Shown here one piece after another: positions 1-52,420 of a stretch of 52,420 nucleotides of DNA. Source of the DNA: an uncultured Lentisphaerota bacterium. Its GTDB lineage: Bacteria; Verrucomicrobiota; Kiritimatiellia; RFP12; UBA1067. Both the position numbers and the translations under genes were made by a program. The notes beneath the pieces were generated by a model. The model saw nothing but the letters and a program-made list of their open reading frames with translations, had not been told where the DNA came from and searched no databases. Numbering within the stretch: position 1 is the stretch's first letter; each line of letters opens with the position of its first letter. The DNA is taken from NCBI GenBank assembly GCA_900320225.1, contig ONRL01000006.1, forward strand, positions 1 through 52,420, given 5' to 3'.

Positions 1-741
1 CAACTCGCAGAGTTCGTCCACGGCGGGGTCGTCCGTGAGCTGGTGAAGGAAATCCCTGCGGAAAGCCAGGTGGCCGCGTTCCGCGCACAGGCGGCGGCTC
101 GTCGCGTAGCGGAGGCCGCTGCGCATCCAGCCCACCTGGATGAGCACGAAGTCCGCCAGCGTCTTGATGTTCTGGTAGTCCACGGGACGCCCCGCGCGGA
201 TGGCCTCCACCACGGCGGGGTTCGGCGCGGCCAGTATGGGAAGGTTCCAGAACGCCGTATCGTCATGCCGCCAGTCCGTCGTCGCGATCTGGTGTTCCAG
301 CACGCGGAAGATGTCCAGCTTGTCCGCGTCGCGCACGGTGTGGACCGTCGCCTCCGTGAGCGGATCAAGGTCGGCCGGCACGTCGCGCCTGTTGTGGACG
401 AGCACGGCCGTTAGGATCGCCTCGCGCTGCGGGTCGCCGTCCAGCCACCCCTTCTCGACCACGATGTCGTGCGAGAACACGGCATGGTCCACGCTGTCGG
501 AGTCGCGGAAGGTGTTGTAGCGTTTCAGCTGCTCGTAGCGTCCCGTGTCGTGCAGGAGCGCCGCCACCTCGCACGCGCGTGCCGTGGTGGCGTCGAAGCC
601 CTCGTCCGCCGCGATCGCACGCGCGTTCTCCACCACGTGCGCCGTGTGGACGCGCTTGAGCTCCATCATCGGCGGCAACGTGCCGTCCGCCCCGCGGAAC
701 GTGTCCACGTAGGCGTCGTACAACTCCGTCAGGCTAGGCAC
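1..741 (-). CDS. HD-domain hydrolase, partial (runs off left edge)
   Basis: The first 247 codons of a minus-strand gene whose 3' end lies outside the window. Translation shows the HD metal-phosphohydrolase pattern: His32 and His35 in RVHTAH, His64-Asp65 in AALLHDTGRYEQ, a later AVLVHNRR histidine and VRDADKLD. Such proteins use the His/Asp cluster to bind metal and cleave phosphate esters, often of nucleotides; the substrate cannot be told here. I chose the GTG at 741-739 because it overlaps the alaS stop by 8 bases, with GGGA just upstream, which is typical of translational coupling. It is the last visible gene of the rpoD-aroKB-alaS operon. No conventional reading frame on the plus strand competes with it. 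Confidence 0.8.
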   Translation of the reverse strand, partial: MPSLTELYDAYVDTFRGADGTLPPMMELKRVHTAHVVENARAIAADEGFDATTARACEVAALLHDTGRYEQLKRYNTFRDSDSVDHAVFSHDIVVEKGWLDGDPQREAILTAVLVHNRRDVPADLDPLTEATVHTVRDADKLDIFRVLEHQIATTDWRHDDTAFWNLPILAAPNPAVVEAIRAGRPVDYQNIKTLADFVLIQVGWMRSGLRYATSRRLCAERGHLAFRRDFLHQLTDDPAVDELCEL

Positions 742-2542
742 TTAGGTTCCCGATCACGGCCTTGATGCGGCGCACGCCGGCGGAGGAGGACTGTTCCTTC
801 GTGATCTTGAAGCTGCCGAGCTCGCTCGTGTTCTCCACGTGCGGGCCGCAGCAGATTTCCTTCGAGACGTCGCCGATCGTGTAGAGCGTCACCTGGTCGC
901 CGTACTTCGAGCCGAAGAGCGCCATCGCGCCCTCGTTCTTGGCCTCCTCGACCGTCGTCACCTTCTTCGAGACGGCAATGCCCTGCTGGATCCACTGGTT
1001 GACGAGGTCCTCGACCTGCTTGATCTGCTCGTCGGTCATCTTCTCCGGCCACGTGAAATCGAAACGCAGACGCTCCGGCGTGATGTTGGAGCCTTTCTGG
1101 TTCGCGGTCGGGCCGAGCACCTTGTGGAGCGCGGCGTGAAGGAGGTGCGTGGCCGTGTGCATGCGCGTCACGACGGCGGAGTTGTCCTGCAGGCCCGCCT
1201 TGAACGAACCGGCGGACGTGGTGCGGCTCAGTTCCTGGTGCTTCTTGTTGGCTTCCTCGAAACCGGCAACGTCCACCTCCAGGCCCTGCTCCTTCGCGAG
1301 CTCGAGCGTCATCTCCAGCGGATAGCCGAACGTGTCGTAGAGCTTGAACGCCGTCTTGCCGCTGATCTGCGTCTGGTTGTGGAGCTTCAGCTGCTCGGCC
1401 ACCTTCGCGAACATCGCCGCGCCCTTGTCGAGCGTCTGGTTGAAGCGATTCTCCTCGGCCTCGAGGTCGATCTTGCACGTCTCGAGGTTCACCGCCAGTT
1501 CGGGGTAGACGTGCTTGTACTTCTCGCAGATGACCTCCGCGAGCTTCACCGTGAAGCCCGGCGCGATGCCGAGGAAACGGCTGTAGCGCACCGCGCGGCG
1601 GATGAGGCGCCGCAGCACGTAGTTCGCGCCGATGTTGCCGGGCTTCACGCCGCCCTTCGGATCGCAGAGGATGAAGGTGGCCGTGCGCATGTGGTCGGCC
1701 ACGATCCTTCTTGCGCGGAGCGTCAGCTCCGCATCCTTGGGCGCTGTAGTCGAAAGCTCGTCGATCTTCGCCATGATGGGCGCGAAGATCTCCGTGTCGA
1801 ACACGGTCGCCGCGCCGGAGAGCATGCACACCGTTCGCTCCACGCCCATGCCGGTGTCGACGTTGTGGCGGCCGAGCGGCTCGAACTTCCCTTCCGCGTT
1901 CTTGTTGTACTGCATGAACACGTTGTTCCAGATCTCGATGTACTTGCCGCAGTGGCAGCCGGGACGGCAGTCGGGCCCGCACTTCGGCTTGCCCGTGTCG
2001 ATGAACATCTCGGTGTCGGGGCCACACGGGCCGGTGGTGCCGGCCGGCCCCCACCAGTTGTCCTCGCGCGGGAGCGGGAAGATGTGGTCGTCGGGAAGGC
2101 CCTGCTGCTTCCAGAGCGCGATCGCCTCGTCGTCGCGCGGGATGCCGTCCTCGCCCGCGAACACGGTCACGTAGAGGTCCTTCGGATCGAAGCCGAGCTT
2201 CGTGGTGAGGAACTCGTAGCTCCAGGCGATGGCCTCGGGCTTGAAGTAGTCGTTGAGCGACCAGTTGCCGAGCATCTCGAAGAACGTGAGGTGGGCGGAG
2301 TCGCCCACCGCGTCGATGTCGCCCGTGCGGATGCACTTCTGCACGTCGGTGAGGCGCGTGCCGGCGGGATGGGGCATCTGGCCCATCAGGTACGGCACGA
2401 GCGGGTGCATGCCCGCGGTCGTGAAGAGCACGGTCGGGTCGTTCTCGGGGATCACGCTCGCGCCTTGGATGCGCGCATGGCCCTTCGACTCGAAGAAGCC
2501 CAGGTATGTTTCACGGAGTTCGTCTGCTGTCAGCTTGTTCAT
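734..2542 (-). CDS. alaS: Alanyl-tRNA synthetase, short form without C-Ala domain
   Basis: Charges tRNA-Ala with alanine in the cytoplasm. The 602-residue protein has the class II catalytic core at the N-terminus (about 5-250, including FFEMLGNW and GTTGPCGPDTEMF), a Cys cluster C188, C192, C196, C198 inside the core, and the editing domain with HTATH (H462, H466) and CCGPH (C564, H568), the usual zinc site that hydrolyses mischarged Ser/Gly-tRNA. It ends right after the editing domain, so the roughly 270-residue DHHA1/C-Ala tail of ordinary bacterial AlaRS (about 870 residues) is absent. From general knowledge, spirochaete AlaRS is similarly short. The start MNKLTADELR is preferred over an in-frame ATG nine codons upstream because alignment to the family begins here. 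It follows aroKB after 23 bases. Confidence 0.93.
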   Translation of the reverse strand: MNKLTADELRETYLGFFESKGHARIQGASVIPENDPTVLFTTAGMHPLVPYLMGQMPHPAGTRLTDVQKCIRTGDIDAVGDSAHLTFFEMLGNWSLNDYFKPEAIAWSYEFLTTKLGFDPKDLYVTVFAGEDGIPRDDEAIALWKQQGLPDDHIFPLPREDNWWGPAGTTGPCGPDTEMFIDTGKPKCGPDCRPGCHCGKYIEIWNNVFMQYNKNAEGKFEPLGRHNVDTGMGVERTVCMLSGAATVFDTEIFAPIMAKIDELSTTAPKDAELTLRARRIVADHMRTATFILCDPKGGVKPGNIGANYVLRRLIRRAVRYSRFLGIAPGFTVKLAEVICEKYKHVYPELAVNLETCKIDLEAEENRFNQTLDKGAAMFAKVAEQLKLHNQTQISGKTAFKLYDTFGYPLEMTLELAKEQGLEVDVAGFEEANKKHQELSRTTSAGSFKAGLQDNSAVVTRMHTATHLLHAALHKVLGPTANQKGSNITPERLRFDFTWPEKMTDEQIKQVEDLVNQWIQQGIAVSKKVTTVEEAKNEGAMALFGSKYGDQVTLYTIGDVSKEICCGPHVENTSELGSFKITKEQSSSAGVRRIKAVIGNLSA

Positions 2543-2565
2543 CTTTATTCTCTCTCTTACGAAAA

Positions 2566-4089
2566 TCAAAGGTCGACGGGGGTGAGGCGCACGTCGCCGG
2601 GGGCGCAGGGGAGCGCGAAGCGCACCACGCCGCCCTTTTTCTTCTTGTCGCGTTTCATGACGGGCACGAGGGACTCGAACGTGCAGCCCTCGGGCAGGGC
2701 CGTGGGCAGGCCCACGCGCGCGAACGGCGCGGCGACCTGTTCCGGCCAGTCCGCGGGCGCAAGGCCGAGTCGCACCGCGAGGCGCGCCTCCTCCACCGTA
2801 CCGATGGCGACGGCCTCGCCGTGCTGGATCGTGAAATCGGAAACGACCTCAACGGCGTGCCCCACCGTGTGGCCGAGGTTGAGCTTGCCACGAATGTTTT
2901 TTTCAAGGGGGTCTTCGCGCACGCACCGCACCTTCACGGCGAGCGCGCGCGCAACGAAGGCGGAGAGATCAACGGGCGAGACGCCCGTTGTCCCAGTGGG
3001 GAGGATGTCGAGGAGACCAGGGTCGGCGATGAAGGCGTGCTTGATTGCCTCGGCGAGGCCGCAACGCACCTCGCGCGCAGGCAGGGAGGCGAGCGTATCG
3101 ACGTCCGCCAGCACGAGCGATGGCGAGTGGAACGCGCCAATGAGATTCTTCGCCTCCGGGAGGTCGCATCCCGTCTTGCCGCCCGTCGAGGCGTCGACCA
3201 TGGAAAGAAGCGTGGTGGACACGTTCACCCAGCGGATGCCGCGCATCCACGTGGCGGCGGCGAAGCCCGTGAGGTCGCCCACCACGCCGCCGCCTACGGC
3301 GACGGCGAAGTCGTCGCGCGCAAGCCCGGCGCGCAGGAACGCGCCCCAGATGGACTGGACGGTCGCGAGCGTCTTCGTGGATTCGCCCGCTGCGATTACG
3401 GTGCGGAACGTCTCCACGCCGGCGGCGCGAAGCGAAGCCTCCACGCGTTCACCGTAAAGCGGATCGGTGTTCGAGTCGCACACCACCACGGCGCGCTTGC
3501 CGAGGCCGAGCGCCGCGGCCTCCTCGCCGAGGCCGGCGATGAGGTTGCGCCCCGCGAACACGCGGGACGGCACGTCGCCCGAATCGATGCGCCACGCGCC
3601 GAACAGCGTCTCCGCCGCTTCGGCGAGGGTTTCGGGCGTGCCGTTCGTGACGTCGAGACGGCGCGGGAAACTCGCGTAGTGCGCCGCGCGGTTCGCCATG
3701 AGCTTTTCAAGTGCGGCATGGCCGCCGGCGAGCGGACGCGAACCCGGCGCGTTGTCGATGCGACGGCAAAGCGTCTCCAGCGTGCAGGCGAGGCAGAGCA
3801 CCTCGCCGCTCGCCTCCGCGAGGGCGCGGCATTCCGGATTGAGCAGCGCGCCGCCGCCGAGGGCCACGACGTGCCGTGGCCGCGCGCTCATATCCGCAAG
3901 CGCCTGCTTCTCGCGAGCGCGGAAACCCGGTTCCCCCTCCTCCGCGAAAATCTGCGGAATCGGACGGCCGTCCGTCTCGACGATGACGGCGTCGAGATCG
4001 GTAAACGGCAGGGCCAGCCGCGCGGCGAGCAGCCGGCCGATGGTCGACTTGCCGCTGCCAGGCGGCCCATAGAGGAACAGGTGGCGCAT
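2566..4089 (-). CDS. aroKB: Bifunctional shikimate kinase / 3-dehydroquinate synthase
   Basis: A 507-residue fusion of two steps of the shikimate (aromatic amino acid) pathway. Residues 1-165 are shikimate kinase: Walker A GPPGSGKST at 8-16, DLD at 31-33, and GGG at 78-80. Residues about 175-507 are dehydroquinate synthase: GGGVVGD at 267-272, MVDASTGGKTG at 298-308, GLAEAIKHA at 344-352 and the metal-binding NLGHTVGH (H407, H411). AroK-AroB fusions are known, for example in Thermotoga. The stretch LPTGTTGVSPVD (363-374) is encoded by a palindromic repeat that has entered the gene in frame (see repeat entry). The ATG at 4089 lies 8 bases after the RRM gene stop, so the genes are cotranscribed. 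Confidence 0.93.
   Translation of the reverse strand: MRHLFLYGPPGSGKSTIGRLLAARLALPFTDLDAVIVETDGRPIPQIFAEEGEPGFRAREKQALADMSARPRHVVALGGGALLNPECRALAEASGEVLCLACTLETLCRRIDNAPGSRPLAGGHAALEKLMANRAAHYASFPRRLDVTNGTPETLAEAAETLFGAWRIDSGDVPSRVFAGRNLIAGLGEEAAALGLGKRAVVVCDSNTDPLYGERVEASLRAAGVETFRTVIAAGESTKTLATVQSIWGAFLRAGLARDDFAVAVGGGVVGDLTGFAAATWMRGIRWVNVSTTLLSMVDASTGGKTGCDLPEAKNLIGAFHSPSLVLADVDTLASLPAREVRCGLAEAIKHAFIADPGLLDILPTGTTGVSPVDLSAFVARALAVKVRCVREDPLEKNIRGKLNLGHTVGHAVEVVSDFTIQHGEAVAIGTVEEARLAVRLGLAPADWPEQVAAPFARVGLPTALPEGCTFESLVPVMKRDKKKKGGVVRFALPCAPGDVRLTPVDL
2968..3000. repeat. Palindromic repeat inside aroKB
   Basis: The core acgggcgagacgcccgt is an inverted repeat and is followed by tgtcccagt. 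The same element occurs at 14713-14732 and twice at 33120-33178. Here it is read as TGTTGVSPV in dehydroquinate synthase, in a surface-like segment between two helices, without breaking the frame. Confidence 0.75.
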
Positions 4090-4097
4090 CGCGTACG

Positions 4098-4610
4098 TCA
4101 GGCTTCCGCCTTGTTCGTGTTCTGGGCCTCGTTCACGCGCATCAGACGGCCCATGACTTCCTTGTCGTTCATCTCGGCGATGGCCTTCTCGGCCTCCGGG
4201 CGGTTCGGCATCACGACAAAGGCGAAGCCCTTGGACTTGTTGTTGTAACGGTTCGTCACCACGCGCACGGAGTCGACCTTGCCGAACGCCTCGAACGTCT
4301 GGCGGAGCTGGTCCTCGGTCATGTCGTAGCTCAGGTTGCCCACGTAAAGCTCCACGCTGCCGGCGGGAATCGGAGGCCGGCTCGTCACGGGGCGCGGATC
4401 GCGGCGCACGGGGGCCTGTTTCTTCTGCTGGGGCTGCGAGGGTTTCTTCGCGCCGCCCTTCGCGGCGGAACGGCGACCGACAAGGAAGCCGATGACGTAG
4501 CCGACGATCAGCGCGCCGGCGACCGCCACGATGGCGTGGGGCGGGCATTTGCCAAACGGGCATCCGCCCGATGTGCAGGTACCGGCTGCGAACAGCATCA
4601 ATGAATTCAT
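4098..4610 (-). CDS. Membrane-anchored RRM RNA-binding protein
   Basis: A 170-residue protein with three parts. Residues 1-24 are Cys-rich (C12, C17, C22); 25-45 form one hydrophobic segment (AIVAVAGALIVGYVIGFLVG); 46-84 are a basic, Lys/Gln/Pro-rich linker. Residues 85-160 are a classical RNA-recognition motif with RNP2 LYVGNL at 88-93 and RNP1 KGFAFVVM at 127-134. Bacterial RRM proteins (Rbp type) are usually about 90 residues and soluble; an N-terminal membrane helix suggests RNA binding at the membrane, which is inference. It sits between rpoD (40 bases upstream) and aroKB (8 bases downstream). The RNA target is unknown. Confidence 0.85.
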   Translation of the reverse strand: MNSLMLFAAGTCTSGGCPFGKCPPHAIVAVAGALIVGYVIGFLVGRRSAAKGGAKKPSQPQQKKQAPVRRDPRPVTSRPPIPAGSVELYVGNLSYDMTEDQLRQTFEAFGKVDSVRVVTNRYNNKSKGFAFVVMPNRPEAEKAIAEMNDKEVMGRLMRVNEAQNTNKAEA

Positions 4611-4650
4611 TTCTTCTTCTCTCTTTCTTTCTTCTTTTATGAGTCGCGTC

Positions 4651-6915
<2,265 letters not shown>

Positions 6916-6962
6916 GTCAGCTCCAGACTACAATCCTATTATATGCCAAAAGTCAAGGGGAT

Positions 6963-6991
6963 AGTATATCATTTTTTGCTTTTTCAGTCAA
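6963..6991 (-). promoter_or_regulatory. rpoD operon promoter
   Basis: On the minus strand TTGACT (6991-6986) and TATACT (6968-6963) are separated by exactly 17 bases. The leader to the rpoD ATG is about 40 bases. The sequence agtcaagggg occurs at 6951-6960 and again at 6986-6995, the second copy overlapping this -35 box. Confidence 0.75.
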
Positions 6992-6995
6992 GGGG

Positions 6996-7024
6996 TTGCA
7001 AGGATAAAAAAATTATGATATAAT
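6996..7024 (+). promoter_or_regulatory. purM promoter
   Basis: TTGCAA (6996-7001), a 17-base spacer, then a perfect TATAAT (7019-7024). Its -35 box stands 4 bases from the -35 box of the divergent rpoD promoter, so the two polymerases compete for overlapping DNA. Confidence 0.8.
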
Positions 7025-7076
7025 TCTCGCCGTTTTTCCGCATTTTGTGGAAATTGAAAACTGGAGAAAACTGACC

Positions 7077-8141
7077 GTGAGCAATCCTGTAGCCGTTGCA
7101 AAGTCCGCCTACGCCGCCGCCGGCGTGAACATCGACAACAAGATGGACGCCCTCAAGGCCATCAAGACGATGGTTGGCTCCACGAAAACGGTCAACGTCG
7201 TCGGCGGGATCGGCTCGTTCGGCGGCCTCTGCCGCCTGCCTCAGGGAAGTACGAAGGATACAATCCTCGTCTCCTCCACGGACGGCGTGGGCACCAAGCT
7301 CAAGGTCGCCGTGATGATGAAGAAGCACGACACGGTGGGCCAGGACATCGTGAACCACTGCGTGAACGACATCCTCGTGCAGGGCGCGAAGCCCCTCTTC
7401 TTCATGGACTACGTGGGCGCCTCCAAGTTCGACGGCCCCACCTTCCAGCAAATCGTCAGCGGCCTCTGTAAGGCCTGCAAGGAGAACAACATGGCCCTCC
7501 TCGGCGGCGAGACCGCCGAAATGCCCGGCCTCTACCCCGCCAACGAATACGACCTCGTCGGCACGATCGTCGGCACCGTCTCCCGCAAGAAACTCGTCAC
7601 CGGACAGTCCATCCGCGCCGGGGACGTGATCATCGGCCTTCCCTCCGGCGGACTCCAGACGAACGGCTTCTCCCTCGCCCGCCGCGTGTTCTTCGACATC
7701 TGCCAGATGTCCCCGCAGGACAAGCTTCCCGGCACGGACCAGACGGTCGGCGACGCCCTTCTCACCGTCCACAAGAGCTTCCTCAAGCCCGTCGGCCGCC
7801 TGCTGGACAACAACATCAAGGTGACCGGCATGGCCCACATCACCGGCGGCGGCTTCCCGGACAACATCCCGCGCGTCCTCCCCAAGGCCGTCACCGCCGA
7901 GATCGACCGCACGTCCTGGCCCGTCCCGACAATCTTCAACTTCATCGAGCGCCAGGGCAAGGTGGATCACGACGAGATGTACCGCGTGTTCAACATGGGC
8001 ATCGGCTTCGTCCTCATCGTGCCGAAGACCTCGCTCCTGCGCATGAAGACGGTGTTCAAGAACGTGCGCCAGCCCTGGTACCAGATCGGCGTGATCCGCG
8101 TGCGCAAGCCGGGCTGGCCGCAGGTCATCTTCTCGAAGTAA
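7077..8141 (+). CDS. purM: Phosphoribosylformylglycinamidine cyclo-ligase
   Basis: Closes the imidazole ring of the purine precursor FGAM to AIR using ATP, in the cytoplasm. The 354-residue sequence has the AIRS family hallmarks: AAAGVNID near the N-terminus, SSTDGVGTKLKV, QGAKPLFFMDYVG, LLGGETAEMPG, and LPSGGLQTNGFSLAR in the C-terminal domain. I chose GTG 7077 over the in-frame GTG at 7047: GGAGA lies about 9 bases upstream of 7077, and PurM proteins normally start here. It is a single gene with its own promoter and is followed by two copies of a GC-rich palindrome. Confidence 0.93.
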   Translation: MSNPVAVAKSAYAAAGVNIDNKMDALKAIKTMVGSTKTVNVVGGIGSFGGLCRLPQGSTKDTILVSSTDGVGTKLKVAVMMKKHDTVGQDIVNHCVNDILVQGAKPLFFMDYVGASKFDGPTFQQIVSGLCKACKENNMALLGGETAEMPGLYPANEYDLVGTIVGTVSRKKLVTGQSIRAGDVIIGLPSGGLQTNGFSLARRVFFDICQMSPQDKLPGTDQTVGDALLTVHKSFLKPVGRLLDNNIKVTGMAHITGGGFPDNIPRVLPKAVTAEIDRTSWPVPTIFNFIERQGKVDHDEMYRVFNMGIGFVLIVPKTSLLRMKTVFKNVRQPWYQIGVIRVRKPGWPQVIFSK

Positions 8142-8207
8142 CCGGGAGGGCCGCGCTCCTGCGCGGCCGTTGCGCCCCACCGGGAGGGCCGCGCTCCTGC
8201 GCGGCCG
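8142..8207. repeat. Two tandem copies of a GC palindrome
   Basis: accgggagggccgcgctc, continuing tgcgcggcc, occurs at 8142-8169 and again at 8179-8206. GGCCGCGC and GCGCGGCC form the stem. Related copies lie at 14752-14776, 29702-29727, 36030-36053 and 38206-38232. It fills the convergent gap between purM and the GH92 gene and could act as a bidirectional terminator, although there is no T-run. Confidence 0.8.
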
Positions 8208-11168
8208 CTACTTCAACAACACCGCCACGCGCTCCGGGAACTTCCGGTAATCCTCGATCTCGATGTAGTCGAGCCCCTTGAGGCGCACGTGGCTGTCGCC
8301 GCCGCCGTCCCCGAAATCGTCCCCGATGAAGATGATCTCGTCGCGCGCGTAGCCGTGCTCCCGCGCGTAGGTCATCACGCAGTCGTACTTGTTGTACTGC
8401 GGGCCGGCGAAGTCGAAGGACGAGCTCCCGCCAATGAACACGGAGTAGTCCTTGAACACCTCGCACACCTCCGCGTACATCGCGCGCCGCTTCGCCTTGT
8501 CCGGGTCGAACGCCATCTTCATCTCCTTCGGCGGCGTCGTGCCGAGCAGGCCGAACGTCACCATCCCCGAGGCGTGGAACTCAATCGGGTTGCCGTAGTA
8601 CTTCGTGTAGCCGTATTTCGCGCGCAGACGGTCCGTCTCGCGACGGAAGAACGCCTGATCCACCTGGTTCGTCACCTGGCGCACGATGCGGAACTCGCCG
8701 TCCACCATCTTCGACTCCTGCATGCCGTAGTTCGCGAGGATGTCGATCGGGAAGTTCCCCATCTGACGGTAGATGCGCGGCGCGTTGCCCGCCCCCACCA
8801 TGATGCACTTGTAGCGCTTCATCAGCTCACGCAACGTCGCGAGGTTCTCCGGCGGCGGCGCGCTGCGGTGCTGACAGAGCGTCGCGTCGAGGTCAAGGCA
8901 CACGAGGCGCTTCTTCGCGCCCTTGTAGACGAGCGCGGGCGCCGTGGCCGCGAGCTTCGCGTCCGTCGGCGCGGGCGCAGCGGACGTCATCTCGAAGACG
9001 AGCTCGCCGCCTGCGGCAACCTGCTCGTGCGCAAGCTTGAAGCCGGGGAACGGCTTTCCGTTCAGCGTCACGCCCTTCACGTACTTCGCGTCGCACGAAA
9101 GACCGTCCGCACGCACCACGAGCTTCTTACCCCCTTCAAGCGACAGCTCCGCGCGAGGGATCTGCGGCGCGCCGAGCACGTAGCCGTCGCCGCACGGGTT
9201 GAAGGGATAGAACCCGAGCGCGCTGAACACGTACCACGCGCTCATCTGCCCGCAGTCGTCGTTGCCGCACAGGCCGTCCGGCTTGTTGAGATAGAACTTG
9301 TCGAACACCTCGCGCACAAGCTCGGCCGTGCGGTGCGGACGCCCCGCGTAGGGGTAGAAGTAGACGACGTGGTGGCTCGGTTCGTTGCCGTGCGCGTACT
9401 GTCCGATGAGGCCCGTCACGTCGAGGACGAATCCCGCCCCCTCGGTCTTCTCCGGCTGCACGAAGAGCGCGTCGAGCTGCTTCGCGAATCCCGCCGCGCC
9501 GCCGAACATCGAGACGAGTCCCTCGGGGTCCTGCATCACGTGCCAGGTGTACTGCCAGGCGTTGCCCTCCGTGAAGTCGTTCGCCGTGCCCGCGCCGTGT
9601 CCGAGGCGCGCGGGGTCGAACGGCGTGCGCCACGCGCCCTTCGTGTCGCGCCCGCGCACGAGGCCGAGCGACTTGTCGAACACGTTGCGCCAGTTCGCGG
9701 ACCGCTTGCGGAAGAACGCCGCATCCTCCTTCTTGCCGAGCTTCTCCGCCATCTGCGCGGCACACCAGTCATCGTAGGCGCACTCGAGCGTGCGCGACAC
9801 GCTCTCGCCCTTGATCTCGTCGAACGGGTAGTAGCCGTACTTGTCGAGCAGGTCCCAGCGCTCCTTGCGGCGGCCGTCGTGCTTCTCGCGCAGGGAGTTG
9901 CGGATCGCCTCGTACGCCTCGGCGGGGTCGAACCCGCCGAAGCCCTTCAGGTAGGCGTCCACGATCGCCGGCACGGAGTGCGTGCCGATCATGCACTGGT
10001 TGTCCTTGCCCCAGAGCGTCCAGATCGGCAGGTAGCCCGCCGCCTTGTGGTGCTCCACCATCGAGGAGATGAACCCCGGCACGTACTCGGGCGCAAGGAG
10101 CGTGTAGAGCGGATGCGCGGCGCGGAAGGTGTCCCACAGCGAGAGCGTGGAGTAGTAGTGGCCAAGCGGGGCTGTGCGCACCTGGTTGTCCGCGCCGCGG
10201 TAGCGTCCGTCGACGTCCGCGATGTCGTTCGGGTGGATGAAGAGGTGGTAGAGCGCGGTGTAGAGGTTTACCAGCTGGTCGGCGTCGCCCTCCGCCCGCA
10301 CGCGGCCGAGGAGGTCGTTCCACTTCGCGCGCGCCTGCGCGCGCACGCCGTCGAAGTCCCAGCCGGGGATCTCCGCGGCGAGGTTGCGGCGGGCGCCCGC
10401 CAAATCGACGGAGGAGAGCGCCACCTTCATGTACAGCGTGCCGCCCGCCGGCACGTCGAAGTCGAAGACGCGCCGCACGGCCTTCTCGGCGGAATCCTGC
10501 TTCGGCAGCTCCGTGACGCCCGTCGCCGCCTGGCTGAACTCCACCACGTAGGAGAACTCGCGGTCCACCCACAGACGGTTGCGGTTGCGTCCCGTCACGC
10601 GCACGTTACCCTCGACCTCGGACGACGCCTCGACGACGTGCGTGTGCAGCGCCTTTGGGTTGCTCACGATGCCCCACTGCGGATCCACGAGCACGTGCGC
10701 GCCTGCGCGCAGGAACGTGAAGCGGTAGATCGCCGCATGCGGCGCCACCGTCACCTCCACCTTCACGCCGTTATCCGCGAGCGTCACGCCGTAGTAGCCC
10801 GGCGTCGCGGTCTCCGTCGCTTTCGCGAACGCGCTCGCGTACGTCTTGCGGTCGCGCGCGCCGGCGTAGGGCATCACGAGGATGTCGCCGAGGTCGGGAC
10901 ACCCCGTGCCGCTGAGGTGCGTCTGCGAGAAGCCGAGGATGGTCGTGTCGGCGTCGCGGTAGCCGCTCGTGTAGTTCCAGCTGAAGTTGCCGGTGTCGGG
11001 TCCGGACTGCACGAGGCCGAATGGGTACGCCGCGGCGGCGAAGCAGTGTCCGTTGAAGGCGCAGCCGACGGACGGGTTGACATGGCGCGCGAAGTCCTCC
11101 GACGCCGCCGGAAGCGCGCATGCGAGCGCTGCGGCCAACGCCGCAGCGAAAAGGTGTTTGATGTTCAT
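8208..11168 (-). CDS. Secreted GH92 alpha-mannosidase fused to phosphomannomutase-like HAD domain
   Basis: A 986-residue protein. Residues 1-22 are a signal peptide (MNIKHLFAAALAAALACALP). Residues about 23-730 are GH92, Ca-dependent exo-alpha-mannosidases that trim mannose from glycans: GTGCPDLGDI, STLSLWDTFRAAHPL, GYLPIWTLWG, HGNEPSHHVVYFYPYAG and GNDDCGQMSAWYVFSALGFYP-type motifs are present. After an Ala/Pro linker (about 730-752), residues 753-986 form a HAD domain of the eukaryotic phosphomannomutase type: LDLDATL with Asp759/Asp761, GNPIEFHASGM, and GDDFGDGGGD with Asp950/Asp951/Asp954. GH92 proteins are normally about 740 residues; the fusion is unusual, because HAD phosphomutases are cytoplasmic. 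One continuous frame is seen. The start at 11168 is chosen for the signal peptide and the promoter spacing. Confidence 0.88.
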   Translation of the reverse strand: MNIKHLFAAALAAALACALPAASEDFARHVNPSVGCAFNGHCFAAAAYPFGLVQSGPDTGNFSWNYTSGYRDADTTILGFSQTHLSGTGCPDLGDILVMPYAGARDRKTYASAFAKATETATPGYYGVTLADNGVKVEVTVAPHAAIYRFTFLRAGAHVLVDPQWGIVSNPKALHTHVVEASSEVEGNVRVTGRNRNRLWVDREFSYVVEFSQAATGVTELPKQDSAEKAVRRVFDFDVPAGGTLYMKVALSSVDLAGARRNLAAEIPGWDFDGVRAQARAKWNDLLGRVRAEGDADQLVNLYTALYHLFIHPNDIADVDGRYRGADNQVRTAPLGHYYSTLSLWDTFRAAHPLYTLLAPEYVPGFISSMVEHHKAAGYLPIWTLWGKDNQCMIGTHSVPAIVDAYLKGFGGFDPAEAYEAIRNSLREKHDGRRKERWDLLDKYGYYPFDEIKGESVSRTLECAYDDWCAAQMAEKLGKKEDAAFFRKRSANWRNVFDKSLGLVRGRDTKGAWRTPFDPARLGHGAGTANDFTEGNAWQYTWHVMQDPEGLVSMFGGAAGFAKQLDALFVQPEKTEGAGFVLDVTGLIGQYAHGNEPSHHVVYFYPYAGRPHRTAELVREVFDKFYLNKPDGLCGNDDCGQMSAWYVFSALGFYPFNPCGDGYVLGAPQIPRAELSLEGGKKLVVRADGLSCDAKYVKGVTLNGKPFPGFKLAHEQVAAGGELVFEMTSAAPAPTDAKLAATAPALVYKGAKKRLVCLDLDATLCQHRSAPPPENLATLRELMKRYKCIMVGAGNAPRIYRQMGNFPIDILANYGMQESKMVDGEFRIVRQVTNQVDQAFFRRETDRLRAKYGYTKYYGNPIEFHASGMVTFGLLGTTPPKEMKMAFDPDKAKRRAMYAEVCEVFKDYSVFIGGSSSFDFAGPQYNKYDCVMTYAREHGYARDEIIFIGDDFGDGGGDSHVRLKGLDYIEIEDYRKFPERVAVLLK

Positions 11169-11174
11169 GCCGCT

Positions 11175-11183
11175 AGTATACCA
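11175..11183 (-). promoter_or_regulatory. Extended -10 of the GH92 gene, 6 bases from ATG
   Basis: On the minus strand TGG-TATACT ends at 11175 and the ATG begins at 11168, leaving 6 bases. Transcription starting about 7 bases past the -10 box would begin at or next to the ATG, so the mRNA may be leaderless. No ribosome-binding site is visible. Confidence 0.6.
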
Positions 11184-11220
11184 TAAATCGCCCGCGTGGA
11201 CGGAAGGCATTTTCACGGAA

Positions 11221-12414
11221 TCATTTCATCTTCACGGTGACTTTGAAGAAATTGTAGTTCGCCTCCTGTCCGGAAGGAACGACCGTCCAGTCGCCCGTGA
11301 GGAGCGACTGCCGCCCGAGAATCGTATAGATGCGCTTGGCGGCCTCCGTCGCGGACAGCACGGGCGTCCAGGAGACGACGGGCGTGCCGCCGCTCATGGT
11401 GACCGTCGCGCGGAACACGTCGTTGACGTCCGTGGGGTCTGTCCCCGCCACGTAGTCCTGCCACACCTGCAGATCGTTGCCCGCCGCATCCTTCTTCCCC
11501 GTCGGTTTCGTGAGCGACGCGGTGAAGTCGCTGCCGAACTTCGCGGTGTACGACGGGAACCGCGACGGCCATGTGTCGGGCACCGCCGTGGATCCGCCCG
11601 TGATCTCCGTGACCACCACCACGAACCCAGAGACCTCCGTGATCGTCTCGCCGCCGTCCTCCACCACCGTCTCGTACGCCTGCAGGTAGCCGTAGTCCAC
11701 GGGCCACTTCTCCGGCACGCCCTTCACGTACGGTGCGATCCATCCGTAGGTGTTCTTGTTGATGTGCACCTTCAGGCGCTCGTACGGACCGCCCGCGTTG
11801 TACCACGGCTCGCCCAGACACGACTTCGCGGGATCGCCCGGACGGTCGACCCGCGGCGCGTTTCCGCGGAAATAGACATGCCGGAGCGAGTCGCACTTCT
11901 CAAAGCATCCCTCCCCGAGATGCGAGAGCGACGCGGGAAACGTCACGGACACCAAATTGTAGCAGTTCGAGAAGGCAAATGCCCCGATCGACTGCACGCC
12001 CTCCTCGAACACCACGTTGGTGAGCGACGTGCACCAGCAGAACGCCCGCGCGTCGATCTCGCGCATCGTGGAAGGTATGCGGACGCTTTTCAGGCTCTGG
12101 CATGTCAGGAAGCCGGCCTCCTTGATCTTCCGTACCGGCAAGCCGTCAATGTACGCGGGGATGGTCAAGTTGCCGCTGTAGCCGGTATTCGCAAGAGCAG
12201 GATAGGCCCTTGGGAACCAAATGCCCAGCGCCACGTAACTCGCGTTCGCCTCGCCCGAACGTCCGGGCTCGCACACCTTCGTGTAGTTCAGCGGCGGGTT
12301 GTCCGTGCTGTCGGCAAGGTACGGATAGAGGTCGTACGGCGGATTGACCATCGCAACCGCCGTCGCCGCGGTCATCAACAGCGCCGTCGTGAAAATATTT
12401 TTTACGAGCCTCAT
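11221..12414 (-). CDS. Secreted BspA-type leucine-rich repeat protein
   Basis: A 397-residue exported protein. Residues 1-22 are a signal peptide (MRLVKNIFTTALLMTAATAV). Residues about 95-200 contain LRR_5/BspA repeats with the pattern SLKSVRIPSTMREIDARAF, SLTNVVFEEGVQSIGAFAF, NLVSVTFPASLSHLGEG and SLRHVYFRG. The C-terminal 100 residues (WQDYVAGTDPTDVNDVF onward to FFKVTVKMK) look like a small beta domain; I believe similar tails are common on exported proteins in this lineage, perhaps for sorting, but that is inference. BspA repeats often mediate binding to surfaces or host proteins. AGGAA precedes the ATG. Confidence 0.8.
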   Translation of the reverse strand: MRLVKNIFTTALLMTAATAVAMVNPPYDLYPYLADSTDNPPLNYTKVCEPGRSGEANASYVALGIWFPRAYPALANTGYSGNLTIPAYIDGLPVRKIKEAGFLTCQSLKSVRIPSTMREIDARAFCWCTSLTNVVFEEGVQSIGAFAFSNCYNLVSVTFPASLSHLGEGCFEKCDSLRHVYFRGNAPRVDRPGDPAKSCLGEPWYNAGGPYERLKVHINKNTYGWIAPYVKGVPEKWPVDYGYLQAYETVVEDGGETITEVSGFVVVVTEITGGSTAVPDTWPSRFPSYTAKFGSDFTASLTKPTGKKDAAGNDLQVWQDYVAGTDPTDVNDVFRATVTMSGGTPVVSWTPVLSATEAAKRIYTILGRQSLLTGDWTVVPSGQEANYNFFKVTVKMK

Positions 12415-12446
12415 CTTGTTCCTTCCTTCTTCGCCAAGCAATGGAT

Positions 12447-12455
12447 ATTGTATCA
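12447..12455 (-). promoter_or_regulatory. Extended -10 of the LRR gene
   Basis: TGA-TACAAT on the minus strand, about 33 bases upstream of the ATG at 12414. No good -35 box is visible, as for other extended -10 sites here. Confidence 0.45.
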
Positions 12456-12532
12456 TAATTCTGACTTGCCGACGCGACCACGTCACCTCAATCGTGACAC
12501 CCGTCAGTGGTTGCTTCTTTAGGGTTATAAAC

Positions 12533-12715
12533 GGCCGCCCCACCCGGGGCGGCCATGACTTTCGGCATGAATGATCAACGTTCAAATCATCAACATCTTG
12601 GCGGCGCACTAACTGGGACAGCCGCCATCTTGGCGGCGCTTCAACCACCCGCCGACCACCACCGCATTTCGCAAAGTCCGCTTGGTAGGGACGGCGTTCC
12701 ACCGCCGTCCGCCCC
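12533..12715. repeat. Cluster of short palindromic repeats
   Basis: The 442-base gap 12415-12856 has no gene. It holds a 9-bp hairpin ggccgcccc/ggggcggcc (12533-12554), two copies of ccatcttggcggcgc (near 12597 and 12627), and a copy of ggtagggacggcgttcca (12686-12703) with its inverted half accgccgtccgc. The same units recur at 14630-14776, 15249-15277 and elsewhere. Confidence 0.75.
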
Positions 12716-12856
12716 TCATCCGCCGGTGGCAGTGCGAGGTGCGTGTTTGCCGGCGACAGTCCGCTCCCTGCGCACAAACAATTCCTCCACTATCCTCTCC
12801 GCACCTCAAGAGGCGCTGGGGAGGGTAGCGGAAATATGAATGATGTATCTCGCCGG

Positions 12857-13228
12857 TTAGGCGATTTCGGCGATGTTCGCCTCGGCTGCGTTCTTCTTCA
12901 CGGACTCCACGCCCGCGAGGCAGCTCTGACTGCTGGCATAGCCCTGGCTGGCAAGAATGACCTCGCCGTTACGGGCCTTGAGCCTGAATCGCGCCTTGCC
13001 GGCCTTGTCGGTGAAGACCTCGAACTTCGGGCATGTCTTCTGCTCGAAATTCTCGACCGTCTGATTCTCGACAGGCGCTTCCGGCGCGTTCTTCTTGACG
13101 CTTGCGATGCCATTTTCAAGCGAGGCGCGGCTGTTGTAGACTTCCGATGTTCCGATAACCTCGCCGTTGCCGGCCTTGAGATTGAACATCAGTCCGTCAC
13201 CGGACTTCTTGACTTCGAATGTACCCAT
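12857..13228 (-). CDS. DUF1508 (YegP-like) double-domain protein
   Basis: A 123-residue cytoplasmic protein made of two DUF1508/UPF0339 repeats. Repeat one (about 1-50) reads FEVKKSGDGLMFNLKAGNGE and ASLENGIASVKKNA; repeat two (about 66-120) reads FEVFTDKAGKARFRLKARNG and SCLAGVESVKKNA. The pattern F..D..G..RFrLka.NGEvI..S.gY.s...c..GI.SVkkNA is the family signature. The function of the family is unknown; each pair folds into a small beta-alpha unit. The ATG has an excellent AAGGAG 5 bases upstream. Confidence 0.9.
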   Translation of the reverse strand: MGTFEVKKSGDGLMFNLKAGNGEVIGTSEVYNSRASLENGIASVKKNAPEAPVENQTVENFEQKTCPKFEVFTDKAGKARFRLKARNGEVILASQGYASSQSCLAGVESVKKNAAEANIAEIA

Positions 13229-13291
13229 TTTTACTCCTTGTTTCTTGTATCTGCAACCGCGTGTAGCAACAACTATCGCGGTGTAACTTCT

Positions 13292-13300
13292 ATTATAGCA
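13292..13300 (-). promoter_or_regulatory. Extended -10 of the DUF1508 gene
   Basis: TGC-TATAAT on the minus strand, about 65 bases before the ATG. No clear -35 hexamer is present at 17 bases. Confidence 0.55.
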
Positions 13301-13429
13301 AAACCTCTCGGCTCTGCGTCGAAGAATCTTACCGGCGTGATTTGCGCACTCCCAAGAACACGGGTACTGGACATGCCGCTCCGCACTGCTGCGCGACCAC
13401 CATTCCCCCACAGCCGCCCTTCTCGCCGT

Positions 13430-13500
13430 CGGCCGCAATGAATTGCGGCCCTCCCGCATGGAGAGCCGCCGTCCCTCCGCGCCTATGGGGCACGGGAGGG
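13430..13500. repeat. Palindromic repeat remnants
   Basis: Contains ggccgcaatgaattgcggcc, a perfect inverted repeat around ATGAAT, then ctcccgcatggagagccgcc and a further gggcacgggagggc. It fills the gap between the DUF1508 promoter and the Sel1 gene stop. Confidence 0.65.
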
Positions 13501-13503
13501 CAT

Positions 13504-14604
13504 TTACTTCACGGGGTAAGGCTTGTCTTTGGCTTCCAGTGCCTGCTTGACAGGGACGGTTACCTTCGTACCGTCTGACTTGCGGAAGGTGATCGCCAAC
13601 TTCTCGGCGTCTCCGCGCAGGAGGCGCGCCTGAACTTCCTTGCCGAGAGTCAGGTCGGAGATGCCGTAGACGACAAACCACTTGCCCTTGATATCATCCG
13701 CCTCTTTCACGCCCAGTTCGTATTTGTAGGCGTGGCCGTCCACCGTCTCGCGCCACGTGGCCTTGTTGACGACAAACTCCGGCTTGGACTTGTGACGCGC
13801 CATGAACAACTTGGCCAGCACGTCCGAACGGGCGAAGGCCTCCGCATAACCAAGGCCCTCCCGCGTCGCAACAACCACAGAATAGACCTTGCGCGAAACC
13901 TTGTCCGCCTCGCATTGCGCCAACTGGTAATCGCCCTTTTCATCGAGCTTTTCCAGTTGCGCCTGGACGGACTCGGCGGACATGCCCGGCTTCAAACCAA
14001 GCGGGGCGAAGGGATCGAGTTCCCACGCGACGCCAAGTTCAGCTAGCCGTTTCCGGGCGGCGGGGTGTCCCTGCGCCGCCGCCCGGCGGAACCACTTGAC
14101 GGCCTCGGCGTGATCCTTCACGCCCCCCTCGCCGCGATCGCAGTACACTCCCAGGTTGACCTGCGCCTCGCCATATCCCTGCTCGGCTGATTTGCGGAAC
14201 CACTTCCCCGCCTCGACGGGATCCTTCTCAACACCCTCGCCGCTCATGAGACAGGACGCCAGATTGTTTTGCGCCGTCCGCTCTCCCATCTCCGCCGCCT
14301 TGCGGTACCACTTCACGGCCTCGGCGTCGTCCTTCGCCACGCCGCAACCAACGGCATAACACACGCCCAGCGAATACACGGCCTGCGCCATTCCCTGTTC
14401 CGCCGCCTTGCGGTACCACTTCACGGCCTCGGCGCCATCCTTCTCAACACCTTCGCCGTTGGAGTAGCACATGCCCAGATAGAACTGAGCTTTCGCGTTG
14501 CCCTTCTCCGCCTCCACCCGGCACGCCTTCAACGCATCTACATCCGCATCCGCCATCACGATCCCCGTGACAGCAGCTACCACAACCATCATCACTTTCT
14601 TCAT
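13504..14604 (-). CDS. Secreted Sel1-repeat protein
   Basis: A 366-residue protein with a signal peptide (about 1-18). At least four Sel1/TPR-like repeats follow from about 34 to 185, each with AQxxLGxxYxxGxGVxKDxxEAVKWYRKAAEQG; the fourth is EAQVNLGVYCDRGEGGVKD. Residues about 200-366 form a second, unrecognised domain (FAPLGLKPGMSAESVQAQLE to the end). Sel1 arrays are protein-protein scaffolds. The exported location is inferred from the signal peptide. It is not obviously in an operon, since repeat clusters lie on both sides. Confidence 0.85.
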   Translation of the reverse strand: MKKVMMVVVAAVTGIVMADADVDALKACRVEAEKGNAKAQFYLGMCYSNGEGVEKDGAEAVKWYRKAAEQGMAQAVYSLGVCYAVGCGVAKDDAEAVKWYRKAAEMGERTAQNNLASCLMSGEGVEKDPVEAGKWFRKSAEQGYGEAQVNLGVYCDRGEGGVKDHAEAVKWFRRAAAQGHPAARKRLAELGVAWELDPFAPLGLKPGMSAESVQAQLEKLDEKGDYQLAQCEADKVSRKVYSVVVATREGLGYAEAFARSDVLAKLFMARHKSKPEFVVNKATWRETVDGHAYKYELGVKEADDIKGKWFVVYGISDLTLGKEVQARLLRGDAEKLAITFRKSDGTKVTVPVKQALEAKDKPYPVK

Positions 14605-14627
14605 CGTCTCATTCCTTTCAAACTAAC

Positions 14628-14776
14628 TGGGAGAGCCGCCATCTTGGCGGCGGTCGCGGGGCGGACGGCGATGGAACGCCGTCCCTACCGCATGGAGAGC
14701 CGCCATCTTGGCGGCGCACTGGGACAACGGGCGTCCCGCCGAGCCACCCCGGGAGGGCCGCGCTGCTGCGCGGCCG
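14628..14776. repeat. Dense cluster of palindromic repeats
   Basis: About 150 bases made almost wholly of repeat units: two copies of gagccgccatcttggcggc (14641, 14697), an inverted gcggacggcgatggaacgcc unit (14672), ctgggacaacgggcgtccc (14711), and gggagggccgcgctgctg (14752). No gene fits here. It separates the Sel1 gene from the next gene. Confidence 0.8.
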
Positions 14777-14777
14777 A

Positions 14778-15170
14778 TCACTTCGCCGCTGGCTTCGCTT
14801 CAGGCTTCTTCGCCTCGGGCTTCTTCGCCTCGGGCTTCTTCGCCTCGCCCTTCGCCGCTGGCTTGGCTGGCTTCTTCGCCTCGCCCTTCTTGGCCGCCGG
14901 CTTCTTCGCCTCCGCTTTCGCGGCTGGCTTGTAGTTGGCGTGCTGCCAGCAGTACTTCTTGCCGGGTTGGGCCTTACGCTTGCAGCGCGCACCGTCTTGA
15001 GTGGTAGCAGCACACTGGCTGGCACCCTTGATGTGCTGCCAGCAGTATTGGTTGCCTTCTTCCGCTGTGCGCTTGCACTGCGCGCCGTCCTCGGTCTTCG
15101 CCGCGCACTGCGCCGCGAACGCCGCCACGGCCATCAGGCAGGCCGCCACCATGATCATCATCTTTTTCAT
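14778..15170 (-). CDS. Small secreted protein with two Cys/His zinc-like motifs and Lys-Ala-Pro tail
   Basis: A 130-residue protein with a signal peptide (MKKMMIMVAACLMAVAAFAA). Two copies of a C-x(n)-GxxCxR-x(n)-YCWQH motif follow: QCAAKTEDGAQCKR with YCWQH, and QCAATTQDGARCKR with YCWQH. Each could bind one metal through three Cys and one His. Residues about 80-130 are low-complexity AEAKKP/PAAK repeats. The Cys/His motif is known from small uncharacterised proteins. Having it in an exported protein, with disulfide-prone cysteines, is unusual. The start is chosen for the signal peptide; GGAAA precedes it. Confidence 0.78.
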   Translation of the reverse strand: MKKMMIMVAACLMAVAAFAAQCAAKTEDGAQCKRTAEEGNQYCWQHIKGASQCAATTQDGARCKRKAQPGKKYCWQHANYKPAAKAEAKKPAAKKGEAKKPAKPAAKGEAKKPEAKKPEAKKPEAKPAAK

Positions 15171-15248
15171 TGTTGTTTCCTTTCTTGGTTTGTAGAACAA
15201 AAGTTTTTGCCCTTTTTTACACACTCTCAAGAGGCAATTGCAAACCCG

Positions 15249-15277
15249 GTAGGGACGGCGTTCCATCGCCGTCCGCG
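15249..15277. repeat. Palindromic repeat copy
   Basis: gtagggacggcgttccatcg followed by ccgtccgc: the two halves gggacggcg and cgccgtccg are inverted. Same unit as at 12686 and, inverted, at 14672 and 28508. The rest of the gap 15171-15355 shows nothing recognisable. Confidence 0.75.
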
Positions 15278-15355
15278 ACCATCTTCTCGATGCCCTTGCC
15301 GACAAACCGGCAATGCACTTTCACTCCATCTATCGTTTGCATGGATCACCTTTGG

Positions 15356-17632
15356 CTACTTTGAAGATTTCTTCGCTTCTTCGGCACGTGCCTTCTTCCA
15401 CTTGGCGAATACGTCATCGTCCACGTGGTATTGGAACAGCACATATGCCGGGATTTCGGAACTTATCATTTCCGACGGCCAGGCAAGCGTCCAGGTTCCC
15501 CCAGACTGTTTCGCAACCTTTTCCTCCGTCCCCACGTCGCATAGCAGCGCGCCGTACCTCGTGTAGTATCGCACATTGAGTTCAATGCTCGTCTTGTATG
15601 GCGTGGGATTGGTATATGCGACCTTGAAGTTCCGGGCTTGATCTATCGTCAGAGAGCTAAGGAAATTCGTGCGATACGAAACTTCTCCATATTGGAATGG
15701 CTGCAGGTAATGGGTATGCTTCTTCTTCACATCGTTTGTGATGGACTTCCGGATATTATCCGGAGGACTGCTCAGATCCTTCTCCTCACCCATGAATACG
15801 ATCTTCACAGGAACGTACTCAGTCTTTCTGTCATCACCAGTTCCATTTTGCACGTCGTATGCGAGAGATGGTTTGTAGGTCACCTCTATCGGCCAGGACG
15901 AATGCTTAAATAACAGCTTCACCGAATCGACACCAGGCAACATCTTCCCTTTGCAGTAGAACGTCATGGTCACAATGTCCGAGCCGATGCCAGCCTCGTT
16001 CGTGCGAATCTTTCGGTCTTTTCGACTTTCGCCGATTACATGTACCGCCTTGTCGCCTTTGCAGAGCTCAATCTCGGACTGTACGTCTCCGAGCAGAAAC
16101 CACGACACGGGCAGTTCCACGGAAAACCTATTCCTGCGAACCCTTGGCCTTAGATACCGCATCTTGATTGCAATGACATCGTTCTTTGCCTCCTGCCAGA
16201 GATCTGATATCCTCACACGCCCTATACAGAACAGCTTCTCGATGGACGAGGCGGTCTTGTTCCTGCACAGCTCACGGGAATTCTTCTCAAGAAGGGTCAA
16301 GTCCTTCTTCCCCAGAAGGATGTCGTTATACAGTGTCCGAATGCGGATGAGGTCTGCATCCCTCGGCAGCTCCGATTCGTCCATCGTGATCTCCTCTTTT
16401 GTGTACTTGTTCCTGTATGCCATCAATTTCGCCTCGAAACTTCCCTCAATGTAGGCATTCGACGCACCTAACACCTTAAGTGCGGACTTTGCATCTCCAA
16501 GAATGTGATAATAGATGTCCGCGCAAAAATAGGAATAATCCGCGTTCTGGTTGTTGTAGTTGACGTCCCGAATCTTCTCGAGCATCTTCCTGATCTTCCC
16601 TGCTTCTTCAGCGCTTACGCTCTCAGCACCGTTCTTGACGCCTTTCCCTACCATCGCCGTTATGCAGGCAATCGCGACCTGGGCGACCATAGGATCCACC
16701 TTGACAAGCCCTCGGTACACCTCAAAGAACTTGTTGGACGCCTCTATAGCCACATCCCAATCCTTATTATCTACGGCAAAAGAGGAAAGGTAATACCAAT
16801 AGGGTGCGAACCTCATAAAATGATTCCTCATGTCGCTTGTGTCAAGTAGCGTGTACACACGCCTTGACGAGCCGAGCTTCAGCGCATCCACAAGCGCCTG
16901 CAGTTCACGCGGCGTTACGATGTCCGCGCGCTGAAGTCTTTTTTCTGAGACAAATTGAAATTCAGCGTCGAGCAGCCTCTTGTTCGCCTCGTGGACTTCT
17001 TTTTCCTTCTTTTGGTTGTATTTGAAACGACCCTCCTCCGTAGCTGCCTGCAGTTCATGCATCGTCTTGTCATAGTCCAAAATCGCTGACAAAGGTTCGC
17101 CGACCAGATCACCTGCGAGTACCAACGTTGCCTCGCCGGCAACAGCATATGGATTCCCCCCGCTTTTCAGTCCATCCTTGATCACGCCACCCACGTTGGA
17201 AAGCACCTTTGGAACGGCCGTTATCAGCCTGATCCACATTTCTTTCTTGGCCCGGCGTCTGCTATCTTCCATTTTCTTCTGGTAGAACTGGTAATCGTCC
17301 TCGTTCATCTTCATCGCCTTGAGCGCATCAAGCATGTCTTTGATCAAATCCAGCATTGCCTTTTCGTTGTACAAAAACTTGGGAATCCTGGTAATGTCGA
17401 TGCGGTCAAGGGATATCTTGTCGTACTCGTCCTGAATCGCGATGACGTTGTGGTATGTATTCATCACGGTGAATGCGTAGTTCATCTGGTTGATGTAGGC
17501 AATCGTGTCAAGCGCAGATTCCCTGTCAACCGACGATGAAGCGTCTTTCAGCGTCCTGTCAACCTCTTCCACGCCTAATGCAGCCGCCGCGAAGACGAAC
17601 AACACGACTGTCGATATTCTCATTTTGCTCAT
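15356..17632 (-). CDS. Large exported protein of unknown function
   Basis: A 758-residue protein with a signal peptide (about 1-20, MSKMRISTVVLFVFAAAALG). I do not recognise the family. The first 470 residues look largely helical and charged, with possible tetratricopeptide-like helices around 270-470 (YYLSSFAVDNKDWDVAIEAS, YHILGDAKSALKVLG). Residues about 480-740 look beta-rich (FSVELPVSWFLLGDV, ELNVRYYTRYG, WTLAWPSEMISS). The base composition is visibly less GC-rich than the housekeeping genes, as for the genes to its right, suggesting transfer. AAGGAG lies upstream of the ATG. The next gene upstream, an exported endonuclease, is only 37 bases away, so the two may be cotranscribed. Confidence 0.72.
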   Translation of the reverse strand: MSKMRISTVVLFVFAAAALGVEEVDRTLKDASSSVDRESALDTIAYINQMNYAFTVMNTYHNVIAIQDEYDKISLDRIDITRIPKFLYNEKAMLDLIKDMLDALKAMKMNEDDYQFYQKKMEDSRRRAKKEMWIRLITAVPKVLSNVGGVIKDGLKSGGNPYAVAGEATLVLAGDLVGEPLSAILDYDKTMHELQAATEEGRFKYNQKKEKEVHEANKRLLDAEFQFVSEKRLQRADIVTPRELQALVDALKLGSSRRVYTLLDTSDMRNHFMRFAPYWYYLSSFAVDNKDWDVAIEASNKFFEVYRGLVKVDPMVAQVAIACITAMVGKGVKNGAESVSAEEAGKIRKMLEKIRDVNYNNQNADYSYFCADIYYHILGDAKSALKVLGASNAYIEGSFEAKLMAYRNKYTKEEITMDESELPRDADLIRIRTLYNDILLGKKDLTLLEKNSRELCRNKTASSIEKLFCIGRVRISDLWQEAKNDVIAIKMRYLRPRVRRNRFSVELPVSWFLLGDVQSEIELCKGDKAVHVIGESRKDRKIRTNEAGIGSDIVTMTFYCKGKMLPGVDSVKLLFKHSSWPIEVTYKPSLAYDVQNGTGDDRKTEYVPVKIVFMGEEKDLSSPPDNIRKSITNDVKKKHTHYLQPFQYGEVSYRTNFLSSLTIDQARNFKVAYTNPTPYKTSIELNVRYYTRYGALLCDVGTEEKVAKQSGGTWTLAWPSEMISSEIPAYVLFQYHVDDDVFAKWKKARAEEAKKSSK

Positions 17633-17669
17633 TGTCTCTCCTTCCAGTTCTTTTTAATCCCGCTCAAAA

Positions 17670-18428
17670 TCATCTAAGCCCCCACTCCGACGGGCTGCTC
17701 CTTGTCTTGAGGTCCCTCTGCACGTCTCGCGGCAGTTTGGTGAAGAACTTGAGTCCCGTCTCCTCCTCCACCTTGCCTACCGTGCAGACGAACCTCTTGA
17801 TGTCGTCGCCCATGGCGTCGTGCGGGACGATGAAGCCGATCATCTTCGGCCTTGTCCCCTCGCTGTAGACAACCTTGTAGAACTTGCTCGCGACCGACAT
17901 CTCTCCAAGCTTGCGCCCTCCTGACGCAGGAAATATGGGGCCGGTCACGACGACGATGGAACCCTCTTCGTATGCGAATCTGCGAACCTGCCACTCAAGG
18001 CGCTTCCATATTCCGCGGTTGAACGACTGTGACTGCGGGCTCATGTTGGACATGTAGAAGCTCTCGCTTTCGGTCTTCGCGGAATAGCGCATGTCCTCGG
18101 CTGGCGCCAGATGGCCCTTGTCGTAACCGCTCTTCGAGTAGTCGCGCATGTCGGAAATAGTCGCCGGCAGCTGCGGGTCCGGGCGGAAGTCGTTCGTGCG
18201 GGCAACCTTCTCAGCGCTTAAGACCTGCTTGCCCGTAAGACGGTACTGCACCCACTTTGCCTGATGGTGCTTCTTCGAATATCCAAGCGCGTACCCTTCG
18301 CGTTCTATGACGACATCCGCCCGTCCTGGATTCCCCACGTCCAGGTGGTTCGCCGAATACGAATGCCCTGCCGTCAACACGGCAATCATCGCCGTTATCA
18401 GAATTCTTTTCACCATTACCGTCTGCAT
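17670..18428 (-). CDS. Secreted DNA/RNA non-specific endonuclease
   Basis: A 252-residue exported nuclease of the beta-beta-alpha metal (Serratia/NucA) family, which cuts single- and double-stranded DNA and RNA. A signal peptide covers about 1-26. The DRGH-type motif reads YDKGHLAPAEDM with catalytic His106; the metal-binding Asn is Asn137 in SFNRGIWKRLE. VVVTGPIFP and FYKVVY are further family landmarks. In the motif, Arg is replaced by Lys (DKGH), which is tolerated in some members. It could provide nucleotides by degrading outside DNA, or act in conflict; its place beside a restriction region is suggestive only. AGGAG precedes the ATG. Confidence 0.9.
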   Translation of the reverse strand: MQTVMVKRILITAMIAVLTAGHSYSANHLDVGNPGRADVVIEREGYALGYSKKHHQAKWVQYRLTGKQVLSAEKVARTNDFRPDPQLPATISDMRDYSKSGYDKGHLAPAEDMRYSAKTESESFYMSNMSPQSQSFNRGIWKRLEWQVRRFAYEEGSIVVVTGPIFPASGGRKLGEMSVASKFYKVVYSEGTRPKMIGFIVPHDAMGDDIKRFVCTVGKVEEETGLKFFTKLPRDVQRDLKTRSSPSEWGLR

Positions 18429-18453
18429 TTCGTTTCTCCTGTTTCAACATGGG

Positions 18454-18522
18454 CTACGCGCGATGATGAGCGCCGCGGTCAACCCCGGTCTGCCCGCCGG
18501 ATATGATCTTGGATATCAGCAT
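18454..18522 (-). pseudogene. Remnant of SLOG/molybdenum-carrier-like gene, copy 1
   Basis: Reads [18 protein letters not shown] then HHRA and stop. [13 protein letters not shown] is the N-terminal nucleotide-binding signature of the putative molybdenum-carrier (SLOG superfamily) proteins, which are normally 150 or more residues. Bases 18470-18522 are identical over 53 bp to copy 2 at 20778-20830. The context upstream of the ATG, a degenerate palindrome ctatgggggcagacccaatag, also resembles copy 2. Confidence 0.7.
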
Positions 18523-18580
18523 CTGATCTTATACTATTGGGTCTGCCCCCATAGCCCCTCAACAACCATCATCATCCGCT

Positions 18581-20647
18581 TCATCTTCTTGTTCCTTCTT
18601 TGCTTTCTGTCAAAACAGTTGCTGACCCTTTTATTCCCAGATCGTCTAGTGTCAATTCCGACAACATTTCGGCCGTCAAGGGCGCGACACCGGAAAGACG
18701 AACTGCCTGTCGCTGTATTGTTTTCTCAAACAGGTTACGCACATAGCGCCCGTTTCCGAAATTCCTATCCTTTCCTGCAACTGCATGCTCAATGATCTGC
18801 ACAATGGAGTTTCGAACGTCTTGGTTACAGGTATATTGATTCTTTTCTGTCAATCGCAAGAACATACTTGCCAATTCTTCCGCTGTATAATCTGGGAAAC
18901 CTATGTATCGATTAAAGCGCGACTGGAGACCTGGATTAGAATCAATGAAATCTTTCATCTCCTCGGTATAACCAGCGAGTACTACCACAAGCCGATCTCT
19001 GTCATCTTCCATGCGCTTCAACAATGTTGAGATGGCCTCTCGCCCGAAATCCTTGTCACCTCCTTGCACAAGAGAATATGCCTCGTCAATAAAGAGTATG
19101 CCGTCAAGTGCTTGATCGATAATCTTGTTTGTCTTAACGGCGGTTTGTCCTATATATTCGGCGACAAGTCCCGACCTATCTGTTTCAACCAATTGTCCCT
19201 TCTTGACCACTCCCATTTCACGATAAATGTCAGCAAGAATACGTGCCACGGTAGTCTTCCCCGTACCGGGGTTCCCCGTGAAAACACAGTGGTAAGAGAT
19301 GGGAGACACCTTTAAACCGACTTGTTTGCGCTTTAGCTGAACCCGAATAAAGTCTGTGAGGTCTCGTACTGTTTTCTTCACTGGTTCAAGTCCAACAAGT
19401 TCATCGAGGGACTGTAAAACGGATTCGAGTGCTTTACGGCCATTGTTTCTTCCAAGGTCTTCAGTAGAAGTATCCGCTCCCTTTGCAGGATTGCCTGATT
19501 GACTTTCGTCGTCGAAACTGGGGATTTCATATCTGGGTTTTGACGATGGATCCTCTCTACTTCCTATCACTCTTACATTACTACCGTCGGAGACATCGTT
19601 GAGCTTCATGATAAATGCAAGAGTTTCACTCTCTTTGGCAGTCACAGTTCCGTCGGCCTTAGCCACAAGCGACGCCCAACGATACAATAATGTGGAAAAA
19701 CGTTGTACCCTTTCCCGTTCAGAATTGACTTTACCGAAAATAACCGCAAAACGAAAATCATCTGGATGTCTTTCAATGTCAATATTCAATTTGGCATTTA
19801 GATCAAAATCAGCTATGCGCCGAGACAACCTCATTGCCAAATCCCGATTATAAAATCGCGTCAGGTTAAAATTCTTACTTATAAGCAAACAGGCAATCAT
19901 CGCGAACCCCACACCCTCTAAATTGTAGAGATCCGTTGTCGAATGGCCCAATCTTCTAAAGCAATCACGAATGTCACAATATACGATCGCTGCCAAGCGC
20001 CTATTGATTGTAAAGATGTTTTCACCCACATCCAGAGCTTCAAGACCCGACAAGGCATTCACCTGATTACGACATCGAGTGCTCCGGTTCATTTCCTTCA
20101 GGAAGTTATATAAAGCCTGCGAAGCAAGTGCAAGTTCCTTTACATAAGTATCCCAACGCTCACCGGTCTTTATAGGAGTTGACGGCGATTTCGACACATA
20201 TCTCTTACTTGCGTCCAGCTTACATGCAGCCATCTTACTTGCTGCCGCCTTATCGTCGGCCAAGAAATACCAGGAACAAAAAGAGAGCAGTAACGTCATC
20301 ACAATACCAATTATGCAAGCTACCATGAATACTAGAGCAATCTGAGAGTGTTGGTCTTTGTAAAAGGGGAAAGCGATCAAAGCACCAATGCCAAACAAAA
20401 GGCAAAGAAGAATCGAAATAAGAACGTTCTTCCCTCCTCCAAAGCCATTGCACATAGTAGAACCTCCTGAGTATTTCTTTTCGTAACGAATTCCAGTTCC
20501 AGGAATTCCAACACTTGATCGCACGCCGTGCGGACCAATAGTCGTTCTCGCACCACGTGGTCCGAAAGAGACACTTGTGCCTCGCTTGCCCCAATTGAGC
20601 GTCACACCTGGCGCAATCTTAATTCGTTTATAAAAGCGAAATCTCAT
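18581..20647 (-). CDS. DUF4236 - two TM - TerB-like - AAA+ (CbxX/SpoVK-type) ATPase
   Basis: A 688-residue multidomain protein. Residues 1-58 are a DUF4236 domain (MRFRFYKRIKIAPGVTLNWG, GPHGVRSSVGIPGTG). Two membrane helices lie at about 74-95 and 103-127. Residues 160-315 are helical and unrecognised. Residues about 320-350 (LVAKADGTVTAKESETLAFI) look like part of a TerB domain. Residues about 410-670 are a CbxX/CfqX-class AAA+ ATPase: Walker A GNPGTGKTT 458-466, Walker B GILFIDEAY 516-524, LAGY 557-560 and the Arg-rich LQSRFNRYI. Such ATPases remodel proteins. The combination suggests a membrane-tethered remodelling machine, perhaps for stress or defence; the function is inference. The gene is AT-rich and flanked by two copies of a SLOG remnant. 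Confidence 0.85.
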   Translation of the reverse strand: MRFRFYKRIKIAPGVTLNWGKRGTSVSFGPRGARTTIGPHGVRSSVGIPGTGIRYEKKYSGGSTMCNGFGGGKNVLISILLCLLFGIGALIAFPFYKDQHSQIALVFMVACIIGIVMTLLLSFCSWYFLADDKAAASKMAACKLDASKRYVSKSPSTPIKTGERWDTYVKELALASQALYNFLKEMNRSTRCRNQVNALSGLEALDVGENIFTINRRLAAIVYCDIRDCFRRLGHSTTDLYNLEGVGFAMIACLLISKNFNLTRFYNRDLAMRLSRRIADFDLNAKLNIDIERHPDDFRFAVIFGKVNSERERVQRFSTLLYRWASLVAKADGTVTAKESETLAFIMKLNDVSDGSNVRVIGSREDPSSKPRYEIPSFDDESQSGNPAKGADTSTEDLGRNNGRKALESVLQSLDELVGLEPVKKTVRDLTDFIRVQLKRKQVGLKVSPISYHCVFTGNPGTGKTTVARILADIYREMGVVKKGQLVETDRSGLVAEYIGQTAVKTNKIIDQALDGILFIDEAYSLVQGGDKDFGREAISTLLKRMEDDRDRLVVVLAGYTEEMKDFIDSNPGLQSRFNRYIGFPDYTAEELASMFLRLTEKNQYTCNQDVRNSIVQIIEHAVAGKDRNFGNGRYVRNLFEKTIQRQAVRLSGVAPLTAEMLSELTLDDLGIKGSATVLTESKEGTRR

Positions 20648-20662
20648 TATATGCCCTCTCCC

Positions 20663-20830
20663 CTACGCCGCGTAAAGTTGTTGCTGGATGTTGCTGAAGA
20701 AGCCGAGCGCGTCGGCGAGACGACCTTTCGGGATCAGCCCGCCATACGGGAAACCGAGCTCCAGCGCGGCCTCAATCGCGCCGCGGTCAACCCCGGTCTG
20801 CCCGCCGGATATGATCTTGGATATCAGCAT
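20663..20830 (-). pseudogene. Remnant of SLOG/molybdenum-carrier-like gene, copy 2
   Basis: A 55-codon frame beginning [18 protein letters not shown] and continuing [17 protein letters not shown], matching the first 40 residues of putative molybdenum-carrier proteins (SLOG superfamily). After RLAD it switches to [14 protein letters not shown] and stops, which does not look like the family, so the rest of the gene has been lost or replaced. The first 53 bases are identical to copy 1 at 18470-18522. It could be expressed as a short peptide, but truncation is the simpler reading. Confidence 0.68.
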
Positions 20831-20841
20831 TCTAATCTCAC

Positions 20842-20861
20842 TATGGGGTCAGACCCCATAG
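20842..20861. repeat. Palindrome tatggggtcagaccccata at a gene end
   Basis: tatggggtc-a-gacccata-type inverted repeat, with 9-base arms. It contains the stop codon of the zinc-ribbon gene and lies 12 bases before the ATG of SLOG remnant 2. A degenerate copy is at 18535-18555 before remnant 1. Palindromes of this kind occur near REP-type mobile sequences, but no transposase is seen here. Confidence 0.65.
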
Positions 20862-21223
20862 TCCTCCAATCCATATTGTGTCGACGGGCGCGATTCCTTT
20901 TGACAACCTCGTACAATACAAAAACCTAACACTACAAAAACCACCAAAAACACTATAAAGCCTTTAAAAGCAGCCCAGAACCCTTCTCGCTTGTCGATAA
21001 TCGTAGCACATATAACCCCAACAAGGCCGGCCCAGAATCCCATCCAGAAATCATTATACGTATTAACAGGTTGTTGACGCTGTGATGTGCCTCCTAGATA
21101 GGTTGTGCTAGGCGAATGATCGACTGGCCTCTTTTCAGGTTCTGGCGATGGCAATGTGCGTCCACATGACCAACAGGTTTTGGCATTGGACTGATTTGGT
21201 GTTTTACAGTGCGGACATGTCAT
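20849..21223 (-). CDS. Zinc-ribbon membrane protein
   Basis: A 124-residue protein. The N-terminus is a zinc ribbon, MTCPHCKTPN followed by CWSCG (two CxxC pairs: C3, C6, C17, C20). A polar linker follows, then one or two hydrophobic segments: about 60-76 (FWMGFWAGLVGVICATI) and 85-105 (FWAAFKGFIVFLVVFVVLGF). Zinc-ribbon/TM proteins of this layout are common and mostly uncharacterised. Its stop codon lies in the palindrome described above. It is 18 bases downstream of the HARE-HTH/T5orf172 gene and likely cotranscribed with the restriction system. Confidence 0.8.
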   Translation of the reverse strand: MTCPHCKTPNQSNAKTCWSCGRTLPSPEPEKRPVDHSPSTTYLGGTSQRQQPVNTYNDFWMGFWAGLVGVICATIIDKREGFWAAFKGFIVFLVVFVVLGFCIVRGCQKESRPSTQYGLEDYGV

Positions 21224-21241
21224 GACTTTTTCCCTTCTACA

Positions 21242-22180
21242 TCACAATGGATTCCGAGCACAAGCCCAGTCAATCACGAAATCGTTTTGATCGAACTTGA
21301 CGCCCGCATCATCAAGCAAACTGCGCCACTTACTGTTCTGATGGCACGGTCTGCGGACCTTGCTGCCGACAGGAGCGAAATATTGAAGGACGCCGCCGAA
21401 CGCGCCCTCGTTGCCGCCACGGCGGGCAATCAACTTTGCTAGCTGCGTCTTGCCGGACCATGACGTGCCGCCTGTCTTGGCCGCCTTGGATTTGGACTTG
21501 GGCTCGGGAACATCGCGCTTGATCGGCTTGACGACCACTTCTTGTCCAGGGACATGAAACCACCTATCATCAGGATCAAGCACGGCTGAAACATCCGTCA
21601 ATATCTCCAGCGCTTCCTGTGGCTTTATCTTGTAGAACTCGCGCTTCTCGCTCACCCGCTTGCGCGTAAGCTTCGTGAGGATGCGATGCACCAGTTCCTC
21701 CACCTGCGCGTACTTGCTCGTCTTCAAGGAAGCAAACTCAACGAACTCCGTGGGGATGGCGGTGTTGTAGAGCTCCTTCGAACGCGTATTCACGGGACGG
21801 CGCGTCTTTCCAATCTTCACCATGCCCTTCAAACTTGGATTGGTAAGGATGTAGACGTACCCCGTGCCCACTGTCGCGGCACTTCCAGATGTAGCTGATG
21901 CCGGTTTCGACTTCATGCCCTCCACGTAGTCAAAGAGCGTCGGCTCCTCTGGGCGATCTGTGGGCATACCCACCAACGCGAAAGTCGCTCGTCCCGTCTT
22001 AACGAACGTCGTGCCGCCATTTTTAATGTGCATGTATATCGCCGAACCTACGGACGCCGAAGGCGTCTTTGACTCGGGCACCCAGAGTCCAGCGTCAACC
22101 ATGCGCCGTGTAAGGACGTCAACGCCCAACGGGCCACCCGCCTCTCTCAAAACCTTTTCTGCCGCATCGAGAATAGTCAT
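21242..22180 (-). CDS. HARE-HTH plus T5orf172 (GIY-YIG) protein
   Basis: A 312-residue protein with two recognisable domains. Residues 3-71 form a HARE-HTH winged helix (LREAGGPLGVDVLTRRMVDAG, SVGSAIYMHIKNGG, FALVG), a domain linked to DNA modification and restriction. Residues 107-195 form a T5orf172/MUG113 GIY-YIG nuclease: GYVYIL 107-112, VKIGKT 121-126, Glu162/His165 and EFY 181-183. The remaining 100 residues hold a conserved-looking SGKTQLAKLIARRGG segment without clear family. It starts 24 bases after hsdR, so it is an accessory gene of the type I restriction locus, perhaps an added nuclease or modification reader; that role is inference. Confidence 0.85.
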   Translation of the reverse strand: MTILDAAEKVLREAGGPLGVDVLTRRMVDAGLWVPESKTPSASVGSAIYMHIKNGGTTFVKTGRATFALVGMPTDRPEEPTLFDYVEGMKSKPASATSGSAATVGTGYVYILTNPSLKGMVKIGKTRRPVNTRSKELYNTAIPTEFVEFASLKTSKYAQVEELVHRILTKLTRKRVSEKREFYKIKPQEALEILTDVSAVLDPDDRWFHVPGQEVVVKPIKRDVPEPKSKSKAAKTGGTSWSGKTQLAKLIARRGGNEGAFGGVLQYFAPVGSKVRRPCHQNSKWRSLLDDAGVKFDQNDFVIDWACARNPL

Positions 22181-22204
22181 AGTTTCCCTCTTTTCCCTCT
22201 TTCC

Positions 22205-25200
22205 TTACGCCGCCTGTTGGCCGGTGATTGCGTTCAGACGGGCGATGATTTCCTGCAGCTGACTGATGCGGCCATCGAAAAGGCTTCCGATGTCGTAGTC
22301 GGCGAACGGCTCCTCGTTGGTGAGGTCTTCGGGGGTGACCTCGCCGTTCTCGCGCAGATAGTTGATGATTTCCCGCACGAACTCCTGCTGTGCCTGGTTG
22401 AGCGTGCCGCCGGAAAGGAACTCCCCGAACTTCTCCTGCACGGCATCTTCGTCGATGTCCACGAGCGAACGCACGAATCCCGGCAACGTCCCTTTGTAAT
22501 GCTCTGCCTCGTACTGCTCGCGCGTGCCCAGCACCTCCCAGAGGATGCGCTCTAGTTCATGCATGTCGGCGGCTGCTATCGGCTCCAGCTTGCGAATCTT
22601 CTCCACCACGGGACTCGTCGCGTTCTCGGCCAGATAATCAATCACCTTCTCGCGGTAGGTGCGAATGTCCAACGTTCCGCTGGGTGCCGGCTTCTCCGTT
22701 GTCGAGTCCGCGATGTGCAGCGTCACGATGCCCACGCCGTCCGTCGTGAGATAGACCATCAACCCACGCACGGCCTGATGAAGCTCCTCCACCTTCTCCA
22801 GTTCGGCATGTTCCCAGAATGACGGCGACTCTAACGTCTCCAGTTCGCGCCGTTTCGCAACTACCGCCGCGATCGTACCCAGCTTCATCAGCTGATTGGC
22901 CACCTTCCGCACCTTCCCCACCTCTTCTGACGCGCCCGCAACCGATCCGGTTTCGGCAAGCGACAGCTCGATGGTTGTCATGTGCACGTCGAACAGCTTC
23001 ACCAACTCGTGTTCGGATTGCAGGTCCTCCACAAGCGGCGTAATGTAATGGTCGATCTCCTTCACGCGCTCCGGCGTGAGCGTCAGCCAGTCATCCGTCG
23101 TCTTGTAATTGTCAAGATGCGGCATCGCCTTGCGCACCGCGATGCGCGCGTGCTGCTTCCGCAAATACGCCACCTGCGCCTCCACCGCCGCGCTCAGCGC
23201 CTTACGGTAGTCGGCGCGCCACGGGACAGACTGGTGCGCAACATCCTGCAACGCGAGCATGAGTTTCACGCGCAGCGAAAACAGCCTCTGCGACACGGAC
23301 AGCGCCACCTTGGAATCGTCCTCGCCTTCGCCGCCCGCTCCGAAATACTCGAAGTTCCCGCAGTAGTCAAAGCACAGGAAATGCTCCTTGTTCAACCCCG
23401 GACCGAACACGTCCGGCGCAAGACGCGTCCCTCGACCGAGCATCTGGAAGAACTTGATCTTCGAACGCACCTTCTTGAAGAAGACGAGGTTCAGCACCTC
23501 CGGCACGTCCACGCCCGTATCAAGCATATCCACCGAAACCGCAACGCGGAACTCGCGTTTATTCTTAAAATCGTCAATAAGACCCTTGCTGAATTTCACC
23601 TGGTTGTCGATGAGCTGGCAATAGTCCGCACCCAGGTGTGGATAGAGCGCGTGGAACCGCTGCACGATCATAAGCGCGTGCTTGTGGTTGTACGCGAAGA
23701 TGATGGTCTTGCCCAGCAGCTCTCCGCTCTCGACCTTCTGCCCTTCTGCCATCAGCTTTTCAAGAACGCGGTCGCACGTGGGCGTGTTGTACACGGCGCG
23801 GAATATCTTCTCGTTCCCCACCTCGTCGGGACGACTGTCGTATCCCGCCGCATCGAATCCCTCCTCGTAGTCCTCCTTCTCGGCGGCGGAAAGGTCGTCG
23901 TAGCGGATGCCGTCGCGCAGGACGGATGTGGTGTAGTTCTTCAACTTCCACCCGACAAGATAATGTTCGTTCCGCCCCTGCTCCATCGTGTACTCGAAGT
24001 TCGGCACGCCGATGTGGCACTCGAATATCTTGTACGTGTTGGCGTCCACTTCGTCGCGGGGCGTGGCCGTGAGTCCCACGAGCAGAGAGTCGAAGTACTC
24101 GAAAATCGTGCCGTACTTGTTGAAGATGGAACGGTGCGCCTCGTCCGTGATGATGAGGTCGAAACGACCGATCCCGAAACGCTTCTTCTCCGCGTCGATG
24201 GCGTGGATCATCGTCTGGTACGTGGACATCACGATCCGCGCTGTGTCGGGGTTGCCCGTGTCCTTCTTGTCGGAGAGGACCGCAAGCGACATCGACGGCA
24301 GCAGCTTCACGAACGTCTTCTTTGCTTGATCCACAAGCTCCGTCCTGTCCGCGAGGAACAGCACATGCTCCACCCAGTCGTTCCGGCTCAACACGTCAAC
24401 GAGCGACACCGCAACGCGCGTCTTGCCCGTACCTGTCGCCATCACCAGCAACCCGCGCCGGTGCATTGCGTTGAACCATTCGCACAGCGACGTCACCGCC
24501 GTGATCTGGTACGGACGCCCCGCGATGTCGCGGTCGATCTTGAAATCATGTATCGGCTTGCGCTTGCGGCGGAACAGCAGCCCCTCCAGCTCCTCGCGCG
24601 TGTGGTACGCGCACAGCGGCCGGTCGGGATAGATGCCGTCGATGCACCAGAGCTGATAGCCGTTCGTGTAGTAGAGAACCGGCATCGCGCATCCGTACTG
24701 CGCCACCAGACGCTCCCCGTACAGCTTCACCTGGTGCCGCCCCTTCTCGGGACTCTCCGCCGTGCGCTTCGCCTCCACCACGGCCAACGGAACGCCGTCC
24801 TTCCCGTACAGCACGTAGTCGCAGTAGCCGTCCTGACCGCTCGGCGGCATCCCCGTCACCTTGATCTCCGTGCCCGCCTTGCACGGAACGGGCGTGTTGT
24901 CGGTGCCGACAAGTTCCCATCCCGCTTCACGCAGATAGAGGTCGATGTACTCCTTGCGCGTCTCCGCCTCCGTGAGCGTATGCACGTACGCGAACTCGGA
25001 CGCGCCCGGATTGAGCTTCGCCTGGACAGCGGCAAGGATCGCGGACGCCTTTTCGACCGCCGCCCACGCGGCGTTCTTCGTGATGTGCTTCTCGTGCAGC
25101 GCGTGTGAGCCGAGAACGCGCACGTAGTCGAACGCCGACGCAAGATTGTTCTCGCGCACGAGGTTGCCCACCGCCCGACCGCCCATCCGCTCAAGGAACG

Positions 25201-25351
25201 AATCGCCCTCCGGCAATTCCTCGTTCGCCGCACGGTACAGAAGAACCATCGCCTCCATCACGACGGCATACGCCGTGGACGCGACCGTGAACACGTCACG
25301 CTCGTTTCCACACGCCGTCAGCCGGTCAATCAGCTCTTCCACATTTCTCAT
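22205..25351 (-). CDS. hsdR: Type I restriction endonuclease subunit R
   Basis: The motor and nuclease subunit of a type I restriction enzyme, which translocates and cuts unmodified foreign DNA. In 1048 residues: an N-terminal helical DUF4145-like region (1-110); the HsdR nuclease with Asp178 (CDYVLYG) and Glu193-x-Lys195 (VVEAKR); a superfamily 2 helicase with Walker A ATGTGKT 305-311, DEAH 403-406 and TATPR 428-432; then helicase motif LDTGVDVPEVLNLVF and the C-terminal EcoEI_R-type region. It appears intact. GGAG precedes the ATG. It follows hsdS and a small membrane protein. Confidence 0.95.
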   Translation of the reverse strand: MRNVEELIDRLTACGNERDVFTVASTAYAVVMEAMVLLYRAANEELPEGDSFLERMGGRAVGNLVRENNLASAFDYVRVLGSHALHEKHITKNAAWAAVEKASAILAAVQAKLNPGASEFAYVHTLTEAETRKEYIDLYLREAGWELVGTDNTPVPCKAGTEIKVTGMPPSGQDGYCDYVLYGKDGVPLAVVEAKRTAESPEKGRHQVKLYGERLVAQYGCAMPVLYYTNGYQLWCIDGIYPDRPLCAYHTREELEGLLFRRKRKPIHDFKIDRDIAGRPYQITAVTSLCEWFNAMHRRGLLVMATGTGKTRVAVSLVDVLSRNDWVEHVLFLADRTELVDQAKKTFVKLLPSMSLAVLSDKKDTGNPDTARIVMSTYQTMIHAIDAEKKRFGIGRFDLIITDEAHRSIFNKYGTIFEYFDSLLVGLTATPRDEVDANTYKIFECHIGVPNFEYTMEQGRNEHYLVGWKLKNYTTSVLRDGIRYDDLSAAEKEDYEEGFDAAGYDSRPDEVGNEKIFRAVYNTPTCDRVLEKLMAEGQKVESGELLGKTIIFAYNHKHALMIVQRFHALYPHLGADYCQLIDNQVKFSKGLIDDFKNKREFRVAVSVDMLDTGVDVPEVLNLVFFKKVRSKIKFFQMLGRGTRLAPDVFGPGLNKEHFLCFDYCGNFEYFGAGGEGEDDSKVALSVSQRLFSLRVKLMLALQDVAHQSVPWRADYRKALSAAVEAQVAYLRKQHARIAVRKAMPHLDNYKTTDDWLTLTPERVKEIDHYITPLVEDLQSEHELVKLFDVHMTTIELSLAETGSVAGASEEVGKVRKVANQLMKLGTIAAVVAKRRELETLESPSFWEHAELEKVEELHQAVRGLMVYLTTDGVGIVTLHIADSTTEKPAPSGTLDIRTYREKVIDYLAENATSPVVEKIRKLEPIAAADMHELERILWEVLGTREQYEAEHYKGTLPGFVRSLVDIDEDAVQEKFGEFLSGGTLNQAQQEFVREIINYLRENGEVTPEDLTNEEPFADYDIGSLFDGRISQLQEIIARLNAITGQQAA

Positions 25352-25376
25352 CCGAAATACTCCTAAAACAACTAAA

Positions 25377-25619
25377 CTATTCCTCGTGAGATATTTTGAA
25401 CTTACGTTGAAGTGTTTTTGCGTTGGGATAATCTATACGATACTCACCATCATAGACCACGCCCGTGTTTTTATCCAAAACCCCAGTGGTCGCATTACGA
25501 GCATTTGATGACGCATGGTGAATATACTGATAACGATCTTTATTGTACCAGCAGAAAATCCAAACTGACAAAAGTAAAACCGCGCTTACCAACATCACGA
25601 TTATGGTTGTCTTGCTCAC
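25377..25619 (-). CDS. Small membrane protein within the restriction operon
   Basis: An 80-residue protein starting with GTG; GGAGG lies 6 bases upstream. It has one N-terminal membrane helix (about 5-24, IIVMLVSAVLLLSVWIFCWY) and a soluble tail with VVYDGEYRIDYPNAK. No family recognised. It sits between hsdS and hsdR, 13 bases from hsdS and 25 from hsdR, in the same direction. It could be a regulator or an unrelated passenger. Confidence 0.6.
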   Translation of the reverse strand: MSKTTIIVMLVSAVLLLSVWIFCWYNKDRYQYIHHASSNARNATTGVLDKNTGVVYDGEYRIDYPNAKTLQRKFKISHEE

Positions 25620-25632
25620 TGTAAAACCTCCT

Positions 25633-26784
25633 TCATCCGAAATACTCCTGTAGCTTCGACCGATAGAGAACCTCCAACTGCCCTACCGTCTTTCGCACGC
25701 TCAACGCCAATTTGTCGACCTTCTCCACAAACGCCGCGAACTCGCGCTGGAGGGCGAGGGGGGGCAAATAGAATCGGAGAGATCGAATTGCCTCAAAGTT
25801 TAGCCCCGCTTTAACCGCACTCTGATTCTTTTTCTCAAACTGCGCCTTACCCGCCGCTGACTCAAGGTAAAATGCTACGAACAACGGTTCAACGCTCTTT
25901 CGATCAAGACGAACACAGGAAAGATGCTGGTTAATATATGCGCCTTGATCGGCCAAATCCCGCGTAACAATTCCCGTTCTTCCAAGGTCAGCGGTTATGC
26001 TAATCAGCAAATCGCCCTCTTGAACGCGAGTACGTTCTGCCTCTGCGCCGGTTGGCGGTTTAACATGCTGCACGTCATTTGTAGAAATCTTCCCTCCTTT
26101 AACATTCTTGATGGTGATAAACAACTCGCCATCATCCGCATAATATTTAGCCCAACCACGCGATCCAGAAGTGAGGAACTGCAAATGGCCACCTATCTTC
26201 GCCATTGGCCACCCTTTGGGGTTGGTTATTGGATCCCCAAACATCTCCACAAACCGCGATTTGACGAGGAGGTCAAGTTTCGCAAGGCGCGTCTCGGCGT
26301 TCTTCTTCAACTCGCAAATCCTGTCAAGCGTCGCCGCTATCCGCTTCTGCTCGGGGAGTGGTGGGAGATTTATTCTCCGATTCTTAAAATCCTTGAAGTA
26401 CAAATGTGGAATTGTTGCACCGGTATATAGCGTACCAAGGTTTTGCTTAACAAGGGCATAATATAAAAAACCACAATCAACTCTCGATTGGGGACGAATA
26501 ATCATAACCGTGCCAATTACAGATGAAAACGGTGGAAGGCGCATCACACGCCCGACTCCCGCACCATCTTTAACCACACCAAGTCCTTGAACATCAATCT
26601 GATAAAAATCAACGTTTTTAATTAGACCAGAAGCACCATAAATTGGGAAAGTCCCTGAATTGTTCTCTACATCCTTTTGCCGAAGTTGAGAAGTACTTGC
26701 CGAACACACCTCCCACAGCCGCACCTTCTCTGCGGTCTCTGCGTTTTTGCGACTCTGCGTTAAGCTCTTCCCCATCACCGCCAT
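25633..26784 (-). CDS. hsdS: Type I restriction specificity subunit S
   Basis: Gives the type I enzyme its two-part recognition sequence. The 383-residue protein has two target recognition domains (about 20-140 and 190-335), each followed by a conserved helical spacer: LPPLPEQKRIAATLDRICEL at about 145 and LPPLALQREFAAFVEKVDKL near 340. The ATG overlaps the hsdM stop by one base (TAATG), so translation is coupled. Composition is AT-richer in the recognition domains, as usual for this fast-evolving gene. Confidence 0.93.
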   Translation of the reverse strand: MAVMGKSLTQSRKNAETAEKVRLWEVCSASTSQLRQKDVENNSGTFPIYGASGLIKNVDFYQIDVQGLGVVKDGAGVGRVMRLPPFSSVIGTVMIIRPQSRVDCGFLYYALVKQNLGTLYTGATIPHLYFKDFKNRRINLPPLPEQKRIAATLDRICELKKNAETRLAKLDLLVKSRFVEMFGDPITNPKGWPMAKIGGHLQFLTSGSRGWAKYYADDGELFITIKNVKGGKISTNDVQHVKPPTGAEAERTRVQEGDLLISITADLGRTGIVTRDLADQGAYINQHLSCVRLDRKSVEPLFVAFYLESAAGKAQFEKKNQSAVKAGLNFEAIRSLRFYLPPLALQREFAAFVEKVDKLALSVRKTVGQLEVLYRSKLQEYFG

Positions 26785-28277
26785 TACAGCATCCCCTTAA
26801 GCGCCTTGAGACCCGCCACAAAATCCTTCGTCAGCGTCTCAACTTCGCTCACCAACTCCGCCGTCGGCAGGAACTCCTCGGCCACGTACTCCACCTCGCG
26901 GTACTTGTTGAACGAGAGGTCGTAGTTGTTCGCCACGATTTCGTCCTTCGGCACGAAGAAGCACTTGCCCTTCCTGTCGGCGGGCTTCTCCGCATCGCGC
27001 GCCTTAAACTTCGCGACCACGTCGGGGATGTCGTTCTCCTTCACGACCTCGCGCTTGTCATCGAGCGAGAAACCGTCCGCCTCCATGTTGTAGAACCACA
27101 CGTTGTCCGTGCCGCCGTGGTCCGTCTTGACGAAGACGAGGATTGCCGTCGCCACGCCCGAATACGGCTTGAACACGCCCGACGGCATGGAGATGACCGC
27201 GACGAGCCGCTGCCGGTCCACGAGTTCCTTCCGCACGCCCACATGCGCCTTGGACGAACCGAACAAAACGCCCTGCGGCACGATCGACGCGCACCGTCCG
27301 CCGATTTTCAGGAGCCGCGTGAAGAGCGCAAGGAAAAGAAGCTCCGTCTTCTTCGTGCTGGCAACGGCGAGGAGGTCGGGGGCGATGGCGATTTCCGTCA
27401 TGTTCCCCGCGAAAGGCGGATTCGTGAGGCAGAGCGTGTAGTCCGCGCGCTTCGCCGCGTCAGGTTCGATGGAGTTATTGAGGCGGATGTCCGGCGCCTC
27501 CACGCCGTGCAGCATCATGTTCATCGCGCCGATGCGGAGCATCTTCTTGTCGATGTCGAAGCCGGTGAACATCGTCGTCTTGAAATGCTCCATCCGCTTC
27601 TTGTTCGTGAGCTCCTTCGCGTAGTGCGAGGTGACGTACCGCGCCGCGCCCGCGAGGAAGCCAGCCGTGCCCATCGCGGGGTCGAGGATGCGGTCGTCGA
27701 GCGTGGGCTCCATCAGCTCAACCATCATTCCGATGATGTGGCCGGGCGAGCGGAACTGGCCGTTCTCGCCGGACGACTTGATGCGGTCGAGCAGGTCCTC
27801 GTACACGTCGCCCATCACGTCCTTGCCTGAAAGCTGCATCGCCTCGATCTCCGCCACGGCAACGGCAAGCACCTTCGGCTTGTGAATCTCGAACTGCGCG
27901 TCCACCATGTAGCGGCTGAAAGCGCTGTCGCGCCCCGAGCCGAGAGACTTCACGAACGGGAACACGAAATTGCGCACGATGCGGTGCATCTCGTCCGGCG
28001 CCTTGTGGCGGAAGTTCTGCCAGCGCAAATCCGCGTAAGGGATCTCCACGCGCGGGTCTTCGCTCACAACGCAAAGACCTTGCTTGAAAACAGGATCCTT
28101 CAACGTCGTGTGGAGAAGGTTCGCGTTACGCTCCTGTACGATCTGGTTGTCGTCCAGCAACTTCATGAAGATGAGGAACGTGATCTGCTCCACGACGGTG
28201 AGCGGATTCGTCGTTTCGTTCGCCCAGAACGTGTTCCAGATTCGGTCAATAGAGCTTCTTATTTCAGCCGACAGCAT
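26784..28277 (-). CDS. hsdM: Type I restriction DNA methyltransferase subunit M
   Basis: N6-adenine methyltransferase of the type I system, protecting host DNA. In 497 residues: an N-terminal HsdM helical domain (about 1-145), SAM-binding motif I DPAMGTAGFL at 199-208, and catalytic motif IV NPPF at 286-289. Later landmarks are RCASIVPQGVLFGSS and FYNMEADGFSLDDKR. First gene of the restriction operon; the gap to the upstream nuclease gene is only 22 bases, and no separate promoter is obvious. Confidence 0.95.
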   Translation of the reverse strand: MLSAEIRSSIDRIWNTFWANETTNPLTVVEQITFLIFMKLLDDNQIVQERNANLLHTTLKDPVFKQGLCVVSEDPRVEIPYADLRWQNFRHKAPDEMHRIVRNFVFPFVKSLGSGRDSAFSRYMVDAQFEIHKPKVLAVAVAEIEAMQLSGKDVMGDVYEDLLDRIKSSGENGQFRSPGHIIGMMVELMEPTLDDRILDPAMGTAGFLAGAARYVTSHYAKELTNKKRMEHFKTTMFTGFDIDKKMLRIGAMNMMLHGVEAPDIRLNNSIEPDAAKRADYTLCLTNPPFAGNMTEIAIAPDLLAVASTKKTELLFLALFTRLLKIGGRCASIVPQGVLFGSSKAHVGVRKELVDRQRLVAVISMPSGVFKPYSGVATAILVFVKTDHGGTDNVWFYNMEADGFSLDDKREVVKENDIPDVVAKFKARDAEKPADRKGKCFFVPKDEIVANNYDLSFNKYREVEYVAEEFLPTAELVSEVETLTKDFVAGLKALKGML

Positions 28278-28299
28278 AAATCAATTCACCTTTCCTGAT

Positions 28300-29106
28300 T
28301 TATCCTCCGCACTTGCCGCAGCGCTCGCCCTCGTTTTTCTGGCAGGGGTAGCCGCGCGTCTTGCGGTAGTTCTCGCAGTTGCGGTTGTGGCGTTTGTTTG
28401 AGTTGGTCGAGAGCCAGTATCCGGTGTCGGGCCAGGTGGCGTTGACGGGCGCGGGCGTGCGCGCGGAGACGGGGAGCGTACGGCCGGCGTGGTATTCGAC
28501 GCGGCCGGGGGCGGCGGACGGCGATGGAACGCCGTGGCGGAATTGCTCGGGAGGGATGGGATTGAGACCGGCCCAGAGGCCGCGACGAGCGGCGCGGGCG
28601 GCGGATTCGGCCTGCGCGTAGGCAGGCGTGGAGTCAAAGCGCTTGTAGTGCCAGGCGTAGCCCGCCTTGAGCATTTCGAGGTTGACTTCTTCGCCGTTGG
28701 CGTAGACCGTTCCGAGGATGCGGTTGTATTTGTCACGCTTGCCCCACGCTACGCGCACCTCTTTTCCCGCGACGAGACCGGAGAGGTAGCGCCCGGCGGC
28801 ATCACCGTAAGCTTGGTTCTTTTCTGGCGCGTCGATTCCCTGGAGGCGGATTTTGTGTTGCGTTTTGGAAGAGTCAAGGATGGTGATCGTGTCACCGTCG
28901 GCCACCTTCACGACACGGCCGATGAGGTCGGAAGACGACAGACGGACGGACGGCTTGCCGTCGCACGCCGTGACCAATGACAACGCCGCCACGACCGCCA
29001 GGAAAATGGCGTTTTTGAAACGGCAAAAGAGCCACGCTTTTATCCGATTTTCTTTCACTTTGACATGCGATTTCAAGGGGAAACTTTCCATCACATTTTT
29101 GCGCAT
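28300..29106 (-). CDS. Exported staphylococcal-type nuclease, probable lipoprotein
   Basis: A 268-residue thermonuclease-family protein (Ca-dependent cleavage of DNA and RNA). A hydrophobic segment ends at a lipobox-like VTAC with Cys48, preceded by an unusually long basic N-region, so the start could also be the ATG five codons later. The SNase fold spans about 60-175; active-site residues match Arg88, Asp92/Glu95 (RLQGIDAPE) and Arg129 (KYNRILG). The tail (231-268) has His240, Cys244, Cys255, Cys263 and Cys266, a likely metal site. Residues about 190-200 (RHGVPSPSA) come from a palindromic repeat in frame. A run of ten G lies on the coding strand just upstream of the ATG. Confidence 0.87.
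   Translation of the reverse strand: MRKNVMESFPLKSHVKVKENRIKAWLFCRFKNAIFLAVVAALSLVTACDGKPSVRLSSSDLIGRVVKVADGDTITILDSSKTQHKIRLQGIDAPEKNQAYGDAAGRYLSGLVAGKEVRVAWGKRDKYNRILGTVYANGEEVNLEMLKAGYAWHYKRFDSTPAYAQAESAARAARRGLWAGLNPIPPEQFRHGVPSPSAAPGRVEYHAGRTLPVSARTPAPVNATWPDTGYWLSTNSNKRHNRNCENYRKTRGYPCQKNEGERCGKCGG
28505..28535. repeat. Palindromic repeat inside the nuclease gene
   Basis: cggcggacggcgatggaacg followed by ccgt: the same unit as intergenic copies at 12686, 14672 and 15249. Read on the coding strand it gives HGVPSPSAA in the linker between the nuclease domain and the Cys-rich tail. Confidence 0.75.
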
Positions 29107-29118
29107 ATCTTACCATTA

Positions 29119-29128
29119 CCCCCCCCCC
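29119..29128. repeat. Homopolymer of ten C (ten G on the coding strand)
   Basis: The tract lies 12 bases upstream of the SNase ATG, where a ribosome-binding site would sit. Length changes by slippage could vary expression. A second ten-G tract is at 46682-46691. Confidence 0.6.
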
Positions 29129-29173
29129 TCCCGTCAAGTGTAAGTTATAAGATTTTTTTGTTCTTTTTCCCCC

Positions 29174-29201
29174 TTGCGGCGCGTCGGCGTTTTGATATAC
29201 T
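29174..29201 (+). promoter_or_regulatory. Promoter of the hairpin RNA
   Basis: TTGCGG (29174-29179), 16 bases, then TGA-TATACT with the hexamer at 29196-29201. Expected start is near 29208. Confidence 0.6.
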
Positions 29202-29207
29202 ACCGCC

Positions 29208-29353
29208 GACAGTTTCGTGTATCCCTGATCCGTTGAGCAAATCCGCCAAGACCATGCCAACAGCGGACTGGGCAGGTACGCGCCACCTGGCGCGGCCTGT
29301 CCGTGTCAGTTGGCTGGTCTTGGCGGATTTGCTCTGGCACGGGCAGGCCTTTT
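29208..29353 (+). ncRNA. Candidate structured RNA: one long hairpin with own promoter
   Basis: Bases 29235-29261 and 29309-29334 pair over 26 bp with one bulged T. Outside them CCTG/CAGG and CCGT/ACGG extend the helix to 29224-29347. Inside, GGGCAGG (29270-29276) pairs with CCTGTCC, and CGCGCC with GGCGCG closes the tip. The helix is followed by ccttttag, a weak terminator-like U-run. The whole 146-base unit therefore looks like a free-standing transcript. It lacks the SRP RNA tip motifs and is shorter than typical 6S RNA. It may instead be a leader of the gene at 29386 or a small inverted-repeat element. Confidence 0.5.
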
Positions 29354-29385
29354 AGAGGAAGAGCAGGAGATTAGCAGGGATCCCC

Positions 29386-30093
29386 GTGAAAATCGGCGGC
29401 GTATACATTCTCTCGCGCAGGAGCATTGCGCGCATGCTCGCGACCATTTCGGCCGCGCTCATGATGCTTTACGCCGCCGCGACCGCCCCGGTCGAGGGCA
29501 TGGTCCGCCGGATCCACGACGTGGCGGGGGGCCTTCTCTCGCTCGACCGTCAGATGGTCGGCCGCCTCATGCGCACCGTCGTGCCCGATATTCTTTATCT
29601 GGAGTACAAGTCGCTGTATCTGGAGGTGAAGGCGTCCGGGGCGGCGGTCGCGGGGCGACCGCCCTACCATTCGGCTCGGCGGGACGCCTCGCCCCACCAC
29701 GGGAGGGTCGCGCTCCTGCGCGACCGCCGCCAAGATGGCGGCTCTCCATGCGGGAGGCTCGCCGAGGACGGCTCGCCCCACCATGCGGCTGTGACGGTGG
29801 AGGACATTCAGAGGGCGGTCGAGGAGATGAAGCAGACGGTGCGCACGGCCAAGCGCGAGATCATCAAGGACGCGCACACCGCGCGCACGAGTGAGGCGGA
29901 TCGGCGCGTGCCCACGGGCGAGCGTGCGCGGCAGATCGGCAACGTGCGCAAGATCGTGCGCGAGGCGCGCGCCGCCGGCAAGCGGATGTCAATTCTCCGC
30001 GCCTGCCGCAAGGCGTGGCAGGACGTCAAGGGCGGCTATCCTTCCCCCGAGGCGCTTTACGACTACTGCCACAGCCATCGCGCGGAGTTCTAG
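29386..30093 (+). CDS. Unknown protein with repeat-derived insert
   Basis: A 235-residue frame starting with GTG; an ATG at 29434 is an alternative, since the ribosome-binding site (GCAGGGA) is weak. Residues about 15-33 are hydrophobic (RMLATISAALMMLYAAATAP). Residues about 85-135 are encoded by four to five palindromic repeats read in frame ([19 protein letters not shown] and similar), low in plausibility as native protein. From about 143 the protein is basic and helical (EDIQRAVEEMKQTVRTAKRE), ending ACRKAWQDVKGGYPSPEALY, which looks like a nucleic-acid-binding or helical tail. No family recognised. It lies directly downstream of the hairpin RNA candidate. Confidence 0.6.
   Translation: MKIGGVYILSRRSIARMLATISAALMMLYAAATAPVEGMVRRIHDVAGGLLSLDRQMVGRLMRTVVPDILYLEYKSLYLEVKASGAAVAGRPPYHSARRDASPHHGRVALLRDRRQDGGSPCGRLAEDGSPHHAAVTVEDIQRAVEEMKQTVRTAKREIIKDAHTARTSEADRRVPTGERARQIGNVRKIVREARAAGKRMSILRACRKAWQDVKGGYPSPEALYDYCHSHRAEF
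29640..29790. repeat. Repeat cluster inside a coding frame
   Basis: Contains ctcggcgggacgcctcgccc (29673), gggagggtcgcgctcctg (29701), ccgccaagatggcggctctc (29727) and a second ctcgccccaccatgcgg unit (29780). All are recognisable from intergenic clusters elsewhere in the window. Together they add about 50 codons to the gene at 29386 without a stop. Confidence 0.75.
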
Positions 30094-30115
30094 CGCGAGG
30101 GAACGGGTATTCCCT

Positions 30116-30886
30116 TCACTTGAACTCGTCCAGCCACTTGGGCGTGTAACCGTGCTTGATGAGTATGTCAACCCCAGAGAGGGCACCGCAACGTGCGCGT
30201 TCACGCGTGATTTTTCCTAGTTCGATCAATGGCCAGGACATGTCCATTTGATAATGGGCGTTCCTGCGGATAAACCCTTGGTCCGATTCAATGTGCTCAA
30301 TCCACTTGTCCAGAGATTTCTGGGCTACTTGTTCAAAGTCCGTCTTTCCCTCACGGTGGAAGTGGTCAACGAATTTTCTCAACGCTATGAATGTCTGATA
30401 TTCAATCCATACCATCATACCACTATCGTAATCATTTCTTCTACAATAGCAGTCGCCCAGAAAAAGCGCCGTCTTCGTGTGAAGCTCGACGAAGCGTTCA
30501 AACTCTGCTGTGGATGCAAAATGGCAGGATCGTCCGCTATCGAAGAATCTGCCGCGAAAGAGACGCAGGATGCCAGTATTCAATTCAAAGAACAAATCGT
30601 CCTGGATGAAATCAATGCGATTCGACACGCACGCCATGGCTTGTGCCATCGCCTCTATCTGGCGATTCGTGTAGGCATTACCAATGTCGCGGTATAATTC
30701 TTTCAATGACAGCTGCTCTGCTTCCGTAACATCAATGCGTTTCTTTTTGTATTTCTGGACGGATTTCTCCCAAGCATTGGCGCGTGCATCATTCCGCTCT
30801 AGTTGAAGCTTGGGGCAAGAACCATCGTTAGGACGGTCAATGGTACCCGCATAAGCCAAGTAAAAGATCACTATCAGCAAATTCAT
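30116..30886 (-). CDS. Unknown protein, probably exported
   Basis: A 256-residue protein. The start at 30886 is chosen because AAGGAG lies 5 bases upstream; an ATG five codons earlier overlaps the preceding gene. A short hydrophobic N-terminus (MNLLIVIFYLAYAGT) may be a signal peptide. The rest is helical and rich in charged residues, with possible TPR-like helices (ALFLGDCYCRRNDYDSGMMV). No family recognised. Last gene of a three-gene operon; AT-richer than the chromosome average here. Confidence 0.65.
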   Translation of the reverse strand: MNLLIVIFYLAYAGTIDRPNDGSCPKLQLERNDARANAWEKSVQKYKKKRIDVTEAEQLSLKELYRDIGNAYTNRQIEAMAQAMACVSNRIDFIQDDLFFELNTGILRLFRGRFFDSGRSCHFASTAEFERFVELHTKTALFLGDCYCRRNDYDSGMMVWIEYQTFIALRKFVDHFHREGKTDFEQVAQKSLDKWIEHIESDQGFIRRNAHYQMDMSWPLIELGKITRERARCGALSGVDILIKHGYTPKWLDEFK

Positions 30887-30897
30887 GTTTTCTCCTT

Positions 30898-33696
30898 TCA
30901 CTCGATTCGTTCAACAGTTCCCCAAATACTCAATCGTGTACGAATTAACCTCCAGCCGAACTTCTCAACTGACATCGTACCATCAGCGTCAATCCGAAAC
31001 GTCTCTAAATAGGCGTCCGTTCGACCACCAATCAACAATGGTCGAGACGTGACGTCGAGATGCCGCTCATAATCGCATACGGTCGTAGTATCCGCAGGAT
31101 CGTTTTCGTAGCGTAGCCGTTTCCACCCAATTGGTATTTTCCATACCAACGTGCCCTCCTCCCAGTTGTCAATTGGGTGATCATATCCCGCTCGATCATG
31201 ACACCAAAAATTATTGTTTGTGACTAAAATCATTCCACCCGCGCCGGCTCTGTAAGTATGGGTTCGCTGTCCAGTGTAGTTGGTTGTAGCGTAATAACCT
31301 GTTGGTGGAATAGGATCTTCACAAGGAATCTCCGCAACTTTGACGCCTTGGAACGATACGTGGAACGGACCTATATAGTTCTCCACTATCAGTCGACCGA
31401 CCGCCACCTGACTGGGGAAGAAACTCCCTGTACCAACCGCGGAAGGCGAAACGACTTCGCTCGGTTCCACGATAGACATCACCGGTCTGTATTCGGCCCC
31501 TGACAATGCGACCGTTATGTTAGGTTTTGATGCTGTGGCGGGACAGATGTAGGTTCGCACCTGGGATGCATCGACATTGGAGTCCCCGTTATTGGAAATG
31601 TCCCCTCCTCTAAACGTGTCATAAGGGGTGCCAATATCTCCAGAATCGGTTTTAACCGCGTGAAAATTACCAGCAGCAAGTGCGGGTGTCGCCGTAAACT
31701 TCACCCTCTCGCCCACGCCGTAGGTGTGACGGGTCTGGCAAGGGTTGTCGCGCGCGGTGAACTCGGCCGTCAGCGCCACTTTCACCGAAGTAAGTCGTTC
31801 TTGATGGGACAGCACGTTGTATGGGGGATTGGGGACGAGACTCCCCTGTACAACCACATCGTTCTCTCCGTCACTCCCTTCCGTACCCTCATACACGCCC
31901 GAGGCGTGGTACGACGCTCCAGGGGCAAGTACGTCATCGTAGGGCAACGTCACATTTCCTTCGACGGCGACAAGCTTGTCCATGTTCACGCCCGACAGTG
32001 TCAACGTGCCGCCCCCCGGTCCGCCGTAGGCGTCAATCGTCAGCCGCACGCGCGTCGAACGTTTTGGCCTTGTCATGCCGGGACGTTCCAGAAAGGAATC
32101 CTCAAAGATGACCGCAGGCTTGCTGAAGGTGATTGTCAGCGACGGCGGGTCGTTTGGCTCGTGCGAGCTCGACTCGGGATCGTCTGGAGGCGGATCGTCA
32201 AACCCGCACCGGCACTCACCACCCTCAACTGAGAACGAGGTCCTTTCCAGAAGATAGCTTCCATGCGCCACGCAACCCGATTCGCACGTGCCCGAAGAGC
32301 AAGTGAACCACAGCGAATTGACGCCGTAGGACACGCAGTTGCAGCTGCCGCCGGATGAGCCGCCGCGCATGGGAACCCCACCGCCCGAATCGCCCCACTC
32401 AAACACGCCGCCGGGATCGTAGGGCTCCACGGTCACGGTGTAGACGCGGTTTGACGCGCCGATGCTTTCAGTGAATACGAAGTTGAGCGGCCACTGGATT
32501 GAGGCGGTGCAGGGTGTGTTCGTCTGGACCGTCGGGTACATGTAGTCGACGGGAAACGAGACGGTAAAAGGCGTGTCGGATGTAACCGAGTAGTCGACGC
32601 CGATGAGGAGCGGCACGCGGTTGGTCTCGAAGGCTCGCGCCACCACCACGGGGTTACCGACGCGCGATTCGCGGTCGCCCGTGATGTAGATCGGCGCAGG
32701 GCCGCGCTCCGTCACGACATCAACGAAGTAGTAGGCGTTGGAGTTGACGCCCTCGCGCCACGAGAGTTCGACGGACGCGCAGGAGCGCGTCCCTCCCCCG
32801 GGAGGGTCGCAACTTGTTGCGACCGCCTCCAGCACGTTGGAACATACCGTGTTGTACCATTCCGCGTTCGTGCCGTGGGCGTCGGGGCCCGGCGTGAGCG
32901 GGTCGGGATCGACTGAGTTTTCGAGCCCGTCGCCGTCGAGGTCGAACGGCAGCGACGCGGCGAAGTGTTCCGTGCGGTCGGCGTAGCGGTAGTCGAACGA
33001 CCCGTCGTTGAACAGCTCCGCCTGGAAGTCGACGAGGTTGGTGTGCGAGCGGGCGTAAAGTCCACCAAGCCAAGTCATCACAAGCGTGTTCGATGGTGTC
33101 ACCGCATGCCAGAACAGACTGGGAGAACGGGCATCTTGCCCGTTTCCTGGGACAACGGGCGTCTCGCCCGTTGTGTCAGTCAGCAGCGGCCAGTTGGCTT
33201 CGGGTGCCAGCGACATCTTCTGCGCGAACGGCGGCGGGTAGTTGGTCCATGCTCCGCCTCCGACGCCTTTCGCCCGGAACCCGCCGGAGGAGAGGATGCG
33301 CAGGCGGTCGATCCAGCCGCCACCCGGCATCCGTGCCCACCAGTTCGTCGCGCCGATGTAGAATGCATCTTCGAACGCGCCGTGCGCGTACCATTTAGCG
33401 TTCGTCACGGCGCCTGGAAGCGGCAGGAGTGCCGCTTCCCCGAGGAAACGCGGCGTAACGCTTACTGCGTATTCACCTCGGGGAAGCGGCGCGCTCGCCG
33501 CTTCGTTTCCTCGCTTCTGCGCCTCGCAGGTGGCGATGACCGCCGCAGTTGCAAACACCACCAAGGAAATGGGGCACAGGTTGGCTCGAAGCCATCTTCC
33601 GACCTGTCGGAATCCCACGAAAACGCACACGCACGCAATCGTCGCCAAAACGGCAAAGCAGAAATACGACACAGTACTCTGAAACGCTTGTATCAT
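30898..33696 (-). CDS. Large exported protein of unknown function
   Basis: A 932-residue protein. Two hydrophobic segments at about 10-30 and 42-57 suggest N-terminal membrane anchoring. Around residue 250 there is a calcium-loop-like DLDGDGLENSVDPDP of the thrombospondin-3 kind. A Cys-rich stretch follows about residues 465-520 (SCNCVSYG, CSSGTCESGC, ECRCG), then a long beta-rich region to the end. Several segments come from palindromic repeats read in frame: GNEAASAPLPRGEYA and GEAALLPLPG near the N-terminus, TGETPVVPGNGQDARS near 175, and PPGGGTRSCASVELS near 305. No family recognised. The ATG is 3 bases after the stop of the upstream gene, so the two are coupled. Confidence 0.75.
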   Translation of the reverse strand: MIQAFQSTVSYFCFAVLATIACVCVFVGFRQVGRWLRANLCPISLVVFATAAVIATCEAQKRGNEAASAPLPRGEYAVSVTPRFLGEAALLPLPGAVTNAKWYAHGAFEDAFYIGATNWWARMPGGGWIDRLRILSSGGFRAKGVGGGAWTNYPPPFAQKMSLAPEANWPLLTDTTGETPVVPGNGQDARSPSLFWHAVTPSNTLVMTWLGGLYARSHTNLVDFQAELFNDGSFDYRYADRTEHFAASLPFDLDGDGLENSVDPDPLTPGPDAHGTNAEWYNTVCSNVLEAVATSCDPPGGGTRSCASVELSWREGVNSNAYYFVDVVTERGPAPIYITGDRESRVGNPVVVARAFETNRVPLLIGVDYSVTSDTPFTVSFPVDYMYPTVQTNTPCTASIQWPLNFVFTESIGASNRVYTVTVEPYDPGGVFEWGDSGGGVPMRGGSSGGSCNCVSYGVNSLWFTCSSGTCESGCVAHGSYLLERTSFSVEGGECRCGFDDPPPDDPESSSHEPNDPPSLTITFSKPAVIFEDSFLERPGMTRPKRSTRVRLTIDAYGGPGGGTLTLSGVNMDKLVAVEGNVTLPYDDVLAPGASYHASGVYEGTEGSDGENDVVVQGSLVPNPPYNVLSHQERLTSVKVALTAEFTARDNPCQTRHTYGVGERVKFTATPALAAGNFHAVKTDSGDIGTPYDTFRGGDISNNGDSNVDASQVRTYICPATASKPNITVALSGAEYRPVMSIVEPSEVVSPSAVGTGSFFPSQVAVGRLIVENYIGPFHVSFQGVKVAEIPCEDPIPPTGYYATTNYTGQRTHTYRAGAGGMILVTNNNFWCHDRAGYDHPIDNWEEGTLVWKIPIGWKRLRYENDPADTTTVCDYERHLDVTSRPLLIGGRTDAYLETFRIDADGTMSVEKFGWRLIRTRLSIWGTVERIE
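32788..32825. repeat. Palindromic repeat inside the large exported protein gene
   Basis: gggagggtcgcaacttgttg then cgacc: inverted halves ggtcgcaac and gttgcgacc. Related copies, with gacgcaacaagttgcgtc and cacaacttgttgtg, lie at 36190-36285. Confidence 0.7.
33118..33178. repeat. Two palindromic repeat units in frame
   Basis: gggagaacgggcatcttgcc is followed by gggacaacgggcgtctcgcc. The second unit is the same element as in aroKB (2968-3000). They encode TDTTGETPVVPGNGQDARS. Confidence 0.75.
33415..33510. repeat. Inverted pair of ggaagcggc repeats in frame
   Basis: ggaagcggcaggagtgccgc (33417) and ggggaagcggcgcgctcgcc (33480) are each self-complementary and stand about 60 bases apart with cctcggggaa/ttccccgagg also inverted. 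They encode the GEAALLPLPG and EAASAPLPRGE segments near the N-terminus of the large exported protein. Confidence 0.65.
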
Positions 33697-33699
33697 GGC

Positions 33700-34278
33700 C
33701 TACCTCATAATGACCTTCAACCCGTCTGGAGACGACGACACGAGGAACGACGCGTCATGAGAACCCACGCCCCGTGACGTGATGCGGCAGAGATTCCACG
33801 AACTGTCATGAAGCCATGCCGGCGGGGCGGACGCAAGGCCGGTGAACAGCGGTGCGCTTCCGCCGTTCACGGCGCAAGAGGATGGGCGGCCGTTCCGTCC
33901 AATCCGCATCGACACGCTCAAAGTCTGCGGACCGGCAACGACGGCGGCCGGTTCAGACAAGGTCTCGCCCTCCGCTTCGTTCCGCACGAACCAGGCTGCG
34001 CAGTCCCAGCCGACGACAAGCCGCGCCTCGTCGGGCGCGAGCGCGCCGTCGGCGTCGGCGTCAACGCCAAAGGCGATTTCAACGGCGTTCGACGAAGAAC
34101 CGGCAAAGTCCATTGTGAAGGAAAAGACATGCGGGTCACCCGTGCAGACAGGCGGCGGCACGTTCGTGGACGCCTCGGTATCGACGAAAACGGCATCCTC
34201 CAACGGCACAGGCCCCACGGCCTTTGCACAGGCAAAGGTCGCCATGCAGGCTACGAGGATGGACATCGCCGTTTTCAT
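33700..34278 (-). CDS. Exported protein of unknown function
   Basis: A 192-residue protein with a signal peptide (MKTAMSILVACMATFACAKA). The rest looks beta-rich with an acidic DADADGALAPDEARL segment that could be a calcium site. No family recognised. It is the first gene of a three-gene operon (next gene begins 3 bases after its stop). The start is fixed by the signal peptide and by TGG-TATACT 6 bases upstream of the ATG, which implies little or no leader. Confidence 0.72.
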   Translation of the reverse strand: MKTAMSILVACMATFACAKAVGPVPLEDAVFVDTEASTNVPPPVCTGDPHVFSFTMDFAGSSSNAVEIAFGVDADADGALAPDEARLVVGWDCAAWFVRNEAEGETLSEPAAVVAGPQTLSVSMRIGRNGRPSSCAVNGGSAPLFTGLASAPPAWLHDSSWNLCRITSRGVGSHDASFLVSSSPDGLKVIMR

Positions 34279-34284
34279 GGCATC

Positions 34285-34293
34285 AGTATACCA
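34285..34293 (-). promoter_or_regulatory. Extended -10, 6 bases from ATG of exported-protein operon
   Basis: TGG-TATACT on the minus strand ends at 34285; the ATG begins at 34278. Same spacing as the GH92 gene. Confidence 0.6.
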
Positions 34294-34334
34294 TCCTTTC
34301 CCCGGTGAGGCAATAGAACCGTTGGCCGCAAGAG

Positions 34335-34372
34335 AAAATTTGGGCGAAAAGCGCATCCTCGCCCAAATTTTT
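34335..34372 (+). terminator. Rho-independent terminator 1
   Basis: aaatttgggcga and tcgcccaaattt form a 12-bp stem with an 11-base loop, followed by tt. T-run on the plus strand. No plus-strand gene is recognised upstream for 4 kb. Confidence 0.65.
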
Positions 34373-34382
34373 CTAATGCTTC

Positions 34383-34408
34383 AAACCCCTGTATTTACAG
34401 GGGTTTTT
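34383..34408 (+). terminator. Rho-independent terminator 2
   Basis: aaacccctgta, two bases, tacaggggttttt: an 11-bp perfect stem followed by a T-run on the plus strand. Directly after terminator 1. Confidence 0.7.
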
Positions 34409-34439
34409 CTTTTGTCCGGGGGAAATCTGACGTGTAAAT

Positions 34440-34456
34440 TTGGGTTGACAACCCAA
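34440..34456. promoter_or_regulatory. Perfect 17-base palindrome, possible operator
   Basis: TTGGGTTG-A-CAACCCAA. It contains TTGACA but no -10 box lies at the right distance. It is about 87 bases upstream of the accessory module, so it could bind a dimeric regulator. Inference only. Confidence 0.4.
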
Positions 34457-34542
34457 CCTGTTCCAAACTCTTCCCCGTCTGCGCGAGGCGGGGGCTGTTC
34501 TCCGCCGAAGGCATTCAGCCCGTGCAGGCGGAGAACAAGAAA

Positions 34543-34974
34543 ATGGAGAAGAAACAAATTGCTGCCGGCCGCCCCTCTCGCGGGCGCGCGCGTGGTATGA
34601 CATACGCAGACGGGGATGTAAATTCCCTTAACGGTTCCCTCACAGACCACGTGCGCACGCGCGAGGCGCGGCGCCGTCCGTTTACCGAGGCCGAGGTTGC
34701 CGCCTGGCGGAAACGCATCTTCGAAGAGATCATGGACGATCCCGTGAAGGTTGCGGTCGAAGAGGCGGTGAAGTTGTTCGGATCAAGCGATGACTTCACC
34801 ATCTGGGCGTGGTACGCGAACCGGATCGGTGTCAACAATTTCCTCGAACTGTACTTCGAGCAGCGGTCGGTCATGCGGCACTCGACTCTGCGCAATCCGG
34901 CCGCAGCGTTCCACATGCGGCTCAAGCGCTTCTACGACGCCCGGTTCCCGAAGGCGGAAGGAGGTGCGGCATGA
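34543..34974 (+). CDS. Unknown protein, first gene of accessory module
   Basis: A 143-residue protein, basic at the N-terminus (MEKKQIAAGRPSRGRARG) and helical after about 45 (FTEAEVAAWRKRIFEEIMDD). The C-terminal part (AAAFHMRLKRFYDARFP) is also helical. No family recognised; the layout suits a small DNA-binding protein, which is inference. I chose the ATG at 34543 over a GTG at 34522 because GGAG lies 9 bases upstream. Its TGA overlaps the next ATG (ATGA). Confidence 0.65.
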   Translation: MEKKQIAAGRPSRGRARGMTYADGDVNSLNGSLTDHVRTREARRRPFTEAEVAAWRKRIFEEIMDDPVKVAVEEAVKLFGSSDDFTIWAWYANRIGVNNFLELYFEQRSVMRHSTLRNPAAAFHMRLKRFYDARFPKAEGGAA

Positions 34975-35192
34975 CGTTTCGCATGGCACTCAAGCACATC
35001 CGCAGGTACGCGCCGGAGACGGAACAGACGTTTCGGGCCATCTGCCGGAACCGCCACTGCCGACCAGTCCGCGACTGGGCGATTTTCGATCTCGCGAGGT
35101 CGAAAAAACTGCCGTACGATAGCGTCAAACGCCGTTATAACAGGCACTTGGCGCGTCTTCACGAGATCTTCCGTGTCCCGGTCGGCGGCTAA
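34971..35192 (+). CDS. Small basic protein, possible helix-turn-helix
   Basis: A 73-residue basic protein (MTFRMALKHIRRYAPETEQT). The stretch WAIFDLARSKKLPYDSVKRR resembles a helix-turn-helix recognition unit. A strong AAGGAGG lies 7 bases before the ATG, and the start overlaps the upstream stop. No family recognised. Confidence 0.6.
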   Translation: MTFRMALKHIRRYAPETEQTFRAICRNRHCRPVRDWAIFDLARSKKLPYDSVKRRYNRHLARLHEIFRVPVGG

Positions 35193-35210
35193 TTATGGAG
35201 GGCGGTCGCG

Positions 35211-35651
35211 ATGCCGGAGGCCAAGATCAAGAATACGAAACAGTTCAAGGAACAGGTCAATGCGGCATTCGAGACGCAGACGACCCGCGACGAGGCGAAG
35301 GCGTGCTACGACTTCCAGCGCGAGGAGTTCAAAGCGGCCGAGGAGGAGCTTTGCGCCTACGCGGCGGCGAATCCCGAGGTGTTCGAGGGGCGCGACGGCG
35401 TGAGCGGCTGGGGCACCACCGAGCGCGTGGAGTACACGATGTCCTCGGGCACGGCCCTGGAGCGCATTGACGGCGGCAAGATGACTGACGGCGAGTTCTT
35501 GAAGGGTCTGCCGAAGAAGTACCTCCGCGTCAAGTTCGAGCTGAACAAGGCGAAGATCAAGGCCGATGCCCTCGATGACAACGCCCTCGCCGCGCTCGGC
35601 CTCATGCGCGTGGAAACCATGAGCATGAAGTTGAAGGCGAAGGCCGCTTGA
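35211..35651 (+). CDS. Gam-like host-nuclease inhibitor family protein
   Basis: A 146-residue protein with an N-terminal helical half (KNTKQFKEQVNAAFETQT) and a C-terminal half with FLKGLPKKYLRVKFELNKAK. This order, and the ELNKAKIKADAL segment near the end, resembles phage Mu Gam-like proteins that bind double-stranded DNA ends and block host exonucleases. Similarity was judged by eye and is moderate. GGAGGG precedes the ATG. It lies in a module with HU-like genes; no phage structural genes are seen near it. Confidence 0.55.
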   Translation: MPEAKIKNTKQFKEQVNAAFETQTTRDEAKACYDFQREEFKAAEEELCAYAAANPEVFEGRDGVSGWGTTERVEYTMSSGTALERIDGGKMTDGEFLKGLPKKYLRVKFELNKAKIKADALDDNALAALGLMRVETMSMKLKAKAA

Positions 35652-35666
35652 GAATGGAGCCAGAAA

Positions 35667-35948
35667 ATGAAACTGAAGATCGATTGGAAGGCGCTGGGAA
35701 AGGCGCTGTGGAACGCGGTGAAGCCGGTGCTGCTGGGCGCGGTCGGCGGGGGTGTGATCGCCCTCACGGACGGCTGCTCGTCGATGACGCCGAGCTCGAA
35801 GACGCAGTCAATGGGCGTGTACGCCCTGGGAATCCCGGGCATCGCGATCATCACGAAGTCCACGCAGAACGAGGACGCCTCCGGCGGCGACAACAATGCG
35901 CCGGCGCAGGTGAACCCCGTAACGACCACGATGACGACGGGGAAGTAA
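35667..35948 (+). CDS. Small membrane-associated protein
   Basis: A 93-residue protein with a basic start (MKLKIDWKALGKALWNAVKP) and a hydrophobic segment at about 20-34 (VLLGAVGGGVIALTD) followed by GCSS, weakly like a lipoprotein cleavage site. A second apolar stretch is GVYALGIPGIAIIT. The tail is polar and Thr/Asn-rich. No family recognised. It follows the Gam-like gene by 15 bases. Confidence 0.6.
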   Translation: MKLKIDWKALGKALWNAVKPVLLGAVGGGVIALTDGCSSMTPSSKTQSMGVYALGIPGIAIITKSTQNEDASGGDNNAPAQVNPVTTTMTTGK

Positions 35949-36056
35949 GTGGCTAGTGGTTAGTGGCTAGTGGTTAGTATCGCCGCCAAGATGGCGGCTC
36001 TCCATATGGGGTGCCGCCATCTTGACGGCGGCCGCGCGGGAGCGCGGCCCTCCCTA
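35947..36056. repeat. Short tandem repeat and palindromic repeats
   Basis: gtggctagtggtta occurs twice in tandem (35949-35976). Then come gccgccaagatggcggctct (35981), its inverted form ccgccatcttgacggcgg (36013) and ccgcgcgggagcgcggccct (36031). Confidence 0.7.
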
Positions 36057-36148
36057 GGAGGGGGGTGCCGTCTCCCTAGAACGAGAGGGCGTTCTCCCTA
36101 GAACGGGGGTGCGTCCTCCCTAGGACTAGGGTGCGACCTCCCTAGGAC
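36051..36148. repeat. Four tandem copies of a 22-bp unit
   Basis: Each unit starts TCCCTAG: 36051-36072, 36073-36094, 36095-36116, 36117-36138, plus a partial TCCCTAGGAC at 36139-36148. Units are similar but not identical at the other positions. No spacers, so not a CRISPR array. Confidence 0.8.
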
Positions 36149-36184
36149 GTACAAAACGATTTCCCCTTCGCGGGTGCGAAGGTG

Positions 36185-36285
36185 GAATGACGCGGACGCA
36201 ACAAGTTGCGTCCCTCCCCTTGTGACCGCCGCCAAGATGGCGGCTCTCCATGCGGGAGGGGCACAACTTGTTGTGCCCGCACAAC
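36185..36285. repeat. Palindromic repeats before the HU-like gene
   Basis: gacgcaacaagttgcgtccc (36195), gccgccaagatggcggctct (36227) and gcacaacttgttgtgcccgc (36259). All belong to the window-wide repeat set. No gene fits in 35949-36313 otherwise. Confidence 0.75.
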
Positions 36286-36313
36286 CACAACAAACAAAAA
36301 AGGAAAAACGAAA

Positions 36314-36956
36314 ATGATAGTCAAGTTCATCACGATGAAGGGCTCGGAACGTCTGGGCCGTTCGCCGTTCTACGTGGGCTTCGTGCAGCACGACCGCACG
36401 ATGTCCCGCCGCGAGACCTACGAGTACTGCGCGGAGCGCACCGGCTTCAAGGCCGCCGCCATCCGCCAACATCACGTACCTCGACGGGATCGCCTCGATC
36501 CGCAACTACGTCAAGGGCTCGTTCGCGGGTCTCGCCGGCCCGTGGGTCAAGGGCGTCAACTACCTCTCCGTCCAGGCGGTGGAGATGGAGCCGTTCAAGA
36601 CCCTGCTCGCGGCGATCCTCCCCGTGAACAACTCCGAGGGCGCGAAGCCCGCGATCAACACCGTGCTCGACGAGACGACGCTCGTCTACGACGTCATCAC
36701 CGGCACGGACGTGTTCTCCATCGCCGGTTCCGACCTCGCGCCGGACGCGACGAAGGACGACGAGTACGTGGCGCTCGTGGACGCGCATGGCGTTGAGACG
36801 AAGGCGGTGATCGACTTCTCCGACCTCCAGAACGTCAAGGCGCACCTCGAGAGCGCCCTCCTCGCGGGCGAGTACACGCTCAAGGTCTACACGCGCAGCG
36901 GCCTCGGCGACGAGTTCGGCGTGCACGTGGCGAGCAGGAAGGTGGTCGTTGAGTAA
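36314..36956 (+). pseudogene. HU-like DNA-binding/Ig-like protein, frameshifted
   Basis: The first frame (36314 to about 36465) reads MIVKFITMKGSERLGRSPFY through ETYEYCAERTGFKAAAI, an HU-like N-terminal half. At about 36460-36472 the reading must move by one base to continue as ANITYLDGIASIRNYVKGSF and run to the stop at 36956. The C-terminal part (about 120-213) is Ig-like (DUF4469 type: VFSIAGSDLAP, LLAGEYTLKVYTRSGLGDEF). The reconstructed product is about 213 residues and parallels the next gene. Either a disrupted gene, a sequencing error, or programmed frameshifting; no slippery heptamer is evident. Confidence 0.65.
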
Positions 36957-37080
36957 GTCGCCGCTTCGCGGCTTTAAGTGGGCCTTCGGCCCTAAGTGCG
37001 GCTTCGCCGCTAAGTTGCAGAGTAAAACTTAGGAGCGAAGCGACACTTAACCACTTAAAGGGCGAAGCCCGACTTAATTC
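36957..37080. repeat. Array of short GC hairpins separated by taagt
   Basis: gccgc-ttc-gcggc (36960-36972), gggcc-ttc-ggccc (36980-36992) and gcggc-ttc-gccgc (36998-37010) are each followed by t(t)aagt. After a centre at about 37020 come mirror-image units with gaa loops (gggc-gaa-gccc, 37060-37070) separated by actta. The whole is roughly an inverted array. It lies between the two HU-like genes. Confidence 0.75.
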
Positions 37081-37122
37081 AAATGGTTAGAAAACGGAAA
37101 AGCAAATGAAAGGTTAAAGACA

Positions 37123-38157
37123 ATGGCTAGACATGAAATTGTGATCCACGAGAACACGAGCGCGACGAGTGCCGTAGCTCCGTATCTCGGCAACTACATC
37201 GCCAAGGAGACGCTGGCGCTCGCCGCGTTCGCCTCGGCGATCGGCGTGAAGTGCGGGCTGCCCGCGATCCAGGTGATCGCGATCCTCGACGGCGCCTTCC
37301 AGGCGCTGGAGGACCTCGAACGCGAGGGCCTCGTGCGCGTCCACACGGACATCGGCGTGATCTGCGCCGTCATCAAGGGGTCCTTCCCCACGGCGGACGC
37401 CGCGTTCGACCCGGAGCGCAACTCGCTCGAGCTCGCCCTCCGCCTCGACGACGCGATCCAGCTCGACCTCTCGGACACCGTGCCGGTGATCGTGACGGAC
37501 GAGAACGTGACGAAGCTCCGCGTGGACAACGTGATGGACCTCGCGGAGGAGCGTCCGATGAACCTCATCCACGGACAGCACGTGTTCCGCGTGGCCGGGT
37601 TCAACATGGTGCTCACCGACGAGGGCGCCGCGGCGTACCTGGAGAACGCGCTCGGCACCACGTTCCCGCTCGTCATCGACGAGGTCGTCTCGAAGCAGCT
37701 CTTCAAGGCGCACACCTCCGAGCTGCTGCCGGGCGGCGACTACAAGCTCGTGGTGAAGAGCCGCGCGGGCGACGCGGGCGGTCCGCTCCAGACCTCCTTC
37801 CGCAAGGTCAAGTACCTGCGCGTGGTCGATCCCGGGCCCACGGTGCCGACGGTGACGGACATCGGCGAAGGGTTCTTCCATCCGGGCAACCGTAACGTCG
37901 TGACTGGCGAGAACATGCGCTTCGCCGACGGGGAGCCCGGCAACCACCTCGTGATCAAGGACGGGACGGGCGTCGACACGGAGGCGATGATCAGCACCGA
38001 CACGGACATTCCCGTGACCGAGACTGGCTTCGCGCTCAACATCGACGAGGGCACCCCGCTCACGGACGGCGAGGAGTACACCTTCGAGTTCGAGATGGTC
38101 GATTCCGCCGGCCAGCCCGTGACCGTCACGCATACGGCCCGCTGGCAGTCGGAGTAA
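37123..38157 (+). CDS. HU-like DNA-binding domain with two Ig-like (DUF4469-type) domains
   Basis: A 344-residue protein. Residues about 1-115 resemble the HU-like fold seen with DUF4469 proteins (IAKETLALAAFASAIGVKCG, VIKGSFPTADAAFDPERNSL). Residues about 125-235 and 245-344 are Ig-like (HVFRVAGFNMVL, LLPGGDYKLVVKSRAGDAGG; MRFADGEPGNHLVIKDGTG, EYTFEFEMVDSAGQPVTVTH). Proteins joining HU to Ig-like domains are known mainly from Bacteroidetes as expanded families of uncertain role in chromosome organisation or conflict. A weak AAGG precedes the ATG. Same direction as the frameshifted paralogue upstream. Confidence 0.7.
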   Translation: MARHEIVIHENTSATSAVAPYLGNYIAKETLALAAFASAIGVKCGLPAIQVIAILDGAFQALEDLEREGLVRVHTDIGVICAVIKGSFPTADAAFDPERNSLELALRLDDAIQLDLSDTVPVIVTDENVTKLRVDNVMDLAEERPMNLIHGQHVFRVAGFNMVLTDEGAAAYLENALGTTFPLVIDEVVSKQLFKAHTSELLPGGDYKLVVKSRAGDAGGPLQTSFRKVKYLRVVDPGPTVPTVTDIGEGFFHPGNRNVVTGENMRFADGEPGNHLVIKDGTGVDTEAMISTDTDIPVTETGFALNIDEGTPLTDGEEYTFEFEMVDSAGQPVTVTHTARWQSE

Positions 38158-39968
<1,811 letters not shown>

Positions 39969-39980
39969 GGGCTGCCGCAC

Positions 39981-40937
39981 ATGGCCTTCACGAGGGGAAA
40001 ATACGGCATCGAGCACAACCGCCGGCAGGACGACGAGAAGTCGCACGGCCTGCGGTGGCTGTTGGCGCTTCTCGGCATTCTCCTCGTCGCCTCGTTCATC
40101 CTCGCACGCCTGTTCAGGCAGCAGCCGCCCGCGCGGATCGACGCGGAAAGCCGTCCCCCCGCGCCCGCTGTCGAGCCGCCGCGGGAGACGGTCCGCGCGA
40201 CCGCCGCGTCCCCCGGCGCGCCGACCGCGCCTGCGCCGCGTCCCCCCGTGGCGACGCCGCAGCCCTCCCCGGCACACGTCAAACCTGAACCTCCCGACCC
40301 CAAGGCGACGCGCGACGCGGCCAAGCTGCTGGACTCTGCGCGCCAGCGCCCGGCCGCCGAACGCGTCCTCCTTGAAAGACTCGCCAAGGCCGAGAGACAG
40401 GGGGAGACCGTCATCGCAATCGACACGATCAAGCGCCTCTGCGACAGTCCAGCCGTGGCCGACCTCCACCCCCGCCTGTGGGAACGCCTCGGCCAACTCA
40501 ACATGCAGCTGCTCTTTTCCGACCGCTCCTCCCCCTGGACGGCCCGCGTCACCGTGAAGCGCGGCGACTCGCGCGACCGCCTGGCCCGCGACAACCGCAC
40601 CACGGGCGCCGCGCTGGAACGCCTCAACCCCAAGACGAACTGGGCGCGCATCCGTCCGGGCGACGTCGTGCGCGTGCTCCAGTACCCCCGGGCCGTGCTC
40701 GTGATCCACAAGCGGCTCGGCTTCGCCGACCTCTCGCTCAGGGGCGGCTTCTTCCACCGCTATTCCTTCACCGGCGGCGCGCGCGCCGCGGCGGGAGTCT
40801 ATCCCATCACCAGCGAACCCGGCAAGACCGCGCGCGCCTGCCTGCGCGCGCTCGGCGTGACCTTCTCACAGAAAGACCGCGCGGATCTCGAGATGTTCCT
40901 CGCTCCCGAATCCAGCGTCAACGTGTCCGACCAATAA
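39981..40937 (+). CDS. Membrane-anchored LysM-like protein
   Basis: A 318-residue protein with a cytoplasmic start, a membrane helix at about 24-44 (LRWLLALLGILLVASFILA), a Pro/Ala-rich periplasmic linker (about 50-110) and a LysM-like domain at about 190-235 (VTVKRGDSRDRLARDNRTTG then IRPGDVVRV). LysM binds peptidoglycan. The remaining 80 residues (LGFADLSLRGGFFHRYSFTG) have no clear family, though their position after LysM would suit an L,D-transpeptidase-like fold; the catalytic Cys/His pattern is not seen. Probably an envelope protein cotranscribed with yajC. Confidence 0.7.
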   Translation: MAFTRGKYGIEHNRRQDDEKSHGLRWLLALLGILLVASFILARLFRQQPPARIDAESRPPAPAVEPPRETVRATAASPGAPTAPAPRPPVATPQPSPAHVKPEPPDPKATRDAAKLLDSARQRPAAERVLLERLAKAERQGETVIAIDTIKRLCDSPAVADLHPRLWERLGQLNMQLLFSDRSSPWTARVTVKRGDSRDRLARDNRTTGAALERLNPKTNWARIRPGDVVRVLQYPRAVLVIHKRLGFADLSLRGGFFHRYSFTGGARAAAGVYPITSEPGKTARACLRALGVTFSQKDRADLEMFLAPESSVNVSDQ

Positions 40938-40961
40938 CACGAACCACGAACCACGAATTTG

Positions 40962-40970
40962 TGGTATACT
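40962..40970 (+). promoter_or_regulatory. serS extended -10
   Basis: TGG-TATACT with the hexamer at 40965-40970, then at. Matches the recurring TGGTATACTAT motif. The serS ATG is 27 bases further. Three cacgaac-type direct repeats stand just upstream. Confidence 0.6.
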
Positions 40971-40997
40971 ATCGGCTTCTGAAAGAAGGAATCAACA

Positions 40998-42296
40998 ATG
41001 ATCGACATCAAGAGAATCAGGGACGAATTCGACGCAACCGCCGCACAGCTCGCGCGGCGCGGCGTGGAACAGGAGAAGGTCGCCAAGGCGCGTGACCTCG
41101 ACGCGAAGCGCCGCGCGCTCATCGGCGAGACGGAGACGCTCAAGCAGCAGCGCAACAGCGCGTCGAAGGAGATCGGCGCCGCCGCGAAGGCGGGGCAGGA
41201 CGTCTCCGCCGCCAAGGAGAAGATGCGCGCGATCGGCGACCGCATCGCCGAAATCGACCGCGAACTCGCCCAGGTCGAGGTTGACCTCCGCGAGACGCTC
41301 CTCATGATTCCCAACATCCCCGCGCCGGAGATTCCCACCGGGCCCGACTCCGCGACCAACAAGGTCGTGCGCCACGTCGGCGAGTGGAAGGACCCCGCCT
41401 ACCCGATTCCCGACCACATGCAGATCGGCGAGCGCCTCGGCATCTTCGACTTCCCGCGCGGCGTGAAGCTCACGGGCACGGGTTTCCCGATCATCCTCGG
41501 CCAGGGCGCCAAGCTCCAGCGCGCGCTCATCCAGTACATGCTCGACCTGCACTGCCAAAAGCAGGGCTACACCGAGATGCTGCCGCCCTTCATCGTCAAC
41601 TCCGCGTCCATGACCGGCACCGGCCAGCTCCCGAAGTTCGCCGAGGACCTCTACCACTCGAACGCCGACGACTTCTGGCTCATCCCCACCGCCGAGGTGC
41701 CCGTCACGAACTACTACCGCGACGACGTGTTCGACGGCGTGAAGCTCCCGAAGATCACGCCCGAAAGCCCGGTCAAGCTCACCGCCTACACGCCGTGCTT
41801 CCGCCGCGAGGCCGGCAGCGCCGGCAAGATGACGCGCGGCATGCTCCGCGTCCACCAGTTCGACAAGGTCGAGATGGTCAACTTCGTCCACCCCTCCACC
41901 TCGTTCCAGCAGCTCGAGACGCTCGTCCACGAGGCCGAGGAGGTGCTCACCGGCCTTGGACTCCACTTCCGCGTACTGATGCTCTCGTCCGGCGACATGG
42001 GCTTCTCGGCCGCCAAGTGCTACGACCTCGAGCTCTGGGCGCCCGGCGAGCAGCAGTGGCTGGAAGTCAGCTCCTGCAGCTGCTTCACCGACTACCAGGC
42101 CCGCCGCCTGAACTGCCGGTTCAAGGACTCCGACGGCAAGACGAAGCTCGTGCACACGCTCAACGGCTCGGGCGTGGCCCTGCCTCGCCTCATGGTGGCG
42201 CTCCTCGAGCAGCACCTCCAGGAGGACGGCTCCGTGTTGCTGCCTGAGGTTCTCCGCCCGTATTTCGGCGCCGACCGCCTCCTGCCCGTCAAGTAA
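40998..42296 (+). CDS. serS: Seryl-tRNA synthetase
   Basis: Charges tRNA-Ser with serine. In 432 residues: an N-terminal coiled-coil arm (about 1-105) that grips the tRNA long arm, then the class II core with motif 2 FRREAGSAGKMTRGMLRVHQ at about 270 and motif 3 NGSGVALPRLMVALLEQHLQ at about 391. ELWAPGEQQWLEVSSCS is also typical. GAAGGAA precedes the ATG. It has its own promoter in the 60-base gap after the LysM gene. Confidence 0.96.
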   Translation: MIDIKRIRDEFDATAAQLARRGVEQEKVAKARDLDAKRRALIGETETLKQQRNSASKEIGAAAKAGQDVSAAKEKMRAIGDRIAEIDRELAQVEVDLRETLLMIPNIPAPEIPTGPDSATNKVVRHVGEWKDPAYPIPDHMQIGERLGIFDFPRGVKLTGTGFPIILGQGAKLQRALIQYMLDLHCQKQGYTEMLPPFIVNSASMTGTGQLPKFAEDLYHSNADDFWLIPTAEVPVTNYYRDDVFDGVKLPKITPESPVKLTAYTPCFRREAGSAGKMTRGMLRVHQFDKVEMVNFVHPSTSFQQLETLVHEAEEVLTGLGLHFRVLMLSSGDMGFSAAKCYDLELWAPGEQQWLEVSSCSCFTDYQARRLNCRFKDSDGKTKLVHTLNGSGVALPRLMVALLEQHLQEDGSVLLPEVLRPYFGADRLLPVK

Positions 42297-42311
42297 GCCG
42301 CACGGCCGTCA

Positions 42312-43283
42312 ATGGGAAAACACTTCTGGCCCCTTTTCGTCGCGGTGGCGGCGATTTCATGCGCTCTTGTCTGGCGTTATGCTCCCGCCCTCGGCGCGCG
42401 CCTGCCGCCCGAGATTCGCGCGAACATCTGCCGCACCGTGGATTCCGCCGTCGCCGCCTTCTCAAGCCGGGACACATCGGCCGAGGCGGTGGCGGATGCA
42501 AAGGCAGTGGCTGAGGCGGTGGCGGTGGCGGAGGCGGAGGCGGTCGTGCAGCAGCCAGACCCTCCCGCGCGTAGCGAGGGTGCCCTCGCCCGTGAAGGTC
42601 ATGTCAAGCGTGCCCCTTCCGTGCGCAAGGCCCTTGATCCAAACCGCCCGCCTGCGGAACGTGGGGTGCGGCCCGTGGATCCCATTCACGCGGCCTGGTG
42701 CGTGTTGACCGGCATCACGCCCGTCGAGAGGCTGGACGGATCGCCCATCGGAAACGTGTCCGGCGGACGCTTCTTCAAAATCGAGAAGACAATCTCCACG
42801 CCGTCCGGCCTCATGGTCACCGGCACGTTCATCCCGAAGACCAAATCGCAGACCGTCCGCATTCCGGTTGACAAAATCAGCTGTTTCTCCGGCGTCCCCG
42901 GATTCCTCTCCACCAACCAACAGACCTGTCTCCGCAAGTACTACGAGCTGACGGGGGAGGCCGAAGCGCTGAAGGCCAAACTCATGCGGGAGGCCGCGAA
43001 GAAAAGCCCCTACCTGCAGGACGCGGCCGACGCCCTGCGCGAGCTCCGCGCAAAGGAAAAGTCCGTCGAGAAGATGAGATCGGCAGACGCCGACACCCTG
43101 CGCAAGACGACGTACGAAATCTCGCAGCTCCGCGTCAAGGTGCAGGAACTCAACCAGAAGCACAAGGAATGGAAGGCCGAGCACGCCGCCGAGATGCCCA
43201 ATCCCACGGACGACCCCGCCTACCGCGAGATCCTCGAAAAGCGGCGGCGCTACGCCGGACCGATTCCCGGCCTCGCGCTCTAG
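42312..43283 (+). CDS. Unknown membrane-anchored protein with coiled coil
   Basis: A 323-residue protein. A hydrophobic N-terminus (about 5-22, FWPLFVAVAAISCALVWR) may be a membrane anchor. Residues about 55-80 are Ala/Glu/Val low-complexity (AEAVADAKAVAEAVAVAEAE). The middle (about 125-205) looks like a small beta domain (GRFFKIEKTISTPSGLMVTG), and 215-310 is charged coiled coil. No family recognised. It starts 15 bases after serS. Its stop and that of the convergent pgsA-like gene share CTAG, a 4-base tail-to-tail overlap. Confidence 0.7.
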   Translation: MGKHFWPLFVAVAAISCALVWRYAPALGARLPPEIRANICRTVDSAVAAFSSRDTSAEAVADAKAVAEAVAVAEAEAVVQQPDPPARSEGALAREGHVKRAPSVRKALDPNRPPAERGVRPVDPIHAAWCVLTGITPVERLDGSPIGNVSGGRFFKIEKTISTPSGLMVTGTFIPKTKSQTVRIPVDKISCFSGVPGFLSTNQQTCLRKYYELTGEAEALKAKLMREAAKKSPYLQDAADALRELRAKEKSVEKMRSADADTLRKTTYEISQLRVKVQELNQKHKEWKAEHAAEMPNPTDDPAYREILEKRRRYAGPIPGLAL

Positions 43284-43924
43284 TCGGCACCGTCGGACGA
43301 ATCGATGGCACGTCGAATGTACGGCCAGTAGGCCCGCGTGTAGACGATGCAGGAATAGACGTTCAGCACGATGAGGAACGCCTCGACGACGTAGAGCAGC
43401 GCCAGGAAAGGTCCGTTCCAGCTCGTGGGCAGAAAGCGGCGGAACGCGAGATAGGTGTAGATGAGCCCGGCGGCGGGGAAGGAGAGCGCGGTGCGCACCT
43501 TGCCCAACCACATCGCGCTCACGTCCGCCCGGTACGTGCTGGCGACCGCGCGGAGGAAAGTGACCCACTGGTCGCGCAGGATGTAGAGCACGGTGAAGAC
43601 GAGCATCACCGCCAGATGGACACGGTTCTCGCCCTGCATCCCGATCAACCAGAGGAGCGTGGGGAACGAAACGATGAAGAACACCTTGTCCATGAGCGGA
43701 TCGGCCAGTTTGCCGAAGGTGGAAACGACGTTCCAACGCCGGGCGAGACGCCCGTCCAGAAGGTCGGTGATCCCCGCGAGGAACATGCAAAGACCGGCGG
43801 GAATCACCCACGCCCAGCTCTGCCGGCATTCGGCCACGATGGCGAACGCCATGAACGCGAAGATCAGCGGGACGCGCGAAAAGGTGAGCGCGTTGACGAA
43901 CAGCGAATGGAACCGCGCGTTCAT
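43280..43924 (-). CDS. CDP-alcohol phosphatidyltransferase (PgsA-like)
   Basis: A 214-residue integral membrane enzyme that joins a CDP-activated lipid to an alcohol, making phospholipid head groups. The complete family motif D-x2-D-G-x2-A-R-x8-G-x3-D-x3-D is present: Asp54, Asp57-Gly58, Ala61-Arg62, Gly71, Asp75, Asp79. Several apolar helices follow to the end. Phosphatidylglycerophosphate synthase (pgsA) is the likeliest member but is not proven by the motif. Its ATG overlaps the stop of the upstream zinc-ribbon gene (ATGA). Confidence 0.85.
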   Translation of the reverse strand: MNARFHSLFVNALTFSRVPLIFAFMAFAIVAECRQSWAWVIPAGLCMFLAGITDLLDGRLARRWNVVSTFGKLADPLMDKVFFIVSFPTLLWLIGMQGENRVHLAVMLVFTVLYILRDQWVTFLRAVASTYRADVSAMWLGKVRTALSFPAAGLIYTYLAFRRFLPTSWNGPFLALLYVVEAFLIVLNVYSCIVYTRAYWPYIRRAIDSSDGAD

Positions 43925-44478
43925 TCAGCGTCCGCGCCGTCCGTTCCGTCCTCGTCCATCACGGAGCCGTGCGCGGCGTCGCCGATCGTAGACTCAATGT
44001 CGCCGGCCAGGCGGCTGACGAGCGCGGTCGACTTCTCGCGCAACTTCACCTCGTTGCGCGCGAGTTCCTTCAGCTCCTCGAGCTGGATTGCGAACGACTC
44101 CAGGAGCGCGCGCAGCGTATCGCGCCGCATCGTGACGCCGCGCAGCTCGAGCTCGAGCTCCTCGATGCGGCCTTCGGCGCGCTGCAGGTTGCGGCGTGCG
44201 GCGAACAGCTGCTTGAGGATCTCGCCCGGCTCGATGTCGAGGTCGTCGATCTTCATGCCGTCCGGAATCGGCACGAGCACGGACTCGCCGCAGTTCACGC
44301 ATTCGATCTGCAGGCCGGCGCCGCGATAGTCGATCGCGAGGTTGTGGCCGCAGTGCGGACAGTCGAACACGATGTCCGTGTCGCGGATGATCGTGCCCTC
44401 GTCCGTAGACGCCTCGGCTTCAATCGGCGCGTCGGCGGTCGTCTCGATTTCTTCGTTGGTTTCTTCTGGTTCCGTCAT
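43921..44478 (-). CDS. Zinc-ribbon and coiled-coil protein
   Basis: A 185-residue acidic protein. After an acidic start (about 1-35) there is a zinc ribbon CPHCGHNLAIDYRG then CVNCGESV (two CxxC pairs), a short linker, and a long coiled coil at about 90-165 (RRNLQRAEGRIEELELELRG). MJ0042/zinc-ribbon proteins of this kind are uncharacterised. GAGGAG lies upstream of the ATG. Coupled to the pgsA-like gene. Its promoter is embedded in the rpmB terminator. Confidence 0.8.
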   Translation of the reverse strand: MTEPEETNEEIETTADAPIEAEASTDEGTIIRDTDIVFDCPHCGHNLAIDYRGAGLQIECVNCGESVLVPIPDGMKIDDLDIEPGEILKQLFAARRNLQRAEGRIEELELELRGVTMRRDTLRALLESFAIQLEELKELARNEVKLREKSTALVSRLAGDIESTIGDAAHGSVMDEDGTDGADAE

Positions 44479-44502
44479 TGTGGTCTCCTCGGGGTTTGGG
44501 AT

Positions 44503-44531
44503 ATTATAAAACAAAGAAGGCCGGAGCGCAA
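44503..44531 (-). promoter_or_regulatory. Promoter of the zinc-ribbon gene
   Basis: TTGCGC (44531-44526), 17 bases, TATAAT (44508-44503) on the minus strand. The -35 box lies within the loop of the rpmB terminator hairpin. Confidence 0.65.
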
Positions 44532-44548
44532 GCACCGGCCTTCCCTGT
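44511..44548 (-). terminator. Terminator of rpsA-rpmB
   Basis: On the minus strand gaaggccgg pairs with ccggccttc, followed by tttgtttt. It lies 30 bases after the rpmB stop. Confidence 0.75.
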
Positions 44549-44573
44549 TTTTTCAGGCTGCGGCCCGACGGCG

Positions 44574-44804
44574 TTACGCCTTCGTGACCTTGCCCGACTT
44601 GATGCAGCGGGCGCACACCGTCTTGCGGCAGGTGTTGCCCTTGCCGTCGGAGACGCGCACCGTGTGCAGGTTCGGCAGGAAGCGACGCTTCGAGATGCCG
44701 GTCGTGTGCAGGCCGATGCCGCCCTTGTACTTCGGCGAGCCCTTGCGGACGATCGAGCGTCCGGCAGCAGGCTTCTTGCCGCAGATTTCACAGACTCTGG
44801 ACAT
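44574..44804 (-). CDS. rpmB: Ribosomal protein L28
   Basis: A 76-residue large-subunit ribosomal protein. SRVCEICGKKP, the GRSIVRKGSPK stretch and the late RKTVCARCIKSGKV are L28 features; the two CxxC pairs mark the zinc-binding form. It follows rpsA after 27 bases, with AAAGGA upstream of the ATG. Confidence 0.94.
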   Translation of the reverse strand: MSRVCEICGKKPAAGRSIVRKGSPKYKGGIGLHTTGISKRRFLPNLHTVRVSDGKGNTCRKTVCARCIKSGKVTKA

Positions 44805-44831
44805 GGTTCCTATCCTTTCTTTCTGAGAGTG

Positions 44832-46592
44832 TTACTTGTCGGACTCGCCGGGCTGCCACTCCACGGACTGCGACTGGAACGCGTCGTCGAACGCCGCGCC
44901 GAGGCTGCCGAAGTCCATGTCGCCGGACGACGTCGCCGATCCGGGGGCGGGCTCGGACTCGGCCTCGAGTGCCTTGACCTGCTCCTCTGTCATGTTGACG
45001 GCCGTCATGGACAGCCCGATGCGGCGGTCCTTGCGGTCCACCTTCACCACGCGCGCCTCGACCTCCTGGCCCTCCTTCAGCACGTCCTTGACATGCGTCA
45101 CGCGCTCGTCGGAGATCTGGGAGATGTGCACGAGGCCGTCCACGCCGTCCTCCAGCTCGATGAACGCGCCGAACGACGCGATCTTCGAGACCTTGCCCTT
45201 GACGAGCTTGCCGACGGGGTACTTGGTCGCGATCTCGCTCCACGGATCCGTCTGCGCCTTCTTGAGGCTGAGCGAGATGCGCTGCTCCTTCGGGTCCACG
45301 GCCTCCACGATCGCCTCCACCTCCTCGCCCTTCTGCAGGCACTCGGACGGACGGTTGATCTTGCGCGTCCAGGACATGTCCGAGATGTGGATCATGCCGT
45401 CGATGCCCTCCTCGAGCTCGATGAACGCGCCGTAGTTCGTGAAGTTGCGCACCTTGCCCTTCACGCGGCTGCCGACCGGATAGCGGTCCTGCACCGTGTC
45501 CCAGGGGTTCTCCTGCGTCTGGCGGATGCCGAGCGCGATCTTCTGGTTCTCCGCGTCGACCTGCAGCACGGAGACGAGCACCTCGTCGCCGATGTTGAGC
45601 ATGTCGCTCGGACGCGCCACGCGCTTCGTCCAGCTGAACTCGCTGATGTGCACGAGGCCCTCGATGCCGGGGGCGATCTCCACGAACGCGCCATAGGCGG
45701 CGAGGTTCACGACCTTGCCCTTCACGCGGCTGCCGACCGGGAACTTCTCCACGATCGTGCTCCAGGGGTTCTCCGTGGTCTGCTTGAGGCCGAGGGAGAT
45801 GCGCTCCTTCTCGCGGTCCACGTCGAGCACCATGACCTCGAGCTCCTGGCCGACCTTGAGCATCTCGCTCGGATGCTTGATGCGGCCCCAGCTCATGTCC
45901 GTGATGTGCAGCAGGCCGTCGATGCCGTCGAGGTCGATGAACGCGCCGAAGTCCGTGATGTTCTTCACGCGGCCCTTGCGGACCTCGCCCTTCTGCAGCG
46001 AGGCGAGCAGCTCCGCGCGCTTCTCCGCCATCGTGCCCTCGATGAGCTCGCGGCGGCTGACGATGATGTTCTTGCGCTCGTTGGAGATCTTGATGACCTT
46101 GAACTCGAACGTCTGGCCGATGTAGACCGTCAGGTCGCGCACCGGGGACACGTCCACCTGCGAGCCGGGCAGGAACGCCTCGACCCCGTCGATGTCCACG
46201 AGCAGGCCGCCATGGACCTGCGACTGGATCGTGCCGGAGACCACGCACCCCTCGGTGTACTGCGCCAGCACCTTCTCCCAGCGGATCTGGATGTCGGCGG
46301 CCTTCTTGGAAAGGGAGACCATGCCCGTCTTGTCGTTCTCGAGCTCGCGCACGAGCACCTGGACCTTCTCGCCGGGCTTCGCGGCGGCCGGATCGGAGAA
46401 CTCGCTCAGATCGACCTTGCCTTCGCTCTTGTAGCCGATGTCGATGAATACGTCGTTGCCCTTGACGACCTTGATCGTGCCGTCCACGATCTTGCCGGGC
46501 TTGATCGTCTCGGATTGCCCCATGCTGCCAGCAAGCAGCTCCGCCATCGCCTCGGACTTCGGAGCGGGCGGGGTTGGTTTACGGATTGCCAT
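44832..46592 (-). CDS. rpsA: Ribosomal protein S1
   Basis: Small-subunit protein that helps mRNA bind and unfold on the ribosome. The 586-residue protein has six S1 (OB-fold) domains at roughly 35-100, 115-185, 205-275, 290-360, 375-447 and 462-530; the last four share [20 protein letters not shown]-like sequences. An acidic Gly/Ser tail follows. The leader shows no Shine-Dalgarno and is A/C-rich (aacaaacaacaaaaaacaac), as expected if S1 binds its own message, which is inference. Confidence 0.96.
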
Positions 46593-46673
46593 TTGTTGTT
46601 TTTTGTTGTTTGTTTGTGTTCGCGGTTTTCTGCCGTGCCTTTCCCGTCGGTGGGCAAAGGAACGAATAGTTTA

Positions 46674-47465
46674 TCAAAGTTGGGGGGGGGGTGGCAAGAC
46701 CCCATGATCAAGAAAATCCTGCACGATCATCCGCGCGTCCGTCTCGAAATTCCCCTTCACGAACCATTTCAGGAAATTCTGCTCGTGGAGGAACAGCTCC
46801 TTGAGCGGCGTCCCCTTCTTTTTGCCGAAATTGATGCACCAGGTGCCGTTCTGCCAGCGGATGAGGCCCGTGCGGTCCGCGTTGAGCGGATCGCGCGGCA
46901 CGAGGTACTCGTCCATCGCCGCCGTCGTCTTCGGCAGGTCGCCGTACTTCTCGAGCTGCGCCTTCAACACGTCGAGCGTCGCCCGCGCGTCCGCCTCCGC
47001 GCCGTGCGCGCCCACGTGGTCGCGCCCGCAGTAGAACCTGACGGCGGCGGTGAGGTCGCGCGGTTCCATCTTGTGGTAGATGCGCTGCACGTCCACGTGA
47101 CGGCGGTCGCACGCGCCGAAGTTCATCCCCACCCGCGCGAACTCCTCCTCCAGGCACGGCACGTCGAAACGGTCGCTGTTGAATCCCGAGAGGTCGCAGT
47201 CCTTGAAGAACGCCGCGATGTCCTCCGCCTTGTCCGCGAACGTGGGGCAGTCCTTCACCATCTCGCTGGAAATGCCGTGGATCGCCGTGGTCTCCGGCGG
47301 AATCGGCACGCCGGGGTTGAGGAGCCAGCACTTCTCCGTCTCCGTTCCATCGGTCTCGATCCGAATCGCGGCGAGCTCGATGATGCGGTCCTGCCGCGCG
47401 TTCACGCCGGTGGACTCGATGTCGAACACGACGAGCGGCCTGTCTAGCTGAAGCTGAAGTTTCAT
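46674..47465 (-). CDS. DEDDh 3'-5' exonuclease (DnaQ-like)
   Basis: A 263-residue exonuclease. DEDDh residues: Asp15 and Glu17 (FDIESTG), Asp101 (NSDRFD), His154 and Asp159 (HGAEADA). The family includes DNA polymerase III epsilon and other trimming nucleases. A C-terminal extension of about 85 residues (LIRWQNGTWCINFGKKKGTP) resembles the DUF3820-like tail of some bacterial exonucleases. The last codons (GVLPPPPQL) lie in a ten-base C run that could slip. The start at 47465 is set by the domain and the promoter distance. Confidence 0.85.
   Translation of the reverse strand: MKLQLQLDRPLVVFDIESTGVNARQDRIIELAAIRIETDGTETEKCWLLNPGVPIPPETTAIHGISSEMVKDCPTFADKAEDIAAFFKDCDLSGFNSDRFDVPCLEEEFARVGMNFGACDRRHVDVQRIYHKMEPRDLTAAVRFYCGRDHVGAHGAEADARATLDVLKAQLEKYGDLPKTTAAMDEYLVPRDPLNADRTGLIRWQNGTWCINFGKKKGTPLKELFLHEQNFLKWFVKGNFETDARMIVQDFLDHGVLPPPPQL
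46682..46691. repeat. Homopolymer of ten G
   Basis: On the coding (minus) strand this is ten C within the last codons of the exonuclease. A length change would alter its C-terminus. Confidence 0.6.
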
Positions 47466-47473
47466 GGGCGCAT

Positions 47474-47479
47474 AGTATA
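47474..47479 (-). promoter_or_regulatory. -10 of the exonuclease gene, 8 bases from ATG
   Basis: TATACT on the minus strand ends at 47474; the ATG starts at 47465. The mRNA leader would be at most a base or two. Confidence 0.55.
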
Positions 47480-47507
47480 GCACAATTAAGTGCCGTGCGC
47501 AGAGTGT

Positions 47508-49532
47508 TTAGTGCAGCTCGACGTCCCGCCGCGTGCCGTCCGGCAACACCACCCGCACGCGCCTTCCCGCGCCCGAACGGCGCGCGCGCAGCACGAGGCG
47601 CGCCAAGGTTCCGCCCTTCACGGCGCACTCCACCTCGTAGCCGCCTTCGGCGGGGAGGCGGAAGGAATAGTCCTTCCACGTGGACGGCACGCCGGCCGCC
47701 AGACGGCACTCGCCGTCGGCCTCCATGAGCAGCATCTGGTTGAGCGCGTACAGGCAGTTGCCCGCCGCCGTCATGAACCACGGACGGTACTCCGCCACGC
47801 CCGGCTCGTTGATCTCCCAGTACTCGCCCCACAAACCCGCCGAACTCGCCGCCTCCTTGAGAAGCGGAACCGCCTTTTCGCCCTCGCCCGCGCGCAACGC
47901 GGCCATCGCCATCGTCGCGGCGTACCACGGACAGATCTTCTTCCCCGTCGGATACATGTTGCCGCCCTTCGCGCCCTGCGCGAGGAAATAGTCCACCGCG
48001 GCCGTCTGCTGCGCGTGTCCCTTCGGAAACACGGGGAACGGGAAGTAGCCCGCGAGCGTCCCCATCGAGAGCGCGTCGAGGTCATTCGCCGTCGCGGCGA
48101 AGCGTCCGTCCTTCACCGGCAGCGATTTCTCCAGGCGGTCCGCCGTCGCGCGCCAGTCCGCCGCCTCCTCCGCATCCACGCCCAGCGACGTTGCGACGTC
48201 CGCGCAGGTGCGGAACGTGTGCATCACGCCGCATGTTGTCATGAACGGACGGTCCCGCCCCGGACCGAGGCGTTCCAGGTCGGTGCACTTCCCGATGAAC
48301 GCCGAACCGTCCGGCGCCTCGTAGACGTACTGCGAACGGAAGAACCGCGCGCATTCGCGCATCACCGGATACGCCTTCCCGCGGAGATAGGCGGCATCGC
48401 CCATGTACGACGCCGTCAGGTGGCATGTGCGCGCGATGGCCGACATGTGGAAGATGTGGTCGTGCCAGTAGCCGAGCGGCGAGCCCTCGATCACGTTGTC
48501 CTCCATCCCCTCCCAGATCCAGCGCGCGCCGTAGCCGAAGAACTTCTGCGTGCGGTGCTTCACGCGCTGCTGCGCCTGCGGAAGCGTGGCGAAGCGGAAG
48601 TCCGCGGCGCGCTTCGCCTCGGCGAAGTGTCCGGACGACAGCAATCCCTGCACGCCGTACATCTCGTCGAACGCGAACGACTTGCCGCTCCAGTGCGAGG
48701 GGAAGATGCCCACGGGGATCGTCCAGTCCGTGACGTTGCACTTCATCTGATACTCCGCCATCAGACGCATCCGCATCAGTTCGGCGTCCGGCACCTCCAC
48801 GTACGACGCGCCGTAGTACGCGGACCATGCGGCGGCATGCCGTTTCGCCAGTTCCGCGTACGTGCCCGCATAGGGCTTCCCGTAGGAGATGAAGGTGACG
48901 AACGCGCCGTCCTCGCGCACCTGGCGCAGCGTGATGCGTCCCCGGTCGACGTTGCGCCCGTAGACCGTGTAGGCGAACGCGCGTCCGTCCGGCAACTCCT
49001 CCCACTGTCCGACCAGCCGCTCGTCGCGCGGCTCGAAGTAGTCGAGGCCCACGGTGAGGCGCGCGAGATCCGCTCCGGGGAAGGTCTGCCGCACGGCGAT
49101 CACGTCCGCGTCGGCCGCCACGAACGTCTCGACGACGCGCGTGACGGAACCGAACACGTTGGTGACGATCGACCGCGCCCCGACCGCGTCGAGCGTCTGG
49201 GTCCAACTGTCGGGCACGTAGCGCAGCTGGCCGTCGATCGCGAGGCGCGTCTCGTAGCGGCCATGCCCGTAGAGATTGTACCGGGGCGGACCGAGACGTC
49301 GTCCCTCGATGAAGATGCCGTACGTGAGGAAGCTGTTGCGCGCCTTCTTGGGCGGCGCGGGCACGCCTCCCAGGAAGTCGGCCGTCAGGCACACGCGGCC
49401 GTTGGAGAGCATCGCGGGGGCGTAGCCGCGCGGCGTCTCCATGCCCCTGCCCGACACGCCGCCGAACGACGCCTGCCCGGCAACGACCATCAGGCCCAGA
49501 GCCGCCAAAATGTTTTTCGCTGTCGTTTTCAT
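47508..49532 (-). CDS. Secreted GH65-like (clan GH-L) glycosidase
   Basis: A 674-residue exported enzyme. Signal peptide about 1-22 (MKTTAKNILAALGLMVVAGQ). An N-terminal beta-sandwich (about 25-220) is followed by an (alpha/alpha)6 barrel with HWSGKSFAFDEMYGVQGLLS at about 290 and ARWIWEGMEDNVIEGSPLGY, WHDHIFHMSAIART next. This pattern resembles GH65/GH95-type enzymes, with the Glu of WEGMED a plausible acid. Substrate is not determinable. The ATG at 49532 is chosen for the signal peptide; it has no ribosome-binding site. Confidence 0.75.
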   Translation of the reverse strand: MKTTAKNILAALGLMVVAGQASFGGVSGRGMETPRGYAPAMLSNGRVCLTADFLGGVPAPPKKARNSFLTYGIFIEGRRLGPPRYNLYGHGRYETRLAIDGQLRYVPDSWTQTLDAVGARSIVTNVFGSVTRVVETFVAADADVIAVRQTFPGADLARLTVGLDYFEPRDERLVGQWEELPDGRAFAYTVYGRNVDRGRITLRQVREDGAFVTFISYGKPYAGTYAELAKRHAAAWSAYYGASYVEVPDAELMRMRLMAEYQMKCNVTDWTIPVGIFPSHWSGKSFAFDEMYGVQGLLSSGHFAEAKRAADFRFATLPQAQQRVKHRTQKFFGYGARWIWEGMEDNVIEGSPLGYWHDHIFHMSAIARTCHLTASYMGDAAYLRGKAYPVMRECARFFRSQYVYEAPDGSAFIGKCTDLERLGPGRDRPFMTTCGVMHTFRTCADVATSLGVDAEEAADWRATADRLEKSLPVKDGRFAATANDLDALSMGTLAGYFPFPVFPKGHAQQTAAVDYFLAQGAKGGNMYPTGKKICPWYAATMAMAALRAGEGEKAVPLLKEAASSAGLWGEYWEINEPGVAEYRPWFMTAAGNCLYALNQMLLMEADGECRLAAGVPSTWKDYSFRLPAEGGYEVECAVKGGTLARLVLRARRSGAGRRVRVVLPDGTRRDVELH

Positions 49533-49539
49533 TGTCCAC

Positions 49540-49548
49540 ATTCTACCA
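49540..49548 (-). promoter_or_regulatory. -10 of the GH65-like gene, 7 bases from ATG
   Basis: TGG-TAGAAT on the minus strand ends at 49540; the ATG begins at 49532. Same layout as at 11175 and 34285. Confidence 0.5.
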
Positions 49549-49594
49549 CATTTGCCGTACCGTGAACAGACCTTCGCGCAAAGCCGCGCAAATA

Positions 49595-49603
49595 TGGTAT
49601 ACT
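49595..49603 (+). promoter_or_regulatory. gatB extended -10
   Basis: TGG-TATACT with the hexamer at 49598-49603, then at. The ATG at 49638 lies 34 bases further, so here a normal leader is present. Confidence 0.6.
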
Positions 49604-49637
49604 ATGCCCCGTTTCACACACGAGAGCGAGAGTGCAC

Positions 49638-51071
49638 ATGGAATTCGAAAACACGATCGGGCTGGAGACGCACGTCCAGCTCAAGACAAAAACGAAAATG
49701 TTCTGCGGCTGCCTGCTGAAGACGGGCTGCGAGCCGAACACCAACGTCTGCCCCGTGTGCCTGGGCTACCCCGGGGCCCTGCCCGTCGCGAACAGGGAGG
49801 CCGTGAAGCTCACCGTGATGAGCGGCCTCATGCTCGGCTGCGAGATCAACCGCCACGCCACCTTCGACCGGAAGAACTACTTCTACCCCGACATGGCGAA
49901 GGACTACCAGATCTCCGAAAACGGCAACCCGCTCTGCATCGGCGGCGGCGTCACGATCGAGACGCCCGACGGCCCCAAGTTCATCCGCATCAACCACATC
50001 CACCTTGAGGAGGACGCCGCGAAGATCAACCACTACGCCCAGAGCTCGGGCGTGGACTTCAACCGCGGCGGCACGCCCCTCATGGAGATCGTCTCGGAGC
50101 CGGACATGGCGTCCGCCGACGAGGCGATCGCGTACCTCACCGCCCTCAAGGAGATGCTCGTCTACGCCGGCGTGAGTGACTGCAACCTCGAAGAGGGCAA
50201 CATGCGCTCCGACGTGAACATCTCCATCCGTCCCGTGGGCGAGACGAAGCTCGGCACGAAGGTGGAGATCAAGAACATGAACTCCTTCCGCGGCATCCAC
50301 GCCGCCCTCGAGTACGAGGCGCGCCGCCAGCGCGAGTGCATGGCCCATTCGATTCCGATCATCCAGGAAACGCGCCGGTGGGACGGCGAGGCCCTTGAGA
50401 CCGCCTCGATGCGCTCGAAGGAGAACGCCCACGACTACCGCTACTTCCCCGAACCCGACCTCGTGCCCGTGGCCCTCTCCGAGGAGCAGATCGAGGAATG
50501 GCGCAAGCTCCTCCCCGAGCAGCCCAAGGCCCGCCGCGCGCGCATGATCGAGGAGTACGGCATTGCCGAATACGACGCGGACGTCCTCTCCCAGCACAAG
50601 GCGAACGCCGACTACTTCGAGGCCGCCGCCAAGGGGCTCGACAAGAAAGTGGCCAAGCAGCTCTGCAACCTCTACATGAGCGACGTGATGGCCCTTCTCA
50701 ACGCGAGCGGCAAAGAGATCGGCGACTGCGCGATGACGCCGCAGGCGCTCGCCGCCCTCGTGAAGATGGCCGCCGCCGGCACGATCAACGGCCCCACGCT
50801 CAAGGAGCTCCTCCCCGAGATCTTTGAGAAAGGCGGCGACCCGGAGGCGATCGTGAAGGAACGCGGGCTCGGCGCCGTTAGCGACACCGCCGCCCTCGAG
50901 GCGTTCGTGGACCAGGCCATCGCCGCCAATCCCGGACCCGTCGCCGACTTCAAGGCCGGCAAGAAGGCCGCCGCCGGCTTCTTCGTGGGCCAGGTGATGA
51001 AGCTCTCCAAGGGCAAGGCCGACCCGAAGATCGTCGGCAAGCTCGTCGCCCAGAAACTCGCCGCCTGCTGA
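49638..51071 (+). CDS. gatB: Asp/Glu-tRNA amidotransferase subunit B
   Basis: Subunit of the GatCAB enzyme that converts misacylated Glu-tRNA-Gln or Asp-tRNA-Asn to the amides. The 477-residue protein has the family landmarks IGLETHVQL, CGCLLKTGCEPNTNVCPVCL (zinc cysteines), YFYPDMAKDYQISE, GGTPLMEIVSEPDM and the C-terminal YqeY-like helical domain (about 335-477). ATG 49638 is preferred over a GTG two codons upstream. GCGAGAG precedes it. Neither gatA nor gatC is in the window. Confidence 0.96.
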   Translation: MEFENTIGLETHVQLKTKTKMFCGCLLKTGCEPNTNVCPVCLGYPGALPVANREAVKLTVMSGLMLGCEINRHATFDRKNYFYPDMAKDYQISENGNPLCIGGGVTIETPDGPKFIRINHIHLEEDAAKINHYAQSSGVDFNRGGTPLMEIVSEPDMASADEAIAYLTALKEMLVYAGVSDCNLEEGNMRSDVNISIRPVGETKLGTKVEIKNMNSFRGIHAALEYEARRQRECMAHSIPIIQETRRWDGEALETASMRSKENAHDYRYFPEPDLVPVALSEEQIEEWRKLLPEQPKARRARMIEEYGIAEYDADVLSQHKANADYFEAAAKGLDKKVAKQLCNLYMSDVMALLNASGKEIGDCAMTPQALAALVKMAAAGTINGPTLKELLPEIFEKGGDPEAIVKERGLGAVSDTAALEAFVDQAIAANPGPVADFKAGKKAAAGFFVGQVMKLSKGKADPKIVGKLVAQKLAAC

Positions 51072-51152
51072 CACCGCGCGCGACAATCCGCATCCAAGCA
51101 GCACCGTCACCCGTCTCCCCGCTGCGGGGGATGGCGCGGAGACGGTCTGTTG

Positions 51153-51161
51153 TGGTATCAT
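51153..51161 (+). promoter_or_regulatory. Extended -10 of the GH97 gene
   Basis: TGG-TATCAT, hexamer at 51156-51161. The ATG is 31 bases further, with AAGGA between. Confidence 0.5.
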
Positions 51162-51191
51162 ATCCGCGAGCAACAGAAAGGATCAAAACAG

Positions 51192-52420
51192 ATGACTCTC
51201 CCACTTCTCCTCGCTTCCGCCCTCGCGGTGACGGCCCCCGACGGCGCCGCCGTGTGCCGCGTGACGCCGCCCGACCTCGGCGCGGACGCCCGCCTCGAGA
51301 CCACCAACATGCCCGGAGGCGTGGCGTGGCGCATCCGCTATGACGGCACCGGCCCGCGCACTGTCGCGCGCGAGGAATGGACGTTCGATTTCGGGAAGGA
51401 CCTCCGCTGCTGGCCCGTGAGCCACGCGCAGGGCGAGTACGTGCCCCGGACGCTCTCCGCGATTGCCTCCCTCAAGCCCAACCGCCGCGGCACGGCGGAG
51501 TGTCCGCTCGTGGTGGAGGGCGACGGCTGGACGGCCGCCCTCGGCGACGCGGCCGTGACCGACTACGCCCGCCTCCGCTTCGCCTCGGGCGAGCGCCCCG
51601 GACAGCTCAAGGCCGTCCTCGAAGGCCCGGCGTCCTTCACCGCCCCGTTCGTCACGCCATGGCGCTACGTCCACGTGGCGAAGGACTGCGTGGCCCTCGC
51701 GAACGCCCAGCCCGCGTTCCTGGACGCGCTGAACGCGCCGTCCCGGATCGCCGACACCACGGACGCGCCTGCGTGGACTTCGCGAAGCGCAACAACTTCC
51801 AGTACGTCGAGCTCGACGCCGGCTGGTACGGTCCCGAGCGCACGGGCGACCCGCTGAAGCCGAACGCCTACGTGAAGCCTGTCATCGACTACGCGAACGC
51901 CAACGGCGTGGGCGTGATCCTCTACGTGAACGACATCCCGCTCCACAAGAACCGCGACGCCATCCTCGACCAGCTCGCCGCGTGGGGCGTGAAGGGCGTG
52001 AAGTACGGGTTCGTGCAGGTGGGCGGACAGGCGGCGCGCAAGTGGGTGCTGGACGCGATCCGGGCCGCGGCGGACCGCCGCCTGCTCGTGGACATCCACG
52101 ACGAGTACCGCCTCACCGGCATCCAGAAGACCTATCCCAACGTGCTGACGGTGGAGGGGATCCGCGGCAACGAGGAGATGCCCCCCGCCGCCCACGACGC
52201 CGCGCTGCCGTTCACGCGCTTCCTGGACGGCCCCGGCGACTACACGCCGTGCTGGAACTTCCCCCGCGTCAAGAACACGCTCGCCCACCAGCTCGCGCTC
52301 CCGTGCGTCTATTCGAGCGGCTTCCAGTTCCTCTTCTGGTACCAGCGTCCGTCGCAGATCAAGGAACAGGACCCCGCGCTCGACTTCTGGCGCGAGATTC
52401 CCTGCGCGTTCGACGAGACG
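51192..52420 (+). pseudogene. GH97 glycosidase with internal deletion/frameshift, partial
   Basis: The first frame (51192 to about 51770) encodes a signal-like start and the N-terminal beta domain (EEWTFDFGKDLRCWPVSHAQ). At about 51758-51775 the reading frame changes; the GH97 barrel then continues in another frame from CVDFAKRNNFQYVELDAGWY to the right edge, with VDIHDEYRLTGIQKTYPN, TVEGIRGNEE. In the family, a WxxPGK-type segment lies between ADTT and the DFA helix; it is missing here, so probably more than one base was lost. GH97 enzymes cleave alpha-galactosides or alpha-glucosides. Could also be an assembly error. Confidence 0.7.

Follow-up and report, generated by a model that had tools for sequence, protein, structure and literature searches.

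Bacteria have several described elements that the locus analysed here resembles. 6S RNA (RF00013) is a single rod-like hairpin RNA with its own promoter, and the bacterial small SRP RNA (RF00169) is a hairpin of about 100-140 nt. Retron msr-msd and other defence-system RNAs share the order of promoter, long hairpin and then gene, placed in a defence region, while attenuators and terminator leaders consist of a promoter, a strong hairpin, a short U run and a gene within ~40 nt. Integron attC sites are long imperfect palindromes beside exchangeable genes. Variable nuclease and restriction regions have yielded defence RNAs, namely retrons and type III toxin-antitoxin RNAs.

The window, a stretch of 52,420 nt from an uncultured, gut-type Lentisphaerota bacterium (genome G000), carries a long hairpin with likenesses to all of these. 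Compared with 6S RNA, the hairpin is without a large central bubble, has no match to the model and occurs in few strains; compared with the small SRP RNA, it has no family match and is not universal in its genus. In contrast to a retron, the hairpin has no recognisable reverse transcriptase gene among the scanned neighbours in the two genomes that carry it, and it is followed by a different gene in each, neither matching a PADLOC family. It differs from attenuators in that the U run comprises only four residues, the downstream gene is not conserved and no leader peptide is common to both genomes. The core-site layout of attC (5′ RYYYAAC, 3′ GTTRRRY) is also absent, as the 5′ end of the hairpin has GTTGAGC, the opposite layout, and the element is single copy and forms no array. 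A literature search returned nothing specific to the hairpin.

Folding of the + strand showed that the 124 bases at 29224-29347 form a stem of 53 pairs, four of which are G-U, with a 5′ half (29224-29284), a 4-nt terminal loop (29285-29288) and a 3′ half (29289-29347). The 20-nt arms 29235-29254 and 29315-29334 show 100% complementarity, and among the inverted repeats listed for the window at a spacing of up to 150, none with perfect complementarity is longer; U29255 is then bulged once, and pairing resumes as far as 29261/29309. The arms, the one bulge and the 29224-29347 extent given in the original prediction were therefore all borne out by the fold and the inverted-repeat scan. The folding energy of the hairpin was -91 to -95 kcal/mol, and the minimum free energy of 29200-29360 was -94.8 kcal/mol compared to -58.9 ± 4.0 in 200 dinucleotide shuffles, none of which was equally stable (z -8.9). 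The hairpin is real and unusually stable. The reverse strand folds less well (-83.4, z -6.6), yet it does fold, which favours the + strand and leaves a role at the DNA level compatible with folding.

DNA searches of 16 genomes of the genus, 115 of the family and 162 of the order, together with a covariance-model search of the family, recovered only one relative, G009:C108:10697-10859. The hairpin is thus carried by two genomes, both among the 16 of the genus and the 162 of the order; the weak DNA-search matches elsewhere were 17-36 bases long. The pattern TTGGCGGATTTGCTCTGGC gave 18 matches in genome contigs, one of which is the relative itself, and the others, in unrelated taxa and not each inspected, are taken as chance. 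A dispersed repeat or MITE was ruled out by the single copy in the 5.2-Mb genome. A phage or plasmid element was also rejected, as blastn against 50,697 records of phages and 72,556 of plasmids gave no match and no viral contig had the conserved ends of the hairpin.

Conservation was analysed pairwise between G000 and G009, the one second sequence. The result showed that the DNA from the -10 box to TTTTAGA (29191-29356) is 93% identical compared to ~82% (81.9%) for the adjacent staphylococcal-nuclease (SNase)-like gene, and the intergenic DNA ahead of the -10 box is 83.5% identical with many gaps. The differences cluster in the 5′ arm (82.9% identical; 29235-29276 drifts in G009, at 83%), next to a segment, 29191-29234, that is 97.7% identical. 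In the loop, the 3′ arm and the tail, all aligned bases are identical (100%): the terminal loop is invariant, the 3′ half is invariant bar one indel at 29315, and 29274-29355 holds just one indel. Homology between the two genomes ends after TTTTAGA. At the level of sequence, a function is supported by the limits of the identity in the non-coding DNA, with the -10 box at one end and the U run at the other.

The original prediction had placed a promoter, TTGCGG-16-TATACT, ahead of the hairpin, and the two halves of this claim fared differently. An extended -10 element, TGATATACT (29193-29201, + strand), in which TG at 29193-29194 precedes TATACT at 29196-29201, is present and is conserved in G009 as TGCTATACT. 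The possible -35, TTGCGG (29174-29179, + strand), lies 16 nt upstream of TATACT and is not conserved in G009. With up to one mismatch allowed, TGNTATACTNCCGCC had 25 matches in G000 compared to 4 for its reversed control, suggesting that this extended -10 probably represents a true promoter core; the sequence TGnTATACT is enriched in G000 and kept in G009. The promoter is absent from the list produced by a consensus promoter scan. Judged from the position of the -10, transcription would start near 29208, within a conserved 5′ segment (29202-29223, + strand) that belongs to the 97.7% identical stretch. A 19-base segment identical to 29191-29209, with the extended -10 promoter, is also found in G011 and G009 (L059 1501-1620; L074 60-185), where another leader and gene follow it.

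The other end of the candidate transcript is a conserved tail, CCTTTTAGA (29348-29356, + strand), with a weak terminator-like U run, at which the G009 homology ends. The U run, in CCTTTTAG, has four T only and begins two bases beyond the stem, so that no terminator was listed at the hairpin end by the terminator scan; the GC-rich stem followed directly by ~5 or more U of an intrinsic terminator or attenuator is not found here. CCTTTTAG is a weak terminator at best, and of the terminator-like end proposed originally, the conserved U-run tail held up while a proper terminator did not.

The explanation that we favour, tentatively and at slightly under even confidence, is that of a transcribed hairpin restricted to a few strains of one lineage: a short, probably regulatory RNA whose termination leaks, so that it would also be the leader of whatever gene follows. 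The extended -10 promoter would start a + strand transcript near 29208, which would fold into one long hairpin (29224-29347), and at the hairpin base (CCTTTTAG) the majority of transcripts would be terminated, paused or cleaved to give a stable RNA of ~140 nt, in which the invariant 3′ arm might be the functional strand. Read-through would express whichever gene lies downstream. The hairpin would then accompany the SNase gene in a variable defence region, as a short RNA gene or as a leader that can be exchanged, and would not be a switch dedicated to the gene at 29386. This explanation is favoured by a + strand that folds the better and far outside the shuffles, and by a -10 element that is kept in G009 and whose motif is enriched. 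It is also favoured by the 93% identical block that stops at TTTTAGA, by three isolated stem substitutions that all preserve pairing, by the likely use of this promoter for the next gene in G009, and by downstream genes that are unrelated and whose relatives are without the hairpin. Against it stand the comparison of two sequences only, the short U run, the unconserved -35, a GACCAT to AAAAA change that breaks pairs, and a stretch of the SNase gene that is nearly as conserved, so that the conservation of the hairpin is not unique. If the hairpin is transcribed, its product would be an RNA that no Rfam family covers and that is linked to a variable region of nuclease and restriction genes; with two examples, it is a lead rather than a discovery.

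A dedicated cis-acting 5′ leader of the downstream gene, whether an attenuator, an RNase III site or an mRNA stabiliser, is possible but doubtful, and the genomic context bears on it directly. Both genomes place the hairpin upstream of, and divergent from, an SNase-like gene with an apparent lipoprotein signal (28300-29106, - strand; PF00565, E 7e-25), which adjoins a type I restriction-modification operon, identified by Pfam in the window as hsdR, hsdS and hsdM (22205-28277, - strand). The operons differ: G009 has another type I hsdM/hsdS pair in the corresponding position, and the hsdM product is 497 aa in the window and 505 aa in G009. Both genomes also have a same-strand gene that starts within ~40 nt of the hairpin, as a leader would require. 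However, these genes are unrelated: that of the window (29386-30093, + strand) encodes 235 aa as called, has relatives in G009, G015 and G011 and has no Pfam match, whereas that of G009 encodes 486 aa and is followed by a DUF3987 primase/helicase-like gene. Searches of Pfam, PADLOC and PHROG gave no convincing match for either gene, and the relatives of both elsewhere have no such hairpin upstream, which weakens the earlier proposal that the hairpin is the leader of the gene at 29386.

The start of the downstream gene bears on the same question. In the window, the gene may actually begin at ATG 29434, which follows AGGAG, and a TATACA box at ~29401 precedes this ATG, suggesting that the gene may have its own promoter, which counts against a dedicated leader. 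In G009, no -10-like hexamer was found between the hairpin and the next gene, implying that this gene is probably read from the promoter ahead of the hairpin, as a leader would be. Two associations were rejected: the hairpin does not travel with the downstream genes, whose relatives elsewhere are without it, and it does not always accompany the SNase gene, since an SNase relative in G011 is without it.

It is unlikely that the hairpin works as a DNA-level element, that is, a palindrome for a recombinase or replication protein or the boundary of a defence cassette, acting as double- or single-stranded DNA with no need of transcription. Such an element would account for the end of G000/G009 homology at the hairpin foot and for folding on both strands. 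It would also suit the surroundings of the restriction-modification/SNase/hairpin block, which sits among different core genes in the two genomes: the outer core genes are a queuine tRNA-ribosyltransferase and a seryl-tRNA synthetase in the window and elongation factor G in G009, implying that the block probably moves within a variable defence region. A serine-recombinase-like gene, recognised by eye, lies directly upstream of a close SNase relative in G011:C140 (L022; 794-1396), a neighbourhood that would fit a recombination site and in which the hairpin is absent. On the other side, no recombinase was recognised among the scanned neighbouring genes of either hairpin-bearing genome, the element is single copy without the attC core layout, and a promoter-like -10 is conserved within the block. 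Beside the restriction-modification operon, the genes at 17670-22180 encode a DNA/RNA non-specific endonuclease, an AAA ATPase with DUF4236 and a HARE-HTH/T5orf172 protein, a set that points to a more extensive defence or mobile region.

The detailed comparison of the two stems bears on a further possibility, which we consider quite improbable: that the hairpin is an inverted duplication with no function, kept by chance or through a recent exchange between strains. Three isolated stem substitutions preserve pairing on the + strand (A-U to G-U, U-G to C-G and C-G to U-G), but three of three pairs kept is not significant, as a random transition keeps a pair 36 of 53 times. The GACCAT to AAAAA change in G009 disrupts a run of pairs, and in this single relative four paired positions are broken by the substitution cluster together with an indel. 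The pair A29254-T29315 is gained or lost on both sides together, and this change, like the more perfect arms in G000, could reflect quasipalindrome-templated mutation. The original prediction was to be checked by compensatory changes in relatives; the comparison with the one relative contains no two-sided compensatory substitution, so that selection on the structure is unproven. Furthermore, the SNase gene has an 80-column stretch that is 97.5% identical and a 55-base identical run, compared to 98.75% and 41 bases for the hairpin, indicating that high identity alone is no proof of function. A chance survival would also agree with carriage by only two of 162 genomes. It accords poorly with conservation that runs from the -10 box to the U run, and with differences confined largely to the 5′ arm while 29274-29355 has a single indel. 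A conserved small ORF through the hairpin was rejected, since the 5′-arm indels and the one at 29315 put the two genomes in different reading frames.

A more specific form of the transcribed hairpin, a new hairpin RNA working in a mobile defence region, whose invariant 3′ arm would act in trans or bind a protein while the downstream effector is exchanged, appears decidedly improbable. Rfam searches found no family at gathering score anywhere in the window and, at E 1, none at the hairpin, the only match being an implausible microRNA at 29433-29514 on the other strand; the absence of any Rfam family that the original prediction anticipated was thereby confirmed. The hairpin matches neither the RF00013 nor the RF00169 model, in line with the earlier statement that it is not 6S or SRP RNA. 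The one 6S match of G000 lies on another contig, C159 (41 bits, somewhat below the cut-off of 46.4), and 17 of the 21 genomes searched have one match each, so the hairpin is not 6S. A diverged 6S or SRP RNA is extremely unlikely: the size and rod shape of the hairpin fit, and the small SRP RNA was not found in G000 among the 150 of 311 candidates scored, but a housekeeping RNA would not be limited to two of 16 genomes of its genus, the 6S match lies elsewhere and no Rfam model matches here at E 1.

The gene at 29386 also contains GC-rich dispersed repeats (such as GACCGCCGCCAAGATGGCGGCTCTCC and GGCGGGACGCCTCGCCCCACCA), which occur at 29650-29790, in frame inside this gene, and elsewhere, at 35981-36280. 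Translated matches similar to these repeats were found in many relatives.
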